64,000 nt of DNA, taken from Parvibaculum sp. GTDB taxonomy: Bacteria; Pseudomonadota; Alphaproteobacteria; Parvibaculales; Parvibaculaceae. The DNA lies in contig NZ_JAUSBV010000008.1 in NCBI RefSeq assembly GCF_030651915.1, forward strand, positions 62,001 through 126,000. The letters run 5' to 3'. The notes beneath the pieces were generated by a model. The model saw only the letters and a program-made list of their open reading frames with translations. It had not been told where the DNA came from and made no database searches. Shown in pieces: positions 1-64,000 of this stretch. Numbering within the stretch: the stretch's first letter is position 1; every line of letters starts with the position of its first letter. The translations under genes were made by a program, and so were the position numbers.

Positions 1-435
1 GTGAACAGCCGCACGCTCGAAGTCGTCGACTATGTGTCGTACCAGAAGCAGATCGTCGGCCGCGAGATCCGCGCCGGTGTGTTCGACTTCTTCGGTGGCA
101 ACCTGTTCTCGATCGGCGCCGGCACCGGCGGCCAGGAGCCCATCCAGCTCGCGGTCCGCTCGGTTATCGAACGCGCCGTGCTGAAGCTTCTCGTGCCGCT
201 CTACGCCGTCAACCCGAGCGATTGCGTCCGCTTCCCCGGCAACAAGGATCCGATGGGCCAGATCGATTATCGCCAGGCCAATCCGCAAGCCGTGCAGCCC
301 GTCGCCAACCGCCAGCGCGTCGCCGAAGCACCGGCCGAGGCCCGCCCGGCCCGCGCCGCCAAGGTCGAAAACGATCCGTATGCCTACTACAGCGAACCGA
401 CCTTCAACGACGGTCTTCGCGGCGGCGTCAACTGA
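1..435 (+). CDS. CsgG-family outer-membrane protein, 3' end only
   Basis: The frame is open from the left edge, so only the last ~144 residues are seen; the GTG at base 1 is unlikely to be the true start. The segment 'REIRAGVFDFFGG' followed by 'EPIQLAVRSVIERAVLKLL' resembles the end of the CsgG/HfaB domain, the family that forms the curlin secretion channel or anchors the holdfast in the outer membrane. About 60 residues rich in Ala, Pro and Arg follow the domain. A strong terminator lies 180 bp downstream. Family assignment is from motif recognition only. Confidence 0.75.
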   Translation: MNSRTLEVVDYVSYQKQIVGREIRAGVFDFFGGNLFSIGAGTGGQEPIQLAVRSVIERAVLKLLVPLYAVNPSDCVRFPGNKDPMGQIDYRQANPQAVQPVANRQRVAEAPAEARPARAAKVENDPYAYYSEPTFNDGLRGGVN

Positions 436-614
436 ACCACCAACCAGATCGCCGATGATGCAAAGCCGAAAATCCAGCGACGCATCATCGGCCCCACCCC
501 TCACCTTGTCTGAACCTGGTCGGCCTCCGGTCAGACAATGAGAGCCCGCGCGGAGCTTGTCCGCCAAACCGAAGCGGAACGCAGAGTTTCCGTTCCGTCT
601 ACGGAAGACCACTC

Positions 615-643
615 GGGGAGGGCTTGGCCCTCCCCCTTTTTTT
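615..643 (+). terminator. Rho-independent terminator after the CsgG-like gene
   Basis: A perfect 9-bp stem (GGGGAGGGC / GCCCTCCCC) with a TTG loop is followed by C and seven T residues. It ends the transcript of the CsgG-like gene. Confidence 0.85.
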
Positions 644-673
644 GACAGCGTTGGCACAGCGAAAACGACAGCA

Positions 674-715
674 GACCCCCCCTCTGTCACAAAACTGTCA
701 TAAAACTGTCACAAA
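674..715. promoter_or_regulatory. TGTCA-repeat array (copy A)
   Basis: After a run of seven C residues, the hexamer CTGTCA (third copy ending CTGTCAC) occurs three times at 11-12-bp spacing (683-712), which places the copies on one face of the helix. Within 60 bp downstream are two TTATCCCC words and one GGGGATAA. A nearly identical array lies inverted at 48886-48929. The layout suggests cooperative binding of a regulator upstream of the DUF2147 gene, but the factor is unknown. Confidence 0.5.
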
Positions 716-885
716 CGGACTTATCCCCGCCCGGAGCCCCGGGGATAAGTGTCCCTTATCCCCGCTTTCAGGTCAGCGGCACTGACCCGTCTGCCGCCGC
801 CGGCAAAACCGGCTTGGCAAGGCCGCCGACATCGCATATATTGGCACTCTCAATGTCATATTAATGACGCCATGAGGAGGATGCG

Positions 886-1347
886 ATGAACGGATTGAGC
901 AACAGGGCACGAGGCAGCGCGGTGCTGGCGCTTGCCATCGGCTTCCTGATCTCGGCGGCAGGCGCGGCGGCCGCCGACACGGCCTCGCCGGTCGGTCAGT
1001 GGCGTACCTTTCACCCCGACACCGGCGCCGCCAACACCATCGTCGAGATCGCCGAAACGGGCGGCACGCTCGAAGGCACGATCGTCGAACTGCTGGCGGG
1101 CGCCACCGAAACGAATTGTGCGAAATGCGACGGTACACGGAAGAACCAGCCGCTTGTCGGCATGGTGATCCTGTGGGACCTGAAGCCCGAAAGCGGCGGC
1201 TGGGGCGGCGGCACGATCCTGAGGCCGGCGACCGGCGGCACGGCGAACGCCAGCATCAAACTGGCGGATGGCGGCCAGAAGCTCGACGTCAAGGGTTCGC
1301 GCGGCATGATGAGCCGCACCCAGACCTGGGAACGGATCGCCGAATAG
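886..1347 (+). CDS. DUF2147 family exported protein
   Basis: This 153-residue protein has a signal peptide ending near 'AGAAAA|DTAS'. The mature part follows the DUF2147 plan: 'VGQWRT', 'TIVEIAETGGTLEGTIVEL', a CAKC cysteine pair, 'PLVGMVILWDL', a glycine-rich strand and the closing 'RTQTWERI'. DUF2147 proteins are small periplasmic or surface beta-barrel-like proteins with no settled function. GAGGAGG lies 5 bases before the ATG. It converges on the barrel gene at 1477 and shares a terminator with it. Confidence 0.85.
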   Translation: MNGLSNRARGSAVLALAIGFLISAAGAAAADTASPVGQWRTFHPDTGAANTIVEIAETGGTLEGTIVELLAGATETNCAKCDGTRKNQPLVGMVILWDLKPESGGWGGGTILRPATGGTANASIKLADGGQKLDVKGSRGMMSRTQTWERIAE

Positions 1348-1426
1348 CAGAAGCGGGCCCGGCCTCCCTCCACGTCGCCTTGCCACCCCCTCGCATGCGA
1401 GGCGCGCGCCGACAATCCCGCCGACA

Positions 1427-1458
1427 GGAACGGGGAGAGCTTTCGCTCTCCCCGTTCC
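1427..1458. terminator. Bidirectional terminator between convergent genes
   Basis: A perfect 14-bp stem (GGAACGGGGAGAGC and its complement) with a TTTC loop sits between the stops of the DUF2147 gene and the minus-strand barrel gene. The T-tract is weak on both sides. Confidence 0.7.
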
Positions 1459-1476
1459 GCTTTCGATTGTTGCCAG

Positions 1477-2520
1477 TCAGAACTTGAAGCTGATATTGGC
1501 GCCGATACCGAAGCCTTCGGTGTCGTCGCGGCCAAAATTGTAGCTGACATCGACGCCGCCCGAGATGGGGCCTTCGCTGAAGAAGCTCAGACCGGCATTG
1601 GCGATGAACTCGTCGCGATCATCCGACGGCAGCGGCGCCGCGATGATGCGTTCGCGTTCCACATCATGCACATAGGTCAGGCCGACATAAGGCATCATGG
1701 TCCCGGTGTAGTAGCTGACGCGACCCGCCACCTGCAGCTGGCCGAGATCGGATTCGGTCTTGGCGACCGGCGTGGCCGTGCTGTCGACATAAGCATCGTT
1801 CTGGCTGTGCGAGTAGCTGTAGCCGACGCGGCCGGTCAGGCCGACATTGTTGTCCAGCCATTTGGTTGCCGAGAGATTGACCGCGCCGAACCAGGTCGAG
1901 GCATCCTGCTCGCCGGTGATGGTGGCGCCCAGGAATTTGCGACGGTTGTCGATCTTGCTGAAGGTATAGCCGACCGTCGCATCGACCGAGAAAATGTCGC
2001 TCAGCGCGACCGAGACATAGGGCCCGACCGAATATGAATCGGTATCCGAACCGCCACCATTGAAGGGCGTCGTGGTGTCGATATTCGAATAGGAAAGGAA
2101 GGCGCCGACATTGACCGTGTCGCTCGCCTTGTAGTCGAGGCCAACCGAGACGCCATAGGTGTCGGCATCATAGGCGATGCCCGGAAAATCGTTTTCGGCA
2201 TTGTTGTAGCTGACCGCAAGCCAAGCGCTCAGCGCTTCGGTGAGCGCCGCGTCGCCGGCCGAAAGGCCCGTCATACCGATATCGGATGTGCTCATGGCGC
2301 CGCGCCCGCTTCGACGCAAATTCAACCGATCAAAATAGGCACGCAGTGTCTGGTCGCGCTGCTGCTGTTGCACGTCCTGCAGCTTCGACCCGACAGCATC
2401 CTGGGTCGGCGTGAATTCGTCGACGCCATGAGGCGGCGGCGGCAACGCGACCGCCGCCGTCCCGGCCAACAGAGAAACCGACACGACACCGGCACCAATC
2501 TTCAGAATCGTCTTCAACAT
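1477..2520 (-). CDS. Autotransporter-type beta-barrel outer-membrane protein
   Basis: This 347-residue protein has a signal peptide (cleavage near 'VALP') and a ~55-residue charged/Gln-rich linker. Residues ~85-347 form alternating aromatic strands ('GVSVGLDYKASDTVNVGAFLSY', shown here only in part) and end in Phe, as outer-membrane barrels do. It has the autotransporter barrel but almost no passenger, so it is probably a stand-alone barrel. The start chosen is the ATG at 2520 with GGGAG eight bases upstream; an in-frame GTG at 2529 has its GGAG too close. Its partner is unknown. Confidence 0.75.
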   Translation of the reverse strand: MLKTILKIGAGVVSVSLLAGTAAVALPPPPHGVDEFTPTQDAVGSKLQDVQQQQRDQTLRAYFDRLNLRRSGRGAMSTSDIGMTGLSAGDAALTEALSAWLAVSYNNAENDFPGIAYDADTYGVSVGLDYKASDTVNVGAFLSYSNIDTTTPFNGGGSDTDSYSVGPYVSVALSDIFSVDATVGYTFSKIDNRRKFLGATITGEQDASTWFGAVNLSATKWLDNNVGLTGRVGYSYSHSQNDAYVDSTATPVAKTESDLGQLQVAGRVSYYTGTMMPYVGLTYVHDVERERIIAAPLPSDDRDEFIANAGLSFFSEGPISGGVDVSYNFGRDDTEGFGIGANISFKF

Positions 2521-2610
2521 TTCAGCCACTCCCAGCTCCCATAAATCGACATTTTCATCTTCGGCAAGACCCGGACGCGTTGTTTTCCACGCGCCGGCAT
2601 TGCCGCCATC

Positions 2611-3441
2611 CTAAAAACGAAATTCCCGCTCGGCACTGGCCCCCGAGGCCGGCGGCCGCGGGCCGTAGCGAATCTTCAGTACCGATTGACCTTTCGCCGC
2701 CGGACGCGCCTCGCCGAAGAGTACCGGCCAGCCGGCAAAATCCTTCGATACGAATGTCATGGCGCGCCCGTCAAGCGTCGCCTGCGCCTGCCCGCCCGGC
2801 GGCAGGCGGTCGAGCGCGAAGAGCACGACCCAGCAGTCTTCTTTCCGGGCCTGCGCCGGCGCCACCGACAGCGCGCGCATCGCTTCCATTGCCTCGCCCC
2901 AGGTCTGGAACTTCTGCCAGTCAGCCATCGAAGCGCGCGACTTCGGCACGAGATAGAGCAGCCAACGCGGATTTTCGGGCATCACGGTGAAGAGCGAAAC
3001 GCGGCGCATGCTCAGCGCGTCGGCCGTGAAGCCATAATCGACCGAGAAACCGGTCAGCGCCGTGCGGCCGGCATCTTCGACGAAGCGCAGCGTACCGACA
3101 AGCTTGCGCCCCTGCTTGCCGTCCCCGGGCGCCAGGATCGCCGAAAGGCCCAGACGGTCGGAACGGAAATCGGACAGCGTCGTCACCGGCTTTTCGAGCG
3201 ATGCCATGACGCCACGGGCGAAAGTCACCGGGCGCAGCGCCGCCTCGTCGCGAACGCCGCGCGCCAACACCGCGACGGTGCGCACCGCGATACGGATGTC
3301 CGCCGGCAACGCCGCCTCATCGAGAACGGCGTCCGTCTCGATGCGTGCATTGCCGCCGAGCGGATCGCTCGCCGGCTGCGCGGCGGCATGAGCGCTCCAG
3401 AGCGACAGGATCACGATCGAAGCAGCAAGAATACGGTTCAT
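2611..3441 (-). CDS. Unknown exported protein (276 aa)
   Basis: A signal peptide ('IVILSLWSAHAAAQ') is followed by ~250 residues of mixed alpha/beta character, ending in a Pro/Ala-rich stretch and 'REFRF'. No family is recognised. Reading on the minus strand, it lies downstream of the 3480-4676 gene with a 38-bp gap and the two are probably co-transcribed. The 'W..G.AMEAMRALS' and 'DCWVVLFALD' segments are the best anchors for a homology search. Confidence 0.7.
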   Translation of the reverse strand: MNRILAASIVILSLWSAHAAAQPASDPLGGNARIETDAVLDEAALPADIRIAVRTVAVLARGVRDEAALRPVTFARGVMASLEKPVTTLSDFRSDRLGLSAILAPGDGKQGRKLVGTLRFVEDAGRTALTGFSVDYGFTADALSMRRVSLFTVMPENPRWLLYLVPKSRASMADWQKFQTWGEAMEAMRALSVAPAQARKEDCWVVLFALDRLPPGGQAQATLDGRAMTFVSKDFAGWPVLFGEARPAAKGQSVLKIRYGPRPPASGASAEREFRF

Positions 3442-3479
3442 TCAGGTGACAATCCAAATGGTCATGATGCGGGCCCGTC

Positions 3480-4676
3480 CTACCTTTCGAGATTATATTG
3501 CTGGCCGGGCGGGAACGGGTCTTCGTAGCGCCAGGCATCGGGCCTGGGTTCGCCGCCAGCAATCTCGCCAAGCGCATAGATGGCGTTTTCGGCGAAGTTG
3601 CCGAGCAGGTTCGACGCCGCATCGACATTGAGTGCAACGAGATTCTTGACGCGCTGCGTCAACGGACCGAGCGATTGCGCCAGCAGCGGATTGTTCTTGA
3701 TCGCATCGGCAAGCTTGCCGCCGGTCAGATTGATGCTGACGTTGAGACCCGCCGCGCCGAAGCCGCGCATCATTGCCTCCGTCTCGGAGGCTCCCTCCTC
3801 AAGCGCCTTCAGATAGGCATTGGTAAAACCTCTGCTCCCGCCAATGATCGCACCGGCGACGGGAAAAACGGTCGAGGCGACAAAGATGCCGGCCTCCAGA
3901 CCGATCTCGGCAATTTGATGCGCCAGTTTCTGCGTCTCGGCCGCGCGCTCGGCGTCGCGCTGGGCAAGCCCGCGCGACAGCTCGACTGCTGCCGGGTCAT
4001 AGGCCGGCAGATTGAGGCCGAGCCCCTCGCGCAGGTCGTGTGGAATTTCGTCCGCCGGAATATGCGAATAGTCTTCCTGTTTCCGCACCGGTTCGGCCGG
4101 TTTCGGCAAGGTGCTTTCAAGCTTCACGTCGCCCGGACCAACACCGCCATGGCCGTGATCGTCATAGGGCCATGGCTGCTTGCCGCCGGGATTGCTCCAC
4201 GAAGCAGACCAGCCCTCAGCATCGGCCGGAAAGGCGATTCCGAGGTCCGATGCGGGAACCCAGCTCTCCCATATCCAGCGATCACCGAGCGCGCCGGTAT
4301 AGGTCTTGGTCACAATGAAGCCACCATTCCTGGCTGTGACCGAAAATTCTTCGATGGGGCGCCCCCCGGTCGGTTCCTGCTTCATCAGTTCGGTCAGTGC
4401 GTGAACGGCTGTTCCGCGCGGATGATACTTGTCGGGCCAGAGCGGCGGCATCAGGCTGGTCTGCGTTCCCGATTTGTCGGGTATCGCCACCGTCGGACGC
4501 GCAAAGCCGTCCGGCAGGTTCCGCTCGATCTGCTTCTGCTGCAGTTGCTGCTGAACCGGCGCTGTCGGTTGTTTCGGAACCGGCGGCGGCGGCGTCGGCC
4601 CGTGATGCTGTGCCATGGCGGCGCCGGAAAAGCACACCGTCAAGATCAGAAGAACCGCACCAAGCCTCGCCCGCAT
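3480..4676 (-). CDS. Unknown exported protein with Pro/Gln-rich N-terminus and Gly/Ala helical segment (398 aa)
   Basis: A signal peptide ends near 'GAAMAQ', followed by a Pro-rich stretch and Gln repeats (residues ~23-52). A folded region follows ('SVTARNGGFIVTKTYTG...', residues ~105-150). Residues ~250-300 are hydrophobic and glycine-rich ('GIFVASTVFPVAGAIIGG'), like colicin- or toxin-type membrane helices, though this is only a resemblance. No family is recognised. It lies immediately upstream of the 276-aa exported protein. A 20-bp inverted repeat sits in its promoter region at 4701-4720. Confidence 0.7.
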   Translation of the reverse strand: MRARLGAVLLILTVCFSGAAMAQHHGPTPPPPVPKQPTAPVQQQLQQKQIERNLPDGFARPTVAIPDKSGTQTSLMPPLWPDKYHPRGTAVHALTELMKQEPTGGRPIEEFSVTARNGGFIVTKTYTGALGDRWIWESWVPASDLGIAFPADAEGWSASWSNPGGKQPWPYDDHGHGGVGPGDVKLESTLPKPAEPVRKQEDYSHIPADEIPHDLREGLGLNLPAYDPAAVELSRGLAQRDAERAAETQKLAHQIAEIGLEAGIFVASTVFPVAGAIIGGSRGFTNAYLKALEEGASETEAMMRGFGAAGLNVSINLTGGKLADAIKNNPLLAQSLGPLTQRVKNLVALNVDAASNLLGNFAENAIYALGEIAGGEPRPDAWRYEDPFPPGQQYNLER

Positions 4677-4700
4677 CTTCGATGCACCGTGAAAAAAGAC

Positions 4701-4720
4701 ACATATGCCATTTCATATGT
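4701..4720 (-). promoter_or_regulatory. Inverted repeat ACATATG-N6-CATATGT upstream of the exported-protein pair
   Basis: Seven-base perfect arms with a 6-bp spacer centre about 35 bp upstream of the ATG at 4676 in an AT-rich patch. This is the size and place of a dimeric repressor operator. No binding protein is known. Confidence 0.4.
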
Positions 4721-4819
4721 CATTTGATGTGATTCCCTTTCCCTCGATCCGTCAATGCGCGCCGATGCCGCAGATGAGCGCGCAGGTGTCGTGGGTAAAA
4801 CGGCGAGTGCAGACGAAAA

Positions 4820-4843
4820 CGGGGAGAGCTTTCGCCCTCCCCG
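4820..4843 (-). terminator. Terminator-like hairpin after the Asn-Thr repeat gene
   Basis: CGGGGAG pairs with CTCCCCG around a short loop, just past the stop of the minus-strand gene at 4874. The sequence is closely related to the terminator at 1427-1458. Confidence 0.55.
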
Positions 4844-4873
4844 CTCCGAATACGGATCAAACCTGACGTGGCG

Positions 4874-5818
4874 TCAGTAGCCGACGCCGCCGGTGAAGAA
4901 GCCGCCGCCGCCATCGCTCGACGAGACCTGTTCGTGGCGCTCGCTCTTGCGGATCAGCACCTCGGCATAGGCCATGCGCGTCTGTTGCGGAATGCGCGTC
5001 ATCGACGGCGCGCGCTGCGGCACGCAAGCCAGCATGCCGTTGGAGCCGTGATGCAGCGCTTCACCCGGACGGCATTCGATCACATAGCCGCCGCGATAGT
5101 CGGGCGTGTCGCCGCCGGCGCCGGCCATGCGGCCGATCGTGGTCACCAGCATGTCGCCGGCAACGCAATGGAAGAGTTCGACATCCTGGCCGGGCGTCAC
5201 TTCGGTGACGGCCGAGCTCAGACGCGCCGCCTCTTCGAGACCCTTGGCACTGACGCAGATGCCCTTGACCGGCTTTGCCACATACTTCTCGCGCACGATG
5301 ACATTGAGCGATCCCATCGGCGCGACCGGCGCCGCCGCCGCGAAGAAGCCGCCACCACCGCCGCCGCCGAAGCCGCCGCCGCTGCCATTGCCGACCGCAA
5401 CCGCGCTGCCGCGATCCATCGCCTGCGAAGCGCTGTCGGCCGCCGCATTGGCATTGGCAATCGCCGTTGCCGTCGCGGTCGCCTGCGCGGCCGCATTGAC
5501 CTGGATGTTGATGTCGATGTTGTTGGTGTTGGTGTTCGTGTTGGTGTTCGTATTGGTATTGGTATTGGTATTCGTATTGGTGTTCTGGTTGTAGTTCTTG
5601 TTGTAGTTCGCGTTGTAGTTCGAATTGTAATTCTTGTTGTAGGTGGAGCCGTAGTCGGGCTTGGGCGGCTTATAGCCACCACCGCCACAACCACTGTCAC
5701 AACTGCCGGCAAGCGCGGGCGCCGCGCCCATCGATGCGAAAAGGAGGACGGCGGCCAGCGCCATGCCGCTCAGGGCCAGCCCACGGCTGGAAAAGGTAAA
5801 CTTCATCATCTGCTTCAT
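4874..5818 (-). CDS. Secreted low-complexity protein with (Asn-Thr)n repeat
   Basis: This 314-residue protein starts with GGGAG seven bases before the ATG. Residues 1-37 form a signal peptide ending 'PALA'. A Cys/Gly patch follows, then a Tyr-Asn repeat of YNKN/YNSN/YNAN type (~57-77), about eleven Asn-Thr dipeptides (~78-99), an Ala-rich stretch (~106-140) and a Gly-rich stretch. Residues ~165-314 are conserved-looking and contain several cysteines ('GICVSAKG', 'FHCVAGDML', 'ECRPGEALHHG', 'ACVPQRAPS'). Asn-rich repeats of this kind can form amyloid-like fibres. With a CsgG-family protein 4 kb away, a role as surface fibre or adhesin subunit is possible but inferred. Confidence 0.75.
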   Translation of the reverse strand: MKQMMKFTFSSRGLALSGMALAAVLLFASMGAAPALAGSCDSGCGGGGYKPPKPDYGSTYNKNYNSNYNANYNKNYNQNTNTNTNTNTNTNTNTNTNTNNIDINIQVNAAAQATATATAIANANAAADSASQAMDRGSAVAVGNGSGGGFGGGGGGGFFAAAAPVAPMGSLNVIVREKYVAKPVKGICVSAKGLEEAARLSSAVTEVTPGQDVELFHCVAGDMLVTTIGRMAGAGGDTPDYRGGYVIECRPGEALHHGSNGMLACVPQRAPSMTRIPQQTRMAYAEVLIRKSERHEQVSSSDGGGGFFTGGVGY

Positions 5819-6305
5819 CCTGACACTCCCGGCCCTCGGGGGGGCTCGTTGGCCTGCGTCTTAACGGGTACTCGGGACCGTCGATGCAGAAGCCATGCCG
5901 GATGCCTCGGGACCGCGGCTTTGCGTGCCAAACCGTCGATGCAAGCGCCCGGCCCGCCGCCACCGGCGCAAATCCGGACAGGGAGTTAACCTTTCCGGCC
6001 CGGCGGCGGCCGGCCGCCATCCCCCTATCCCATTGTACTTATTCATGAAATCAGTGATGTGCGGCCGCCAGTGCGGCGCTCGCGCCGCCGTCATTAACGT
6101 CTGGCACGGTTTCTGCTCCCTCACCTCCGTCCGCTCCAGATGGCGCATCTTCCCGTACCGGATCGGTACGAAAGGCCAAAAAGGAACCGGACAGGGACGG
6201 CAACACCCGAAACGGGACGCGCCGTTTTGAATGGGCTAACATCCGGCCGGGCAACGGGGCATCCCCCAGCCGGCGGACGTGGCGCCAAGGCGAGGGATGA
6301 GGGCG
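5819..6305. other. Divergent intergenic region
   Basis: This 487-bp stretch separates the minus-strand Asn-Thr repeat gene from the PAS gene and must hold both promoters. The 12-mer ACCGTCGATGCA occurs twice (5877-5888 and 5932-5943), 55 bp apart, close to five helical turns. No convincing gene is visible. Confidence 0.5.
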
Positions 6306-6980
6306 ATGAAGCACAAAACCACACAAGCGCTGTTCGACTACTGGAACGCGATCCGCGCCGGCCGTCCGGCGCCGCGACGCAGCGAGATCGAGCCCGGCGA
6401 CATGCGCGCCGTCCTGCCTTACGTGTTCATTCTCGAACGCAAGGACCGCGACACCTATCGCTTCCGCCTGGCCGGGACCGGGTTGTGCAGCGTCTACGGC
6501 ATGGAATTTCGCGGCCACAACATGCTTTCAATGTGGGGCGAGGATTGCGCCGAAAACATCAAGAGCGCACTCGACGACGTCACCGCCAATGCCGGCGTCG
6601 CGGTTGTCGAATATACCGCCGCGACCACCGACGGCCGCGAGGCAACGTTCGAAATGGTGCTGCTGCCGCTCCTGCATGAAGACGGTTCGCTGACGCGCGT
6701 GCTCGGCGCCGCCGTGCCGGTCGACCGGCAAGCCTGGGTCGGCGACCGCCTTCTGGCCCGCCAGTGGATCGACCGCCTGCGCCGCCTCGACCCCGAACAC
6801 ATGCCCAAGCGCGAGCCCGCCGCCAAGACGGCCGCCCGCCGCCTTGCGGCCGAGAAACCGCCCGTCGCGGTCGCCCATATCGGCAAGCGCGCGCCGCAGG
6901 GCGCGCCGCTCAGGGGCGAGCGCTCCTATCTCAGGCTGGTGAAAGATGCGCTGAGCAACAGCAACGAGGAACGCGGCTGA
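6306..6980 (+). CDS. PAS_5 domain protein
   Basis: Residues ~5-140 follow the PAS_5 plan: 'ALFDYWNAIRAGRPAPRRSEIEP' (begins here), 'LPYVFILER', 'YRFRLAGTGLCSVYGMEFRG' and a 'VLLPLL' strand before 'VLGAAVPV'. These proteins are alphaproteobacterial single-domain PAS sensors of unknown ligand. The C-terminal ~80 residues are basic and disordered. The start at 6306 has GAGGG nine bases upstream; the in-frame ATG at 6297 has it directly abutting. No kinase or GGDEF domain follows in the same gene. Confidence 0.8.
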   Translation: MKHKTTQALFDYWNAIRAGRPAPRRSEIEPGDMRAVLPYVFILERKDRDTYRFRLAGTGLCSVYGMEFRGHNMLSMWGEDCAENIKSALDDVTANAGVAVVEYTAATTDGREATFEMVLLPLLHEDGSLTRVLGAAVPVDRQAWVGDRLLARQWIDRLRRLDPEHMPKREPAAKTAARRLAAEKPPVAVAHIGKRAPQGAPLRGERSYLRLVKDALSNSNEERG

Positions 6981-6983
6981 CGC

Positions 6984-7358
6984 TCAACGCGCCGGCAGCC
7001 AGGCCCGCCAGCCCTGTGTCAGCAGGTAGCAGAACAACGTCACCACCGAGAGCGTGCTGTCGACGAAGATGGTGGGTTCAGGGTCGGCGGCCTCGAAGAC
7101 GAACACCAGCAGCACGACCTTGCCCGCCTTGTGAAAGAAGACCAGTTCCCACAGGCCCGGCAACCGGCGCGGAAAAATCCCCAGCAGAACGAAGAGCCCG
7201 GCAAAAACCAGATAGCCGAGCATCCGCCATATCTCGACGCCGACGCGATCCGGCGCGAAATCGCCGATCGTCACGGCCGCGCCCACGAAGGCGCCGACGG
7301 CGGAAAGGCCGAGCAGGATCATCAATATTCTTGCAAGGCGGTCGCGGGCCGGCGTCAT
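6984..7358 (-). CDS. Small integral membrane protein (4 predicted helices)
   Basis: This 124-residue protein has hydrophobic segments at ~7-30, ~42-62, ~70-90 and ~98-115, with 'LGIFPRRLPGLWELVFFHKAGK' between two of them. ATG at 7358 has GGGAG eight bases upstream and is preferred to an upstream TTG. Function is unknown. It converges on the PAS gene with a 3-bp gap. Confidence 0.65.
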   Translation of the reverse strand: MTPARDRLARILMILLGLSAVGAFVGAAVTIGDFAPDRVGVEIWRMLGYLVFAGLFVLLGIFPRRLPGLWELVFFHKAGKVVLLVFVFEAADPEPTIFVDSTLSVVTLFCYLLTQGWRAWLPAR

Positions 7359-7530
7359 GCTGTTTTCTCCCGAGGGCAAACGATGTGCGCATTCTCGGCG
7401 CGCGCGCCATGCTCCGGAAGCGCCATTGGCGTTTGATCGCTATGCGGGAATGTATGGGTAACGCCTTGGGCCGGCATTGTGACCGGTAATGACGGCCGCA
7501 TTCGCCTGTGCCTCACAAGGAAGGTTTGGC

Positions 7531-7676
7531 ACGCAGAGGCGCAGAGACGCAGAGAAGATTTTCTGGCGCTTCGCGCCGAAGGCGTAATCCGACCTGCTTC
7601 CTCCGTGGCTCCGCGTCTCCGCGTGAAAAATTTCCTTCTTCTCCTGCTCCTTCTCTGCGTCTCTGCGCCTCTGCGT
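7531..7676. repeat. Inverted-end repeat element (divergent copy)
   Basis: A 24-bp end (ACGCAGAGGCGCAGAGACGC..., 7531-7554) and its exact complement (7653-7676) enclose ~98 bp. The ends equal those of the three elements at 34927, 36562 and 37780, but the inside differs and includes 'CCGCGTCTCCGCGTGAAA'. It lies downstream of the GMC oxidoreductase gene. No gene is present between 7359 and 7802. Confidence 0.75.
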
Positions 7677-7750
7677 GCACAAAAGGGGGGAAGCGTCCTG
7701 CACGACTTTCGCCGGGCGGTATTTTTATTTTCCCCACAACAATACACATC

Positions 7751-7782
7751 AAAAAAAGCCGGTGTCTTTCGACACCGGCTTT
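7751..7782 (-). terminator. Terminator of the GMC oxidoreductase gene
   Basis: An 11-bp perfect stem (AAGCCGGTGTC) with a 4-base loop is followed, on the minus strand, by seven T residues. Confidence 0.85.
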
Positions 7783-7802
7783 CCTTGTCCGTCGGCGGAA
7801 GA

Positions 7803-9449
7803 TCAGGCGGCGTGGCCGACCCGGTCTTCAGCGATGGTCACATTTTCGGGCGCCAGCGGCGCCTTGCCCAGCATGTCGTCGGAGATTTTCTCGGCGATCA
7901 TGATGGTCGGCGCATTGGTGTTGCCGCCGACAAGCGTCGGCATAACGGACGCATCGACGACGCGCAGGCCCTGCAGCCCATGGACGCGGCACTTTGTGTC
8001 CACCACCGCCATCGGATCCGAACCCATTTTCGCCGTGCCGACCGGATGATAGATCGTCTCGGCGGTTTCGCGGATCCATGCGTCGATATCGGCATCGGTC
8101 TGCGTGCCGGCGCCGGGCCAGAATTCCGGGCCGCGATAGGGGTCCATCGCCCGCTGGGCAATGATGTTGCGCACCATCCTGACGCCGTCGCGCATCACCC
8201 GGCGATCATATTCGGCTTCGAGATAGTTGGGCTGGATCAGCGCGTGATCGGCGGGGTTGGTCGACTTCAAGGCCACATAGCCGCGGCTTTCGGGGCGGAG
8301 CTGGCAGATGTGAACGGTGAAGCCATGCCGGTCGGACTTCACCCGCGCATGGTCGCGCATCATCGCGGCGACGAAATGAAGCTGGATGTCCGGAACCTCG
8401 AGTTCCGGCCGCGTCTTCAGGAAGGCGCCGGACTCAAGACCGTTCGATGTCGCCAGACCCGACTTGAAGAAGGTGTATTGCATGCCGGTCATGATCTGCT
8501 TCAGCGGATTGCTGACCTGGCTGTGCAGCGTGATCGGCTGCGTGCATTCGTTGAGCACGACGCTGTCGAGATGATCCTGCAGGTTCCGGCCGACGCCCGG
8601 CAGGTCGGCGACGACATCGATGCCGAACTTGCGCAGATAGTCGCCCTTGCCGATGCCGGACAGCATCAGCACCTGCGGCGAATTGACGGCGCCGCCCGAA
8701 AGCACGATTTCGCGGCTCGCGCGGGCGGTTTTCGTCTCGCCCTTCTGGGTGTATTCGACGCCGACGGCCTTCTTGCCCTCGAAGAGAATGCGCGAGGTCA
8801 GCGCCTCGACTTCGACGGTGAGGTTCGGACGGTCGAGGACCGGGGTCAGATAGCCCTTGGCGGCGCTGCAACGCTGGCCGTTCTTGATGGTGAGCTGGTA
8901 GGGGCCGACGCCCTCCTGCTGCGGACCGTTGAAATCGTCCGTATAGGGATGGCCGGCCTGCTTGCCGGCTTCGACGAAGGCCTCGAAGAGCACATTGGTC
9001 TTGCGCGGATTGGAGACGCCGAGCGGACCGTCGCCGCCATGGAAGGCGCTGTTGCCGTTCTCGTTGCCTTCGGCGCGGCGGAAATAGGGCAGCACATCGG
9101 CAAAGCCCCAGCCTTCGAGGCCGAGCTGGCGCCACATGTCGTAGTCGCGCGCATGGCCGCGAATATAGATCATGCCGTTGATCGAGGAGGAACCGCCCAG
9201 CACCTTGCCGCGCGGCCAGAAGAGCTTGCGGTTGTTCAGGAAAGGCTGGCCCTCGGTGTAGTAATACCAGTTGGCCATGTCCGTGCCGATCAGCTTGCCG
9301 ACGCCGGCCGGCATGTGGATCATGAAATTCTTGTCCTTCGACCCCGCCTCCAGCAGCAGCACCTTGTTGGCCGGATTTTCGGACAACCGGTTGGCCAGCA
9401 CGCAGCCCGCGCTGCCGGCGCCGATGATGATGAAATCGAAATTGCTCAT
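7803..9449 (-). CDS. GMC-family FAD oxidoreductase (choline/alcohol dehydrogenase type)
   Basis: This 548-residue flavoprotein oxidises an alcohol with FAD. The N-terminus has the dinucleotide fold 'FIIIGAGSAGCVLANRL'. GMC signature 1 is 'GKVLGGSSSINGMIYIRGH' and signature 2 is 'SGGAVNSPQVLMLSGIG'. The C-terminus has the catalytic His in 'IYHPVGTAKMG' and closes with 'VVDASVMPTLVGGNTNAPT'. ATG at 9449 has AGGAA eight bases upstream. Substrate cannot be read from sequence; AlkJ/BetA-like medium-chain alcohol dehydrogenases are the nearest type. A good terminator follows, so it is probably monocistronic. Confidence 0.9.
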   Translation of the reverse strand: MSNFDFIIIGAGSAGCVLANRLSENPANKVLLLEAGSKDKNFMIHMPAGVGKLIGTDMANWYYYTEGQPFLNNRKLFWPRGKVLGGSSSINGMIYIRGHARDYDMWRQLGLEGWGFADVLPYFRRAEGNENGNSAFHGGDGPLGVSNPRKTNVLFEAFVEAGKQAGHPYTDDFNGPQQEGVGPYQLTIKNGQRCSAAKGYLTPVLDRPNLTVEVEALTSRILFEGKKAVGVEYTQKGETKTARASREIVLSGGAVNSPQVLMLSGIGKGDYLRKFGIDVVADLPGVGRNLQDHLDSVVLNECTQPITLHSQVSNPLKQIMTGMQYTFFKSGLATSNGLESGAFLKTRPELEVPDIQLHFVAAMMRDHARVKSDRHGFTVHICQLRPESRGYVALKSTNPADHALIQPNYLEAEYDRRVMRDGVRMVRNIIAQRAMDPYRGPEFWPGAGTQTDADIDAWIRETAETIYHPVGTAKMGSDPMAVVDTKCRVHGLQGLRVVDASVMPTLVGGNTNAPTIMIAEKISDDMLGKAPLAPENVTIAEDRVGHAA

Positions 9450-9770
9450 GAAACTGTTCCTGCCCGTTGGATTTGTATTGCCATATGCGCCGCCGCGCGG
9501 GACCGCGAGGTCCGCATGCCCGGCTCCGGCCGCCTCTGGCCCCGATTCCCTGATTGATCGGAATTTGCCGGTGATTGTCGGGAATCGCCGAAGCTGACGC
9601 AAGCGTCAATTTGGACCGCCCGGTGGCAAAGCCTTGCCGGAACGGGAAAAATAATCGTTTTCGGAAGCCGCCGCGGTAGAATTTCATTAACCGTGTCGGA
9701 GCTATCCTTGGCGTGGAAAGACCGGTGCAGCCTGCGCTTCGCCGAATCCGGGACAATCTGGGCCGAACAG

Positions 9771-10379
9771 ATGCAATCCGACGACGTCGAGCACGAAGAA
9801 CGCCGCAAACACAAGCGGGTCGCCTTTGAAGCCAAAGGCCGCTTTCTGGCGCCCGACGGCTCGGAGCATGAATGCTCGATCCGCGACATGTCGCTGGGCG
9901 GCCTCGCGCTGACAACCGACATCCCGGTCGGCATGGGCGAACAGGTCATCGTCTATCTCGACGAATTTGGCCGTTTCGAAGGCAAGGTCGTGCGCTTCTA
10001 TGAGGGCGGCTTTGCCATCGAAACCGCCATCAGCGGCCCGCGCCGCGAACGCCTGGCGCAGCGCCTCGAAGCGCTGGCGCGCGGCGAAAAGATCGAGGTT
10101 TCGGCACGGCGCGCCTTCGCGCGATATGCGCCGGGCGAAGCCGGACTTGAGGAAACCTCGGTGCTGACGATGGATGACGGCACCTCCATCCCCTGCCGCC
10201 TCATCGACATGTCGCTGGGCGGCGCCCAGGTGGCGGTCGACGAACGCCCGCCCATCGGCACCGGCGTTTCGATCGGCAAGATGACCGGCCGCGTGGTCCG
10301 CCACACCGAGGAAGGCGTCGGCATCCAGTTCACCAACGTGCCGGAACGCGCCACCGCCCTTTCCCGCCCCTTCGGCTGA
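9771..10379 (+). CDS. Tandem PilZ-domain protein
   Basis: The first PilZ domain carries the c-di-GMP motif 'RRKHKR...DMSLGG'. The second keeps 'DMSLGG' but its RxxxR arginine pair is not obvious and may be degenerate. PilZ domains bind c-di-GMP and adjust motility or surface polysaccharide output. The start is uncertain: ATG at 9771 gives the usual short lead before the RxxxR motif, while an in-frame GTG at 9693 would add 26 residues that look non-coding. It stands upstream of a crotonase gene. Confidence 0.8.
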   Translation: MQSDDVEHEERRKHKRVAFEAKGRFLAPDGSEHECSIRDMSLGGLALTTDIPVGMGEQVIVYLDEFGRFEGKVVRFYEGGFAIETAISGPRRERLAQRLEALARGEKIEVSARRAFARYAPGEAGLEETSVLTMDDGTSIPCRLIDMSLGGAQVAVDERPPIGTGVSIGKMTGRVVRHTEEGVGIQFTNVPERATALSRPFG

Positions 10380-10468
10380 TCTGGCGGCTGATCTGGCGGC
10401 CGATCGCCACTCGGCATTTCCGCCGCCATCGCGCTAGACTGCCCCTCAAATCAACAAGGGGGCCGCCT

Positions 10469-11176
10469 GTGAGCACGTCAATTCTCAATTATTCCATCGA
10501 AAACGACATCGCCACCCTCGCCATGGATGACGGCAAGGCCAATGCACTCGGCCACGCCATGATCGGCGAGATCAATGCGGCCCTCGACCGGGCGCAGAAC
10601 GAGGCAAAGGCGGTGCTGATCGCCGGCCGCGACAAGCGCTTCTGCGCCGGCTTCGACCTCGAGGTGATGGCGTCGGGCCCCGACAATGTCCGCAAGCTGG
10701 TCGGCGCCGGCGCTGAACTGCTGATGCGGCTCTATGAATACCGGCTGCCCGTGGTGATGGCCTGCACCGGCCATGCGCTGGCGGCCGGCGGCTTGCTGCT
10801 GCTGGCGGCCGACGCCCGCATCGGCGCCGCGGGCGCCTTCAAGATCGGCCTGCCGGAAGTCGCCATCGGCATGACCCTGCCGATCTTCGGCATCGAACTG
10901 GCGCGCGACCGGCTGGCGCGCAACCGCTTCAGCGAGGCGGTCACGCAGGCGCGCATCTACGGCCCGGACGAGGCGGTTGCCGTCGGCTATCTCGACGAGA
11001 CGGCGGCACCCGAAGCGCTGATCGAAACCGCGAGCGCCCGCGCCGCGACGCTGGCCGCGCTGGCCCAACCCGCCTTCGCCAATACCAAGCGCAAGGAGCG
11101 CGCCGCGACGATCGCCCATATCCGGGAAACGCTCGAGGCCGATTCCGGCAGTTTCGACGGCGCGAAAAAGGGCTGA
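10469..11176 (+). CDS. Crotonase-fold enzyme, enoyl-CoA hydratase/isomerase family
   Basis: This 235-residue protein has 'FCAGFDLEVMAS' (oxyanion region) and 'ALAAGGLLLLAADARIG'. The position of the first catalytic Glu of hydratases is Leu, while the second is kept ('LPEVAIGM'). A single acid is more typical of enoyl-CoA isomerases or dehalogenase-type members than of classical hydratases. GTG start with AAGGGGG seven bases upstream. It is short for the family (usually ~260). Confidence 0.85.
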   Translation: MSTSILNYSIENDIATLAMDDGKANALGHAMIGEINAALDRAQNEAKAVLIAGRDKRFCAGFDLEVMASGPDNVRKLVGAGAELLMRLYEYRLPVVMACTGHALAAGGLLLLAADARIGAAGAFKIGLPEVAIGMTLPIFGIELARDRLARNRFSEAVTQARIYGPDEAVAVGYLDETAAPEALIETASARAATLAALAQPAFANTKRKERAATIAHIRETLEADSGSFDGAKKG

Positions 11177-11731
11177 GCGGCACATCGCAGGCTGTGTCCG
11201 GCCGGTCGGTGCTCAGCGACCTCCGCACGGAAATCGCCGCCGATCAGACCGGCAGCATCGACGCTTCGATGAAAAAATCGGACATCTCCTGCCGCCACGG
11301 TTGACCGGCGATCCCACACCGGCGCCTGGTACCCCGAACGGCATTAACGAAGCCTCGTGCCGACGCCCCGCCGCGGTCGAATTCGGGACATGAGACCGCG
11401 CAAATGCCAACCAAAACCCTCATGCGACGATTCGCCGAATTTTTTTCAGGAGTCCCGTATGAAGAATCGCGGCCGCATAACGCCGGCTGAATTCCGGGCG
11501 CCGTCCGCGCGGACACAAAAAAACCCTTGTTACACAAGCATTTTCTGCGCGTTTCAATATGTTCAATTTTATACAAATTGAGGTCCCTAAAATTTTAGGC
11601 AAAGGCTTTTTGAATTTGAACCGCATTTAGCTCGAATGTGATTCATATGCTTAAACGGACGCAAATCCCTCCCTGTCATCCTGTCCTCATGAGCCCACCA
11701 ATCCGGGCTTGTGGTGATCTGGGTGGCGAAA
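11177..11731. other. AT-rich intergenic region with a perfect palindrome
   Basis: This 555-bp stretch precedes the lipoprotein protease gene. It becomes AT-rich after 11500 and holds the 14-bp palindrome CCTAAAATTTTAGG at 11586-11599. A 40-codon frame at 11460-11581 with an AGGAG five bases upstream is possible but has no recognisable content. Confidence 0.45.
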
Positions 11732-12529
11732 ATGTTGTGGCGTAAAAACATCCTTCTGACGACAGGCCTCGCGCTGGCACTTGCCAGCTGCCAGGCACCG
11801 GATCGCGTGGGAAGCATCGGCTTCTTCGAAAATGATGGCGCGCGCGAATATCGCGTGGCCGCGGCGATGCCGGTCGGCCAGCAGGCGCCGCCGCCTTACG
11901 GCTATATCGGCTTCTGCATCCGCAACCCGGATGAATGCGCTGGCGGCACCGACGCGCCGGAAAAGATGGAATTGACGCCCGCGCGCTGGGCCGAGCTTGA
12001 GAAGGTCAACGACTGGGTCAACAAGTCGGTCCCGCAGGTCGACGACATGACCCTCTTTCAGCGCGCCGAGTGGTGGGCCATTGCCGACGAACGCGGCGGC
12101 GACTGCGAAGACCTGGCCCTGCTGAAGCGCAAGAAACTGATCGAGCGCGGCTGGTCGCCGGACCAGCTTCTGCTGGCGGTGGTCCGCGAGTGGAACGGCG
12201 ACGGCCATGCCGTGCTGCTGGTGAAGACCGACCGTGGCGAATTCGTCCTCGACAACAAGACCTGGGAGATCGTCGCCTGGCACGACGCGCCCTATCAATG
12301 GATCAAGCGGCAATCGCGCGAGCGGCCGTTCATCTGGGTCAATCTCGACCAGAAGACGTTCCGCACCATCGCACAGACCGACTTTCCGCCGCTCGGCGAG
12401 CAGGCTCCCTTTCTCGCCGCAATCGAACGAAACATGCCCGCCGATCTGCGGCCGGGTATTGCCGAAGGCCAGACGGCGAGCCGTAACGCGTTGAAGGAGG
12501 AACCTACCGCAGCGCTCGCTTTCAACTGA
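11732..12529 (+). CDS. BTLCP (transglutaminase-like) cysteine proteinase, lipoprotein
   Basis: The start at 11732 gives a 19-residue signal with a perfect lipobox L-A-S-C20, so the protein is probably lipid-anchored. The catalytic triad of the bacterial transglutaminase-like cysteine proteinase family is visible as Cys125 in 'GGDCEDLALLK', His159 in 'GHAVLL' and Asp174 in 'LDNK'. The family includes LapG, which cuts large adhesins under c-di-GMP control. No LapD or LapA homologue is in the window, so that role is only a possibility. A terminator follows at 12580. Confidence 0.85.
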   Translation: MLWRKNILLTTGLALALASCQAPDRVGSIGFFENDGAREYRVAAAMPVGQQAPPPYGYIGFCIRNPDECAGGTDAPEKMELTPARWAELEKVNDWVNKSVPQVDDMTLFQRAEWWAIADERGGDCEDLALLKRKKLIERGWSPDQLLLAVVREWNGDGHAVLLVKTDRGEFVLDNKTWEIVAWHDAPYQWIKRQSRERPFIWVNLDQKTFRTIAQTDFPPLGEQAPFLAAIERNMPADLRPGIAEGQTASRNALKEEPTAALAFN

Positions 12530-12579
12530 CCTGCCGACCGGTCCCATTTGCCCCCCATTCGGGACTGGTCCTGTCGAGG

Positions 12580-12620
12580 CCGGCTCTGTTGCTCCCCCCG
12601 CAGCAGAGCCGGTACTTTTT
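12580..12620 (+). terminator. Terminator of the BTLCP gene
   Basis: CCGGCTCTGTTGC pairs with GCAGCAGAGCCGG (one G-U) around a C-rich loop and is followed by TACTTTTT. Confidence 0.75.
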
Positions 12621-12628
12621 GGGACCGC

Positions 12629-13402
12629 CTATTTGCCCTTCCAGTTCGGCTTGCGTTTTTCGGCAAAGGCGCGCGGGCCCTCGATCAGATCCTCGCTCTT
12701 GAAGAGCGCGTTGACCGCCGGATACTTGCCCGTCACCGCCTCGTTGAGATTGGCGATGTCGAGGCCCTTGTAGACCGCCTCCTTCGAGGCGCGGATCGAC
12801 ATCGGCGAACATTCCATGATCAGGCCCGCCCAACGCTTCGCCGCCGCCATCAGCTCGGCCGCCGGCACCACCTCGTTGACGAAGCCGAGTTCACGGCCCT
12901 CCGCCGCCGGCACCTGGCGGCCGGTCAGGATCATGCCCATCGCCCGCTTGACGCCGATCTGGCGCGGCAACCGGTGCAACCCGCCCGCCAGCGCCGCGAG
13001 ACCGACCTTCGGCTCCGGCAGGGCAAAGACCGCATTCTCCGAAGCGACGATCAGGTCGCAGGCCAGCGCGATCTCGAAGCCGCCGCCCATGGCGACGCCG
13101 TTGACGGCGGCGATGACCGGCTTGGTGAGATCGAAGCGCGCGGTGAGGCCGGCAAAGCCGGTCGCCGGGACTTCGAGCTTGTTGCCCTCCGCCTGCCACC
13201 TGAGATCGTTGCCGGCGCTGAAGGCGCGCTCGCCGGCGCCGGTGATGATGGCGACCCAGAGATCGGGATCGGCGGCAAAATCGTTAAAAATTCCTTCCAG
13301 CTCGAAATTGGCCGGCGGATGAAGCGCATTCATACGCTCCGGGCGGTTGATGGTGACGATCAGCAGATGGCCGTCGCGCGCGGCGGTACAAAATTCGGTC
13401 AT
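12629..13402 (-). CDS. Enoyl-CoA hydratase family protein, catalytic acids intact
   Basis: This 257-residue crotonase has the oxyanion motif 'FSAGNDLRW' and both catalytic glutamates, in 'GGGFEIALACD' and 'LPEPKVGL'. It ends with the family tail 'AFAEKRKPNWKGK'. It should hydrate a 2-enoyl-CoA in beta-oxidation or a related route; carnitinyl-CoA dehydratase is an alternative. ATG at 13402 is the start that begins 'MTEFCTAARDG'. Confidence 0.87.
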   Translation of the reverse strand: MTEFCTAARDGHLLIVTINRPERMNALHPPANFELEGIFNDFAADPDLWVAIITGAGERAFSAGNDLRWQAEGNKLEVPATGFAGLTARFDLTKPVIAAVNGVAMGGGFEIALACDLIVASENAVFALPEPKVGLAALAGGLHRLPRQIGVKRAMGMILTGRQVPAAEGRELGFVNEVVPAAELMAAAKRWAGLIMECSPMSIRASKEAVYKGLDIANLNEAVTGKYPAVNALFKSEDLIEGPRAFAEKRKPNWKGK

Positions 13403-13573
13403 GGACGTTTCCCGGTGATTGAGATGTGCGTTTTCCGCACGCTGCCGCGACTTTGCCCCGCCCGATGCGGTGCGGCAAGCGCAGCTTGTTGACGCAACGG
13501 TAACCAAACCGCACTAAACATAGCCAGTGAACCGCGTTCAAAGCGCCCCAGTATCTGTGTGAAACAAGAGATA

Positions 13574-14332
13574 ATGGCTCAATCCAACGAAGTCCTCGCG
13601 ACACGGCCGGACGGCCAAACGGACGAACCGGCCCTGCGCTGGGTCCTGAAACATGGCGACCGCGTCTATGGGCCCTACAGCTTTGCGGCGATGAAGGCCT
13701 ATGCCGCCGAAGGCCGCGTCGCGCCGCACAGCCTTGTCGCCCCGGAAGGCACGCCGGCCGGCGCCGGTACATGGCGCGCGGCGGGCGACCTGCCGCAGCT
13801 CGCCGTGCTCTTCGGGCACACGCCCGAAATCGAGCCCGAGCCGCAACACGATCCCGTTTCCACACCCGCCGACGAGCCCGACCTTGCGCCGGCAGCGGAC
13901 GCACAGGCCGAAACGATTGCCGAAGCCCGGGCACAGCCCGCGCTCGAGCCCGCCACGCAACCGGAGCCGGACACCACCCCTCGCGCCGGCGACCCGCGCC
14001 GCCAGCCCTACGGCTCGGGCAAGGGTCAGATCGACCGCCGCGCGCAGCCGGAATCGGCGAACTTCTTGATCGTGCTCGACATCAAGGCGCGTTTCGCCGG
14101 GCCGCTCGAACAGGCGATCATGTCGCTGGGACCGGCTTACAAGCTGGCCGCCAATGTCTGGTGCGTCAACGCCGACGCCACCGCGCCGGGCCTTCTCAAC
14201 GATCTCAGCGTGCATATCGGCAAGACCGATTCGATGTTCATTGCCGACACAACGCGCGACCGCACGGCCTGGAGTTCGATGGGACCCGAAGTCGACGCGA
14301 AGATCCGCCGCGTCTGGCGCCGCACTTACTGA
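13574..14332 (+). CDS. GYF_2 (DUF4339)-domain protein
   Basis: Residues ~20-70 form a GYF_2 domain: 'LRWVLKHGDRVYGPYSFAAMKAYAAEGRVAP', of which the 'YGPYS' turn is characteristic. A ~90-residue Glu/Pro/Ala-rich linker leads to a ~95-residue C-terminal domain ('SANFLIVLDIKARFAGPLEQAIMS...') of unknown type. GYF_2 domains bind proline-rich or terminal peptides, so a scaffold role is plausible. ATG at 13574 has AAGAG upstream; the GTG at 13559 has no ribosome site. Confidence 0.75.
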   Translation: MAQSNEVLATRPDGQTDEPALRWVLKHGDRVYGPYSFAAMKAYAAEGRVAPHSLVAPEGTPAGAGTWRAAGDLPQLAVLFGHTPEIEPEPQHDPVSTPADEPDLAPAADAQAETIAEARAQPALEPATQPEPDTTPRAGDPRRQPYGSGKGQIDRRAQPESANFLIVLDIKARFAGPLEQAIMSLGPAYKLAANVWCVNADATAPGLLNDLSVHIGKTDSMFIADTTRDRTAWSSMGPEVDAKIRRVWRRTY

Positions 14333-14420
14333 CATCGTTCCGATATCGTTCAGCCGACGCCGCGAGGCAGCGCCGCAAGGTGGCCAAATTCAACCACCGA
14401 TGATAATGTTTCCGCCGTTG

Positions 14421-14460
14421 GGGCTTTCAAGCCGTTCGCTTGAGAGCCCTTTTTTATTTT
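14421..14460 (+). terminator. Terminator after the GYF_2 gene
   Basis: An 11-bp stem (GGGCTTTCAAG with CTTGAGAGCCC, one G-U pair) is followed by TTTTTTATTTT. Confidence 0.8.
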
Positions 14461-14496
14461 CACCCTTCCGGCTCATCGAATCGAAAAGGCAGAACC

Positions 14497-14922
14497 ATGG
14501 CAGCAGAAAGCGGCAACACGGTGCGCGTGCATTACACAGGAACGCTGAGCGACGGCACCGTGTTCGACAGCAGCCGCGGCGGCGAACCGCTGCAATTCGC
14601 GATCGGCGGGCGCATGGTCATTGCAGGCTTCGAGGAAGCCGTTCTCGGCATGGCGCCGGGCGACAGCAAGAAGCTGACAATTCCGGCGGGCGAAGCCTAT
14701 GGCGACCACGATCCGCGCCTGGTGCAGGATGTGCCGCGTTCGGAGTTGCCGCAGGGCCTCGAACCGGCGCCCGGCATGCAACTGACCGCCAGCGGCGGCG
14801 ACGGCCGCGAAATCGCGCTGGTCGTCACCGAGGTGACGAGCGACAGCGTGCGGCTCGACGCCAATCATCCGCTGGCCGGCCAGGACCTGACCTTCGAGAT
14901 CCAGCTCGTCGACATCGCCTGA
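14497..14922 (+). CDS. FKBP-type peptidyl-prolyl isomerase, SlyD-like
   Basis: This 141-residue protein has the split FKBP domain with inserted flap: 'VRVHYTGTLSDGTVFDSS', 'FAIGGRMVIAGFEEAVLGM', 'KKLTIPAGEAYG', a 50-residue insert-in-flap and 'NHPLAGQDLTFEIQL'. This is the SlyD order. It speeds proline isomerisation and acts as a chaperone in the cytoplasm. The His/Cys-rich metal tail of E. coli SlyD is absent. ATG has AAGG eight bases upstream. Confidence 0.92.
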   Translation: MAAESGNTVRVHYTGTLSDGTVFDSSRGGEPLQFAIGGRMVIAGFEEAVLGMAPGDSKKLTIPAGEAYGDHDPRLVQDVPRSELPQGLEPAPGMQLTASGGDGREIALVVTEVTSDSVRLDANHPLAGQDLTFEIQLVDIA

Positions 14923-14935
14923 ACCGCGTGCGCCG

Positions 14936-16063
14936 TCAGGGCGCCGGCCGGGCAAGCGGCAACGGCACCCGCTTCACGGCCGGGATCCCGCGCGTCGAAA
15001 CATCGGGCTCGAAATCCGGAATGCCGGCGGCATCCGGCCGCGCCAGCGGCAGCGGCAGCGGCAGCGGTGCGGACGCATCCGGCAGCACGGGTTCGGCCGG
15101 TTCCACGACCGGCACTGGCGCGGCGTCGTCTTCCACCGGCTCGATCCGCACACCGCCGGCGCGCGCCGTATCGGTCATGATCGAACCGGCGCTGCGCCAG
15201 CGCAGGATCAGCGGCGCCCCGAGCGCGCTGACATCGGCGCATTTGGCCGCCGGCGTCTCGCCGCGATCGCACAAGGCCGTGGCGCGGACGATCTCGAACT
15301 GAAATTGCGCGCGGCGCAGGAATTCCGGAAAGACGCTGCTTTTCTGTGCCGCCTCGACAAGCGGCAGATAGCGCGCGCAGTCGCTTTGCTGGCGCTCCAT
15401 CATCTCGGCAAGTCGCGCCGCGACGGGCGATCCTTCCGCCGGCGCGGCCATGCAGAGCCGCCACATCAACTCGGCCGTCGCATGATCGTAAAGCAGGATC
15501 AGCGCGCGGCTGCGATCGTTGAGCCCGGCATAGAGCCGCGCCGTGTCGCGCGGGTCCCAGCGGCGAAACCCGTCGATGAAAGCGGTGATGTCGACGGCAT
15601 CGGCCGGCGCCGGCAGAAAGCGGCTTTCGGCCTGCGCCGGCACAGCCGGACGCACGCCGCGCTTCAGAAATGAAAATTCGCGCGACGCCGCCATGTCCGG
15701 TCCGGAGGGGCCGCCGGAGGGTATGAAAAGAAACTGCAGACCGAGCGGGCGCTCCTCGATGTGAAAGATTGCTGCATCGGACGCGGCACCGGAGAGGCGC
15801 ACCACGCCTTGCGCATCGCCCGTGTCAACGCCGGTCCGCTCACCATTGATCGTGTAGACACCGCCGCCGGGCGTCGTCAGCCGTCCGACGACGCGGGTGC
15901 CGACCTGCTGCAGCGTCAGCGCCATGCCCGCCGCCTCGCCGATGCCGTCATAGCCGCCGGTGAATTCGGCGGCCGGCGCGCGCAACGGCATCAGCAGCAT
16001 GCAGAGCGCCACCGCCGCCAGTCTCGCCACCGATGCCGCCCGCCGGACGGCAAGCCTCCGCAT
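14936..16063 (-). CDS. Unknown exported protein (375 aa)
   Basis: A signal peptide ends at 'RAPAAE'. Residues ~33-130 form a strand-rich domain ('GMALTLQQVGTRVVGRLTTPGGGVYTI', begun here). Residues ~165-290 are helical with cysteines. The tail is a Pro/Leu/Ala repeat ('LPLPLPLARP') encoded by a short tandem repeat near 15045-15066. No family is recognised. The gene converges on the FKBP gene. Confidence 0.65.
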   Translation of the reverse strand: MRRLAVRRAASVARLAAVALCMLLMPLRAPAAEFTGGYDGIGEAAGMALTLQQVGTRVVGRLTTPGGGVYTINGERTGVDTGDAQGVVRLSGAASDAAIFHIEERPLGLQFLFIPSGGPSGPDMAASREFSFLKRGVRPAVPAQAESRFLPAPADAVDITAFIDGFRRWDPRDTARLYAGLNDRSRALILLYDHATAELMWRLCMAAPAEGSPVAARLAEMMERQQSDCARYLPLVEAAQKSSVFPEFLRRAQFQFEIVRATALCDRGETPAAKCADVSALGAPLILRWRSAGSIMTDTARAGGVRIEPVEDDAAPVPVVEPAEPVLPDASAPLPLPLPLARPDAAGIPDFEPDVSTRGIPAVKRVPLPLARPAP

Positions 16064-16096
16064 CTTCTGTCCTTGTGCCCTTTCCGGGTGCCGTGC

Positions 16097-16918
16097 CTAT
16101 CGCCCCTTGAAGCGCGGCTCCCGCTTTTCGATGAAGGCCGTCATGCCTTCCTTGAGATCTTCGGTCCGCATCAGCGGCAACAATTGCAGATAGACGTGAT
16201 GCACATGTTCCGGGAACGGTTCGTTGAGCCCCATGCGCATCATCCGCTTGGCCGCGCGCACGGCCAGCGGCGCGTTGCCGGCGATCTCGGCGGCAAGGGC
16301 GCGGGCACGCGGCATCAGATCGGCATCGGCGACGACTTCGGAGGCAAGCCCCCATTCGACGCTCTGCTCGGCCGACAAGGTGCGGCCGGTAAATATCAGT
16401 TCAGCCGCCTTCGACCAGCCGATCAGCCGCGGCAGGATCCATGTACCGCCCGATTCCGGCAGCAGGCCGCGCTTGCAGAAGGCGGCAGCGAACTTCGCCG
16501 ACGTCGCCATCAGCCGGATGTCGCAGCCAAGCGCCGTGTCCATGCCGTAGCCGGCCGCGCCGCCATTGACGGCGCAGATGGTGGGCGTTTCCATCGCGTG
16601 AAGCACGGTCGGCGGTGTGTGATTGAGATCGAGCGTTGTCGAGGTGACGCCGCCGCTCTGCCCGATCGAAAGATTGCCCGATGCCTGCGGCCTGAGATCG
16701 AGACCGGCGCAGAAGGCCCGGCCGGCACCGGTCAGGATCACGCAGCGCACCTCCGGATCCCGGTCGGCTTGCAGCAGCCGCTCGGTGAGCTGGTTCAGCA
16801 TGACGCCCGAAATCGTGTTCATCCGCTCTGGCGCATTGAGCGTGATGGTCGCAACATGATCGGCAACCGCATAAAGAACTTCGTCCGCCGCTTCGGGCGC
16901 CTGTTTGGCCTGGCTCAT
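16097..16918 (-). CDS. Enoyl-CoA hydratase/isomerase, PaaG-like
   Basis: This 273-residue crotonase carries 'FCAGLDLRPQ' and the stretch 'CKRGLLPESGGTWILPRLIG' with 'LSAEQSVEWGLASEVV'. These match the pattern of PaaG-type isomerases, in which the acid sits in the 'L-P-(D/E)-x-G-G-T' turn. The usual hydratase glutamate is Asp here ('GYGMDTALGCD'). An isomerase acting on unsaturated or ring-epoxide CoA esters is more likely than a hydratase. The other phenylacetate genes are not nearby. Confidence 0.8.
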   Translation of the reverse strand: MSQAKQAPEAADEVLYAVADHVATITLNAPERMNTISGVMLNQLTERLLQADRDPEVRCVILTGAGRAFCAGLDLRPQASGNLSIGQSGGVTSTTLDLNHTPPTVLHAMETPTICAVNGGAAGYGMDTALGCDIRLMATSAKFAAAFCKRGLLPESGGTWILPRLIGWSKAAELIFTGRTLSAEQSVEWGLASEVVADADLMPRARALAAEIAGNAPLAVRAAKRMMRMGLNEPFPEHVHHVYLQLLPLMRTEDLKEGMTAFIEKREPRFKGR

Positions 16919-16967
16919 CGGTTTCTCCCTGTCCGAAATATCGTTGCGGCGAGCTTAGCCCATAAGC

Positions 16968-17441
16968 TCAACCGCAAACAGCCGGCCCGCCCGCATCGAA
17001 AAACGGGTGGCGCACATAGTCGCCCGGCTCGATACCCAGCGACGCGGCCCGGCCACCGGCGATTTCCAGCACCCCGTTGACGGGAACGCCCGATGTGTGG
17101 ATGTCGAGCGACAGCGGCTCCGTCATTGCGGCGATGCGGGCAATACGGCCATCGGCTTCGATGAAGATCATGTCGAGCGGGATCAGCGTGTTCTTCATCC
17201 AGAAGCTGGCGATCCGGCATTGCGCATAGAAAAACAGCATGCCGGCGTCTTCGTCGAGGCGCTCGCGGAACATCAGCCCCTCCCGGATTTCCTCCGGGCT
17301 GACGGCAAGTTCGACCGTGAAGCGATGCATCGCGCCCGACGCCGTTTCGACGGTAACGACATTCTCCGCCGCGGTCGGCGGCGCGCAGGCACCGGCGGCC
17401 AGACCGAACAGCAGGGCGGCGGCGAGAGCGGCAGCACGCAT
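16968..17441 (-). CDS. DUF192 family exported protein
   Basis: This 157-residue protein has a signal peptide with a possible lipobox ending in Cys19 ('LAAGAC'). The DUF192 core is clear: 'EIREGLMFRERLDEDAGMLFFY', 'SFWMKNTLIPLDMIFIEADGRI' (each quoted in part) and 'VLEIAGG'. The function of DUF192 is not established. Its ATG overlaps the TGA of the carbonic-anhydrase-like gene by one base (TGATG), so the two are translationally coupled. Confidence 0.88.
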   Translation of the reverse strand: MRAAALAAALLFGLAAGACAPPTAAENVVTVETASGAMHRFTVELAVSPEEIREGLMFRERLDEDAGMLFFYAQCRIASFWMKNTLIPLDMIFIEADGRIARIAAMTEPLSLDIHTSGVPVNGVLEIAGGRAASLGIEPGDYVRHPFFDAGGPAVCG

Positions 17442-17971
17442 CAGTCGAGGCGCTTCAGGCCGGCCGCGTAGCGTTTCCAGTTCTGGACATAGTGATCGGC
17501 GGAAAGCTTCAACGCCTCGGCCATTTCCTTGTCGAGCGTGCGGATGACCTTGCCCGGCGCGCCCAGCACCATCGAATAGTCGGGAATATCCTTGCCCTCG
17601 GCGATCAGCGTGTTGGCGCCGATCAGGCAGCCCTTCCCGATCCGCGTGTTGTTGAGGATGATGCTGCCGATGCCGACCAGACTGCCGGCACCGATGGTGC
17701 AGCCATGCAGCATCACCAGATGGCCGATGGTCACGTCGCACTCGATGGTCAGCGGCGAACCGGGATCGGTATGCAGCACCGAACCGTCCTGCACGTTCGA
17801 GTTCTCACCGATGGTAATGAGCTCGTTGTCGCCGCGCAGCACGGCGCCGAACCAGACGCTGGCATTCTTCTCCAGTTTCACATTGCCCATCACCTGCGCA
17901 TTGGGCGCGATCCAGTAGTCGCCCTCCGGCGGCAGGATCGGCTTCGCATCGCCGATCGCGTAAATGGCCAT
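17441..17971 (-). CDS. Gamma-carbonic anhydrase-like hexapeptide protein
   Basis: This 176-residue left-handed beta-helix protein has the repeated [LIV]-G-x4 pattern and three histidines at gamma-carbonic-anhydrase positions ('VLHTD' and 'GHLVMLHGC'). It may bind Zn and hydrate CO2, but many members (YrdA, CaiE, PaaY types) have weak or no activity. ATG at 17971 has GGGGAG seven bases upstream and is preferred to an in-frame upstream codon. Confidence 0.88.
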
Positions 17972-18130
17972 GAATGCTCTCCCCGTCACTCGTTTGTTGT
18001 GGCGCGGACTATGCCATGGCTGGCGGCCGGAAACGAGACTTGCGGAACGCGCATCAAATAGGGTGTCATTCGCACGTCAAGGGCAGCGCCTAGTGTCGGC
18101 CCGGCAAACCGGGGCGAGGGGGATCGAAAA

Positions 18131-20146
18131 ATGGCACGGCGGAGAACATCGGAGACGGGCAGCATCGGCGAAGCGATGGAAGCGACCGACGACCGGCCCG
18201 TGGCCCGCGCCATGGCGCCGACGCTGGGTGAGCTCTGGAACCGCCGCCTCGCCCGCCGCGACGTGCTGAAAGGCATCGGCAAGGCGGCATTGCTGGCTTC
18301 GGTCAGCGCATTGCCGTTGGCCGCCTGCAGCGATGCACAGCAAGGCTTCGCGCCTGACGATATTTTCGGTTTCGAGGAAGTGCCGCACGGCATCGACGAA
18401 ACGCATCATGTCGCAAGCGGCCATACGGCCGACATCCTGATCCGCTGGGGCGACCCCATATTGCCCGGCGCACCCGAATTCGACCCGCTGAACCAGAGCG
18501 CCGAGCGGCAGTTGCAGCAATTCGGCTACAACAACGACTATGTCGGCTTCGTGCCCCTGCCCTGGGGATCGGGCGCCAGCGATCGCGGCCTTCTGTGCAT
18601 TCATCACGAATACACCAATGACGACCTGATGCATCCGGGGCTCACGCTGGTGCCGGGTCAGGATCCGCGCGATCTCTTCACCCGCGAAATCGTCGAAATC
18701 TCCATGGCCGCGCATGGCGGCACCATCGTCGAGGTCGCCCGCGGCAATGACGGCAAATGGAGTGTCGTGCGCGACAGCGCCTTTAACCGCCGCATCACCC
18801 CGCTGGCGACGGCGATGACGATTTCCGGCCCGGCCGCCGGCCATCCGCGCCTGCAAACTTCGGAAGACCCCGAGGGCCGCACGGTAATGGGCACGTTCAA
18901 CAATTGCGCCGGCGGCATCACCCCCTGGGGCACATGGCTGATGTCGGAAGAGAATTTCAATTTCTATTTCAGCGGCATCCCCGCCGACGCGGCCGAAGCG
19001 GCAAATCATGCGCGCATCGGCATTCCGGCCGGCTTTGCCTATCCCTGGGGCCGCTACCACAAACGCTTCGATGTCGCGGCCGAACCGCGCGAGCCCAACC
19101 GCTTCGGCTGGATCGTCGAGGTCGACCCGCTCGATCCGTCATCGACGCCGGTGAAGCGCACGGCGCTTGGGCGCTTCAAGCATGAAGGCTGCGAGAGCGC
19201 GCGGACAAGGGACGGCCGCCTGGCTGTCTATTCAGGCGACGATCAGCAGTTCGAATACATCTACAAATTCGTCAGCCGCGACAAGGTGAACCTCGACGAC
19301 CGCGCCGCCAATGCAACGCTGCTCGACGAGGGTACACTCTATGTGGCGCGCTTCGAGGACGACGGCACCGGCCGCTGGCTGCCGCTGGTTCATGGGGCGA
19401 ACGGTCTCGACGAGGCAAACGGCTTTGCCTCCCAGGCCGATGTGCTGATCGAGGCCCGCCGCGCCGGCGACATTCTCGGCGCAACACCACTCGACCGGCC
19501 GGAAGATGTCGAACCGCATCCGGTCACCGGCAAGGTCTATGCGGCGCTTACCAATGCGAAAGAGCGCACGCCCGACAAGGTGGACGCCGTCAATCCGCGT
19601 GCGAACAATTTCTGGGGCCAGATTGTCGAACTGGCGCCCGGCGATGACGATCACGCCTCGGAAACATTTGCATGGACATTGCTCGTCAAATGCGGCGATC
19701 CGGCCAATCCGGCGATCGACGCGGCATGGAACCCCGAAACATCGGAAAGCGGCTGGTTCGCCTGCCCCGACAATGTCGCGATCGACGCGAAGGGCCGTCT
19801 CTGGGTCGCCACCGATCAGGGCTCGGGCTGGCACAAGGCGTCGGGCACGGCGGACGGACTTTATGCGCTGGCGACCGGCGGCGACAAGCGCGGCATCGCC
19901 CGGCAACTCTTCCGCGCGCCGGTCGGCGCCGAGGTCTGCGGCCCGATCTTCACACCCGACGGCGCGGCGCTCTTTCTCGCCGTCCAGCACCCGGCAGCGG
20001 ACGGAACGACTGATTTCGCGGGCTTCGAACGCCGTTCAAGCTTCGCCGATCCGGCCACGCGCTGGCCTGACTTCAACACCGATATGCCGCCCCGTCCCTC
20101 GCTTCTGGTCATCACGGCCGACAAGGGCGGCCCGGTCGGCGGCTGA
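18131..20146 (+). CDS. phoX: PhoX-family (DUF839) phosphatase, Tat-exported
   Basis: This 671-residue protein has a twin-arginine signal (R42-R43-D-V-L-K) running into a lipobox 'LPLAAC66', so it should be folded in the cytoplasm, exported by Tat and possibly lipid-anchored. PhoX landmarks include 'NDYVGFVPLP', 'CIHHEYTND', 'GGITPWGTWLMSEEN', 'HEGCESA' and 'DNVAIDAKGRLWVATDQ'. PhoX enzymes are Ca/Fe-dependent alkaline phosphatases that release phosphate from organic phosphorus. No Pho box was identified upstream. GAGGGGG lies nine bases before the ATG. Confidence 0.88.
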   Translation: MARRRTSETGSIGEAMEATDDRPVARAMAPTLGELWNRRLARRDVLKGIGKAALLASVSALPLAACSDAQQGFAPDDIFGFEEVPHGIDETHHVASGHTADILIRWGDPILPGAPEFDPLNQSAERQLQQFGYNNDYVGFVPLPWGSGASDRGLLCIHHEYTNDDLMHPGLTLVPGQDPRDLFTREIVEISMAAHGGTIVEVARGNDGKWSVVRDSAFNRRITPLATAMTISGPAAGHPRLQTSEDPEGRTVMGTFNNCAGGITPWGTWLMSEENFNFYFSGIPADAAEAANHARIGIPAGFAYPWGRYHKRFDVAAEPREPNRFGWIVEVDPLDPSSTPVKRTALGRFKHEGCESARTRDGRLAVYSGDDQQFEYIYKFVSRDKVNLDDRAANATLLDEGTLYVARFEDDGTGRWLPLVHGANGLDEANGFASQADVLIEARRAGDILGATPLDRPEDVEPHPVTGKVYAALTNAKERTPDKVDAVNPRANNFWGQIVELAPGDDDHASETFAWTLLVKCGDPANPAIDAAWNPETSESGWFACPDNVAIDAKGRLWVATDQGSGWHKASGTADGLYALATGGDKRGIARQLFRAPVGAEVCGPIFTPDGAALFLAVQHPAADGTTDFAGFERRSSFADPATRWPDFNTDMPPRPSLLVITADKGGPVGG

Positions 20147-20258
20147 GGCATGCCTGCGCCGGGTTGCGTCGGCAGGCGCAATGCCCCAAGCTTGGCCTGC
20201 GGCGTCATCGGCGAGCGCGCGCCGGCGCGAACGGCGAATGCAGTGAGGGCGTATCGGC

Positions 20259-21320
20259 ATGCGATTCCTGTTCAGTCTGGTTCTCTTCCTGCTTGCCGTG
20301 CCGGTTCTCCTGATGCTGGCTTACGAGCGCGGATTGCTTGATGACTATGTGCCGGAAGATGCCATCGACCCCGAGCCCTTCATCCAGGCAGAACTTTCCA
20401 GCGTCACCGATGGACCCGATCTGAGCCGCCGCATCGACAGGGCGCTCGACGAAAAGCTGTATGACGACGCCGTCATGTATGCCGAGATCGCCGACTACAT
20501 GAATGTCGAACTCGAAGCACCGACACGCGCGCGCCTGCTCGATGAGGACGCACCGGCCCGTCGCGCGGCGCGCGGCGCCGGCAGTTTCCTCGAAGGTTTT
20601 GTCACCGGTCATGGCAGCGACACGGCCGGCTTCATGGGCGCGATCGCCTCCGACCTCACAGTCGTCGGCGATGTACGCGACATCGGCGCCGAAGGCTCAA
20701 AGCTGGCGCGCGGCGAAGATTATTCGAAACTGATCCTCGGCCTCTCGGTCGTCGGCCTTGCCGCCACAACGGCAACCATCGCAACCGGCGGCGGCGGGTT
20801 GCCGGTAAAGGTCGGCGTCTCGTTGCTGAAAGTCGCCGAAAAGGCCGGCACCATCACCGCGCGCTTCGCACGCGACGTATCGAATGTGCTGCAGGAAGCC
20901 GTCAATTTCGAAAAACTGCGCGGCTTGCTGCGCACCACCGATCTTGCCGACAGTGCCGCGACGCGCCGCGCAATTCTCGAATATGCCGATGGTGTGTCGC
21001 TGGCGCGCGTGACACCGATCCTCACCGACATGGCGGCCCTCGAGCGCGCCGTCGGACCGGCCGAGGCGGTGCGGTTGATGCGGCATGTGGACAGCACCGG
21101 CGACCTCGCCCGGGTCGGTCGCATGGGCGAAAAGCTCGGCACCAAGACGCGCGGCGTGGTTGAACTGACCGGAAAGACCAGCCTGCGCGCCTTCAAGACT
21201 GCATGGAACCTGATCTTGCTTGCCCTGCAATGGGTGTGGGCGATTGTGGCCGGTCTCGGCGCATTGTTGCTGGGATCGCTGAGCCGGCGCGCCATGCGTC
21301 GCCGGAAAAGACCGGCCTAG
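20259..21320 (+). CDS. Unknown inner-membrane protein (353 aa)
   Basis: There is a hydrophobic N-terminal helix (residues ~3-22), a charged region, a glycine-rich hydrophobic segment (~165-185, 'LSVVGLAATTATIATGGGG'), a helical region and a C-terminal membrane helix (~317-340) before a basic end. No family is recognised. It could follow phoX in one transcript (112-bp gap). Confidence 0.6.
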   Translation: MRFLFSLVLFLLAVPVLLMLAYERGLLDDYVPEDAIDPEPFIQAELSSVTDGPDLSRRIDRALDEKLYDDAVMYAEIADYMNVELEAPTRARLLDEDAPARRAARGAGSFLEGFVTGHGSDTAGFMGAIASDLTVVGDVRDIGAEGSKLARGEDYSKLILGLSVVGLAATTATIATGGGGLPVKVGVSLLKVAEKAGTITARFARDVSNVLQEAVNFEKLRGLLRTTDLADSAATRRAILEYADGVSLARVTPILTDMAALERAVGPAEAVRLMRHVDSTGDLARVGRMGEKLGTKTRGVVELTGKTSLRAFKTAWNLILLALQWVWAIVAGLGALLLGSLSRRAMRRRKRPA

Positions 21321-21628
21321 GCCGACAGCAACACGCCGATCAGGAAAACGCCGGAGAGGAAGCTCCACATCACGGCAATACAGCTTGAGAGCAGCATCCA
21401 GACCGGCGGACGGTTCTCGAACACCTGGGCCCGCAGCGCATTGCGCAGGATCACCGTTGGGCCGGCAAAAACAAGAGTCAAGACGCCAACCAACTGCAGG
21501 ATCATCGGTTCCGATGTGAGCTGAAAGCTCGGTGGTTTGTTGGTAACCAGCCGATAGAAGCTGCTGGCCAGTCCGGCCGCGACAAATCCGGTCGCGATCG
21601 AAAAGAAAAAAGCCCCGAATACTGACAT
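21317..21628 (-). CDS. Small membrane protein (103 aa)
   Basis: Three hydrophobic helices are predicted (~3-24, ~38-58, ~78-100). ATG at 21628 was chosen because upstream codons would overlap the preceding minus-strand gene. It lies 19 bp downstream of the 21648-22037 gene and overlaps the stop of the 353-aa membrane protein by four bases. Function is unknown. Confidence 0.6.
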   Translation of the reverse strand: MSVFGAFFFSIATGFVAAGLASSFYRLVTNKPPSFQLTSEPMILQLVGVLTLVFAGPTVILRNALRAQVFENRPPVWMLLSSCIAVMWSFLSGVFLIGVLLSA

Positions 21629-21647
21629 ATGCCCCGCCACGCCCCTG

Positions 21648-22037
21648 TTATCGTCCGACCGGGCCGCGCGCGGCGCGGTCGGTTTCGATTCCATCGATGA
21701 AATGAGATGCCGCGGCGGCCAGACGCATTTGCGCAAAAGCCACGGCTGAGTCCGGAATGGCCTGCCGGTCGAGCAGGCTTGTAAACTGTGGATCGGTCAG
21801 CGCGGCCCGCAGATCGGCGGCCGGATTGCCGCGCGCTTTAAGCGCAATCTCGGTCAACAGCGGTGAACGCGCACCGAGTTCGAATTCGGATCCGCCCAGC
21901 CGGCAAACCCCGAGATCGGCCTCGCAAACCAGCGACGGCAATGCGAGCGTCCGGTCGTCGCCCGGCAATGGCATGTAGCCGCCAAAGAACAGGAAGGCCC
22001 CGAGCACGATCAGCGATTTGAATGCGAACTGGATCAT
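21648..22037 (-). CDS. Unknown exported protein (129 aa)
   Basis: A signal peptide or N-terminal anchor ('SLIVLGAFLFFGGYMPL') precedes a ~100-residue domain with two cysteines ('LVCEADLGVCRLGG') and an Ala-rich helical end. No family is recognised. It forms a two-gene unit with the small membrane protein at 21317-21628. Confidence 0.6.
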   Translation of the reverse strand: MIQFAFKSLIVLGAFLFFGGYMPLPGDDRTLALPSLVCEADLGVCRLGGSEFELGARSPLLTEIALKARGNPAADLRAALTDPQFTSLLDRQAIPDSAVAFAQMRLAAAASHFIDGIETDRAARGPVGR

Positions 22038-22252
22038 GCCCCCTTGTCCGCAAGCGCCATACCAGCCCGGCCCGGCGGGGCAGAGTTTTGAAATGATCTT
22101 TTAATTTCAGTGGGTTATAAGGGTGGAGGTGGCCTGATCGAGCGGCCGCCCAAAAGGCGGAACAGCCGCCTTCCGTGCCGGATTGCGCCGTCGCTGTGCC
22201 AACCCGGCACAGCATTACGGGGCCGGTTCTCGGGCGACAGCAGGAGGTGAAT

Positions 22253-23017
22253 TTGGCGCGCGGCAGTCAATCGGACGACGAATATGTCCGCGAGCGCCCG
22301 GCATGGATTATTCCGGCGCTGATCCTGATTGGCGTACTGACCTTTTCGGGCGCGTTTCTCTATTACTATTTCGGGCCGACGCCGAGCGAGATTCTGGGGC
22401 TCGACCCGCGTGCCAGTTCGGCCGACCGAAAGATCGACACCATTATTGCCGACCGGCGCTTCCTGATCCCGGAAAACTACACACGTTATCCAAGCCAGCG
22501 TGGCGGCGGCCGGCGCACAAATGTCGACATGCACGCATTGCTGCCGCGGCTGACACCCTACGAGGCCGATCTGCAGGAACGTTTCATCGACAACTCGGCC
22601 GACTCCGACGTGATCTATTTCACGCTGGCCGAAACCGCGACGCCGCTCAGCTCGGCGCGCCGCCTGAAGGAAATCTATTCGAAATACCTGGCAGCCCCCG
22701 AACCCGAACAGGACCGGGCAGGATTGCAGCGTTTCACCTTCCGCGACGATTCGGGCTATGCCAATCAGGATTTGCTGGTCGGCACCGACGATGAAGGGCG
22801 CATGGTATTGTTGCTTTGCGACCGGCCGAGCAGGCTCGTCGACAGCCCGAACTGCGCACGTTCGCTGCTGTGGGGTCCGCGCCTCGAACTAAGCTATCGC
22901 TACAAGCGAAGCCATCTGGGCGACTGGCGCGAGATCGACGGCACGGTCATGAAGCTCGTCGGCGAATTCGAAACCCGTGAACAGATTGACGGATTGCAGG
23001 GCCCGATCTTCGACTAG
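22253..23017 (+). CDS. Single-pass membrane protein of unknown function (254 aa)
   Basis: The start is TTG at 22253, fixed by a perfect AGGAGG five bases upstream; the frame extends further 5' without a usable site. A ~20-residue N-terminal tail leads to one membrane helix ('IIPALILIGVLTFSGAFLYYY' in part). A soluble domain of ~200 residues with 'DVIYFTLAETATPLSSARRL' follows. No family is recognised. Confidence 0.65.
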   Translation: MARGSQSDDEYVRERPAWIIPALILIGVLTFSGAFLYYYFGPTPSEILGLDPRASSADRKIDTIIADRRFLIPENYTRYPSQRGGGRRTNVDMHALLPRLTPYEADLQERFIDNSADSDVIYFTLAETATPLSSARRLKEIYSKYLAAPEPEQDRAGLQRFTFRDDSGYANQDLLVGTDDEGRMVLLLCDRPSRLVDSPNCARSLLWGPRLELSYRYKRSHLGDWREIDGTVMKLVGEFETREQIDGLQGPIFD

Positions 23018-23134
23018 AGCGTTTCCAGGCGAAGTGCCTCCTTTAAACAAAAAGGGGGCGGTTCGCCGTCCGGAAACGCGACAAAACAATAACAGAGAGC
23101 CGTTCATCATTTCCGTGAAACGGCGAACGGCTCT
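23017..23134. repeat. Rhizobiales-type 'AGAGCGTTT' mosaic repeat, copy 1
   Basis: GCGTTTCC (23019-23026) pairs with GGAAACGC (23072-23079), followed by 'GACAAAACAATAACA' and a second hairpin AGAGCCGTT...AACGGCTCT (23096-23134). The same layout occurs at 26205-26306. This resembles the dispersed intergenic repeat known from many Rhizobiales genomes. Confidence 0.75.
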
Positions 23135-23139
23135 AACGG

Positions 23140-23352
23140 TCACTCAGGCAGATCGATGTCGAGGATCGCCATATTGAAGGCGTAGGAAACCTCGCCCTCT
23201 TCTTCGTCCTTGAAAATAACACCGATGAATTCATCGCCGATATTCACCTCGGCCGAATCGTCTTTCTGCGGCCGCGCCCTGACAGTGATCGACGGCAGCT
23301 TGAACTTCTCCCGCAAATAGCTCTCGATGCGCTTGATTTCGATCTTGTCCAA
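23140..23352 (-). CDS. DUF3126 family protein
   Basis: This 70-residue protein ('LDKIEIKRIESYLREKF' onwards) matches the short, conserved DUF3126 family of alphaproteobacteria. Its function is unknown. The start is TTG at 23352 with GGGAG six bases upstream. Longer in-frame extensions lack conserved content. Confidence 0.85.
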   Translation of the reverse strand: MDKIEIKRIESYLREKFKLPSITVRARPQKDDSAEVNIGDEFIGVIFKDEEEGEVSYAFNMAILDIDLPE

Positions 23353-23540
23353 GAAGCTCTCCCGTCGTCGGCATTGCTGAATGGCCCCGCAAGAGGGCGT
23401 GTCCGGTCGTTTTAACCATTTGCCACCTCTGGCGCAAACCGGACCTGCGCCCGCTTGCCGCTGCGGCGCTTCGTCCAATTGGCCGCTGCAACCGTCCATG
23501 AGAGCCTGCCCTGTCGGAAATCCGGCTCGGAACGGGAAGC

Positions 23541-23681
23541 ATGTCGGTACGCACACGAAAATGGCTGGCGGTCTTTACCGTGGTGCTGACGCTGGCAGCG
23601 CTGGCGGCACTTGTCGGCCCGGCGCACGACGCGACACCGGAAAGCAACGTGCAGGCCTTCGCCGTGGCGCCCGACCGCTAG
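23541..23681 (+). CDS. Small single-helix exported/membrane protein (46 aa)
   Basis: An ATG-started frame encodes 'MSVRTRKWLAVFTVVLTLAA' and on to a short polar tail ending 'FAVAPDR'. It has basic residues, a ~20-residue hydrophobic stretch and an Ala-rich cleavage-like zone. GGGAA stands close upstream. It overlaps the end of the convergent SDR gene by four bases. The real protein-like layout supports it, but no family is known. Confidence 0.45.
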   Translation: MSVRTRKWLAVFTVVLTLAALAALVGPAHDATPESNVQAFAVAPDR

Positions 23682-24484
23682 CGCGCCGTGTAGCCGCCAT
23701 CGATCACCAGTTCGGTGCCGGTCATGAAGGCCGCCTCTTCCGAAGCCAGAAAGACGATCCCGTTGCCGATGTCTTCGGGTGCCCCGAGCCGTCCGATCGG
23801 ATGCAGCATGGTCAACATCTCGACCATCTCGTTGGAGCCGATCTGCACACCGCCCATTTCGCCTCTGTCGATGACCGCCTGCACCATCGGCGTGCGGATA
23901 TAGCCCGGATGCACTGAATTGACGCGGATACGATAGCCGGCCATCGCGCATTCGAGCGCCGCCGACTTGGTGAGCAGACGCACGCCACCCTTGGCCGCAT
24001 TGTAGTCGGACGCCCCGGGCTGGCCGACCAGGCCGAGGATCGACGACACATTGATGATCGAACCGCTCGGCCCGCCCTTCGCCGTCGTCTTCTTGATGGT
24101 GCGGATACCGTGCTTGCAACCGAGAAACACGCTGTCGAGATCGACGGCGATGGTATGCCGCCAGTCTTCAAGCGGCTTGTCCTCGATGGCACTCGGCTCG
24201 GGCGCGATGCCAGCATTGTTGACGAGAATGTGCAAGCCGCCGAATTTCTGCTCGGCGAGCGCCACTGCCTGCTCCCACTGCGCCTCGTCGACCACGTCGT
24301 GGCGCATGAAGATCGCCTCGCCGCCGGCCTGCGAAATAGCATCGACAACTTTCAGTCCGGTCTCTTCGTCAAGATCGGTGCAGAGCACCTTCGCGCCCTC
24401 TTGCGCCATCAGCCTGGCGCTGACCGCACCGATACCCTTCGCCGCGCCGGTCACGATCGCGACCCTGCCTTCAAGACGTCCCAT
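23678..24484 (-). CDS. Short-chain dehydrogenase/reductase
   Basis: This 268-residue classical SDR shows 'VTGAAKGIGAVSA' (cofactor), 'NNAG', the Ser of 'IINVSS' and 'DYNAAKGG' (Tyr-x3-Lys). The acid in 'CTDLDEE' after beta-2 suggests NAD preference. It ends 'ELVIDGGYTAR'. It is probably an alcohol or hydroxyacyl dehydrogenase of unknown substrate. Confidence 0.88.
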   Translation of the reverse strand: MGRLEGRVAIVTGAAKGIGAVSARLMAQEGAKVLCTDLDEETGLKVVDAISQAGGEAIFMRHDVVDEAQWEQAVALAEQKFGGLHILVNNAGIAPEPSAIEDKPLEDWRHTIAVDLDSVFLGCKHGIRTIKKTTAKGGPSGSIINVSSILGLVGQPGASDYNAAKGGVRLLTKSAALECAMAGYRIRVNSVHPGYIRTPMVQAVIDRGEMGGVQIGSNEMVEMLTMLHPIGRLGAPEDIGNGIVFLASEEAAFMTGTELVIDGGYTAR

Positions 24485-24643
24485 TCGCTTCTTCCCTGTT
24501 TTGCGCCGGATTCCGCCTCCGGCTTTGCGGGCCATTCTGCCGCGCTGGCGCAAATACGCAAAGGGCGAAAGCGCCGCATCTCTGTGCTATAGAGCGAGAC
24601 GCATGCCCGAACGTACAAGACCCGAAACAACCCGGAAAGAAAA

Positions 24644-24928
24644 ATGCCCGTCGCCCTCGAAATCACCTTCGCAACCAAACAGGCCGATCATATTCTAACC
24701 CAGCTCCGCGCCTACAAGGAGCGTGAGTTCGACCGCAACCCGCCCCGCGGCTTTCTCGGCGCCACGATCGCGGACCATCCGGACAAGGGCACCGTCGTTT
24801 TCCGCAGCGAATGGGAAGACGACGACGCACTCGAATATACGCGCGACAGCGCCCCGTTCGAGGCCTGCCTCGATCTCTGCGACATCCATGCCGATGGGCG
24901 TGACGACCGGAAAATGGAAATCGGCTGA
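24644..24928 (+). CDS. Small protein upstream of amine oxidase (94 aa)
   Basis: The ATG at 24644 has GGAAAG five bases upstream. The protein resembles small alpha-beta barrel dimers of the ABM/Dabb type in length and pattern ('LEITFATKQADHILTQL', 'VVFRSEWEDDDAL'), but this is weak. Only five bases separate it from the following FAD oxidase gene, so they are co-translated. Confidence 0.6.
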   Translation: MPVALEITFATKQADHILTQLRAYKEREFDRNPPRGFLGATIADHPDKGTVVFRSEWEDDDALEYTRDSAPFEACLDLCDIHADGRDDRKMEIG

Positions 24929-24933
24929 CCCAC

Positions 24934-26205
24934 ATGACCGCTTCCGTCTATCCGCCCTCCTGGTATGCCGCGACGGCCAATGCGCTGCCGGCGCAGCCGC
25001 CGCTCGCGGGCGACACGAAAGCCGACATCTGCATCGTCGGTGGCGGCTATACCGGCCTGTCGGCGGCGCTGCATCTGGCCGAGCGCGGTTTCTCCGTCAT
25101 CGTGCTGGAAGCCGAACGCATCGGCTGGGGCGCTTCGGGCCGCAATGGCGGTCAGCTCGGCACTTCGCAGCGCAAGGATCAACGCAGCCTCGAAAAAATG
25201 CTGGGCCCGGAATGGGCCCGCCGCCTCTGGGAGCTCGGCATCGAGAGCAATGCGCTGGTCAAACAGCTGATCGCAACCCATGCCATCGACTGCGACCTGA
25301 AACCGGGCCTGCTGCATGCCGCATGGAAACGCGGCGATGCGGCATGGCTGGAGGAAGATGCCGACTATCTCCGCACCCATTACGGCTACGGCAAGGCACG
25401 TTACGTGTCGCGCGACGAAATGCGCGAGATGGTGGCATCCGACCGCTATTGGGGCGGCGTTCTCGACGAGGACGGCGCGCACCTGCACCCGTTGAACTAT
25501 GCGCTCGGCCTCGCCCGTGCCTGTCTCGCCAAAGGCGTCAGAATTCACGAAAACACCCGCGCACTCGACATCTCGCCGGCCGGCGTGAAGACCGCGCAGG
25601 GATCGGTCGGCGCCGCCCATGTCGTGCTGGCCTGCAACGGCTATCTCGGCCGCCTGGAGCCGCGCATCGCGCCCGCCATCATGCCGATCAACAACTTCAT
25701 CATCGCGACCGAACCGCTGGGAACCCGGGCGCGCGAATTGATCCGCGACGATGTCTGCATCCAGGACACCAAATTCGTGATCGACTATTACCGGCTGTCG
25801 CCCGACGGGCGCCTGCTCTTCGGCGGCGGCGAGAATTATTCGCCGCGCTTCCCCGCCGACATTGCCGCCTTTGTCAGAAAGCCGATGCTGCGCGTCTTTC
25901 CGCAACTGAAGGATGTGCGTATCGACCATGCCTGGGGCGGCACGCTGGCGATCACACTGAAGCGCCTGCCGCATTTCGGCCGTCTCGCACCGAATGTGAT
26001 CTTCGCGCATGGCTATTCCGGCCAGGGCATCAACATCGCGACGCTGGCCGGCAAGCTGATTGCCGAGGCCGTTGCGGGACAAGCCGAGCGCTTCGACTGG
26101 ATGGCAAAAATCCCGGCGCCCGATTTCCCGGGCGGCACATGGCTGCGCTATCCGGGGCTTGTTGCCGGCATGATTTTCTATGCGATGAAAGACCGGCTGC
26201 CCTAG
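24934..26205 (+). CDS. DAO-family FAD oxidoreductase (gamma-glutamylputrescine oxidase type)
   Basis: This 423-residue flavoenzyme has 'ICIVGGGYTGLSAALHLAER' (FAD site) and the PuuB/OrdL-like start 'YPPSWYAAT'. It has 'GWGASGRNGGQLG' and a C-terminal 'HGYSGQGINIATLAGKLIAE' FAD contact. It should deaminate a secondary or primary amine with O2. Substrate is inferred only from family resemblance. Confidence 0.88.
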   Translation: MTASVYPPSWYAATANALPAQPPLAGDTKADICIVGGGYTGLSAALHLAERGFSVIVLEAERIGWGASGRNGGQLGTSQRKDQRSLEKMLGPEWARRLWELGIESNALVKQLIATHAIDCDLKPGLLHAAWKRGDAAWLEEDADYLRTHYGYGKARYVSRDEMREMVASDRYWGGVLDEDGAHLHPLNYALGLARACLAKGVRIHENTRALDISPAGVKTAQGSVGAAHVVLACNGYLGRLEPRIAPAIMPINNFIIATEPLGTRARELIRDDVCIQDTKFVIDYYRLSPDGRLLFGGGENYSPRFPADIAAFVRKPMLRVFPQLKDVRIDHAWGGTLAITLKRLPHFGRLAPNVIFAHGYSGQGINIATLAGKLIAEAVAGQAERFDWMAKIPAPDFPGGTWLRYPGLVAGMIFYAMKDRLP

Positions 26206-26306
26206 AGCGTTTTCAGCAAAAGTGGCCGCCGGTTTTGCGGTTCGAAAACGCGACAAAACAAATAACATCGATCCGTTTGTCGTCTCTTGAAACGGCGAAT
26301 GGATCG
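26205..26306. repeat. Rhizobiales-type 'AGAGCGTTT' mosaic repeat, copy 2
   Basis: GCGTTTTC (26207-26214) pairs with GAAAACGC (26244-26251), with an inner GCAAAA/TTTTGC. 'GACAAAACAAATAACA' follows, then a second hairpin, CGATCC...GGATCG (26269-26306). Layout equals copy 1 at 23017. It sits between convergent genes and could act as a terminator. Confidence 0.75.
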
Positions 26307-26312
26307 AAGCAG

Positions 26313-27140
26313 CTAGATGTCGTCGCCTTCGTCCTTGATCATCTGATCCATGGCATGGGCCGGCTTGTCGCAGCCCGCACAGCCGACGATCTTGGCCGGC
26401 ACACCGACAGCCGTGCAATGCGCCGGCACGTTATGCAGCACCACGCTGCCCGCGCCGATGCGGCTGTACTCGCCGATCTCGATATTGCCGAGCACCTTGG
26501 AACCGACCGAAATCAGCACGCCGCGCCGGACCTTCGGATGACGGTCGCCCTGCTCCTTGCCGGTGCCGCCCAGCGTCACGCCATGCAGCATCGACACATC
26601 GTCTTCGACCACAGCCGTCTCGCCGATGACGATGCCGGTCGCGTGGTCGATGAAGATGCCGCGGCCGATCCGCGCCGCCGGATGAATGTCGACGGCGAAA
26701 AGATCGGAAATACGGTTCTGGATATAAAGCGCCATCGCCTTGCGGCCCTGTCCCCACAGCCAATGCGCCACGCGGTAGGCCTGCAGCGAATGGAAGCCTT
26801 TGAAATAGAGCAGCGGCTGGATGTAGGAGTGGCAGGCGGGATCGCGCTCGTAATAGGCGACGATGTCGGCGCGGTAGGCCTCGCCGATTTCCGGCGCCTC
26901 GCGCAACGCCTCGTCGAACAACTCGCGAAGCTGCATCGGATGCACTTCCGCATTGCCGAGCTTCTGCGCCAGGTGATAGGCGACCGCGTCGTTGAACGCG
27001 CGATGATTGAGAATGGTCGAATAAAGGAAGCTGGCGAGAATAGGCTCGCCCGCCGTCATGTCCTCGGCTTCGCCGCGCACGCGCTCCCAGACGGGATCGC
27101 AAACGGCAAGCGGCTGGTTCCTCTCGACGGACTTTGGCAT
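26313..27140 (-). CDS. cysE: Serine O-acetyltransferase
   Basis: This 275-residue CysE has the N-terminal helical domain ('DPVWERVRGEAEDM') and the hexapeptide helix with 'DIHPAARIGRGIFIDHATGIVIGE' (in part), 'GVTLGGTGKEQGDRHP' and 'VGVPAKIV'. It transfers acetyl from acetyl-CoA to serine as the first step of cysteine synthesis. The ATG has GAGGAG eight bases upstream. Confidence 0.95.
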   Translation of the reverse strand: MPKSVERNQPLAVCDPVWERVRGEAEDMTAGEPILASFLYSTILNHRAFNDAVAYHLAQKLGNAEVHPMQLRELFDEALREAPEIGEAYRADIVAYYERDPACHSYIQPLLYFKGFHSLQAYRVAHWLWGQGRKAMALYIQNRISDLFAVDIHPAARIGRGIFIDHATGIVIGETAVVEDDVSMLHGVTLGGTGKEQGDRHPKVRRGVLISVGSKVLGNIEIGEYSRIGAGSVVLHNVPAHCTAVGVPAKIVGCAGCDKPAHAMDQMIKDEGDDI

Positions 27141-27329
27141 GGGTCCACTCCTCGCCCGTTGGATGCGGGGCAGCACGTCCTCCCACGGGACAGGCCCTCA
27201 CATGGCGAAATGCCGGCGGTTTCCGCGAGCCTAACACATGGGCGGCATCGGAGCGAGTTCAATAGGGGAACCTGCTTTTCCCGGACCCCGTGTTAAGCTT
27301 TTTCGAAAGCCGTTTCAGGGAGCCCGCCC

Positions 27330-28151
27330 ATGCCTTTCGCCACCGTCGGCGACATCGAGATTTACCACGAACGGATCGGCGCCGGCCCGCGCCTGCTGTT
27401 CATTTCCGGCACCGGCGGCGACCTGCGCGTCCACCCCAATGTGCTCGACGGCCCCTTCCCCAGGCATTTCGACATGCTGGCCTATGACCAGCGCGGCCTC
27501 GGCCAGACCTCGAAGCCGGACACCCCCTACAGCATGGCCGAATATGCCGAGGATGCCGTCGGCCTGATGACCGCCATCGGCTGGGGCTCGGCGCTTGTCG
27601 TCGGCGTCTCCTTCGGCGGCATGGTGGCGCAGGAGCTGGCGATCCGCCATCCGCATGTCGTCGAGGGCCTGGTGCTGGCCTGCACCTCGCCGGGCGGCGA
27701 AGGTGGCGCCTCATACCCGCTCCACACGCTGCAACACCTGGACCGCGATACCCGCGCCCGCCACATGATCGGCATATCCGACACGCGCCACGACGCCGCC
27801 TGGGCCAAAGCTAACGAAAAAGCTTACGAACAGATGGTCGCCTTCGCCGCCAATGATCCATATACGGACGAACCGGGCCACGCCATGGGCCAGCGCCGCC
27901 AGCTTGAGGCCCGCGCCGCCCACGACACCTGGGATCGCCTCGGCGACATCCGCTGCCCGGTGCTGATCGCGGCCGGCAAATATGACGGCATCGCCCTGCC
28001 CGAAACGCAGCAGAAGATGGCCTCGCGCATCAAGGGCGCCGAACTGCGCTTCTACGACGGCGGCCACCTCTTCATGCTGCAGGACCGCGCCGCGCTTCCG
28101 GCGATGATCGCCTTTCTGAAGGGAGAAGACTTGCCTCCGGCCACCGCCTGA
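27330..28151 (+). CDS. Alpha/beta hydrolase
   Basis: This 273-residue hydrolase has the nucleophile elbow 'GVSFGG', an oxyanion 'SGTGGD' after beta-3 and the catalytic His in 'YDGGHLFML'. 'YDQRGLGQTSKP' is typical of peroxidase/lactonase-like members. It begins a same-strand run with the sulfatase, crotonase and SDR genes, which may form one catabolic operon. Confidence 0.85.
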   Translation: MPFATVGDIEIYHERIGAGPRLLFISGTGGDLRVHPNVLDGPFPRHFDMLAYDQRGLGQTSKPDTPYSMAEYAEDAVGLMTAIGWGSALVVGVSFGGMVAQELAIRHPHVVEGLVLACTSPGGEGGASYPLHTLQHLDRDTRARHMIGISDTRHDAAWAKANEKAYEQMVAFAANDPYTDEPGHAMGQRRQLEARAAHDTWDRLGDIRCPVLIAAGKYDGIALPETQQKMASRIKGAELRFYDGGHLFMLQDRAALPAMIAFLKGEDLPPATA

Positions 28152-28195
28152 CCTAAAAGTTAATGCAGGACATTAGATCTGGGGAGCGCGGCGCC

Positions 28196-29734
28196 ATGGG
28201 CCGGAAAATCCTTTTCATCACCACCGACCAGATGCGCTTCGACGCCATCGGCGCCAACGGCCAGAAGGTCGCGCGCACACCGGCCATCGACGCGCTGGCC
28301 AGCGCCGGCATCAACTACACCCGCGCCCACAACCAGAACGTCGTCTGCATGCCGGCCCGCTCGACCATGATCACCGGGCAATACGTGTCCACGCATGGCG
28401 TCTGGATGAACGGCGTCCCGCTGCCGGTCGATGCGCCCTCGGTCGCGCAATATCTCAACGAAAAGGGCGGCTACAAGACGGCGCTGATCGGCAAGGCGCA
28501 TTTCGAGCCCTTCCTCGATCTCCACCAGCAATTCTACGAAAGCCAGATGGCGCGGCTGGGCGAGAACGGCCCGCATCGCGGCTTCGACCATATGGAGCTC
28601 GCCACGCATTCGCCGCTGATCCTCCACTACAATGAATGGATGAAGAAGAACGACCCGGAAGCGCTGGACTTCTTCTACCAGAACCTCAACGACAAGTTTC
28701 AGGTCAACGCCGCCGGCGGCGGCGACACCGGCGCCTGCCAGGTGCATTTCAACAAAATCGCCCGCGCGCATTACCACACCGACTGGGTCGCCGACCGCAC
28801 CATCGACTGGCTTGCCTCGATCGGCACGCAGGACGACTGGTTCTGCTGGATGAGCTTCCCCGATCCGCACCATCCCTGGGACCCGCCGCAATCGGAACTC
28901 CACCGCCACCCCTGGCGCGAAACGCCGCTGCCGGATTTCTATCCGGGCTCGAAGGAAAAGATCGAGGAAGTACTGGCCGGCAAGCCGCGTCACTGGATGG
29001 AGTGGTACAAGGGCGAGCGCGTCACCAATTACGAAGCGCCGCCCGAATTCCGCGCCTGCGACATGACCGCCGATCAGGTGCGCGAGATCAACGCCTTCAC
29101 CCATGTCGAGAACGAGTTGATCGACGAGGGCGTCGCGAAAGTGATGGCCTATGTCGAAAAGCGCGGCTGGGGCGACGATGTCGATGTCGTCTTCACCACC
29201 GATCACGGCGAATTCCAGGGCGAGTTCGGCCTGCTTTTCAAAGGCCCCTATCATGTCGACGCGCTGATGCGCCTGCCGATGATCTGGCGCCCGGCGAAAT
29301 CGGCGAAGGTTGCGCCCGCTTCGGTCGAGAAACCGGTCGGCCAGGTCGATCTCGCCCCGACCTTCTGCGAAATCGCCGGCCTGCCCGTGCCTGAATGGAT
29401 GCAAGGCAAGCCGATGCCGAAGACCGATGCCGAAGGCGACAAGCAGGGCCGCGAGCGCGTCTTCACCGAATGGGACTGCAAACATGTCGACGGCACCACC
29501 GTCGGCCTGCGCACCATCTATCGCGACGGCTACACCATCACCGCCTATCTCCCCGGCACCATCTATGACGGAACGGAAGGCGAGCTCTACGACCACAGGA
29601 ACGACCCGCGCCAGTTCCGCAACCTCTGGAACGATCCGGCCCATGCAGCCATCAAGTCCGACCTCCTCACCGATCTTCTGGACAGCCTGCCCCCCGTCCG
29701 CGACCCGCAACTGGAATATGTCGCGCCGGTGTAA
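28196..29734 (+). CDS. Type I sulfatase
   Basis: This 512-residue enzyme has the formylglycine motif C51-M-P-A-R55 and the second signature 'GYKTALIGKAHF'. Metal ligands appear as 'TTDQ' near the start and 'TTDHGEF'. The C-terminal 'GELYDHRNDPRQFRNLWND' is typical. The Cys must be oxidised by a formylglycine-generating enzyme not present in this window. No signal peptide is visible, so it is cytoplasmic. A phosphonate/phosphate ester hydrolase activity is an alternative. ATG at 28196 has GGGGAG nine bases upstream. Confidence 0.88.
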   Translation: MGRKILFITTDQMRFDAIGANGQKVARTPAIDALASAGINYTRAHNQNVVCMPARSTMITGQYVSTHGVWMNGVPLPVDAPSVAQYLNEKGGYKTALIGKAHFEPFLDLHQQFYESQMARLGENGPHRGFDHMELATHSPLILHYNEWMKKNDPEALDFFYQNLNDKFQVNAAGGGDTGACQVHFNKIARAHYHTDWVADRTIDWLASIGTQDDWFCWMSFPDPHHPWDPPQSELHRHPWRETPLPDFYPGSKEKIEEVLAGKPRHWMEWYKGERVTNYEAPPEFRACDMTADQVREINAFTHVENELIDEGVAKVMAYVEKRGWGDDVDVVFTTDHGEFQGEFGLLFKGPYHVDALMRLPMIWRPAKSAKVAPASVEKPVGQVDLAPTFCEIAGLPVPEWMQGKPMPKTDAEGDKQGRERVFTEWDCKHVDGTTVGLRTIYRDGYTITAYLPGTIYDGTEGELYDHRNDPRQFRNLWNDPAHAAIKSDLLTDLLDSLPPVRDPQLEYVAPV

Positions 29735-29808
29735 AGGCGCGGCGGTTGCCAGAAACGCATGCGCCCTGTATCCCGGAAGGCATTGACGCCATTCCGCAAG
29801 GACGCCCC

Positions 29809-30603
29809 ATGCCCTCCCCCACCCCGCGCATGCTCGCCGAGAAAACCGGCGCCATCGGCTGGATGATTTTCAACAATCCCGAACGCCTCAACGCCGTCAG
29901 CCTCGATATGTGGCAGGCGGTGCCGGAAATCGTCGCCGCTTTCGACGCCGATCCCGAAATCCGCGTCATCGTCCTGAAGGGCGCGGGCGACAAGGCCTTC
30001 GTCGCCGGCGCCGACATTTCGCAATTCGGCGAAAGCCGTTCCTCGGCCGAGGGCATCGAAGCCTATGAAAATGCCACCACCCGCGCCTTCGACGCCATCG
30101 CCGAGGCGCACAAGCCGACCATCGCGATGATCAACGGCTACTGCATCGGCGGCGGCCTCGGCATCGCGCTTTCCTGCGACCTGCGCTTTGCCGCCGACCA
30201 CTCGAGCTTCGGCATCCCGGCGGCAAAACTCGGCCTCGCCTATGCCGCATCGGGCACCGGCCGCCTGGTCCATGTCGTCGGCCCGGCCTTCGCCAAGGAA
30301 ATCTTCTTCACCGCCCGCCGCTTCACCACCGACGAAGCGCTGGCCATGGGCCTTGTCAACCGCGTCACCGCGCCCGACGCGCTCGAAGCCTTGACCCGCG
30401 ACACCTGCGCCACCATCGCCGAAAACGCCCCGCTGACGGTCGCCACCGCCAAGCAGGTGGTCGACGAATTCGCCAAGGCGCCGGGCAATTTCGACCATGA
30501 AAAATGCGAGGCGCTGATCGCCCGCTGCTTTGCCAGCGACGATTACAAGGAAGGCCGCGCCGCCTTCATGGAAAAGCGAAAGCCTCTATTCAAAGGCAAA
30601 TAA
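29809..30603 (+). CDS. Crotonase-family protein lacking both catalytic glutamates
   Basis: This 264-residue protein has the crotonase fold motifs 'FVAGADISQFGE' and 'GGGLGIALSCDLRFA'. At the two hydratase Glu positions it has Gly ('GGGLGIA') and Ala ('IPAAKLGLAYA'). It is therefore unlikely to be an ordinary enoyl-CoA hydratase; it may use another residue, hydrolyse or decarboxylate an acyl-CoA, or isomerise. It ends with the usual 'FMEKRKPLFKGK'. It lies between the sulfatase and an SDR gene. Confidence 0.85.
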   Translation: MPSPTPRMLAEKTGAIGWMIFNNPERLNAVSLDMWQAVPEIVAAFDADPEIRVIVLKGAGDKAFVAGADISQFGESRSSAEGIEAYENATTRAFDAIAEAHKPTIAMINGYCIGGGLGIALSCDLRFAADHSSFGIPAAKLGLAYAASGTGRLVHVVGPAFAKEIFFTARRFTTDEALAMGLVNRVTAPDALEALTRDTCATIAENAPLTVATAKQVVDEFAKAPGNFDHEKCEALIARCFASDDYKEGRAAFMEKRKPLFKGK

Positions 30604-30635
30604 GAACAACGAACCGAAAACAGGGAGCAACAAAA

Positions 30636-31499
30636 ATGGGACGTCTCGACGGCAAGGTCGCCATCATCACTGGCGGCACCAGCGGCATCGGCCGCGGCAC
30701 GGTCGATCTTTTTCTGAAGGAAGGCGCGAAAGTCGTCGCCGCCGACCTGCAGGACCACAAGGGCGAGGCGATGGAACGCGAACTGGGCGCGAACTTCTCT
30801 TATTGCCGCGCCAATGTCGCCCATGAAGACGAGATGAAAAATCTCGTCGCCCACACGGTGAAGAAATTCGGCCGCCTCGATGTGCTCTTCAACAACGCCG
30901 GTTATGGCGGCGTCGGCGGCGAGCTGCACGAAATCGACATGGCCGGCTTCGACGAAACTGTCGGCGTGCTGCTGAAAGGCGTCGTGCTCGGCTACAAATA
31001 TGCGGTGCCGCACATGACGGCGCAACAATCGGGCTCGATCATCTCGACGGCCTCGGTCGCCGGCCTGCAGGCAGGCTACGGCCCGCTGGTCTATTCGGCC
31101 TGCAAGGCCGCCGTGCATCATTTCTCGCGATGCGCGGCGCTGCAGCTCGCGCCGCATTTCGTCCGCTCCAACGCGATCTGCCCCGGCGGCATCGCCACCT
31201 CGATCTTCGGCGCCGGATTGGGCCTCGGCACCCAGGTCGCCGACCAGTTCGCCGAAGTGATGAAGACCCATCTGGCGAAAATCCAGCCGACCCCGCGCTC
31301 GGGTCTCCCGGAAGACATCGCCAATGCCGCGCTCTTCCTCGCCAGCGACGAGTCGAGCTTCGTCACCGGCCAGACCATCGCGGTCGATGGCGGCCTCACC
31401 GCCGGCCCGATGGCGACCCTCGGCAAGCGCATCGATTTCGAAAAAGTCATCGGCGACTTCCTCGCCGAACTGCCCGAGGATGCGAAGAAGCCGGCCTGA
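30636..31499 (+). CDS. Short-chain dehydrogenase/reductase
   Basis: This 287-residue SDR has 'ITGGTSGIGRGTV', 'NNAGYGG', Ser in 'IISTASVAG' and 'YSACK' as the Tyr-x3-Lys pair. The acid in 'VAADLQD' suggests NAD use. A ~25-residue tail follows the usual 'TIAVDGGLTAGP'. AGGGAG lies nine bases before the ATG and 32 bp after the crotonase stop. Confidence 0.88.
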   Translation: MGRLDGKVAIITGGTSGIGRGTVDLFLKEGAKVVAADLQDHKGEAMERELGANFSYCRANVAHEDEMKNLVAHTVKKFGRLDVLFNNAGYGGVGGELHEIDMAGFDETVGVLLKGVVLGYKYAVPHMTAQQSGSIISTASVAGLQAGYGPLVYSACKAAVHHFSRCAALQLAPHFVRSNAICPGGIATSIFGAGLGLGTQVADQFAEVMKTHLAKIQPTPRSGLPEDIANAALFLASDESSFVTGQTIAVDGGLTAGPMATLGKRIDFEKVIGDFLAELPEDAKKPA

Positions 31500-31511
31500 C
31501 CGGTATCTCGA

Positions 31512-31566
31512 TACGTACTATAAGTATGTACGTCTGCTTGACATACGTACAATATTTAAGTACGCT
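31512..31566 (+). promoter_or_regulatory. higBA promoter and operator-like repeats
   Basis: TTGACA at 31538-31543 and TACGCT at 31561-31566 are 17 bp apart and predict a transcription start at or next to the toxin ATG at 31572. The half-site TACGTAC and its near complement GTACGT recur at 31513-31519, 31528-31533 and 31544-31550, as expected for autorepression by the HigA complex. No ribosome site precedes the ATG, so the toxin message may be leaderless. Confidence 0.55.
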
Positions 31567-31571
31567 TGGCC

Positions 31572-31856
31572 ATGATCAGGAGCTTTCGCGACAAGCGCAC
31601 GGCGGCGCTCGCTGAGGGGAGGCCTGCAAAGGGCATTCCTGCCGACGTTCTCCGCCGCGCCGTCGCGAAACTCTTCATGCTCGACACGGTGACCCGCGTT
31701 GAAGACCTGCGCGTACCGCCCGGCAACGAGCTCGAAAAGCTCCGGGGCGACAGGGCGGGCCAGTATTCGATCCGCGTCAATCGCCAGTGGCGCATCTGTT
31801 TCGTCTGGCGCGACGGCGATGCCCACGATGTCGAGTTCGTCGACTATCACAATTGA
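31572..31856 (+). CDS. higB: HigB-type toxin (RelE superfamily)
   Basis: This 94-residue protein begins 'MIRSFRDKRTAAL' and contains 'AKLFMLDTVTRVEDLRVPPG', 'LEKLRGDRAGQYSIRVNRQWRICF' (in part) and 'VEFVDYHN', the pattern of HigB toxins, ribosome-dependent mRNA endonucleases. It precedes the antitoxin gene, the usual reversed order of higBA, with a 16-bp gap. Confidence 0.93.
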   Translation: MIRSFRDKRTAALAEGRPAKGIPADVLRRAVAKLFMLDTVTRVEDLRVPPGNELEKLRGDRAGQYSIRVNRQWRICFVWRDGDAHDVEFVDYHN

Positions 31857-31872
31857 ATTCGAGGAAGACGTC

Positions 31873-32172
31873 ATGTCCCGCAAAGTTCCGCTCCCCCATC
31901 CCGGTTCGATCCTGAGGACCGAGTTTCTGGAGCCGATGGAAATGTCGGTCTATGCCCTGTCGAAGGCCATCGGCGTTCCGCGCAGCCGCATGAACGAAAT
32001 CTGCAACGGAAGGCAGGGCATTTCCGCAAGCATCGCCCTCCGTCTCGGGCGCTTCTTCGATGTAGACCCGCAATGGTTCATGAACATGCAGGCGAAATAC
32101 GACCTGCATGTCGCCAACAGGAAGCTCTCGGCCACCTTGTCGAAGATCGCCCCACACCGTCACGCGGCCTGA
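31873..32172 (+). CDS. higA: HigA-type antitoxin, XRE family
   Basis: This 99-residue protein has 'HPGSILRTEFLEPMEMSVYA' and a helix-turn-helix, 'LSKAIGVPRSRMNEICNGRQ' (two quoted pieces), then 'LGRFFDVDPQWFMNMQAKYDL'. It should neutralise HigB and repress the operon through the repeats upstream. GAGGAAG stands five bases before the ATG. Confidence 0.93.
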   Translation: MSRKVPLPHPGSILRTEFLEPMEMSVYALSKAIGVPRSRMNEICNGRQGISASIALRLGRFFDVDPQWFMNMQAKYDLHVANRKLSATLSKIAPHRHAA

Positions 32173-32736
32173 CTACTCGCCGAGGCTCCGGCCCGGCTTG
32201 CCCACGCGCAAAACCGCGTCGGTCGCACAGTTGAACGAGGCCGCATGTTTGTCCGCCGCCGCGCGCGCCAGCGCGTTGGCGTCGGCATTCGCCCGCGCAT
32301 CGACATAGGCGACATGGCAGGCCTCGGCGCCGATCTTCGACACCACCAGCACCTGCCCGTCGCTGAACCTGCCGTCGCCGCCATCACATTGCGTCAGGTA
32401 GCGCACAATGGTGGCAAAGGCCTTGCCGTCCGTGCCGAGCCGCCATTCAAGCATCTTGCCGAGCCGGTTGAACGGCGCCAGCGTCTGCCCGGAAAGCATC
32501 TTCTCGCGGTCCTGATCGTCGATGATCAGGAAAAAGCGCAGATCGCCCTCCATCACCGTCACGGTGTGCTCGCCGAAGGCCGGACAGGTAAACCACGCCG
32601 CGCTGGTGATTTCGTCTTCCACCATGAACACACAATCATTGGTATCGATGCTGGAATATTGCGACGTCGCCGCGCCGGCAGCCGACGCCAGAAACACGCC
32701 CGCCAGCAGCGCAAGAACCGCCTGAATTCGCCGCAT
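32173..32736 (-). CDS. Unknown exported protein (187 aa)
   Basis: A signal peptide ('LALLAGVFLASAAGAA') leads to a domain with Cys pairs ('NDCVFMVEDEI', 'WFTCPAFGE', 'LTQCDGGDG', 'GAEACHVAYV') and an Ala-rich C-terminus. The family is not recognised. GGGAGGGAG precedes the ATG. It converges on higA with no gap. Confidence 0.65.
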   Translation of the reverse strand: MRRIQAVLALLAGVFLASAAGAATSQYSSIDTNDCVFMVEDEITSAAWFTCPAFGEHTVTVMEGDLRFFLIIDDQDREKMLSGQTLAPFNRLGKMLEWRLGTDGKAFATIVRYLTQCDGGDGRFSDGQVLVVSKIGAEACHVAYVDARANADANALARAAADKHAASFNCATDAVLRVGKPGRSLGE

Positions 32737-32849
32737 GTCTCCCTCCCCGCCCGTGAAATCTCCAGTGAATTCCCCAGTGAAACCCCGAATGTAGCAGCGC
32801 CCCCGGCGGCGGCAACGGTTTGGCAATCTTGCCCGCCTAGCCTCGCCCC

Positions 32850-33209
32850 ATGAGCAGCCCCGCCGAAAACCCTCCCGCCGCCCCGGCAGGCGCCGAACGC
32901 CGCCTGTTCCGCCGCATCGGCGCGCGCCTCGAGGGCCGTCTGGTCTTTGCCGGCGTCGATGCCGAATGCCTGGTCCACGACATGTCGGTGACCGGCGCCG
33001 TGGTCGAGGTCGCGCCGCTGCCGGCGCTGGGCGCCGAACTGGCGCTCGAGGTCCCGGGCGTCGGCTTCGCCCGCGGCCGCGCCCTGCGCTATCCGGATGA
33101 GGGTCTGGTCGGCATCGAACTCGACATACCCCCGGCACGCCGCGATCGCATCGCCGACCGTCTGATCCTCGCCGCCTTCCGTTCGCCGCCGCGCCGCGAA
33201 GACGGCTGA
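32850..33209 (+). CDS. PilZ-domain protein (single domain)
   Basis: This 119-residue protein has a Pro/Ala lead, then 'RRLFRRIGARLEGRL' and 'HDMSVTGAVVEVAPLP', which fit the RxxxR and (D/N)xSxxG c-di-GMP motifs. It is likely a small c-di-GMP effector. No obvious ribosome site is visible; the protein could start slightly differently. Confidence 0.8.
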   Translation: MSSPAENPPAAPAGAERRLFRRIGARLEGRLVFAGVDAECLVHDMSVTGAVVEVAPLPALGAELALEVPGVGFARGRALRYPDEGLVGIELDIPPARRDRIADRLILAAFRSPPRREDG

Positions 33210-33305
33210 CCGGCAGTCGGATCGTGACATTTCGCGCAATCTTCGGTTGGGCCGGGCGGCGACGCTCGCTAAACTCCGCGGCAACGTGAAACCGGGGAGA
33301 TAAAA

Positions 33306-34094
33306 ATGCCGCTCAAGAACAAGGTCGCCATCGTCACCGGCTCGGCCACCGGCCTTGGCGCCGCCGTCGCGCTGCGCCTGGCCGACCAGGGCTGCAACGT
33401 CGTCATCAACTACACCAAGAGCGAAGCCGAAGCGAAGGAAACGCTGGCCGCCTGTCAGGCAAAGGGTGTCGAGGCGATCCTCGGTCAGGGCGATGTCGGC
33501 GAAGACGCCGATTGCCGCCGCATCGTGCAAACCGCCGTCGACAAATGGGGCCGCGTCGATGTGCTGGTCAACAATGCCGGCGGCACGAAGTTCGCCGACC
33601 ACGCCAAGCTCGACGAATTGAACGCCGAGGATTTTCTCTGGATCTACAAGGTCAATGTCGTCGGCGCCTATCAGATGATCCGCGCCTGCGAGCCGCACAT
33701 GAAAAAAGCCGGCAAGGGCTCGGTCGTCAACATCTCCTCGATCGCCGGCGTCACCGGCATCGGCTCCTCGGTCGCCTACGCGGCCTCGAAGGGCGCGCTC
33801 AACACCATGACGCTGTCGCTGGCCCGTTCGCTGGCGCCGATCATCCGCGTCAACGCGGTCTGCCCCGGCTTCATCGGCACCCGCTGGTTCTCCGACCGCT
33901 TCGGCACGCAAACTTTTGAAGGCATCAAGCGCCAGCAGGAAGAAACGACGCCCTTGCGCCGCGCCGGCACGCCCGAAGACATCGCCGCCGCCGTCGTCTT
34001 CTTCTGCGGCGAAGGCTCCGACCACATCACCGGCGAAACCCTGATCACCGATGCCGGCCTCCATCTCGGCTACGCCCCGCTGACGGCGCGGTAG
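33306..34094 (+). CDS. Short-chain dehydrogenase/reductase
   Basis: This 262-residue SDR has 'VTGSATGLGAAVALRL', 'NNAGGTKF', Ser in 'VVNISSIAG' and 'YAASKGAL'. 'VVINYTKSEAEA' after beta-2 suggests NADP use, as in FabG-like enzymes. It ends 'TLITDAGLHLGYAPL'. GGGGAG lies nine bases before the ATG. Confidence 0.88.
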   Translation: MPLKNKVAIVTGSATGLGAAVALRLADQGCNVVINYTKSEAEAKETLAACQAKGVEAILGQGDVGEDADCRRIVQTAVDKWGRVDVLVNNAGGTKFADHAKLDELNAEDFLWIYKVNVVGAYQMIRACEPHMKKAGKGSVVNISSIAGVTGIGSSVAYAASKGALNTMTLSLARSLAPIIRVNAVCPGFIGTRWFSDRFGTQTFEGIKRQQEETTPLRRAGTPEDIAAAVVFFCGEGSDHITGETLITDAGLHLGYAPLTAR

Positions 34095-34101
34095 CCGAAA
34101 C

Positions 34102-34848
34102 TCACCCCTCGAGAAACTTCAGCACCGCTTGCTTGTAGGCCGGATCGCCGACCGTCTTCATATGATCGCGCTTCGGCACCGTGACGGCCCGCGCATCGGG
34201 GATCAGCGCCGCCAGCGGACCGGGCGCGCCGGCCTGTTCGTCCGTCTCGCCGGCCACCACCAGCACCGGCCGCACGATCCCGGCAAGACCCGCCACCGGA
34301 AAGGGCCGCCGGATCGCCTCGAAACAGGCCGCCAGCGCCAGCCGGTCCTGGCCCATGCGCTCGGCGAACAACCGGAAGCCCAGCGCGTCCTTGTCGGCAA
34401 TCCCGGCCGGATCTTCGGCCAGCAGCGCCGCCACCACCGGCCCCGGATCGCGGTCGTCGTCCATCAGCCGCGCCCCGACACCGGCCGCGATCACCCGGTC
34501 GAAACGCGTCGGATGCGCCATCGCGGCGACCAGCGCCACCATCGCCCCCATCGAATAGCCCATGATGTCGGCGCCCGCCGCGCCCAGATGATCGAGCAGC
34601 CCCACCAGGTCGCCGGCCATCGCCGGCAGCGTGTAATCATCGACCGCATAACAGGCCTCGCTGGCCCCGTGTCCGCGCATGTCGGGCAGGATGACGCGGA
34701 AGCCGGCATCGATCAGCGCGCGGCTCCAGCCGGTCTCGATCCAGTTGGCCCGATGCGTCGAGGCGAAACCATGCACCAGCAAGATCGGATCGCCCTCGCC
34801 CTCGACGCGAAAACCAAGCTTCAACCCGTCCGACTTGAAATATTCCAC
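34102..34848 (-). CDS. Alpha/beta hydrolase (paralogue of 40227-40979)
   Basis: This 248-residue hydrolase has 'ILLVHGFASTHRANW', 'LPDMRGHGASE', the elbow 'GYSMGAM' and the catalytic His in 'PKRDHMKTV'. The start is GTG at 34848 with GGAGG five bases upstream; it aligns with the start of its paralogue ('MPEFSSQGVSIAYQV'). An upstream GTG at 34878 has no ribosome site. Substrate is unknown. Confidence 0.82.
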   Translation of the reverse strand: MEYFKSDGLKLGFRVEGEGDPILLVHGFASTHRANWIETGWSRALIDAGFRVILPDMRGHGASEACYAVDDYTLPAMAGDLVGLLDHLGAAGADIMGYSMGAMVALVAAMAHPTRFDRVIAAGVGARLMDDDRDPGPVVAALLAEDPAGIADKDALGFRLFAERMGQDRLALAACFEAIRRPFPVAGLAGIVRPVLVVAGETDEQAGAPGPLAALIPDARAVTVPKRDHMKTVGDPAYKQAVLKFLEG

Positions 34849-34926
34849 CTTGACCTCCGCTGACCGCCGCCCGCTCACAATATCGACCCGACCCCGCCAG
34901 CGCGAGCCGCAAGAAAGGGTTTTTGC

Positions 34927-35097
34927 ACGCAGAGGCGCAGAGACGCAGAGGTGCTGCGATGCGGAGCAAGCGCATCAGGCTTCCACCGGCGCTGTTTTCT
35001 TTCTTGCCGGGCTTTGCCCGGCAAAAGCAGTCGCGGGTGAATGAAAACGGCGGCCGGCCGCGCATACAGGCACCTCTGCGTCTCTGCGCCTCTGCGT
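34927..35097 (+). repeat. 171-bp element with 24-bp inverted ends, copy 1
   Basis: Ends ACGCAGAGGCGCAGAGACGC... (34927-34950) and the complement (35074-35097) enclose ~123 bp. The centre holds a hairpin TTGCCGGGC-TTT-GCCCGGCAA and the trailing 'GGCCGGCCGCGCATACAGGC'. Copies 2 and 3 share the internal sequence. No protein is encoded. The rest of the 412-bp gap (35098-35205) holds CTTCGCGCCTTCGCGT and CTCCGCGTCTCCGCGT repeats. Confidence 0.8.
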
Positions 35098-35260
35098 GAA
35101 TCCCTTCTTTCTTCCCTTCTTCGCGCCTTCGCGTGCAAAAACCTCTTCTTCTCCGCGACTCCGCGTCTCCGCGTGCAAACCCTTTCTTTCCTTCCCTTTC
35201 CCCCCGGTGGAAATCGCCCGCCAATGCGGCTAGGCTCAACCCCCAAACGGGGAGAGAAAA

Positions 35261-36517
35261 ATGACCGACGCCGCCACGCTGAAACGCGAAACCTGCGCCA
35301 TGATCGACGCGATGTCGGCCGAGCTTCTCGCCGTCAGCCATGAAATCCATTCGAAACCCGAACTGGCCTTCCACGAACACGAGGCCGCCCGCATCCTGAC
35401 CGCCGCGCTCGACCGCGCCGACCTGCCCGTCACCCGCGGCGCCTTCGGCCTCCCCACCGCCTATGCCTCGAGCTTCGGCACAAGCGGCCCCGAAGTCGCG
35501 ATCCTGTCCGAATATGACGCGCTCCCCGGCATCGGCCATGCCTGCGGCCACAACATCATCGCCACCACCGGCCTTGGCGCATCGCTGGCGCTGGCGAAAC
35601 TGAACACCCGCCTCCCCGGCCGCGTCCGCTATCTCGGCACCCCGGCCGAAGAACAGGGCGGCGGCAAGGAACTGATGGCGCAGGACGGCGCCTTCGACGG
35701 CGTCGACGCGGCGATGATGGTCCATCCGGCCGGCGTCGATCTCGTCACCATGCCCTGCATCTGCGTCTCGGAAGTCGCCGTCACCTATCGCGGCCGCTCG
35801 GCCCATGCCTCCGCCATGCCGCATATGGGATTGAACGCGCTCGACGCGCTGATCACCGCCTATCAGGCGATCGCGCAACTGCGCCAGCACATCCGCCCGA
35901 CCGAGCGCATCCACGGCATCATCAAGAAGGGCGGCATGGCGCCCAACATCGTGCCGGACGAAACAGCCGGCGTCTTTTATGTCCGCGCCGCTTCGGCCGA
36001 AGACCTGGCGCCGCTGAAAGCCCGCGTCCAGGCCTGTTTCGAGGCCGGCGCGTTGGCGACCGGCTGCACGGCCGAAATCAAATGGGCGAAAGCCGACTAT
36101 CTCGACCTGAAGACCAGCATGCCCCTTGCCGACGCCTATGAGGCCAACGCCCGTTCGCTCGGCCGCGACTTCTTCCCGCTCTCGAAAATGCCCTCGGGCT
36201 CGGCCGGCAGCACCGACATGGGCAATATCAGCCACCGCGTGCCCTCGATCCACCCGATGATCGCCTGCGCCCCGCCCCATGTCGTGATCCACAATCCGGA
36301 ATTCGCCAAATGGGCGGCCTCGGATTTGGGCGACAAGGCCTGCCTCGACGGCGCCAAAGCGCTCGCCATGACCGCCATCGACTACATGACCGACGCCGCG
36401 ATGCGCGAAAAAGCCAGATCGGATTTCGCCGCCACCGCCGACAGCTCGGCCCGCTCCGTCGCCGCCGCCTACGACCCCAACGGCGCCACCAACATCGGCG
36501 GCTGCGGCTGCAGCTAG
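35261..36517 (+). CDS. M20-family amidohydrolase
   Basis: This 418-residue metalloenzyme has the metal site 'GIGHACGHNI', 'GTPAEEQGGGKEL', 'MMVHPAGVD' and a late His in 'HVVIHNPEFA'. The lid domain starts at 'SEVAVTYRGRSAHAS'. This is the AbgB/PM20D2-like branch that removes acyl or aminobenzoyl groups from amides or dipeptides. It ends in the unusual 'GGCGCS'. GGGGAGAG precedes the ATG. Confidence 0.88.
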   Translation: MTDAATLKRETCAMIDAMSAELLAVSHEIHSKPELAFHEHEAARILTAALDRADLPVTRGAFGLPTAYASSFGTSGPEVAILSEYDALPGIGHACGHNIIATTGLGASLALAKLNTRLPGRVRYLGTPAEEQGGGKELMAQDGAFDGVDAAMMVHPAGVDLVTMPCICVSEVAVTYRGRSAHASAMPHMGLNALDALITAYQAIAQLRQHIRPTERIHGIIKKGGMAPNIVPDETAGVFYVRAASAEDLAPLKARVQACFEAGALATGCTAEIKWAKADYLDLKTSMPLADAYEANARSLGRDFFPLSKMPSGSAGSTDMGNISHRVPSIHPMIACAPPHVVIHNPEFAKWAASDLGDKACLDGAKALAMTAIDYMTDAAMREKARSDFAATADSSARSVAAAYDPNGATNIGGCGCS

Positions 36518-36561
36518 ATCCGCCACGCCCGCGCCACACGCCTTTGCAAGAAAGATTTTTC

Positions 36562-36729
36562 ACGCAGAGGCGCAGAGACGCAGAGGTGCTGCGGCGTGGC
36601 GCCAACGCATGAGGCTTTCACAGGCGCTGTTTTTTCTTGCCGGGCTTTGCCCGGCAAAAAATAGCCGGGCGACAGGAAACGGGAGCCGGCCGCGCATACA
36701 GGCACCTCTGCGTCTCTGCGCCTCTGCGT
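36562..36729 (+). repeat. 168-bp element with 24-bp inverted ends, copy 2
   Basis: The ends are at 36562-36585 and 36706-36729. The inside is clearly related to copy 1 (same TTGCCGGGC-TTT-GCCCGGCAA hairpin and 'GCCGGCCGCGCATACAGGCA'). It sits between the amidohydrolase and the first Rap1a-like gene. Confidence 0.8.
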
Positions 36730-36884
36730 GAACCCTTCTCTTCTCCGCGCCTCCGCGTCTCCGCGTGAACCCCTTCTTCCCTTCGCCTCACGGCAGATTG
36801 GGCGGCCGCTCGGTTTTTTCAATTTCCTTGACGCGCCCCGCTCTCGCGCTCACGCTCACTCAACCGGGGCGGAGGGTGCAGAAA

Positions 36885-37250
36885 ATGAAGATGGCTTTTG
36901 GAGCAATCGCGATCGCCCTCGCACTCATCGGCTCGCCCGCCACCGCGCAGGCGGAAGAACCGGACGACGAGTCGCTGCGAGCGTTCCTCCTCGAATGCGA
37001 CAGCCACCTCGACGATTGCCGCGCCTATCTGGACGACGCCGTCATGCTGGACATATCGGTAGGCATGAGGCTCTCGAACAAACCGGAACCGGCCTGCGTT
37101 CCGTCCGAGCCCGGCAGAGCGGCTGACATGTTGCTCGCTCACATGCGCGACCTCGCCCGCGATCCCGCATGGGCCGAGGGTCCGTACGAGGACGCCATGA
37201 TGCAGGCGATGGACGATGCCTTTCCCTGCCTGGCGGGTTATTTTCGTTGA
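36885..37250 (+). CDS. Small exported Rap1a/Tai-like protein, first of a tandem pair
   Basis: This 121-residue protein has a signal peptide ending 'ATAQA|EE'. The mature part has 'FLLECDSHLDDCRAYLDD', 'PACVPSEPGRAADMLLAHM' and ends with 'ALMQAM..AFPC'-type spacing ('MMQAMDDAFPCLAGYF'). This Cys...CxP...FPC pattern resembles Rap1a/Tai-type immunity proteins, which protect against type VI amidase effectors in the periplasm. The assignment is tentative. CGGAGGG lies eight bases before the ATG. Confidence 0.6.
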   Translation: MKMAFGAIAIALALIGSPATAQAEEPDDESLRAFLLECDSHLDDCRAYLDDAVMLDISVGMRLSNKPEPACVPSEPGRAADMLLAHMRDLARDPAWAEGPYEDAMMQAMDDAFPCLAGYFR

Positions 37251-37389
37251 AATCCTTTCCCTTATGACAAGTTGGGCGCGCGCCGGTTTGCGCCAACTCC
37301 CCGACGAAACGCACCGCCGCCGCTTGACGCGCCCCGGCGACAAGCCCACGCTCTCCCAACCGGTATGGGCCGGTATGGGGGCGAGGAAA

Positions 37390-37737
37390 ATGAAGACGGC
37401 CTGTAGGTCAATCTCGGTTGCGCTCGCATTCTTCGGGTTGCTCGCCACCGCGCAGGCGGAGGAACCGGTCGACGATTCGCTGCGGACATTTCTGCCCGAA
37501 TGCGACGACTATCTCGACGATTGCCGCGACTATATGAACGAGTTCATTGTGTCGGGCATGAAGCTCTCGAACAATCCGGAGCCAACCTGCATTCCGCTCG
37601 AACACAACAAGGCGGCCGACATGATGATCGCGCGCCTGAGTGAACTCGAGCGCGATCCCTGGTGGGCGGAGGAGCCGTACGGAAACGCCATGATGCAGGC
37701 AATGACCGACGCCTTCCCCTGCCTGACGGACTACTGA
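37390..37737 (+). CDS. Small exported Rap1a/Tai-like protein, second of a tandem pair
   Basis: This 115-residue paralogue of the preceding gene has a signal peptide ending 'ATAQA|EE', then 'FLPECDDYLDDCRDYMNEF', 'PTCIPLEHNKAADMMIARL' and 'MMQAMTDAFPCLTDY'. The two share roughly half or more of their mature residues by eye, as well as a related upstream sequence (CTTGACGCGCCCCG), so gene and promoter were duplicated together. Confidence 0.6.
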   Translation: MKTACRSISVALAFFGLLATAQAEEPVDDSLRTFLPECDDYLDDCRDYMNEFIVSGMKLSNNPEPTCIPLEHNKAADMMIARLSELERDPWWAEEPYGNAMMQAMTDAFPCLTDY

Positions 37738-37779
37738 CCGCGGGCGCATGAACCCTTCGCTGCGAAAAAGGGTTTTTGC

Positions 37780-37950
37780 ACGCAGAGGCGCAGAGACGCA
37801 GAGGGGAATGCATATGTGGCAGGCTCCCGTTTCCAATCGCCCGCGACTGCTATTGCCGGGCAAAGCCCGGCAAGAAAGAAAGCAGCGCCTGTGAAAGCCT
37901 GATGCGCTTGCGCCGCATCGCAGCACCTCTGCGTCTCTGCGTCTCTGCGT
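37780..37950 (-). repeat. 171-bp element with 24-bp inverted ends, copy 3 (inverted)
   Basis: The ends are at 37780-37803 and 37927-37950 and the inside matches copy 1 read on the other strand, including the GCCCGGC hairpin. The rest of the gap to 38082 holds CGCCTTCGCGT and CTCCGCGT repeats and 'CTGCGCTGCTTCGCAGCTTC'. Confidence 0.8.
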
Positions 37951-38082
37951 GAACCCCTTCCCTTCTTCGTGTCTTCGCGCCTTCGCGTGAACCCCTTCTT
38001 GCTTCTCTTCTCCGCGCCTTCCCCCTGCGCTGCTTCGCAGCTTCGGAGGACAGGCCGCGTCTCCGCGTGAACCCTTCTTCCC

Positions 38083-39450
38083 TTACGGCAAATTCGGCGG
38101 CCGTTCGGTCTGCTCGATTTCCTCGGTGAAGCGTTCGTCAAGCCGCCGGCGCAGTTCCGACTGTTCCTTCAGTCCGATCGGATAGAACCAGATGATCGCC
38201 GCCACCAGCGCGTTGCAGAGAACCGGCGCGGCGACAAACACATAGGAAAGCCCGGAAACCGCGCCCGGCGCATTCTCGCCCTGCGGGTTGAAGCCGATCA
38301 GCGCCAGCGTCCAGAAGACGACGCCGACGGCCACCGCCCCGCCCGTCTTCTGCGTCAGCGTCAGCAGCGCATAGAACAGCCCGGTCCGCTTCTGCCCGGT
38401 ATCGAGTTCGTCGATATCGGCGACATCGGCCATCATCGAGCGGTAAAGCGTCGTCGTCGTGCCGACATTGACGCCGAGAAACACCAGCACCGCCGCCGCC
38501 GCCCAGACATTGCCATAGGGAATAAGGAAGATCACCGGCGCGAAGAAAACGTTGAACAGCGCCGCCAGCACCACGGTGCGGTGCTTGCCGATCCGGTAGC
38601 TGATCTTGAGGATCACCGGAATGAAGCCGATACCGCCGAAGAAATAGAGCAGCAGCAACAGGCTCGCCCAGCTTCCGACGCCCCACACCAGCGTCGCCTC
38701 GTAAATATACATCGAGGCGAGTGCGGCGCCGGCAAAGCCCGACAGGAAATCGGCCGCCAGCAGCCGCCGAAGCGGCACGTTGCGGAAGAGCGGCAGCACC
38801 TGCGCGACGAAACTCGCATGGGCCTGCGGTTTGGCCTTGCGCTCCGGCACCAGCCACAGATTGAGCGCGACCGCGAAGGGCAGCACGATGATGATGAACC
38901 AGCCCATCGAGGCGACGCGCGCCGCATCGACATTCTCCGGCGCCATCCACTCGATCGCCGCCGGCAGCAGCAGCACCAGCGGCACGCCGAGCAGCTGGAA
39001 GGCCTCGCGAAATCCCTGAATGCGCGAACGCTCATTGTAGTCGTCGGAAAGTTCCGCCGCCCAGGCCATGTGTGACAGCGTCAGCAGCGTCCAGCCGATA
39101 TAGAGAAAGAACATCCAGGCGAGCAGATAGACGGGCCCGATGGGCGCCGTCGGCGAAAACACCATGAAGGCCGACAGCATCAGGATCGGCACCGACAGCA
39201 CCAGCCAGTGCCGCCGCCGTCCCCAGCGCGAGGGAAACTTGTCGGAGAGAACCCCCATCGCCGGATCGGTGAACACGTCCCAGAAGCGCGCCAGCATGAA
39301 GATCGTGCCGACCGCGGCGAGCCCGAGCCCCATCGGCCCGGCATAGAAATGCGGCAGATAGACACCAATCGGCAGCCCCAGCGCGCCGATCGGAATGGCG
39401 GGTCCGGAGAAAGCCGCAAGACGCCAGGAAGAAAGACGATGGCCGTTCAT
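38083..39450 (-). CDS. GPH-type MFS permease (MelB-like)
   Basis: This 455-residue protein has twelve predicted helices. It has the MelB/GPH features 'ARFWDVFTDPAMGVLSD' after helix 2, 'GRRRHWLVLS', 'ELSDDYNERSRIQGFRE' and 'MMADVADIDELDTGQKRTGLFYA'. It should carry a glycoside, hexuronide or related anion with a cation. A paralogue lies at 40984. Confidence 0.88.
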   Translation of the reverse strand: MNGHRLSSWRLAAFSGPAIPIGALGLPIGVYLPHFYAGPMGLGLAAVGTIFMLARFWDVFTDPAMGVLSDKFPSRWGRRRHWLVLSVPILMLSAFMVFSPTAPIGPVYLLAWMFFLYIGWTLLTLSHMAWAAELSDDYNERSRIQGFREAFQLLGVPLVLLLPAAIEWMAPENVDAARVASMGWFIIIVLPFAVALNLWLVPERKAKPQAHASFVAQVLPLFRNVPLRRLLAADFLSGFAGAALASMYIYEATLVWGVGSWASLLLLLYFFGGIGFIPVILKISYRIGKHRTVVLAALFNVFFAPVIFLIPYGNVWAAAAVLVFLGVNVGTTTTLYRSMMADVADIDELDTGQKRTGLFYALLTLTQKTGGAVAVGVVFWTLALIGFNPQGENAPGAVSGLSYVFVAAPVLCNALVAAIIWFYPIGLKEQSELRRRLDERFTEEIEQTERPPNLP

Positions 39451-39569
39451 GAAAAAATGCCTCGTATAGGGTCAAGTGTCGGGCGGCGTTTCGGCGTCGG
39501 AAATGGTCTGGAAAAACATCTCATCCTGGGATTTATTCCGGGGACTCAATCCACGCTGCGGCAAGCGGA

Positions 39570-40215
39570 GAAGTGAAGATTTTGCACGCGGAGACGCGGA
39601 GCCGCGGAAAAGAGAAGATTTTTTGCACGCGAAGACGCGAAGGAAGAAGATGGATTGCGCCTTCGGCGCGAAGCGCCAAAAATCTTCTCTTTCTTCCCTT
39701 CTTCGCGCCTTCGCGTCTTCGCGTGAACCCTTCCCTTCCTTCCTCTCTTCTCCGCGCCTCCGCGTCTCCGCGTGAACCCCTTCTTCCTTCCCTTCTTCGC
39801 GTCTTCGCGTGAACCCTTCTCTTCCTTCCCTTCTCCCGAAGCTGCAAGGCGGCACAGGGAGAAAGCCGGGTTCCATGGGCGGCTGCGGCAAGCGGAGAAG
39901 TGAAGACTTTGCACGCGGAGACGCGGAGCCGCGGAGAAGAGAGATTTCATTGCGCCTTCGGCGCGAAGAATTCTTCGGCGCGAAGCGCCTGAAATCTTCT
40001 CTTCTTCTTTCCTTTTCCGCGCCTCCGCGTCTCCGCGTGAGTCCTACTTCCTTCCCTTCTTCGCGCCTTCGCGTCTTCGCGTGAACCCCTTCTTTCTTCT
40101 CTTCTCCGCGCCTCCGCGTCTCCGCGTGAACCCCTTCTTTCTTCCCTTCTTCGCGTCTTCCTCCTGCGCTGCTACGCAGCTTCGGAGGACAGGCCGCGTC
40201 TCCGCGTGAGTCCTT
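39570..40215. repeat. Dense CTCCGCGTC / CTTCGCGTC repeat block
   Basis: About 650 bp between the first permease and the second hydrolase gene consist of two large units (starting ~39559 and ~39886, each 'GCGGCAAGCGGAGAAGTGAAG'-like). Both are packed with CTCCGCGCCTCCGCGTCTCC and CTTCGCGCCTTCGCGTCTTC segments in both orientations and with 'GAACCC' joints. A nested 'CTGCGCTGCTACGCAGCTTC' piece near 40160 repeats the one at ~38020. No gene is present. Confidence 0.8.
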
Positions 40216-40226
40216 TTTTCCTTCGC

Positions 40227-40979
40227 TCAGCTGATCCCGGCCAGGAAATCCATCACCGCGCCCTTGAACATCGGATTGGCCAGCGCGAACATATGATCTG
40301 TACCCGGAATGATTTCGGCCCGCGCATCCTTCATCCGCGCCGCGAAGGGCCCCGGATCGCCGGCCAGATCGTCCCGCGCCCCGGCGATCACCAGAACCTC
40401 GTTGCGAATGAGCCCGAGATCGGCGCCCCGGTCGCTCCCGCGCGGCGCCCGCGCACAGGCTGCCAGCGCCTTGAGGTCCTGCCCCAGCCCCTCGGCATAA
40501 AGCCGGAAGCCGCGCGCCAGCGGCTCGGTGATGCCCTCGGCGCTGTCGGCATCGAGCGCCGCCGCCACATCGCCGATGCCGGAAGAACCCGTCAGCGACT
40601 TTTCGCCGACCCCGCCCAGAATGACGATGCCGAAGCGGTCGCCATGATGCGCGGCCAGATGCGCGGCGATCCCCGCCCCCATCGAATAGCCCATCAGGCT
40701 GGCCCGCTCGAGCCCCAGATGATCGAGCAGCGCCAGCGCGTCGCCGGCCATCTTCTCGACTGTGTAATCGGCGGGATCGTAAAGCTTCGAACTGGCCCCG
40801 TGCCCGCGCAGGTCGAAGGTAATCGCCTGCCGCCGCGCTCTTGTGATTGCCTGCACCCAGCCGGTGCGGATCCAGTTGTCCTCGGCCGTCGCCGCGAAGC
40901 CATGCACCAGCAGCATCGGCTTGCCCTCGCCGGCCACCTGATAGGCGATCGAAACGCCTTGGGAAGAAAATTCCGGCAT
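40227..40979 (-). CDS. Alpha/beta hydrolase (paralogue of 34102-34848)
   Basis: This 250-residue hydrolase has 'MLLVHGFAATAEDNW', 'FDLRGHGASSK', the elbow 'GYSMGAG' and the catalytic His in 'PGTDHMFAL'. It starts four bases after the stop of the upstream permease gene, so the pair form an operon. It may hydrolyse the permease's substrate. Confidence 0.87.
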   Translation of the reverse strand: MPEFSSQGVSIAYQVAGEGKPMLLVHGFAATAEDNWIRTGWVQAITRARRQAITFDLRGHGASSKLYDPADYTVEKMAGDALALLDHLGLERASLMGYSMGAGIAAHLAAHHGDRFGIVILGGVGEKSLTGSSGIGDVAAALDADSAEGITEPLARGFRLYAEGLGQDLKALAACARAPRGSDRGADLGLIRNEVLVIAGARDDLAGDPGPFAARMKDARAEIIPGTDHMFALANPMFKGAVMDFLAGIS

Positions 40980-40983
40980 CGCC

Positions 40984-42399
40984 TCAATCCGCCGGCACGC
41001 CGGAGCTCTGCGCGTCGGAAGGATGCCCCGTCCGCGCCGCGATGGCGGTCGCCGCCGCTTCGAGCCCGCGCTTCTCCAGCACCTCGCGGTTCTCGCGCTG
41101 CTTCTTCTCGTCGATCGGATAGAACCAGAGAATGCCGGCAACGGCGATGCTGATGATGCAGGCCGGCCAGACATAGACCCCGCGCAAGGCGTTGAGCACT
41201 TCCGGCGTATTCTCGCCGCGCGGCGTGAAGCCGATCATGTCGAGCATCGTGTAGCCGCCGAAAATCGCCACCGCGACGCCGATCTTGTTGGTCATGGTCA
41301 GCATCGAATAGAAAAGCCCCGTGCGCTGCTGCCCGGTGCGCACCGTGTCGTGATCGGCGACATCGGCCATGATCGAGCGGAACAGGAACGGCCCGGCCGC
41401 CATGTTGACGCCGCAGAGCACCCACACCGCCAGCGCCGCCGGCGCATTGCCCACCGGCACCAGCAGGATCAGCGGCACCGACGCGGCGTTGAACAGCGCC
41501 GAATAAGCGGCGGTGCGGTGCTTGCCGAGCTTGCGGCTGAGCCACAACATCACCGGAATGAACGACACGCCGGAAATGAAATAGCCAAGCAGCATCAGGC
41601 TCGAATATTTGCCGAGCTGCAGCGCGTCTTCGGCCAGAAACAGGAACATCGAGGCGACAAGCCCGCCCGAAATGCCGGAAATCAGATCGGCCGCCAGCAC
41701 ATTCTGCAACGGCCGGCTCTGCACCAGCGCGGCAATCGCCTCCTTCATCGGCACATGGCCCGGCCGCGGCGTCGGGCGCTCCGGCACGAAACGCACCGCC
41801 AGGAACACGGCAATCGGCAGCAGGATCAACACGAACCAGCCCATCGAGGCGACGCGCGCCGCGGCCACGTCTTCGGGCCCGGTCATCTCGATCAGCACCG
41901 GCAGCGTCAGCACGAACACCATGCCGAGGATCAGCGCGATTTCGCGCGCGCCCTGCACGCGCGAGCGCTCGTGATAATCGGGCGTCAGCTCGGCGCCCCA
42001 CGACATGTGTGAAATCGTCAGCAGCGTCCAGCCGACATAAAGCACGAACAGCCAGCCGACCAGATAGAGCGGCGTCACCGCGACCGGCGGCATGAAGATC
42101 ATGAAGACCGACAGCATCATGATCGGCACCGAGATCACGATCCAGTGCCGCCGCCGCCCCCAGCGCGTTTCGTATTTGTCCGAGACGATGCCGAGCACCG
42201 GATCGGTGAAGACGTCCCAGAAGCGCGCGAACATGAAGATCGTGCCGACAACGGTCAGCCCCAGCCCCAGCGAGCCCGCATAGAAGGGCGGCAGATGCAC
42301 GGCCAGCGGCAGCCCCATGGCCGAAATCGGCGCCGCCGGCAGCGCAAAGGCAAACAATGTCCAGCGCGAAAGCGGCTTTCGGCCCGTCTGGGTCGTCAT
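40984..42399 (-). CDS. GPH-type MFS permease (paralogue of 38083-39450)
   Basis: This 471-residue twelve-helix permease has 'ARFWDVFTDPVLGIVSDKY', 'GRRRHWIVISVPIMML', 'ELTPDYHERSRVQGARE' and 'IMADVADHDTVRTGQQRTG'. ATG at 42399 has AGGAGG somewhat far upstream (11 bases). The C-terminal ~40 residues are polar and extend beyond the usual end. Confidence 0.87.
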   Translation of the reverse strand: MTTQTGRKPLSRWTLFAFALPAAPISAMGLPLAVHLPPFYAGSLGLGLTVVGTIFMFARFWDVFTDPVLGIVSDKYETRWGRRRHWIVISVPIMMLSVFMIFMPPVAVTPLYLVGWLFVLYVGWTLLTISHMSWGAELTPDYHERSRVQGAREIALILGMVFVLTLPVLIEMTGPEDVAAARVASMGWFVLILLPIAVFLAVRFVPERPTPRPGHVPMKEAIAALVQSRPLQNVLAADLISGISGGLVASMFLFLAEDALQLGKYSSLMLLGYFISGVSFIPVMLWLSRKLGKHRTAAYSALFNAASVPLILLVPVGNAPAALAVWVLCGVNMAAGPFLFRSIMADVADHDTVRTGQQRTGLFYSMLTMTNKIGVAVAIFGGYTMLDMIGFTPRGENTPEVLNALRGVYVWPACIISIAVAGILWFYPIDEKKQRENREVLEKRGLEAAATAIAARTGHPSDAQSSGVPAD

Positions 42400-42530
42400 G
42401 ATAGGGGGTTCCTCCTGTTTCGCCTCCGGCGCCCTCGGGTCTTGATCGCCCGGTGTCCGCCACACTCCGCATTATCGCCGATGCCGCGCCCGAACCAAGA
42501 CCCTTTCGCAGTCAGGGCCTCACATTCGCG

Positions 42531-42565
42531 TTAGCTCCTCCCGGCCTATAGCCGGGAGGAGCTAA
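42531..42565. repeat. Perfect 15-bp inverted repeat
   Basis: TTAGCTCCTCCCGGC and its exact complement flank CTATA. The 35-bp hairpin lies in the intergenic region upstream of the permease gene and begins the islet up to 45085. Confidence 0.8.
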
Positions 42566-42567
42566 TC

Positions 42568-42586
42568 GCGCCGGCTTGTCCGCCGT
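42568..42586. repeat. 19-bp direct repeat bounding the islet, left copy
   Basis: CGCGCCGGCTTGTCCGCCG here is identical to 45067-45085. Between them are orphan genes of lower GC than their neighbours. Confidence 0.6.
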
Positions 42587-42700
42587 AGCCCCTTGGCGAA
42601 GGCGGATAGCACCCCCAACGCCCCACCCCGGCAATTCCGTCGCACCGCCCGGCCGAAATTAGTCGCACAAGCGTCGCTCTCGGCCGCCCCCCTTCTTCCC

Positions 42701-42741
42701 ACCCTCCCCTCGGGGAGGGTCAAATCGCCGAAGGCGATTTG
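42701..42741. repeat. Double-hairpin intergenic palindrome
   Basis: ACCCTCCCC/GGGGAGGGT (42701-42720) is directly followed by CAAATCGCC/GGCGATTTG (42721-42741). This looks like the palindromic repeats dispersed in many alphaproteobacterial genomes. No gene is seen from 42400 to 43054. Confidence 0.7.
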
Positions 42742-43054
42742 GGGCGGGGGACTGCGCTCCCGGCAAATGGCGCGCTGTGTGTCGTTCCTCGCCACCCCAT
42801 CCCTCGCTCTCCAATTCGTCTTTGCCGGACCGGACCGAAGGTCCGCGGCCCGGCAATCCAGAAGCCGCAAAGCGGCGTCAGGAACACGACTCATTTCCAC
42901 ACCTCTCCGGCAGGGTCGAAAATTCTGTCAGACCCGCGCATAACGGTCACGGGGTCATCCGACAGCTTCTTGCAATACCCGATACATGCCAATGTGGCCA
43001 AAGGCGCGAAACCGATTGCCGGTTTCGCCGCTGCACACGTCAGAAAGAAAAACA

Positions 43055-43783
43055 ATGCGGAAGACGAGAATGCTCGCTGTGGCGGCAACACTCTTCTCTG
43101 TGGCAGTCGCCATATCCATTGCCGTCTATTTCTACAGCACCGGCCCCGATGCGGCGAAACGGGCTGTGGCAGAAGCGGACGCAAGGTTCGAAGCAGATCG
43201 TCGGCGCGAGGAAATCGCGACGATAGAACCTCTCAAGGTCCAACTTGACGCCGCAGACCGGCACTATGAGTTTATAAAAAATTCCAGGGCATCAATTGAA
43301 AACGACATCGTTGATGTCGCCAACAATGCCAGTCATTTGAAATCCGACCAGAGAGAATTGAACAATGTCACCAGCCATCTGGCTTCCCGATACCGGGGCC
43401 TCGGCGTTGATCTTGGGCCCACGTCGGAAAGTGTAGAGGAGCTGATCGGCAAGCTCCACGCGCTGAGGCTCCGGCAGCTCGAAGCAGGCAGTGCAGCGTT
43501 GGAGCTTTCAATTGCGGTGCGTGGTGCACTGGCTCAGGCACAGCTGACTGCCGTTCGGAACGCCACAGGTTCTGCCGCATTGGCGAGGGTGTTGCGATCA
43601 ACGGACGGCGCCGCAGAGCGGATTGGCATCGAGATCGCGTCGGACCCCGCTGCAGACGCCGCCATTCAGTCGATGCGAGACATTGCATTCAGGAGATTGG
43701 CTATCGCCATTACCGGCCTGACGATCATGTTTCTCGGATTCTTGTATGTCCTCAGGTTTCACTGGAATCCGAAAACAGCATAG
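43055..43783 (+). CDS. Two-helix membrane protein with coiled-coil middle (242 aa)
   Basis: An N-terminal helix ('MLAVAATLFSVAVAISIAVYF' in part), a long charged helical middle (~35-130, heptad-like), and a C-terminal helix ('LAIAITGLTIMFLGFLYVL') suggest a membrane-anchored coiled coil facing the periplasm. No family is recognised. AGAAAG stands before the ATG. Local composition is less GC-rich than the neighbouring permease genes. Confidence 0.6.
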   Translation: MRKTRMLAVAATLFSVAVAISIAVYFYSTGPDAAKRAVAEADARFEADRRREEIATIEPLKVQLDAADRHYEFIKNSRASIENDIVDVANNASHLKSDQRELNNVTSHLASRYRGLGVDLGPTSESVEELIGKLHALRLRQLEAGSAALELSIAVRGALAQAQLTAVRNATGSAALARVLRSTDGAAERIGIEIASDPAADAAIQSMRDIAFRRLAIAITGLTIMFLGFLYVLRFHWNPKTA

Positions 43784-44058
43784 CACTCCCGACAGTCCCT
43801 CGCCCCGCTTCTCCCACACCAGCCCAAAATAAACGGAATGATCCCCGCGACGCAGGTATCGAATCGCTGAGTTGTGGCTGTCGCTTACCGACTCGCCACC
43901 ATTTCCGCCACATATTAAGCCCGCGTAGGTTGCATTAGGCCACGCGGCCTACTTAATAACCCGTTGTTTTATATAGATATTTTTAATTTCAAACCAAAGC
44001 GCACTTAACACAGCGAAAGTCTATTGCTTTCATTCCACCGCGCCTGTAGTCGTTGGAC

Positions 44059-44613
44059 ATGGACAAGCTCGATCAAGCGATAGTGGCCAAGCGCCGCGAG
44101 GTGGAAAAACTCAAGATGCAGCATCACACTGCGTCCCTTGAGCTGAAGGCGCTTGAGCGTGCCGCCGCCCTGCGACCGGGGGCAACCCCCGTCACTGACC
44201 GCGTAGAAGACAGACCTCAGAACGCAGTGACTGCCGCGAAAGCAAGACCGCGAACGCGAGAACGCATTCGCAAAGGCGGTCGCAAAGTCGGCTCAATATC
44301 AAAGGATTGGCGCGAAGTTCTTCACATGATTTTTGTGATGGAAAACAAGCGTCAAACGTACCCGGATATTCACAGCATAGCCCAAATGATGGGACTCAAT
44401 GTGAGTGAAGCAAGCACTCGTGACCGGGTTCGCAACATGGTGAAAACAGGGCTCCTTAGTGGGACGCCCGAAAGAGGATTCGCGGTGACGGATGAGGCAA
44501 TCGCCAAATTCGGATTCGCTCAAAGCAATGAAGCGCCCGCCGGAAAATCCGGGAGCGCTTCAGAAGCCGGTGAGGCTGCAACCTCGCCAAACGAGAGCCG
44601 ACCAAACGCGTGA
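44059..44613 (+). CDS. Putative DNA-binding protein with winged-helix-like C-terminal half
   Basis: Residues ~1-45 form a charged coiled coil ('IVAKRREVEKLKMQHHTASL'), then a basic linker ('RPRTRERIRKGGRKVG'). Residues ~95-155 form a helix-turn-helix-like domain ('IHSIAQMMGLNVSEASTRDR', then 'MVKTGLLSGTPERGFAVTDE'). TTG at 44053 is an alternative start. The AT-rich 275 bp upstream (43784-44058) should carry the promoter; nothing else is seen there. Confidence 0.6.
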   Translation: MDKLDQAIVAKRREVEKLKMQHHTASLELKALERAAALRPGATPVTDRVEDRPQNAVTAAKARPRTRERIRKGGRKVGSISKDWREVLHMIFVMENKRQTYPDIHSIAQMMGLNVSEASTRDRVRNMVKTGLLSGTPERGFAVTDEAIAKFGFAQSNEAPAGKSGSASEAGEAATSPNESRPNA

Positions 44614-44685
44614 TCGGCTGAACATTCCTGTGCCGAACAGGCCAGAGCCGGGGCTGGTAGTCCCCGGCAACTGAAAGGAGTCAAA

Positions 44686-44769
44686 ATGCTGAAACTTGTA
44701 ACCGCAGCGGGTTGCAGAGCCGGTAAAGTGGACGGCTATACACTTCCACTAAAGTTGTTAGCGTTCTGA
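44686..44769 (+). CDS. Possible 27-residue small protein
   Basis: ATG at 44686 has AAAGGAG six bases upstream and encodes 'MLKLVTAAGCRAGKVDGYTL' plus 'PLKLLAF'. The good ribosome site is the main support. A GCCGGGG...CCCCGGC hairpin lies just upstream. Confidence 0.3.
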   Translation: MLKLVTAAGCRAGKVDGYTLPLKLLAF

Positions 44770-44844
44770 CCGTGGGCGGGCGGCGCAAGCCGCTCGCTTA
44801 TGGTTTTGCTACCATTCAAGGTAGAATCTGTCAAGGAATCCAAC

Positions 44845-45007
44845 ATGTTGACGCTTGCGGAAGCTACAAAAACTGTGCGGTTGCACGATTTTGTCACGCA
44901 AGAAGAAGCGCGGCATCAAGGCTGCGGATGCCAACGCATATGATCGCGCCTTGGGGGCGACAATCAAAGCGCCCCAATCAGAAGATCAAACTCGGAAACA
45001 AAAATAA
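44845..45007 (+). pseudogene. Short Rhizobiales-type ORF with one frameshift
   Basis: The first frame from ATG 44845 reads 'MLTLAEATKTVRLHDFVTQE'-EAR and then runs out; the frame one base on, from 44924, reads 'ADANAYDRALGATIKAPQSE'-DQT before TAA at 45005. Together they form the pattern of short hypothetical proteins ending 'KAP.SEDQT' that I recall from many Rhizobiales genomes. One base has been gained (or two lost) near 44915-44924. Confidence 0.55.
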
Positions 45008-45066
45008 AGGTGGCACCGCGGCGAACTCCGGAGCCCATGGGCCTATCGCCAACTAGCGACCCTCGC

Positions 45067-45085
45067 CGCGCCGGCTTGTCCGCCG
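45067..45085. repeat. 19-bp direct repeat bounding the islet, right copy
   Basis: Identical to 42568-42586. It lies between the frameshifted short gene and the end of the restriction-modification gene. Confidence 0.6.
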
Positions 45086-45145
45086 AAGCGCCTCGGGAGG
45101 GAAGGTGGAATCTCTGGCGAAAGCGGGGCTTAGGGGGAATAGCGG

Positions 45146-48100
45146 CTACCGCGCGTCTCGCGCCGCCTTCATCTCTTCCACGATGGCCTGCGTCTCGACG
45201 CTCACCCGCGTCACCCGCTTCAGAAGATCGACAACCGTCTCCTTGTAGTCGGCGAACCTGTAGGTGTTGAACTTCTCGCGGATCGTCAGATCTTTCGGCT
45301 TCTTTTCTTTGTACTGGTCGAGAATCCATTCCAGCGCCGAGCGGTTGCCGAGCTTGTAGTCCCACGCTTCCGGCGGAATACCAGTCAATTGCGTCTCGCT
45401 GTCGAGCTGGATGTTCCCCGCATCCTTGTCCGCCTTCAGCATCGCCTTGGGCGCCAGCCCCGCCTTGGCGGATTTCTCGTCGGCCACATCGATCCGCTCT
45501 AACGGCCAGGGCTCGACGGCCTCATAACCGATATGAAGCGCCATCAGCGCCTCGCCCCACGCCGACCATTTCCAGAAATCGGCATAGAAGGGAATGCGCG
45601 GAAACTCGCGTTTCAAATTCTGTGCATATTTCTCGCGATAGACGGGATCGTGCAGCACACCATAGACGTAATGGAAGATCGCATCCTTGGTGATCGGATG
45701 CTTCGGCTTCTTCTCGCCCTTCTCGTAATGCGCGCGAAACTGCTTCAGCGCCCAATCGGTGATGTTGTCGACCAAACTCCCATTAGCTTCTAATCGAGAC
45801 CTTGCGAAAGTTTGACTGCCTCCAGACGCTGGACTGACAAAATTCAAGTCTGGAATTCTATCGATTGCGAGAGAGAAATAGGGTTTTCCCGATGAATCCC
45901 CCATTATTGTTATGGCCCTATTAGCGACCGACCCATCATGGAAAAACTTCGCCGTGAGATTACCCATTTCATTTAAGTGCTCATCTCGGTAAAGCCACTC
46001 AGAAATAAAAGGTCTGTAGTTCGCTCTCACAATTTTGCGCTCATCGAAGACGTAGGCAATTTTCCGCGCAAGGTCGCGTTTTACAGCCCGGGTCCATTTG
46101 ATCGAATAATTTAAGCTGTCGGCTATTTCTTTAGCGGATTTCAGATGTTCAAGACTCTTCAAATCATCGTTATATGTTTGAACTAGATAGCGAACTTTGG
46201 ATGAAAGATGCGATCGATCAAAATCATAGACCCAGTCGTCCCGATTAGTTGCGACACCAAGAGAGTACAATTTGAAGATTGCTTTCTCTTTGGATGGCAC
46301 ACGAGCAGACTTTGTTTCTTTCGTACCGATTGGAATTAGCGAACCAAAGTCGTTATCAGAAAGGTTAATCCAGTCGTTCTTTTCACTCGGTTCAACTTCG
46401 TCGAAACGCAAAGCCCCAACCGTTGTGGCATCAAGAAAGGCTAGCTTCTCCTCCGCCGTCTCCATCTGCGGCCTGCGCACATAGCGGATGCGGCACCCCT
46501 TCGCCTTGTGCCGCTTCACCATGAAGCTGATGGCAACGCCCGTCTGAATGCCGAACACGTTATGCTTCGTGCCTGACAGCCTCGGGTCGGCCCGCACATC
46601 GCCGCCGAGATCGACCACATAGATATCATTGAATTCCTCCGCCACCATCTTGCGGAAGCCGTCAAAGGTCCGGCTCTCTATGAAGCTGCGATTGCTGATG
46701 AAGGCAACGATGCCGTCATCCGCCACCCGGTCGGACGCCCAGCGGAAGAAGCGCGCATACATGTCGTAGAGCTTCGTCTTCTGCGCCGTCGAGGCTTTGA
46801 TGTAGCTCTCCTTGATGCGCCGGTCGATGTCGGGATAGTCGCGGTTCTTGTTGTTCTCGTTCTCGTTGAGTTGGTTCGCGTTATAGGGTGGGTTACCGAT
46901 CACGACGCTGATCTTGCGCCGGTTCTGCCGCTTGATGCGCTCGACATTCTCTTCGCTCATCGCACCGAAAAGGTCTCCTACATGTTGGCCCTTCCTGGTG
47001 CCGAGAGCGGCCACATTGTCCAGCGTGTCAACGAAACAAAGGTTCTGGAATTCCTCATACTCACCGGTAATCGCCGCATAGCTCGCCTCGATATTGAGGT
47101 TCGCCACGTAATAGGGAAGGATCGCGACCTCGTTCGCGTGCAGCTCCTCCATATATTTGTGTTTCAGCTTCGCCGGCTGGCCGCGAAAATGTTCGATCAG
47201 CTCGGTGATAAACGTGCCGGTGCCCGCAGCCGGGTCGAGAATCTCGACATGCTTGTCGATCAGCCGTTTGCCGAAATGCTGCTGGCAGAGCCAGTCCGCG
47301 CTTTCGATCATGAAGCGAACGATCTCGTTCGGCGTATAGACGACGCCCAGCCGGTCGGCGGCCTTCTTGTTATAGACCTTGTAGAAATTCTCGTAGATGA
47401 CCTTGAGGAAGGTCTGCTTCTCGTGATGGTTCGAGATTTGCGCCGCCGCCGCGCGGATCGCCGCATAGTAGGATTCGAGTCCCTTCAGCGTCGTCTTCTT
47501 CAAACCGCCCGTGAAGAACGTGCCTTCCAGCGCGTAAAGCTCGCGCGCCACATTGTTGTGCTGGTGGAATTCGCTCTCGTCAAACACCTTGGAGAAGATT
47601 TCTTCCGTCAGGATGTGCTGGATCAGCATTTCCCGCACATCGGCGTCCGTCAGGCTCGGATTGATCGTCTCCTGCGCGTGTTTCAGAAATTTAGCGGCGG
47701 CCTTCTTGAACTTCGGCTCCTCGCGATGCGCCTTGTCGATCATCTCGCGCAGCGCATCCAGCACGGCCGGAAGGTCGGTCTTGAACTGCTCCACCGCCTT
47801 GCGGAAATTCGAAATCTCCTTCCGCTCGTACCCGAAAAAGAGATTGAGCAGCTTTTCCAGTGCTTCCGGGTCCGTCACGTCGCAGCGGACAATCTCGTTG
47901 CGGTTCTGGATCAGCACCGCCGTTCGCGAATCCTCGAAGATGATGTTGTCCTGCGGATAGCCGCGCCGGAACTTGGTGGCGATCTCATCGTCGAGATCGT
48001 CCTTCTCGTCCTTCGCCTCCCAATAGCCGAACGGCACGCGCAACTCGTGCAGCAGCGCGCCGTCCGCATAGCGGCGGTCCTTGGCGCTCGTCTCGAACTT

Positions 48101-48253
48101 GTATTCGGGAATAAAAATTAGGTCTTTCGAGCGGCCCCAGTCCTTCAGCAGCGTCTTGAACGCCTCGCGGACGACGGACTCGCGCACCTCGCCCGAGGCC
48201 CGCCTGAGGTCCGAAAGGTCGTTCAGATATTTCTGGATCAGAATCTGGCTCAC
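45146..48253 (-). CDS. Helicase-less restriction nuclease / adenine methyltransferase (Type IIG or ISP-like)
   Basis: This 1035-residue single-chain enzyme has an N-terminal PD-(D/E)xK nuclease (D64...E79-A-K81) and a helical region. The gamma-class N6-adenine methylase follows: 'GVVYTPNEIVRFM' (~303-315), motif I 'DPAAGTGTF' (340-348) and motif IV NPPY (454-457). A C-terminal recognition region follows. The superfamily-2 helicase of Type ISP enzymes is absent, so it should cut near its site without translocation. DNA for residues ~617-825 (46400-45780) is visibly AT-richer, as expected for an exchanged target-recognition domain. No separate R, M or S gene is nearby. Confidence 0.85.
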   Translation of the reverse strand: MSQILIQKYLNDLSDLRRASGEVRESVVREAFKTLLKDWGRSKDLIFIPEYKFETSAKDRRYADGALLHELRVPFGYWEAKDEKDDLDDEIATKFRRGYPQDNIIFEDSRTAVLIQNRNEIVRCDVTDPEALEKLLNLFFGYERKEISNFRKAVEQFKTDLPAVLDALREMIDKAHREEPKFKKAAAKFLKHAQETINPSLTDADVREMLIQHILTEEIFSKVFDESEFHQHNNVARELYALEGTFFTGGLKKTTLKGLESYYAAIRAAAAQISNHHEKQTFLKVIYENFYKVYNKKAADRLGVVYTPNEIVRFMIESADWLCQQHFGKRLIDKHVEILDPAAGTGTFITELIEHFRGQPAKLKHKYMEELHANEVAILPYYVANLNIEASYAAITGEYEEFQNLCFVDTLDNVAALGTRKGQHVGDLFGAMSEENVERIKRQNRRKISVVIGNPPYNANQLNENENNKNRDYPDIDRRIKESYIKASTAQKTKLYDMYARFFRWASDRVADDGIVAFISNRSFIESRTFDGFRKMVAEEFNDIYVVDLGGDVRADPRLSGTKHNVFGIQTGVAISFMVKRHKAKGCRIRYVRRPQMETAEEKLAFLDATTVGALRFDEVEPSEKNDWINLSDNDFGSLIPIGTKETKSARVPSKEKAIFKLYSLGVATNRDDWVYDFDRSHLSSKVRYLVQTYNDDLKSLEHLKSAKEIADSLNYSIKWTRAVKRDLARKIAYVFDERKIVRANYRPFISEWLYRDEHLNEMGNLTAKFFHDGSVANRAITIMGDSSGKPYFSLAIDRIPDLNFVSPASGGSQTFARSRLEANGSLVDNITDWALKQFRAHYEKGEKKPKHPITKDAIFHYVYGVLHDPVYREKYAQNLKREFPRIPFYADFWKWSAWGEALMALHIGYEAVEPWPLERIDVADEKSAKAGLAPKAMLKADKDAGNIQLDSETQLTGIPPEAWDYKLGNRSALEWILDQYKEKKPKDLTIREKFNTYRFADYKETVVDLLKRVTRVSVETQAIVEEMKAARDAR

Positions 48254-48439
48254 TGCGGCCCGCCCCCCGATTCGGTCGATTCAATACCGTATGGCGCTTT
48301 GACCTGGCGAGAAAGCAACGGTTGACGCTTCATCAGCCTCAACCGCACCGTAGTCGAGAAGCCAATGGGTCCCGCCTGCGCGGCCAAAGCCGCAGAGCGG
48401 CGCAGGCTTGGGATCGCACCTGTGGGTATGTTGACGGCT

Positions 48440-48516
48440 GCCCTTCTTCCTCGCGTCTTCGCGCCTTCGCGTGAAAAAATCTTCTCCGCGCCTCCGCGTC
48501 TCCGCGTGCAAACCTT
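48440..48516. repeat. CTTCGCG / CTCCGCG repeat
   Basis: CTTCGCGCCTTCGCGTGAAA followed by CTCCGCGCCTCCGCGTCTCC and CGCGTGCAAA, the same family as the block at 39570. Confidence 0.7.
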
Positions 48517-48537
48517 CTTCTTCCCGCAATCCCGAAT

Positions 48538-48929
48538 ATGACAGTTTCGTGACAGAAGCGACTTATCCCGCAAAACGGCACTTATCCCCGCCCCTGCATC
48601 GCACAGCAACAAAAAGTGATCGGCACGACCGGAAGACACCTCCGAGTGAAAAATAACTCCGTCTACGGATCAACTGCCCCGCCGCCATGCCGCACCGCCC
48701 GAAGTGACCGCCGGTTCAGTAGCGGCGGCAGGGCCGGATCCGTTCCGGCAAATTTCCGTCAAGGGGGGATATCTCGTCCCCTCAGGGAAAAACCCACTTA
48801 TCCCTCAACTTGTCCCCGGCCCCGGTGAAATGCGGCGAACAACAATCTGCCGCCGTGAAAAGGGTCCGGAGCGCCCCCGAACCCCGTTTGTGACAGTTTT
48901 ATGACAGTTCCGTGACAGAGGGGGGGGTC
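48538..48929. promoter_or_regulatory. TGACAG / TTATCCC arrays (copies C and B)
   Basis: Copy C (48539-48555) has two TGACAG words 12 bp apart, then two TTATCCC words within 45 bp. Copy B (48886-48929) has three TGACAG words at 11-12 bp and a run of eight G. It matches, on the other strand, the array at 674-715 in all but about three positions. TTATCCC words also occur at 48797-48804. No gene is seen between 48254 and 49151; both flanking genes could be controlled from here. Confidence 0.5.
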
Positions 48930-49151
48930 GGCGCCGCCATCGCTGCTGCCCTTTCAGCCGGAAAACCGTTTTGGATCAATCGCTTGAGCGGCATTTCGGC
49001 AGCCGCGACAGCGCCTGCCACAGCGGCAGCCGCCGCGGCCGCCCTTTTGCGGCCAGATCATCCGTACACGGATTTATCGCGCGGCCCTTGCCGGAAGGCG
49101 CCAACCGCTCTAGTTTCGGCGCCGGATTCCTCGAAAAATGGAGCAGAGGCA

Positions 49152-49400
49152 ATGGCGGGCGGCGCAGTTCCGAAATTTTCCAACCAGGCCGGCGCGCGCG
49201 AAATCGCCATCGGCGTCAAGGAGTTCACCTGCATCGGCGCCAACCCGCCCTTCGACCATCCGCATATCTATCTCGACATGGGATCCGAAGCGGAAATCGT
49301 CTGCCCCTATTGCTCGACGCTTTACCGCTTCGATGCCGGCCTGAAGCCCGGCGAGAGCCGGCCGGCCTCGGCGCTCTGGCACGAAAAGCTGAGTGCCTGA
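49152..49400 (+). CDS. zf-CHCC zinc-finger domain protein
   Basis: This 82-residue protein carries Cys in 'EFTCIGANPPFDHPHIYL' and the pair 'VCPYCSTLY', with the His of 'DHPHIY' completing a CHCC zinc site. The family is related to the mitochondrial complex I subunit NDUFS6; bacterial copies are small zinc proteins of uncertain role. AGAGG precedes the ATG. Longer upstream frame has no conserved content. Confidence 0.85.
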   Translation: MAGGAVPKFSNQAGAREIAIGVKEFTCIGANPPFDHPHIYLDMGSEAEIVCPYCSTLYRFDAGLKPGESRPASALWHEKLSA

Positions 49401-49437
49401 AAGCACTTGCGCATGACAGCCGCCGCCTGACCGGGTC

Positions 49438-50058
49438 ATGGAACCGGGCCTCACCCTTGCCGGCGCCGCCGCGCTTTTCGGCGCCATGGCGCTCCTGGCT
49501 GCCGTCCCCTCCGTCAGTGTACTGATCGTTTCGGCGCGGGCGGCCACAGGCGGCCTGGCGCATGGCGCGCTTGCCGCCGCCGGCATCGTCGTGGCCGATA
49601 TCCTATTGATATTGCTGGCTCTTTTCGGTCTGGCGCTGGCCGCCGACGCGCTCGGGCCGGCCTTCCACTGGCTGCGCTATGCCGCCGCCCTCTGGCTCCT
49701 CTGGCTCGCCATCGGCCTTGCCCGCGCTGCCCGCCCGCCCGCCGCCGCCACCCCGGCGGCCCCGTCGCGGCGTTCGAGCTTCATGGCGGGCTTCCTGCTA
49801 ACCCTCGGCGATCAAAAGGCAATTCTCTTCTATCTCGGCTTCTTTCCGGCCTTTCTCGACCTTGCCACGCTGACCGCGGCCGACGCCGTCGCCATCGTCC
49901 TGATCGCCATTGTCGCGGTCGGCGGCGTCAAACTCGCCTGGGCCTTCGTTGCCGCGCGCACCGGCGGCATCGTCGGCGCAGCGGCCGGCCGCGCCCTCAA
50001 CCTCGCCGCCGCGCTGGCCCTTCTCGCCGTCGCCGCCTGGCTGGTGCTGACGGCGTAA
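49438..50058 (+). CDS. LysE-family exporter
   Basis: This 206-residue protein has six hydrophobic segments. Family features include 'VPSVSVLIVSARAATGGLAHG' in part, 'AAGIVVADILLILLAL' and 'FMAGFLLTLGDQKAILFYLG'. It probably exports an amino acid or small metabolite. It starts 37 bp after the zinc-finger gene and is likely co-transcribed with it. Confidence 0.85.
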   Translation: MEPGLTLAGAAALFGAMALLAAVPSVSVLIVSARAATGGLAHGALAAAGIVVADILLILLALFGLALAADALGPAFHWLRYAAALWLLWLAIGLARAARPPAAATPAAPSRRSSFMAGFLLTLGDQKAILFYLGFFPAFLDLATLTAADAVAIVLIAIVAVGGVKLAWAFVAARTGGIVGAAAGRALNLAAALALLAVAAWLVLTA

Positions 50059-50129
50059 ACTCTTCTGTCGATTGAGATTTCAGGCCCGCGAAGGCTGGCC
50101 CGCCGAGCCGAAGCTCGCAGAGCGGAGGC

Positions 50130-50188
50130 TGGTGGCCCCTGCGGGACTCGAACCCGCACTCCCTTTCGAGAAGCAGATTTTAAGTCTG
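50130..50188 (-). tRNA. 3' half of host tRNA-Leu(UAA); left attachment site
   Basis: Read on the minus strand, this is the anticodon arm (CAGA-CTTAAAA-TCTGC), variable arm, T arm (GCGGG/CCCGC) and acceptor 3' strand AGGGGCC-A-CCA of a leucine tRNA with anticodon UAA. The 5' half is missing: the match stops in the anticodon stem at ~50188, where the first stem pair becomes A-C. This is the expected left junction of a prophage that recombined into the anticodon arm. The missing half should begin GGCCCCT. Confidence 0.8.
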
Positions 50189-50199
50189 TTCGGCAGTGG

Positions 50200-50284
50200 T
50201 GCGGGCGGCGGGGGTCGAACCCGCAAGCCGTTGATCGGCAAGGAATTTTAAGTCCCTCGTGTTTGCCAGTTTCACCACGCCCGC
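50200..50284 (-). tRNA. tRNA-Leu(UAA), complete, prophage-borne
   Basis: The acceptor stem is GCGGGCG/CGCCCGC with discriminator A, and CCA is encoded at 50199-50197. The anticodon arm is AGGGA-CTTAAAA-TTCCT (anticodon UAA), with a long variable arm GCCG-ATCAA-CGGC and T arm GCGGG-TTCGACC-CCCGC. The sequence differs clearly from the split host tRNA, so it is not its repaired copy. It lies 8 bp inside the crossover and should replace the lost host isoacceptor. Confidence 0.92.
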
Positions 50285-50337
50285 CTGCCCGGTGCTGCCG
50301 ATCGGCAACATATCAGCAACAGGCGCCGCAACAAGCT

Positions 50338-50727
50338 TCACTTTCGCCGGCGCTGGCGCCGCGCGAGCAGCGCGTTGATGGCGGCTTCGCCCGCGTCTGC
50401 AAGGCGCATGTGATGTGCGCCAGCGGCGACGTGTTCCTCTAGGGACAGTTCCCGGCCGAGGTAGTCGAGATTGAACCACGCGCCCCTGTCGGTCTGCTCG
50501 GTGTAACCGCCGACGCCACCGTAGCAGTAGCAGTTCTTCTCCGAGTGATACCAGAAGCGCTGGCGGTTCGGCTGGCCCTCGTCGGGACCGTCGTCAAGCT
50601 CGCAGAGCCGGTCGAGCATCCGGTTCACCAGTGCGCAGGCTTCCTCGGCCTGCTCCGGGCTGGTGATCTTGTCGAGTTCGATCCACACACGGTGGCCGGG
50701 ACGCTTGCTCTTGGTCGTCTTCGTCAT
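50338..50727 (-). CDS. Unknown phage protein (129 aa)
   Basis: The basic start 'MTKTTKSKRPGHRVWIELDK' is followed by 'SPEQAEEACALVNRMLDRLC' and an aromatic middle ('FWYHSEKNCYCYGGVGGY'). No family is recognised. It is the last gene before the attachment site, 14 bp after the integrase stop. GGAGA precedes the ATG. Confidence 0.7.
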   Translation of the reverse strand: MTKTTKSKRPGHRVWIELDKITSPEQAEEACALVNRMLDRLCELDDGPDEGQPNRQRFWYHSEKNCYCYGGVGGYTEQTDRGAWFNLDYLGRELSLEEHVAAGAHHMRLADAGEAAINALLARRQRRRK

Positions 50728-50741
50728 GGTGTTCGTCTCCG

Positions 50742-51791
50742 TTAAGCGCGGGCGGTGGCCGGCGCGGGTGTGTCCAGAAGGGCGACCGCTTCAGCGAGGT
50801 TCTGCGGCGCAAGGTGGGCGTAGCGCATCGTCTGCGTGATCGTCTTGTGACCCATCAGTTGTTGGACCACGCGGATCGGGACGCTGCGCTGTACGAGGCG
50901 CGAGGCAAACGTGTGCCTGAGCGCGTGAATGACGAACTGATCGTCGTCAGCATGGCCGAGGTGAGCGCGTGCGGTGTCCCATGCGTGGCGCATCTCGGTG
51001 TACTTCACAGGCCAGAGGGCGCCGCCGTCACCTGTGGCAGCCAGCCGCCCTGCGATGATCTTGGCGGCACGGGCGGTGAGCGGTACGGTGCGCGGCAGGT
51101 CCGCCTTGTTCACCCACACGGTCACGCTCAGGGCAGCCTTGCCGTCAGCGCTCAGGCCAACGTCTCTCGGAACCATAGCGAGCAGTTCGGAAACGCGGAG
51201 GCCGGTGTCGGCGAGCACTGCGAACGCCTCGGCGAGGAGGTGCTGGCCGATGAACCGCAAGCGCGCCTGCATGGCGGCCTCCTCGGTGTCGGTGAGCCAT
51301 CGGATGCGGCCGGTGCGTTCCTTGCGACGCGGGAAGCGCGGCTTGGACGACAGGCCGCCACGCTCGACCGCGACTGACAGCGCCTTGCTCAGTGACGCGA
51401 GCTTGCGGTTGATGGTGCCGTCTGAGTTGCCCTTAGCGATGCAAGCCGCGACGAAAGCGTCAAGCGCGGTGGTGTTGATGGCAGACAGGCGCAAGCCGGC
51501 GCCGAAGTGTGCCTCGACCTGTGCGGCGTTGATACTGTGCGAGCGGAACGATCTGCTCCCCCGCCAGTCCGTCGCCTTGGTGACGCTGAACGCGTGGCCG
51601 AGCGTCCATGTCTGCTGCACGTCCTGCGCGCCCTCGGCGATGATGTCAGCGCGCAGTGCAGCCTGCGCAGTGACCGCTGCGGCTATCGTATCGCACGTCG
51701 CGGTGCGGCGGTGGCCGTTGACGGTGACATCGACAAAGAACTTGTCACCGCGAACACGCACGCCGCGTGGAAGCGTGATCTTTTTCGCCAT
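50742..51791 (-). CDS. int: Tyrosine recombinase (phage integrase)
   Basis: This 349-residue integrase has an N-terminal SAM-like arm-binding half and a catalytic half. The catalytic half has the first Arg in 'DTGLRVSELL', the His-x2-Arg 'HALRHTFAS', and 'LMGHKTITQTMRYAHL', which supplies the third His and the nucleophilic Tyr. It should catalyse recombination between phage DNA and the tRNA-Leu anticodon arm 0.55 kb away. GGGAG precedes the ATG at 51791. It starts two bases past the stop of the MarR-like gene. Confidence 0.95.
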   Translation of the reverse strand: MAKKITLPRGVRVRGDKFFVDVTVNGHRRTATCDTIAAAVTAQAALRADIIAEGAQDVQQTWTLGHAFSVTKATDWRGSRSFRSHSINAAQVEAHFGAGLRLSAINTTALDAFVAACIAKGNSDGTINRKLASLSKALSVAVERGGLSSKPRFPRRKERTGRIRWLTDTEEAAMQARLRFIGQHLLAEAFAVLADTGLRVSELLAMVPRDVGLSADGKAALSVTVWVNKADLPRTVPLTARAAKIIAGRLAATGDGGALWPVKYTEMRHAWDTARAHLGHADDDQFVIHALRHTFASRLVQRSVPIRVVQQLMGHKTITQTMRYAHLAPQNLAEAVALLDTPAPATARA

Positions 51792-51792
51792 G

Positions 51793-52119
51793 TCATTCTC
51801 CCATGATCTTTTCGAGCGTCTGAGCAAGGCGCTTACCGCGCGCCGTGAGGTGGAGCAGGACGCGCCTCACCTCACTCGGGTCAGGCTCGGCCGAAAGAAG
51901 CCCAAGACCGTCCCGGCCGAGGCGGTGGCGGTCAGCGAGCGCCCGCATGTTGCGGCTCACGGCAGCCTGTGACTGTCCCGTGTAGTCGCAATAGTAGCGC
52001 ACCGTCCGGCCGGGAAAGGCGACGACCACCATGAACAGGTGGACCGTTGTGAGCGAGATGGTGGGGTCGAGCTTCTGAAACTCCTCAAGAACTTTCGCGA
52101 TGCGTGCCGCGTGTTTCAT
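51793..52119 (-). CDS. MarR-like winged-helix regulator
   Basis: This 108-residue protein has 'ISLTTVHLFMVVVAFPGRTV', the recognition-helix region 'DYTGQSQAAVSRNMRALADR', a wing ('GLGLLSAEPD') and 'LTARGKRLAQTLEKIMG', the MarR closing helix. Lying directly before the integrase gene, it may control integration or lysogeny. No CI-type repressor is visible in the window. Confidence 0.8.
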   Translation of the reverse strand: MKHAARIAKVLEEFQKLDPTISLTTVHLFMVVVAFPGRTVRYYCDYTGQSQAAVSRNMRALADRHRLGRDGLGLLSAEPDPSEVRRVLLHLTARGKRLAQTLEKIMGE

Positions 52120-52300
52120 CTTTCTTTTCCTTCCGCCAACGCGCCGCTGCGCGTGTAGTTATGGAGACGATGGCCTCAAGCCGTCCCGCCCCGATGACGT
52201 AGTCAAACGGGCTGGTCCGCTCGTAGGATAGGAGAGGGTTCTCACCCCTGCAACGGTATAAGTGAACGTGAACGTCCAGTGGGAGGTATAGTGGCCTCAT
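52085..52300 (-). CDS. Small unknown phage protein (71 aa)
   Basis: 'MRPLYLPLDVHVHLYRCRGE' is followed by 'SPFDYVIGAGRLEAIVSITT' and a basic end. It overlaps the start of the MarR-like gene by 35 bp, as small phage genes often do. GGAAAG lies 11 bases before the ATG. Support is moderate. Confidence 0.5.
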   Translation of the reverse strand: MRPLYLPLDVHVHLYRCRGENPLLSYERTSPFDYVIGAGRLEAIVSITTRAAARWRKEKKDETRGTHRESS

Positions 52301-52390
52301 TTTGTTGATGCTTTCCGGGTTCTGTTGCCTTGGGGGGGCAGCGCTTAATACGCGGGTGAGTACATCGGTGCAAGCGCATAATGCGTGCCA

Positions 52391-52516
52391 TTACGAGACG
52401 GTGAGCGACGGTGGTGTGAGTGCTCCGGGAGGGCACCACAAGCCGGCACTGCACGCCTTCCAGACCGCGACGCGCACGGCATGGAAGTAGTGGAACGCCC
52501 AGTCATCATAGGTCAT
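52391..52516 (-). CDS. Very small phage protein (41 aa)
   Basis: The ATG at 52516 has GGAGG eight bases upstream and overlaps the TGA of the preceding 43-residue gene as ATGA. The product begins 'MTYDDWAFHYFHAVRVAVWK' and has a Cys/Pro-rich end. Tight coupling and the ribosome site support it. Function is unknown. Confidence 0.6.
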   Translation of the reverse strand: MTYDDWAFHYFHAVRVAVWKACSAGLWCPPGALTPPSLTVS

Positions 52517-52644
52517 GCCCGGTTCCTCCGTGTACGGTACTTCAGGACGGTCTTAGCCGCGAGGTGCAGCGGGCCGTGGTCGATCTCACGTAGCTCCCAC
52601 GTCGGCAACATCCCGACAAGGGCAAGGGCTTGTTCATAGGCCAC
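52513..52644 (-). CDS. Very small phage protein (43 aa)
   Basis: GTG at 52644 has GAGG six bases upstream, and the gene overlaps the end of the preceding gene by 11 bp and the start of the next by four. The product contains 'AYEQALALVGMLPTWELREI' and a basic C-terminus. Function is unknown. Confidence 0.6.
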   Translation of the reverse strand: MAYEQALALVGMLPTWELREIDHGPLHLAAKTVLKYRTRRNRA

Positions 52645-52855
52645 AGCACACCTCAAATTCAGGGGAGAGGACACTGCGCCCGTCCCGGTAAAGAATGACA
52701 ATGTTCGCGCGCGCGGTGGCAGGGACATCGTCCAACAGTTCGACGGCGCAGCCGAGCGGGTACTGACCGACGACGGCCACACAGGCGTGCAGGGACGCGC
52801 TCAGGTCGCGCGCGTCACGCAGTGCGGTGATCTCGCTCTTATACGCGGCGGACAT
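52634..52855 (-). CDS. Small phage protein (73 aa)
   Basis: ATG at 52855 has a perfect AGGAGG five bases upstream. The product has 'ALRDARDLSASLHACVAVVG' and 'VPATARANIVILYRDGRSVL', a compact alpha-beta pattern. It overlaps the end of the preceding gene. Function is unknown. Confidence 0.65.
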   Translation of the reverse strand: MSAAYKSEITALRDARDLSASLHACVAVVGQYPLGCAVELLDDVPATARANIVILYRDGRSVLSPEFEVCCGL

Positions 52856-53120
52856 CGTAGCCTCCTGTATCAAGGGCGAACGGCGGGCAGTCAGTGCGCG
52901 TGTCGGTCCAGCGTCCGCCTGTTGTCTGGAACAAGCCGCCGCGCCTGCGCTTCAAAGGCGTGAAGGCGGTGCCGTACCAGCGCGGAGGATAGGCAGCGAC
53001 AAGATCGTTACGCGCCCGCTCGACCGCGTCCCGAGACATCGACGTGAGCGAGTAGAGCCGGGCCGGGCGCCCCTCGCGGGACACTGGTGCGCTCGCCTGT
53101 GTGAGGGTGCTACGCAGCAT
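52839..53120 (-). CDS. Small phage protein (93 aa)
   Basis: The product has 'RLYSLTSMSRDAVERARNDL' and a basic middle 'PPRWYGTAFTPLKRRRGGLF', suggesting nucleic-acid contact. GGAAGG lies nine bases before the ATG. It overlaps both neighbours by about ten bases. No family is recognised. Confidence 0.6.
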   Translation of the reverse strand: MLRSTLTQASAPVSREGRPARLYSLTSMSRDAVERARNDLVAAYPPRWYGTAFTPLKRRRGGLFQTTGGRWTDTRTDCPPFALDTGGYDVRRV

Positions 53121-53283
53121 GGCGAGCGCCCTTCCCTGTCAGCGTCGGGAGCACGCGGCGGCCAGCCTCGAAGTCGCGGTGCGTCTCGGCGATGATGGCA
53201 GCCAGTTCGGCCAGCCGCGCCTCATAGGCGCGCGTGCGGGCGGTGTCATAGGCAGGGTGACGGCGGCGTTCGTGGTACGTCAT
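53110..53283 (-). CDS. Small basic phage protein (57 aa)
   Basis: ATG at 53283 has GGAG eight bases upstream. 'MTYHERRRHPAYDTARTRAY' leads into a helical 'ARLAELAAIIAETHRDFEAG'. Highly charged, probably helical. Function is unknown. Confidence 0.65.
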   Translation of the reverse strand: MTYHERRRHPAYDTARTRAYEARLAELAAIIAETHRDFEAGRRVLPTLTGKGARHAA

Positions 53284-53308
53284 GGTGTGTTCTCCGGTGT
53301 GTTGAGGG

Positions 53309-53611
53309 TCAATAGAGGATGGCGCGGGCGCGGCGTGCAGCGGCGTCGGCGTCGGTCGTGAGTTCCTTCCGCATTGCGTCAAGTGCTGCGCGAGACACAC
53401 GGCCCCGCACAGGCTTGAACGCGTCAACAGGCAGGTCGCAGACAATCGCCAGCGCCCGCCCGTCCTCGTAATTTTGTGCATCGCCTGCTGCGGCGTCCGC
53501 CCACTTCCTGTCAGGCGGCAAGCCGGCCTTCCTGTCCGCGTAGCCCGCACGAAACGCACGCGAGCGCATGACCGCGTTGAACGTGGTGAGGCCGTTGTCA
53601 GCGTTCGCCAT
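53309..53611 (-). CDS. Small phage protein (100 aa)
   Basis: 'MANADNGLTTFNAVMRSRAF' is followed by 'GYADRKAGLPPDRKWADAAA' and a helical end. The 'GxxDxxAGxPP' segment resembles small phage proteins that read 'aYe.Gr..A'. Its ATG overlaps the previous stop as TGATG. Function is unknown. Confidence 0.65.
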   Translation of the reverse strand: MANADNGLTTFNAVMRSRAFRAGYADRKAGLPPDRKWADAAAGDAQNYEDGRALAIVCDLPVDAFKPVRGRVSRAALDAMRKELTTDADAAARRARAILY

Positions 53612-53787
53612 CACTCGGCGCCGTTGATGTTCATGCACAGTTCGTCGATGTCATCGTCATCGAGAGCGGTGCAGGTGCCGTCATCGGTGGCAATCGGGCA
53701 CTCATCGCGCGCGTCTTGCGGTACGTCCTGCTGCCACTTGCGCAGCGCGGCAAGGATTGTGGACAGTTCGCGGTGGCTCAGTTTCAT
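53611..53787 (-). CDS. Small acidic phage protein (58 aa)
   Basis: AAGGAG lies nine bases before ATG 53787. The product has a helix ('LSHRELSTILAALRKWQQDV') and an acidic end ('TALDDDDIDELCMNINGAE'). Very acidic small early proteins can mimic DNA and block host enzymes; this is speculation from composition. Confidence 0.65.
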   Translation of the reverse strand: MKLSHRELSTILAALRKWQQDVPQDARDECPIATDDGTCTALDDDDIDELCMNINGAE

Positions 53788-53818
53788 GGTGCGGTTCTCC
53801 TTCTCACGGGTGATGGGT

Positions 53819-54607
53819 TCAAGACGCAAAAAGATCGCCGGTGTCCGGGCAGCGGGGCGCGGGCGCGACGTAGTCAGGATCATCGACGGACAGTGCGGCA
53901 ACGCGGGCAGCGCGCGCAGCTTCAATCGCCGCGTCATAGTGCGGCCAGTCGATCGTCGCCTCGAAGGCGGTACTGATTGTGTTGCCGTCAGTGACGTAGT
54001 CATACAGGCCGTCACGCAACGTGCGTTGAAAGGCCGGGAGCTTGTCGCCAGCCGTGGCGGCGAGAGCCGCGACAATGAGCACGGCAACCTCGTTATGGTC
54101 CCAGTCATCGAGCGGCTTCTCAAGCCACGTCGCGAGCGCGTTCGGGTAGCCGGAAATGAACCCGTCATAGCTCGTGAACGTGTCCGCGATTAGCTCGGCG
54201 AGCAGGGCGTGCCCGTTCCAAGCCGACCGCGCAAACATCTCGGAGACGGACCAGCGGGAAGCGTGCGCGAAAAGCCGGTCAGTCTCGAAGTTATAGAAGC
54301 GCGGGCTTGTCATGCTCTCGAAAGCGAGAGGGAGCGCGACGCCGCAATGATCGTCGGCGAAGTGCGTGAAAGCCGCGACGTAGTCTTCAGCGATGATCTC
54401 GTAGCCGCTTGAAATGGCGTGGCGGGCGTTGCAAATCGCCGTGATGAACACATCAGCGTCAAGCCGCAATTCGTCGGGAAGTTCCCAAGCGTCAGTCTCC
54501 ACAGCGTTTTCAATGTGCTGTTCCTCTTCAGCGTCGAGCGCTTCCGAGTATGCACTTTCGTAAAAGCCGGGAAACGGCAGGCACACAAGTACCTTGTCGG
54601 TTTCCAT
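53819..54607 (-). CDS. Largest early phage protein of unknown function (262 aa)
   Basis: This acidic protein begins 'METDKVLVCLPFPGFYESAY' and has 'LRLDADVFITAICNARHAIS', an aromatic-rich middle ('SPRFYNFETDRLF') and 'VAVLIVAALAATAGDKLPAF'. It has no membrane segment. 'PGFYES' openings occur in hypothetical proteins of other phages and plasmids as I recall, but no function is known. AAAGGA precedes the ATG by about seven bases. Confidence 0.75.
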   Translation of the reverse strand: METDKVLVCLPFPGFYESAYSEALDAEEEQHIENAVETDAWELPDELRLDADVFITAICNARHAISSGYEIIAEDYVAAFTHFADDHCGVALPLAFESMTSPRFYNFETDRLFAHASRWSVSEMFARSAWNGHALLAELIADTFTSYDGFISGYPNALATWLEKPLDDWDHNEVAVLIVAALAATAGDKLPAFQRTLRDGLYDYVTDGNTISTAFEATIDWPHYDAAIEAARAARVAALSVDDPDYVAPAPRCPDTGDLFAS

Positions 54608-54633
54608 TGTGGTTCCTTTCTGGCGCGGGGCGC

Positions 54634-54933
54634 CTAGTCCTTCAGATACTCAGGGATCGAGACGCCAGCCGCCGTCGCCTCGGCCCACTCGCTACCGCTA
54701 TCGTACTCGCGCATAACCTCCGGGCACGGGTCGTTCGTACCGTCACGCGGCGCGAAGCCGACCATGATCCGGCCGTCCTCTGCCGTCGCACGTTGGGAGA
54801 TAGCCGCGCCAGTGCGCTTGCTAACGCGTGCAGCGGCCTTGTCAGCCGCGCGCACCAGCGCGTCAGCCGCGATGTGCTCGCCGAGTTCGTCTAGGACAGC
54901 CCAAAGTTCGTCAACGCTCAGAAAGTGTGACAT
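54634..54933 (-). CDS. Small phage protein (99 aa)
   Basis: The start 'MSHFLSVDELWAVLDELGEH' has GGAG eight bases upstream and follows one of the repeated leader hairpins. The product is acidic and helical at first, then has 'ISQRATAEDGRIMVGFAPRD'. Function is unknown. Confidence 0.65.
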   Translation of the reverse strand: MSHFLSVDELWAVLDELGEHIAADALVRAADKAAARVSKRTGAAISQRATAEDGRIMVGFAPRDGTNDPCPEVMREYDSGSEWAEATAAGVSIPEYLKD

Positions 54934-54944
54934 TGCAGGTGCTC

Positions 54945-55024
54945 CGTTTTTGAATTGGCTTGCCATCATCAGGCGCGCGGTAGCCAGCCGCGTCACGACG
55001 CAGCGCTAGGTGCGCAGCGTTTCG
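54945..55024 (-). repeat. Phage leader repeat, copy 1
   Basis: On the minus strand, CGAAACGCTGCGCACCTAGC (imperfect hairpin ACGCTGCGC/GCGCTGCGT) is followed ~35 bases later by GCGCCTGATGATGGCAAGCC and then the next gene's ribosome site. It contains TAGGTGC at 55007-55013. Confidence 0.65.
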
Positions 55025-55030
55025 GCATTG

Positions 55031-55210
55031 TCACTCGGCGCGCGGGCGCACTTCGCGAATGATCTTGGCGCGTTGTTCCCGCACGTAGTCGCGGAAGGCG
55101 GCGACAGCCTCGCGCTTGGTGTATCCGCTATAGCGTTGCTTTTCGTACTGGCCCGCGACGATGTCAGACACAAGCCAGTCACCCGACGGAAAAAGTTTTT
55201 CAACGGTCAT
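55031..55210 (-). CDS. Small phage protein (59 aa)
   Basis: 'MTVEKLFPSGDWLVSDIVAG' is followed by 'QYEKQRYSGYTKREAVAAFR' and 'RAKIIREVRPRAE'. It starts four bases after the upstream stop with AAGG nine bases before the ATG. The 'YsGYtkrEA..aFr' pattern is protein-like. Function is unknown. Confidence 0.75.
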   Translation of the reverse strand: MTVEKLFPSGDWLVSDIVAGQYEKQRYSGYTKREAVAAFRDYVREQRAKIIREVRPRAE

Positions 55211-55213
55211 TGC

Positions 55214-55387
55214 TTACGCCTTCGCGTCACAAGCCGTGAGAAACCGCTCGCGCTTAAACTCGGGGTTAGTGGACGCGAGCGCGTCCGCGAAGGCTTCCGC
55301 CGCTTCGCTGCGGGCGTTGTCGGGAAGCGCGGCGATGGTCCGCGCAATCAGCACGAAATGCGCGCGCGACATTGAAGCTTTTGCCAT
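55214..55387 (-). CDS. Small conserved phage protein (57 aa)
   Basis: 'MSRAHFVLIARTIAALPDNA' and 'FADALASTNPEFKRERFLTAC' (shown in part) match a widespread short phage/plasmid protein pattern ending 'NP.F...RF..AC'. CGGAGAATGACCCA precedes the ATG, the same leader as at 55991. Function is unknown. Confidence 0.75.
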   Translation of the reverse strand: MAKASMSRAHFVLIARTIAALPDNARSEAAEAFADALASTNPEFKRERFLTACDAKA

Positions 55388-55404
55388 TGGGTCATTCTCC
55401 GATT

Positions 55405-55490
55405 TGTTGAGTGTGCTAGCTGGCATCATCAGGCGACAGGCACTCGCCCGCCGCGACGGCGCAAGGTGCGCGCCGTTTCGCCTTTGCACT
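55405..55490 (-). repeat. Phage leader repeat, copy 2
   Basis: On the minus strand, GGCGAAACGGCGCGCACCTT forms a 7-bp hairpin (ACGGCGC/GCGCCGT), followed by CGCCTGATGATGCCAGC and AACAAATCGGAGAATGACCC before the ATG at 55387. Confidence 0.7.
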
Positions 55491-55508
55491 GGTGACTAGA
55501 TGCGGCCG

Positions 55509-55991
55509 TCAGAAATCAGACACAACGGCCGCAAGCGGATTGACCATGTAGTGAAGCGTAAACGCCCGCTGATTTGTCGGCGGATTTCCGTCATGGTAAT
55601 GCGCGTAAAGCGTTTGCCCATGCACCTCTGCGGCGACAAGCGCCTGCATCGCTTCAGTGTGCGGCCCGGCGCCGTACACGGCCGCCAAGTCCGCCTGTTG
55701 CGCTTGCGCCGTTGCGAGTTCGCCGCGAAGCGTGAAATCGTGTTGGCCCTTCCAATGGTGAAAGTCATGCCAAGCGCGAAACGCCCAGTTAACTTGTTCG
55801 TCACCGAAAATGGTGGCGCGCGAGGCGCCGGACCAAACGAGCATGCGCCCCGTCTCGGCAATATGTGCGTTGAGGCGCGCGAGCGTGTCCGGCGCTTCTA
55901 ATAAATCGGCCGTCACGTCAAAGCCGCATGGGAACAGGCGCGAGGCTATGTGCATCGTGGCGACGTTGAGCATGCGATTAAAGGCCTTCAT
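55509..55991 (-). CDS. Unknown phage protein (160 aa)
   Basis: It has 'HIASRLFPCGFDVTADLLEA', 'MLVWSGASRATIFGDEQVNW', 'AWHDFHHWKGQHDFTLRGEL' and 'EVHGQTLYAHYHDGNPPTNQ'. The cluster of His and Trp in 'HDFHHW' and 'AEVHGQ..YAHYH' could bind a metal. This is a recurring hypothetical of phages as I recall, without known function. The leader repeat with GGAG precedes it. Confidence 0.75.
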   Translation of the reverse strand: MKAFNRMLNVATMHIASRLFPCGFDVTADLLEAPDTLARLNAHIAETGRMLVWSGASRATIFGDEQVNWAFRAWHDFHHWKGQHDFTLRGELATAQAQQADLAAVYGAGPHTEAMQALVAAEVHGQTLYAHYHDGNPPTNQRAFTLHYMVNPLAAVVSDF

Positions 55992-55994
55992 TGG

Positions 55995-56085
55995 GTCATT
56001 CTCCGGTTTGTTGGCTGGCATCATCAGGCGCCGGGAACCGCCCCGACACGACGGCGCTAATGCGCGCCGTTTCGCCTAGTCACAG
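55995..56085 (-). repeat. Phage leader repeat, copy 3
   Basis: On the minus strand, GGCGAAACGGCGCGCATTAG forms ACGGCGC/GCGCCGT, followed by GGCGCCTGATGATGCCAGCC and AACAAACCGGAGAATGACCC before the ATG at 55991. Closely matches copy 2. Confidence 0.7.
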
Positions 56086-56095
56086 GTGCATTGTT

Positions 56096-56365
56096 TCAGG
56101 CAAGAAAAGACAGGCGCGTTGACGGCGCTCCGGCCGCATTACGCACAACGGCCGCCGCCGCCTCATCGGGTGACAGGTTCGGATAGCGCTTTTCAATCAA
56201 CGCGCGCCACTGTTGCGCCGTGCCTACCGCGTCCGCACGATCATTAGTGAAATAGGCGTGGCCACGCTGTCCCGGCAAATAAACTTCATACTCGCCTAGT
56301 GCGACGTTCCAGTGAAGGCGCAAGCCCAGTGCGCGAACCGTTGCCTTAGCCTGTGCCAACGTCAT
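56096..56365 (-). CDS. Small phage protein (89 aa)
   Basis: 'MTLAQAKATVRALGLRLHWN' and 'GEYEVYLPGQRGHAYFTNDR' then 'DAVGTAQQWRALIEKRYPNL' resemble small phage proteins that bind nucleic acid, but no family is certain. ATG 56365 overlaps the upstream TGA (TGATG). Confidence 0.7.
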   Translation of the reverse strand: MTLAQAKATVRALGLRLHWNVALGEYEVYLPGQRGHAYFTNDRADAVGTAQQWRALIEKRYPNLSPDEAAAAVVRNAAGAPSTRLSFLA

Positions 56366-56547
56366 CACAGGCACACAGCGAAAGAAATCGCGCCCTTTTG
56401 AACGTGAACCGTATAACCGCCGAGTGCGTCTGTACTCTCGGCGATATAGCCAGACGTTGCGCGCCCGCTTTCGATGTACGATGCCAGCACCTTTGCCGCC
56501 GCCGCCGCACTGTCAAACTGTGTCGCAATATGAAGCTTGTACTTCAT
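56365..56547 (-). CDS. Small phage protein (60 aa)
   Basis: 'MKYKLHIATQFDSAAAAAKV' and 'SGRATSGYIAESTDALGGYT' form a compact alpha-beta protein. GAGGCAGG precedes the ATG at 56547. It is the first gene downstream of the early promoter at 56897-56925 that I accept. Confidence 0.7.
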   Translation of the reverse strand: MKYKLHIATQFDSAAAAAKVLASYIESGRATSGYIAESTDALGGYTVHVQKGAISFAVCL

Positions 56548-56890
56548 AGGGCCTGCCTCTTTGTGTGAATGTTTCGGCACTGCTGGCGCCGTCATCAGCG
56601 GACGCGTAGCGGCGCCCGGACATTCTACCGGGTTCGCCGGTTCCAGTTATCCACAAGCGCATAGGTGCGCAGCGTCAACCTTGAGACTTATCGGCCGTAC
56701 CATTGCGCCATTGCGCCCTAGGTGCCGTCCCAACCGCCTTTTGCGTGTTAGGATGTCGCGCGCTAGTCATGCCATAGAGGCGCGCAACATTCGCCAGAGT
56801 GTGATTTGCCCGTGCCCATATCTGGCTATGTTGGCTCACTTGCCCGTCACTCTTTGCGGGGCGCCGGAAAACGCTGAAGCGGTTCCGATA
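56548..56890 (-). other. Leader downstream of the early promoter
   Basis: About 340 bp lie between the promoter and the first accepted gene. There is a partial leader repeat near 56580-56670 with GCGCACCTATGCGC, and TAGGTGC words lie at 56662 and 56719. A frame on this strand reads 'RTYRNRFSVFRRPAKSDGQ' but can only start inside the promoter. Confidence 0.45.
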
Positions 56891-56896
56891 GGTCCG

Positions 56897-56925
56897 TTTA
56901 TAGTCACGGGTGATTTTCTTGTCAA
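56897..56925 (-). promoter_or_regulatory. Sigma-70 promoter for the early phage genes
   Basis: On the minus strand, TTGACA (56925-56920) and TATAAA (56902-56897) are separated by exactly 17 bp, a near-consensus host promoter. It points into the early gene train, as the host-polymerase promoters of T7 do at the left genome end. Confidence 0.75.
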
Positions 56926-57018
56926 ACGGATTTATCGGCAACAGGCGAATTAATTTCAGGCGCGGCGAAAATTGCAGGCAACGCGCCGCTAAATGCCCGA
57001 AAGGAAAAACGATAGATG

Positions 57019-57135
57019 CGCGCTAGGTGCATTGATCGGGCGCCCGGCGCGGCGCGTCTGGTGCGTCATAGGTGCATCGCTGGTGCGTCATAGGTGCGCG
57101 GCTTCAGGTGCGGCGCTGGTGCGTCATAGGTGGAT
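57019..57135. repeat. Array of TAGGTGC words
   Basis: TAGGTGC occurs at 57024, 57069 and 57091, with CAGGTGC at 57105 and TAGGTGG at 57127. Three of them are embedded in the longer repeat TGGTGCGTCATAGGTG. More single copies lie at 55007, 56662 and 56719. T7 has an array of a 7-bp word beside its terminal repeat, and this could be the counterpart. Confidence 0.65.
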
Positions 57136-57544
57136 TGAACGGGCGCGCGGCGGGCGCGTGATGGTGCATTTAGCGGGGCGTTAGGTTGATCCGTATGCGA
57201 AGTAATTGCAGGTACACGGTATGAGACAAGGACGGGCGCGGCGTTGGACGTGGACAGATGCGCGGCGCGGCCGGGACATGTGAGGCGCGTGGCCCGGCTG
57301 GTGAACCGCAAGGGATTTATAATCCACTGCAATGCGAGGCATAGCGCGGCTTTCCGGCGCGTTGTTGCGGCGCGTGTTGCGGGCGGGGCCGGAGAGGCAT
57401 TGCTTGCGCCCCCGTGGGCATCTTTCCGCGCACGCGCGACCCGGCCACCCCTATGGGGGGAAACGCGATCCAGCCGTACTCGTTATACCCCAACGGATTT
57501 TTCCGTCAGACTTTCGCCGGCAATGTCAACAAATCTCTGTAGAG

Positions 57545-58095
57545 AATTGAGGCAGTAACTATGGGTTGCTCCCGAGGAAGGGTCTGTGCGTCAGCACAGC
57601 CCGACTGAGGGAGCGGGCAAGCGACCTGAAAGAGGCTGGTCAAGCGGTGTCGAGGAAGGGAACCCTCCACCACCCGTTAAATCCCCTCTCAGGTCGCGCC
57701 TAGTAGGCCCGTGGCGGGCGTGAGCGTGTGGGCCGCTACCCATGCACCCGTGAAACTGACGGGCACTGACGGGCTTCCTAGAGGGCCGCCTGTAGCGGAG
57801 CCTCAGGTGCCCTTAGCGGGGCATAGACACAGGAGGACTGAGAGGCGGTGACAGCGGGCCATCCGGGTGGCCGACGCACAGGGGCGCGGTGCGCGGGACG
57901 CTGTCATGCTTCTCAGTCCACCTCTATCTACGGTGGTCAGGTGTGAGCAGACGTGGCTCACCCTCAGGGCATCCTCAATAACTGAGGCAGCCTCCTAGGC
58001 TCACATAGCCTGCACCTTAGATGACCCTTAAGGGGACACCCTCACTACATCGCTATGTGAACCTTCGGAGGAATTGTACCAATAGTGCAACCTAA
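57545..58095. ncRNA. Candidate large structured RNA or packaging region
   Basis: No gene is seen in this ~550 bp, yet complementary segments are abundant. Examples are GCTCCC/GGGAGC (57568, 57609) enclosing CTGTGC/GCACAG; GCGACCTGA/TCAGGTCGC (57621, 57689); CCCGT/ACGGG (57747, 57759); GGACTGAGA/TCTCAGTCC with inner TGACAGCG/CGCTGTCA; GTGAGC/GCTCAC; CCTCAG/CTGAGG; and CACATAGC/GCTATGTG near the end. GGTTGC (57564) can pair with GCAACC (58087) as a closing helix. 'CGAGGAAGGG' occurs twice. On the plus strand the unpaired parts are purine-rich, as in folded RNAs, but the strand is uncertain. Confidence 0.5.
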
Positions 58096-58119
58096 ATGCC
58101 GGCTGCACCCTGCCCGGCC

Positions 58120-58296
58120 CTAGACGAGCGCGTTCAGGGCCGTGAAGAGGTTGACGGCTTCCGGGCTGCGGAGGCGCGTGACGTTGCCCTTCACGTCGGT
58201 GAAGCGGACAGCGCCGTCGCCCTGAAGGACGATCGACAGGGACGCGGTCGAGGCGCCCTTCTTGGCGGTGACGGTGGCGAGATCGGCGATAGCCAT
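58120..58296 (-). CDS. Small phage protein after terminase (58 aa)
   Basis: ATG 58296 has AAAGGA eight bases upstream. 'MAIADLATVTAKKGASTASL' and 'IVLQGDGAVRFTDVKGNVTR' give a strand-rich small protein. It follows TerL by 12 bp and is the last gene before the structured region. Confidence 0.75.
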   Translation of the reverse strand: MAIADLATVTAKKGASTASLSIVLQGDGAVRFTDVKGNVTRLRSPEAVNLFTALNALV

Positions 58297-58308
58297 TGTT
58301 GTGGTCCT

Positions 58309-60072
58309 TTACCAGTCGTTGAAGATGGTGCCGCCGTCCTGATGGCCGTGGCCGGGAGCGGGGGCGTCGTTGTGGGACTGAAGGGCAAGAGTGGTCCAGC
58401 CCTTCAGGGTGTTGGTGAGGGTCTGCTCGACGTTGCGCTTGAGAGCTTCAAAGCGTTCGTCGGCGATCCCCTCGTCCTGCTCGCGGCCCATAGCCTCTGA
58501 CCAGTAGGCGACAGCCATCGCGAGGACGTCGAGCCTGTCATCGTGCCGGAGCGCGCCCCGGTCGCGGGTGATGCGCGTCATCTGGTAGATGAGTTGGTAG
58601 GTCAACGCCTCCTCGGCGGGCAGGTCTTTGACGGAGCGGCTGTCCTCCTCGATCACGGAGCGGTCGATGACCAGCCTGTGCTGGTTCATCACAGGCTCTA
58701 GCGTGTCGATGATGCGCAGTTCCTTTTGCTTCGAGTGGCGCACCTCCTCGATCGTCACCGGGTAGGTGCGGGTGAGGAAGGGCTGAAGCAAGCGGCCGAA
58801 CATGCCGTCGCCGAAGTTGCTCTCGATCAACACGACGTTGACCTTGTGGAGCTTGGCGAGATCGGCGATCGCCTGAAGGTTCTCGTCGGTGTAGCCACCT
58901 CGGAGGCCGGACAGGTGCGGGATGAAGATTTGAGAGTTCAGCACCTTGGCAACGCAGACGCCGGTTTCGTCGGTGCCTCGGCCGGAGGGATCGACCACGA
59001 GGACGCTGCCTGTGTAGGGGCGGCGCTCGCCGGAGTAGCCCATCGGGGACCAGAAATAGTCACCGTCGAAGGACACGTTGTACAGGTCCGAGAGAAGGTT
59101 CCTGTTGCCGTCGCGGCCCCACACAACCTTCTCAGGCGCCACGTCACCGTCCACGTCCATGACGAGCAGGTCAGCGACCTTGAGCGGGAAGCGGTCGGCG
59201 TCAGACAGGCTGGTGTCGAGCATGAACTGTAGGGCGAAGCCTGAACGGCCGTAGCTGGCCTCACGCTCCATCAGGTCCACGTCGGAGAACCGGGCGGGAT
59301 CGACTGAGTGCTCCACCAGCATGGGGTTGCCAGAGAGCAGCGACAGGACGCGCGGGGCGAGGCGCCCGCCGTACTTGGCGACGCGTTCGGCTGTCGGGTA
59401 GCGGGCCGGCCACACGCGCATGGAGTAGCCACGCTGCGGCAGCTTGTTGTAGAGGCTCATCTCTGTCTGCGGCGTGCCGAGGTAGATGATACGGCCGTCC
59501 GGCTTCAGGATGGCGTCGAACTCCTTCACGGCCTCGGAGAGCTTCGTTCGCATGCCCTCTGTGGCCGAGTTGTTCGGGATTTCGATGTCGTCGGCGATGA
59601 TGACGTCAGCGCGCGAGCCTGCAAGCTGGCCGGTGATGCCGACCGACTTGACGGACGGGGCGTGCGAGGCGCGGGCAGGGCCGACGTCGAAGGCTACCTT
59701 GGAGTTGCGCTGGCCGGAGCCGGGCATCAGGTGGCGCAGTTCCGGCATGTCGTTGATGAGCCGGAGGGTGAACGTGGTGAAGTCGTCGGCGCGGAGCTTG
59801 GAGGCCGACACGACGAGGATGTTCAGTTGCGGGTTGCAATAGAGCAGCCAGCAGACGAAGGCCGACGTCACCCACGACTTACCGACGCCCCGGAAGGCTT
59901 CGATGATGCAGCGCTTGGGACCGTGCTGAAGGTAGCGCGCGATGTCGTATTGTACGTCTGTCGGCCGTGGAAGGTTGAGGTGTTCCCAAACGCGGTAGAG
60001 GAACACCCTGAAGTCGGCCTTGAGGGGGTCCACCGGCGAAAGTGCCGTGGTGGACATCAGGTGGTCGGTCAT
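58309..60072 (-). CDS. terL: Terminase large subunit, T7 gp19-like
   Basis: This 587-residue protein is almost the same length as T7 gp19 (586). The P-loop is 'AFRGVGKS' (59-66), Walker B is 'VIIADDIE' (157-164), and the nuclease acid lies in 'VLVVDPSGRGTDETG'. It powers DNA packaging and cuts concatemers. ATG 60072 has GGAGG only three bases upstream; ATG 60057 is an alternative. Confidence 0.93.
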   Translation of the reverse strand: MTDHLMSTTALSPVDPLKADFRVFLYRVWEHLNLPRPTDVQYDIARYLQHGPKRCIIEAFRGVGKSWVTSAFVCWLLYCNPQLNILVVSASKLRADDFTTFTLRLINDMPELRHLMPGSGQRNSKVAFDVGPARASHAPSVKSVGITGQLAGSRADVIIADDIEIPNNSATEGMRTKLSEAVKEFDAILKPDGRIIYLGTPQTEMSLYNKLPQRGYSMRVWPARYPTAERVAKYGGRLAPRVLSLLSGNPMLVEHSVDPARFSDVDLMEREASYGRSGFALQFMLDTSLSDADRFPLKVADLLVMDVDGDVAPEKVVWGRDGNRNLLSDLYNVSFDGDYFWSPMGYSGERRPYTGSVLVVDPSGRGTDETGVCVAKVLNSQIFIPHLSGLRGGYTDENLQAIADLAKLHKVNVVLIESNFGDGMFGRLLQPFLTRTYPVTIEEVRHSKQKELRIIDTLEPVMNQHRLVIDRSVIEEDSRSVKDLPAEEALTYQLIYQMTRITRDRGALRHDDRLDVLAMAVAYWSEAMGREQDEGIADERFEALKRNVEQTLTNTLKGWTTLALQSHNDAPAPGHGHQDGGTIFNDW

Positions 60073-60193
60073 AGTCCTCCTAGGACGGCCTGTACGCCCC
60101 GCTGAGTGGCCTCTCAAACTCACGGGTGATTGCACCTGTGCGGAAGAGAACGGCACTGGCGGGGCGCGCAGGCGTCTTGTGGTGGAGATCGGC

Positions 60194-60472
60194 CTAGTTG
60201 GCCGTCATGTCGCTGATGTCGTCGTCATCGAAGGACGGGAGGGCGGTGGTGGCTCGCCTCAGGTCATCATCCTTTGTGGGATCGACCGACACGACGCCGT
60301 TGTCCTTGAGGAACTGCCGGATGACCGACAGGAGCGGGGCGGCCGGCGTGACACGCGTTGCCTTCCCGGTTTCCTCGTCGAGGATAACAGCACCGTCTTC
60401 GAGGATGCTCACGAACTCCGTAGCGAGCAGCTTATGGAGCCTGTTCAGGACATCGGCCGGGAGCTTCGACAT
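60194..60472 (-). CDS. terS: Terminase small subunit, T7 gp18-like
   Basis: This 92-residue protein (T7 gp18 has 89) has a helical start ('MSKLPADVLNRLHKLLATEF'), 'APLLSVIRQFLKDNGVVSVD' and an acidic end 'FDDDDISDMTAN'. It recognises phage DNA for packaging. Its position directly before TerL and its size support the call more than any motif. GGAGG is seven bases before the ATG. Confidence 0.8.
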   Translation of the reverse strand: MSKLPADVLNRLHKLLATEFVSILEDGAVILDEETGKATRVTPAAPLLSVIRQFLKDNGVVSVDPTKDDDLRRATTALPSFDDDDISDMTAN

Positions 60473-60475
60473 GCC

Positions 60476-60763
60476 CTAGCCTCCTCTGTAGAACTGAAGG
60501 CCGATGCCGGCGATCATCGCGGTCAGCAGTGTTGCCGTGACCATGCGGACGAGGGTTGTCCAGACGGCGTTCTTGGTGACGCGCCACCCGCTGAGGAGAT
60601 CGCGAACGTCCCTGAAGTCGGCCCGCGTCAGGTCTTCAAGACCGAGTTCGCGGATCGCTTGTTTCGCGCCCTCACGGGCGGCGTCCTTTGTCAACGCGCG
60701 GAGCGCGTCAACAGTGATGGTGATGTGCCCGACGCTGTCGTCAGCGCGGGTTTCATGTTCCAT
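60476..60763 (-). CDS. Phage membrane protein, holin candidate (95 aa)
   Basis: A charged helical N-terminal part ('ALTKDAAREGAKQAIRELGL') precedes one C-terminal membrane helix ('LVRMVTATLLTAMIAGIGLQ'). In T7 the holin (gp17.5) lies between fibre and TerS, exactly this place. The long soluble head is unusual for a holin, so a spanin or accessory role is possible. Confidence 0.65.
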   Translation of the reverse strand: MEHETRADDSVGHITITVDALRALTKDAAREGAKQAIRELGLEDLTRADFRDVRDLLSGWRVTKNAVWTTLVRMVTATLLTAMIAGIGLQFYRGG

Positions 60764-60784
60764 TCTTGCTGTCCTGATTGTTGG

Positions 60785-61456
60785 TCACGCCCACGATAGC
60801 GCGCAGAAGGAATACGGACGGTTGGCAGCCCACGACGCCTCAATGCTCTGTCCTGTGGTGAGTGAGGTGTCTTCGGCATGGGCTGACGAGTTCACCTGTC
60901 GCGCCACAGTGCCTTCTTGGTTCTTCGTCGCAAACGTCCAGCCATGCGGCCCGCCGTCACTGTTGTACGTCATCCCACCTGCGATGGCGAAGCCACCTGT
61001 CGGGAGGTTGAGAGTGACGGACGCAGGTCCAGTACCGGTGCCACCCATCGACGCCGTGTGATGCGGCGCCGCGTTGACCAGTCCGGTGACAGCGTACACC
61101 CCGGCGACACCGCCGCTGTTGGCGGTAGCACTGAGCGTGAACGAAATAGTACCGCTCGTACCTGCCGGGACCAGCGCGGAGATGATCGCGGAACCAGCCT
61201 GAACGCGAGTTCTTTCGACGTGCAGAGTTGCGGCGACACCGCCGATGGTCGCGCTAACGAAATCGCGGGCGCTTGAGTTCTGCTCCCAAGAGAGCACCGC
61301 GATTATCACACGGTCGGCTGCGGCAGGGCCGAAGGGACGGCCAGTGAACGTGTAGGTGATCTGGTTCGTATTGTCCTGCGCCAGCGAAGAGGCTTGATAT
61401 GTGACGATAGCCCTGCTCGCGTTGATGCCGACCATCGCTGTCAGTACACCGCTCAT
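60785..61456 (-). CDS. Fibre-linked phage protein (223 aa)
   Basis: The beta-rich, Ser/Thr/Gly-rich sequence ('ITYTFTGRPFGPAAADRVII', 'GTISFTLSATANSGGVAGVY') has no charged core. It resembles receptor-binding or capsid-decoration domains. Its ATG overlaps the fibre stop as ATGA, so it is co-translated with the fibre and may be its tip or cap. Confidence 0.7.
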   Translation of the reverse strand: MSGVLTAMVGINASRAIVTYQASSLAQDNTNQITYTFTGRPFGPAAADRVIIAVLSWEQNSSARDFVSATIGGVAATLHVERTRVQAGSAIISALVPAGTSGTISFTLSATANSGGVAGVYAVTGLVNAAPHHTASMGGTGTGPASVTLNLPTGGFAIAGGMTYNSDGGPHGWTFATKNQEGTVARQVNSSAHAEDTSLTTGQSIEASWAANRPYSFCALSWA

Positions 61457-62931
61457 GCGAGGCCCGCCCCGGACACGTACCACGTATCGGTGTCATCCTT
61501 GCGGAGAGACACCTCACCATGCTGCGCGAGAGTGCGCGCGCCAGTGTTGGACGTTCCCGCTTGACGGAGAGTGACGCCAGCACCGGGCGTGATCGTCACG
61601 ATACCTGTACCGACGTTGCGCATGTTGATGATGGTCCCGATGGCGAAGGCTACGCCAGAGTTCGGGGGGATTGTCCACGCCCGCGCCGTGGCGCCGCCCT
61701 GTCGAATGACCTTCCCGGCGTCGGCCGCGACAAGCGTGTAGGCGACGTCTTGGTTGTTCTGCGGAGCGCCGAGGTAGCCCAGTGACGCGGCGTTGGTGTG
61801 GACAGGAGCGATGGCTGCCGCTACGAACGCAGTTGTTGCAAGACGCGTGTTGTTAGACGCTGCTGCCTGTGTAGGCGCGGTCGGGTTTCCTGTCAGCGCA
61901 GGCGAGGCCAGCGCCGCCTTCGCGTCGAGCGCGGTCTGTAGACCTGTGACGTTCGCGATGGTGTGTGTGTGTGACGTCGCGGCCTTGTTAGCCAGTAGCG
62001 TGTCGGTGACAGTCTTCGTGTAATACGATGACGGGTCGAACAGTGCAGCGGCGACGGCGCTTGCAGCCGCTTCAACAGCGCTTGTAGCAGCGGCGTCCTT
62101 GTGTGTGGACGCAGTTGTCGCGTGCGCGCCTGCGGTCGTCGCGCTGGCAGCAGCTTCAGATGCCTTAGTAGTCGCCGCACCTGCGTGCCCTCCTGCGGTC
62201 GTCGCGCTGGCAGCGGCAGCATCCTTGTGCGTGCTCGCAGTCGTGGCGCTCGCGGCGGCGGCGTCCTTATGTGAACCGGCTGTCGTCGCGCTGGAAGCAG
62301 CTTCAGACGCCTTCGTCGTAGCTGTTGTGGCGTGTGTGGAGGCCGTGTTGCGATACGCCAGCGCATCCTGCGAGTAAGCGAGAGCAGCGACGGCGCTGGC
62401 AGCGGCGGCCACCATACTGTTGGACGACGACACCGCGCTTGCTGCGGAGCTATCCGCGCTGATGGCAGCAGCGGTGGCGGCGGCGGCGGTGCTGTTAACG
62501 GCGGTAGAGAACTGGCCGTAGGTGATGGCGTCATCCGGCGAAGTAGCGTCGCCAAGGTTCTTCAGACGTCGGCCGCCGACGTCATAGTGGCCTGTTGCGT
62601 CCTTACCGAGACGGTCAAGCGCCTCGTCGAGCGCTTCTTGCGTGACGAAGAGTGCCTGCGTGTTCGCAAGGTTGAGGTTCGAGGACACGAGGACCGAGCC
62701 GTCCGTGAACGTGACGAGCAAGGCCGCGCCGGGGGTCGTGCGGCGCACCTCGACAACAAGCCCGGCAGCAGGCGCCGGCGACACGTTGATCTGGTAGGCG
62801 TTCACCCACGTAAACGCGGTCGGCACGCCATCGACTTTGACGGTGATGTGCGCGGTAGCGAGGTAGTCGAACGCGAAGCCGAAGGCGGTTGTAACGCCGT
62901 CGCCCGGCACGCGAATGTAGGAAAGAGCCAT
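61453..62931 (-). CDS. Tail fibre protein, T7 gp17-like N-terminus
   Basis: Residues ~1-150 match the T7 fibre virion-binding domain ('ALSYIRVPGDGVTTAFGFAF', 'ALFVTQEALDEALDRL'). Residues ~150-330 are an Ala/Thr/Ser repeat of ~14 residues around 'HKDAAAASATTAST', a likely trimeric coiled rod. Next comes a tail-fibre module 'SPALTGNPTAPTQAAASNNT' with 'RLATTAFVAAAI', and a C-terminal ~110-residue receptor-facing domain ('VAYTLVAADAGKVIR'). Confidence 0.9.
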   Translation of the reverse strand: MALSYIRVPGDGVTTAFGFAFDYLATAHITVKVDGVPTAFTWVNAYQINVSPAPAAGLVVEVRRTTPGAALLVTFTDGSVLVSSNLNLANTQALFVTQEALDEALDRLGKDATGHYDVGGRRLKNLGDATSPDDAITYGQFSTAVNSTAAAATAAAISADSSAASAVSSSNSMVAAAASAVAALAYSQDALAYRNTASTHATTATTKASEAASSATTAGSHKDAAAASATTASTHKDAAAASATTAGGHAGAATTKASEAAASATTAGAHATTASTHKDAAATSAVEAAASAVAAALFDPSSYYTKTVTDTLLANKAATSHTHTIANVTGLQTALDAKAALASPALTGNPTAPTQAAASNNTRLATTAFVAAAIAPVHTNAASLGYLGAPQNNQDVAYTLVAADAGKVIRQGGATARAWTIPPNSGVAFAIGTIINMRNVGTGIVTITPGAGVTLRQAGTSNTGARTLAQHGEVSLRKDDTDTWYVSGAGLA

Positions 62932-62997
62932 GTGGTTCTCCAAAAGGAGCGGCCCCCAAGATCACTCAGGGGCCGCGTCACTTCTTGCTAGGTGGTG

Positions 62998-64000
62998 TTA
63001 GGGCTTGACGGAGTTCAGAAGTTCGATGCCCTTCTGCTGCGTCGCAGGCTTGGCCGACTTCGCAGCAGCGGCGCCGACCTTGGCCGCGCGCATCTTGGTG
63101 TTGAACACCGGGTCTTCAGCCATCATCCGCTTCACAGCAGCGCTGTGGTAAGCTTCAATGACCTTTCGCGTGGCACGCTGCCGCGCACCTTCGACGCCCT
63201 CAGGCGTGTCGGGAAGGCGGGCGCGAGCGCTGTCATACGCCGGGCTGTCGAACAGGCGCCGAAGCTTTGCCTGCACGTTCCGGCCGCCGCTATCTGTCAC
63301 GGTAGCCATCGTCTTGTTCAGCGCCGAGTATTCAGCGCCGGTCAGTTCGACGCCGTAGAGCGTCTTCGACGGACTGTAGGCAACGCCGATGCGGATGAGT
63401 TCGTCGGCGATCTCGTTACCTTTGATCGGCATTGACGTGATCGGAGAGAGGAACGTGTCCGGCCGGACAGCAGGTTCGCCTGTGAGCCACGACACGCGCG
63501 CGGGAAGCGTCTCGCTCCACCCCGGAAGGCGGGACTTGAAGCGGTCCTGCACCGTCCGCACTTCGCGGATGATGTTGTCCATCTCGTGTGTCGTCTGGCC
63601 GAGCATCGCGGAGTACGGGAGCATCGACGTCGTCATCTGCTGTATCAGCGCGTTGGCCTTATCGGGGCGGTCGGGGCTGGAAACAGCGTCGATGAGATCG
63701 GTGATGCCTTGGAAGTAGAGCTTGTTCGAGAGCGTCTTACCGAGCGCAAGCGCTGTCACCAGCGTCATGTCCTCGTAGGTCTTGTCACTTCCCTCAAGCT
63801 GCCCGTAAATCTCCGAGCTATCCGCAAGCACGCCGATGATCGTTGCGAACGGGTCGAGGCGCTGATAGCTCACCCACCTGTCACCAATCCGAATGGAATA
63901 CGGCTGCCACCCGGCTTCGATCCACATGGCGCGGAGAGCGTGGTCGCTCGGGCCGGCGCCGGTGACGTTTCCGTTGATGACTTCAGCGGTGATGGCACCA
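62998..64000 (-). CDS. Internal virion protein C-terminus (gp16 position), partial
   Basis: The frame is open to the right edge; residues before the first in-window ATG read 'GNVTGAGPSDHALRA'. 'MWIEAGWQPYSIRIGDRWVS' and 'YQRLDPFATIIGVLADSSEI' resemble the LPD38-like end of large phage ejection proteins. Its place just upstream of the fibre equals T7 gene 16, the protein ejected to make the DNA channel. The end is basic and Ala-rich. Confidence 0.8.
   Translation of the reverse strand, partial: GAITAEVINGNVTGAGPSDHALRAMWIEAGWQPYSIRIGDRWVSYQRLDPFATIIGVLADSSEIYGQLEGSDKTYEDMTLVTALALGKTLSNKLYFQGITDLIDAVSSPDRPDKANALIQQMTTSMLPYSAMLGQTTHEMDNIIREVRTVQDRFKSRLPGWSETLPARVSWLTGEPAVRPDTFLSPITSMPIKGNEIADELIRIGVAYSPSKTLYGVELTGAEYSALNKTMATVTDSGGRNVQAKLRRLFDSPAYDSARARLPDTPEGVEGARQRATRKVIEAYHSAAVKRMMAEDPVFNTKMRAAKVGAAAAKSAKPATQQKGIELLNSVKP

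Follow-up and report, generated by a model that had tools for sequence, protein, structure and literature searches.

The closest described counterparts of the locus studied here are the right ends of phages T7 and T3. Behind terL, both carry a promoter, CCTNA-type words, a signature and then the terminal repeat, and the records of both annotate the promoter, phiOR, at this place behind gene 19. The T7 genome description is said to report arrays of short repeats adjoining the terminal repeat, whose length we take to be 160 bp, in agreement with the T7 repeat seen here. A second point of comparison is offered by GOLLD and ROOL, ornate RNAs that are borne by phages. The completion of the left terminal repeat before packaging in T7-like phages was not fully understood as of 2012, according to an excerpt of PMC3350473.

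Here, we analysed a 64,000-nt stretch of Parvibaculum sp. (contig NZ_JAUSBV010000008.1, positions 62,001 to 126,000), which we call the window and whose numbering is used throughout. We observed what looks like the same arrangement behind its terL, and the sequence gives good support to an anatomy of promoter-like motif, structured untranslated segment, conserved hairpin and predicted repeat start. In comparison to the window (z -8.6), T7 (z about -3) and T3 (z -5 to -7) are less structured; the sequence of their segments is unlike that of the window, and the window phage is integrated.

Prophage setting and the promoter-like motif

The segment at 57545-58095 lies inside an integrated T7-like prophage, 3' of terL. 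With the genes of Mesorhizobium phage Lo5R7ANS as tblastn queries, 13 of 23 could be placed in T7 order: RNA polymerase, ssb, endonuclease, primase, DNA polymerase, exonuclease, portal, capsid, two tail-tube genes, fibre and terL, then integrase. Among the ten queries without a tblastn match, eight were early genes and two encoded internal virion proteins; a profile search placed an internal virion protein at 62998-63927. The terminase large subunit (T7 gp19-like, 615 aa; phrog_38, E 1.7e-115) is encoded at 58309-60156 on the minus strand and shares at most 64% with T7-like maturase B among the tblastn matches listed. A tyrosine integrase (phrog_1, E 7.6e-50) is encoded at 50742-51827 on the same strand, and the phage RNA polymerase gene lies at 89558-87042. 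As in other T7-like genome-end segments, a terL of T7 type lies immediately 5' of the segment, and the phage encodes an RNA polymerase of its own. The preliminary description, made from the letters and open reading frames, had placed it at the genome-end junction of a T7-like phage downstream of terL, and the positions of terL and of the repeat-start signature agree with this.

A 17-bp direct repeat at 50172-50188, deduced from three overlapping exact 15-mers, has a second copy at 90357, outside the window, and lies 8 nt past the 3' end of a tRNA-Leu gene (50197-50284, minus strand). These repeats are likely the attachment sites of the prophage. About 2 kb outside the attachment site, the stretch 43001-48000 has a G+C content of 0.52-0.57, compared to 0.58-0.70 in the rest of the window, and a 1035-aa ORF in it (45146-48253) matches phrog_4840, of unknown function.

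The segment is gene-free, as had been claimed: the longest ORF fully within 57545-58095 has 52 aa, and one 104-aa plus-strand ORF overlaps the edge, intruding up to 57558. At its 5' edge, the motif TTTAGGTTGCACTATTGG (58079-58096, minus strand) looks like a phiOR-type phage promoter, a candidacy based on the same-strand recurrence of TTTAGGTTGCACC. In raw counts, the 54 kb searched contain four minus-strand copies of TTTAGGTTGCAC with C or T as the next base (86788, 83322, 76939 and 58095) and no plus-strand copy; the last of the four stands just 5' of the structured segment. Judged by sequence, a putative phiOR-type promoter is present between terL and the repeat, and by analogy with T7, transcription would be expected to start (+1) near 58080. 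A small ORF of 58 aa at 58120-58296 (minus strand), known from the ORF listing, separates terL from the promoter-like motif, whereas in T7 and T3 the small ORF follows phiOR.

Folding of the segment and its counterparts in other phages

We folded both strands of 57545-58095 and compared them with shuffled sequences. The minus strand, which has the sense of terL, reached -278.6 kcal/mol (z -8.60) and the plus strand -267.5 kcal/mol (z -5.42); none of 100 shuffles was as good for either strand, which bears out the earlier impression of a highly foldable region. A re-run with 40 shuffles gave z-scores of -9.6 (minus) and -6.6 (plus), and the neighbouring 305 nt at 57240-57544 were unremarkable (+0.45 and -0.01, 40 shuffles). 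Composition does not account for the advantage of the minus strand, since it was the shuffled plus-strand sequences that had the lower mean. Each of the two folds contains 20 G-U pairs. Transcription from the promoter-like motif would yield the better-folding of the two strands.

On the basis of the fold z-scores and the short-word enrichment of 57545-58095, we annotate a structured untranslated segment at 57568-58080 on the minus strand. In the minimum-free-energy fold, its first hairpin after the promoter-like motif, hairpin A (57991-58071), has a 9-bp core at 58060/58001, matching a helix that had been read near 58002/58052. The long hairpin at 57835-57919 holds the nested 9-bp and 8-bp arms proposed earlier (57919/57835 and 57906/57849), and a further long hairpin at 57621-57697 ends in the 9-bp helix noted near 57621 (57697/57621). 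The hairpin with the internal loop GAGGAA/GACTGA was found at 57568-57614; this is hairpin E, the last of the segment. We rejected one proposed element, a closing helix GGTTGC/GCAACC, which joins the foot of the last hairpin to the core of the promoter motif at 58093-58088 and so uses promoter-motif sequence. This partner lies upstream of the expected +1 and would therefore be absent from a transcript starting there.

Dense stable hairpins 3' of the last late gene might form a passive tail that stops read-through or shields late transcripts from nucleases. We regard this as improbable, because the segment directly follows its own promoter-like motif and 57000-58400 holds no terminator-like site.

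Next, we set the segment against known RNA families. No Rfam family reached its gathering score in 57545-58095, and at E<=5 the only matches were far under their own gathering scores. The GOLLD and ROOL models are presumably part of Rfam 15, and Rfam presumably also has a model of the phi29-type packaging RNA; none of these matched at either level. Given these results, the segment cannot be identified as GOLLD or ROOL, in line with the preliminary description, which had recognised neither. It resembles both in being long, gene-free and highly foldable, but its place is fixed at the predicted DNA end. DNA similarity searches with 57000-58300 against 50,697 phage records, and with 57500-58110 against 97 related genomes apart from its own, returned no homologue; the viral contigs were covered by TerL, integrase and pattern searches rather than by DNA similarity. 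A TerL search for closer prophages had hits in 1 genome out of 40 from the order and in 2 out of 385 from a class sample, own genome included, and an integrase search gave six distant partial matches. Apart from hairpin E, these searches gave no homologue of the structure, and among the papers listed from an open-licence library, judged by title or start of abstract, none describes such an RNA.

Structured RNA does occur at the same spot in other T7-like phages. Bordetella phage BB8 and its relatives bear a structured RNA with ATGGGGGGTARGGGGGG (GGGGGGUARGGGGGG strand) behind terL, which we call the G-run RNA and first found in eight loci (L124, L132-L137 and L088). A scan of viral contigs for the motif gave at least 120 stretches; among those listed, 24 had a T7-type terL in the 2.6 kb upstream, several of these being near-duplicates of each other or of loci collected earlier. 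None of 13 loci tested matched Rfam. Covariation was slight in the one sub-group that we aligned, with 2 of 33 pairs changed on both sides and many one-sided G-U changes. BB8, L132, L134 and L135 are like the window in position, in strong folding and in the better fold of the terL sense, and BB8 also has CCTNAGG-type words; unlike the window, BB8 and its relatives bear the G-run motif. As a member of this group the window was rejected: its best match has 7 mismatches, where shuffles average 6.7, and model R1, built on one sub-group, does not match it.

These counterparts bear on the reading that a structured RNA, ornate or similar to packaging RNA, is made from the phiOR-like promoter and acts in trans, away from its own gene. 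The better fold of the terL-sense strand, the promoter-like motif at the 5' edge and the G-run RNA, whose terL sense folds better in 15 of 16 loci tested (31 members), all speak for it. We nevertheless hold it to be rather unlikely, given that neither Rfam nor the DNA searches of phage records and 97 other related genomes returned a relative.

To see how general such structure is, we compared 30 segments between terL and the signature, the window included. Their median z was -1.37 in the sense and -1.43 in the antisense direction, compared to -0.9 for a stretch taken from the terL gene; as the median lies near this control, strong structure is no general need of T7-like packaging. Strong sense and antisense values came from BB8 (-10.7/-5.0), the last 450 nt of the window (-7.0/-5.8) and L092 (-6.0/-5.3), and likewise, in a separate comparison, from L132 (-11.1/-4.0), L135 (-6.3/-4.1) and L134 (-6.1/-4.5). 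The antisense folds better in L087 (-4.1/-6.2) and T3 (-2.6/-3.5), and many of the other segments have z-scores near zero. TRX32-1, induced from a Rhizobium lysogen, gave -1.9/-3.3 just behind terL and 0.0/-0.1 just before the signature, and L340, the sole other prophage found in the class sample, shows no strong structure (-1.0/-0.5). A hairpin ahead of the repeat proved weak as a general mark: among 130-nt sense pieces, 11 of 45 before the signature had z<-2, against 5 of 44 inside the repeat.

Short words of the type CCTNA/TNAGG number 17 in the segment against 5.2 expected, a count that none of 500 shuffles reached. Such words would suit a pure DNA element, in which a short-repeat array and hairpin-forming DNA serve recombination or repeat duplication and RNA has no part. 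This reading draws on the good folding of both strands and on the enrichment of palindromic CCTNAGG-type words in Lo5R7ANS, BB8 and T7 as well as the window. Against it, the words are enriched at p<0.1 in just 7 of 30 segments and in sum they exceed expectation (173 against 130) by no more than they do in the terL-gene control (157 against 110), for which reason we dropped them as a general mark; the terL-sense bias of BB8, L132 and the window also speaks against it. We judge it unlikely, if the least so of the alternatives.

The repeat-start signature and hairpin E

We then examined the boundary of the terminal repeat. In T7, T3, LUZ100, BB8 and Lo5R7ANS, an AAAAATC-like word in the terL sense stands 11-29 nt before the repeat, with a C-run about 40 nt beyond the word; the repeat of Lo5R7ANS was identified by eye. 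A strict pattern for this signature, designed with some of the known-repeat phages in view, matched downstream of terL in 29 of 64 loci (raw count) and in the window, and a similar pattern matched in 10 of 23 BB8-like loci. RHEph01, whose record gives a 512-nt terminal repeat, did not match the pattern. In the window, a weight matrix derived from 36 of these loci gave its top score, 23.8, at 57502, followed by 9.9 at the next best place; the best of five shuffled windows reached 19.3. Applied to 16 loci outside its training set, the matrix gave scores of 23.6-31.4 downstream of terL in 10 and 15.5 in L115, and found no good place in the other five (L096, L120, L143, L146 and L147). Altogether the signature was seen in the window and in 49 other loci, some of them near-copies.

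In the window, the signature occupies 57477-57514 on the minus strand, with AAAAAT at 57502. The prophage has one copy of the terminal repeat, for which we predict a start near 57485 and an extension, in the direction away from the segment, to about 57259 (57259-57485, minus strand; both edges approximate). The far edge is a weak call made from an ATCTGT word at 57254-57259 (minus strand), a candidate pause site at the concatemer junction: in 3 of 7 phages examined (T7, T3 and Pasto), ATCTGTT coincides precisely with the edge of the repeat, and the window has ATCTGTC at 57259. Because the signature lies beyond the segment, the segment is the stretch from terL to the repeat and not the repeat itself. 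The preliminary description had offered the terminal-repeat or packaging region as an alternative; the nearness held up, and the identity gave way to a segment between terL and a repeat that would start at about 57485. The position of the segment at the genome-end junction is what speaks for its being the repeat, which we consider highly improbable, since the start signature lies past it at 57502 and the repeat follows the signature in all five phages named above.

Two further elements lie on the other side, in the left-end region of the phage. Two type II hammerhead ribozymes (RF02276, 37.2 and 51.4 bits, gathering score 37) are found on the minus strand at 55414-55483 and 56009-56077, flanking a 171-aa ORF (55509-56024) that overlaps one of them; hammerheads that flank prophage genes are described in an excerpt of PMC3088659. 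At 57048-57132, in the early left-end region, there are four partly overlapping copies of a 27-nt GC-rich direct repeat with the core GGTGCGTCATAGGTG.

Hairpin E (57568-57614, minus strand) has a counterpart at 5480-5526 of L003 (IMG/VR contig 3300035199_001193), whose TerL, at 74%, is the closest among the 80 loci listed. With this one homologue, hairpin E was the only hairpin in which the proposed covariation could be followed: of 15 pairs formed in both sequences, 6 are changed on both sides, all to Watson-Crick pairs, and none on one side. Both sequences have the same loop (TGAC), the same internal loop (AGTC/TTCC) and the same bulged A. Two positions adjoining the internal loop, outside the 15-pair count, are paired in L003 and unpaired in the window. 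In a control, 8 of 500 shuffles reached the observed values, which is near the limit for two sequences, and structures slid out of place pair 17-57% of cells. These changes, being all Watson-Crick, suit the pure DNA element as well, and they do not distinguish RNA from DNA. The plus-strand loop exposes GTC, which we take to be the recognition triplet of T7 primase.

The distance from hairpin E to AAAAAT is 65 nt in the window and 60 nt in L003. This conserved distance to the predicted DNA end suggests action in cis and speaks against an RNA acting in trans. L003 shares with the window the hairpin ahead of the common signature, and differs in that its 450 nt before the signature lack strong folding (z -1.0 sense, -2.7 antisense) and that its terL and the hairpin are separated by ORFs of 92 and 286 aa. 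An exact 13-nt match, GAGATTTGTTGAC, occurs near hairpin E in both (window 57525-57537, L003 5524-5536) in opposite orientation and may be due to chance. The two-sequence model of hairpin E found no third case in 90 sources of 0.99 Mb (88 besides the window and L003). A degenerate pattern picked out eight stretches of viral contigs, and the fold of hairpin E was seen in the L003 contig alone; a relaxed search over the loci collected by then returned the window, copies of it and L003, and nothing else.

Proposed role at the phage DNA end

Taken together, these data suggest that the segment probably helps to make or package the phage DNA ends, acting in cis as RNA or as DNA. Our best explanation, to which we give about an even chance, is that of a right-end untranslated segment that reaches from the phiOR-like motif to the terminal repeat and acts in cis at the concatemer junction. 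From its place, and from T7 biology as presented in excerpts of PMC4281155 and PMC3276506, we infer that this role would lie in concatemer processing or packaging. Phage RNA polymerase would start at the phiOR-like promoter, and the segment would fold while it is copied, or while its DNA turns single-stranded. Hairpin E, beside the repeat, might then aid the pausing polymerase, terminase or priming machinery, which would cut the concatemer junction and duplicate the repeat for packaging.

A broader version of this explanation is speculative, and we think it doubtful: T7-like phages would carry fast-evolving structured RNAs, among them that of the window and the G-run RNA, which are made from a phiOR promoter beside the DNA end, dock at the start of the terminal repeat and serve terminase loading or repeat duplication. 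Here, hairpin E would mark the priming site of the second repeat copy.

In conclusion, mutational analysis has a precise target in the conserved hairpin, which keeps nearly the same distance from the signature. The G-run RNA may represent a new RNA family, and the signature could allow terminal repeats to be predicted in prophages.
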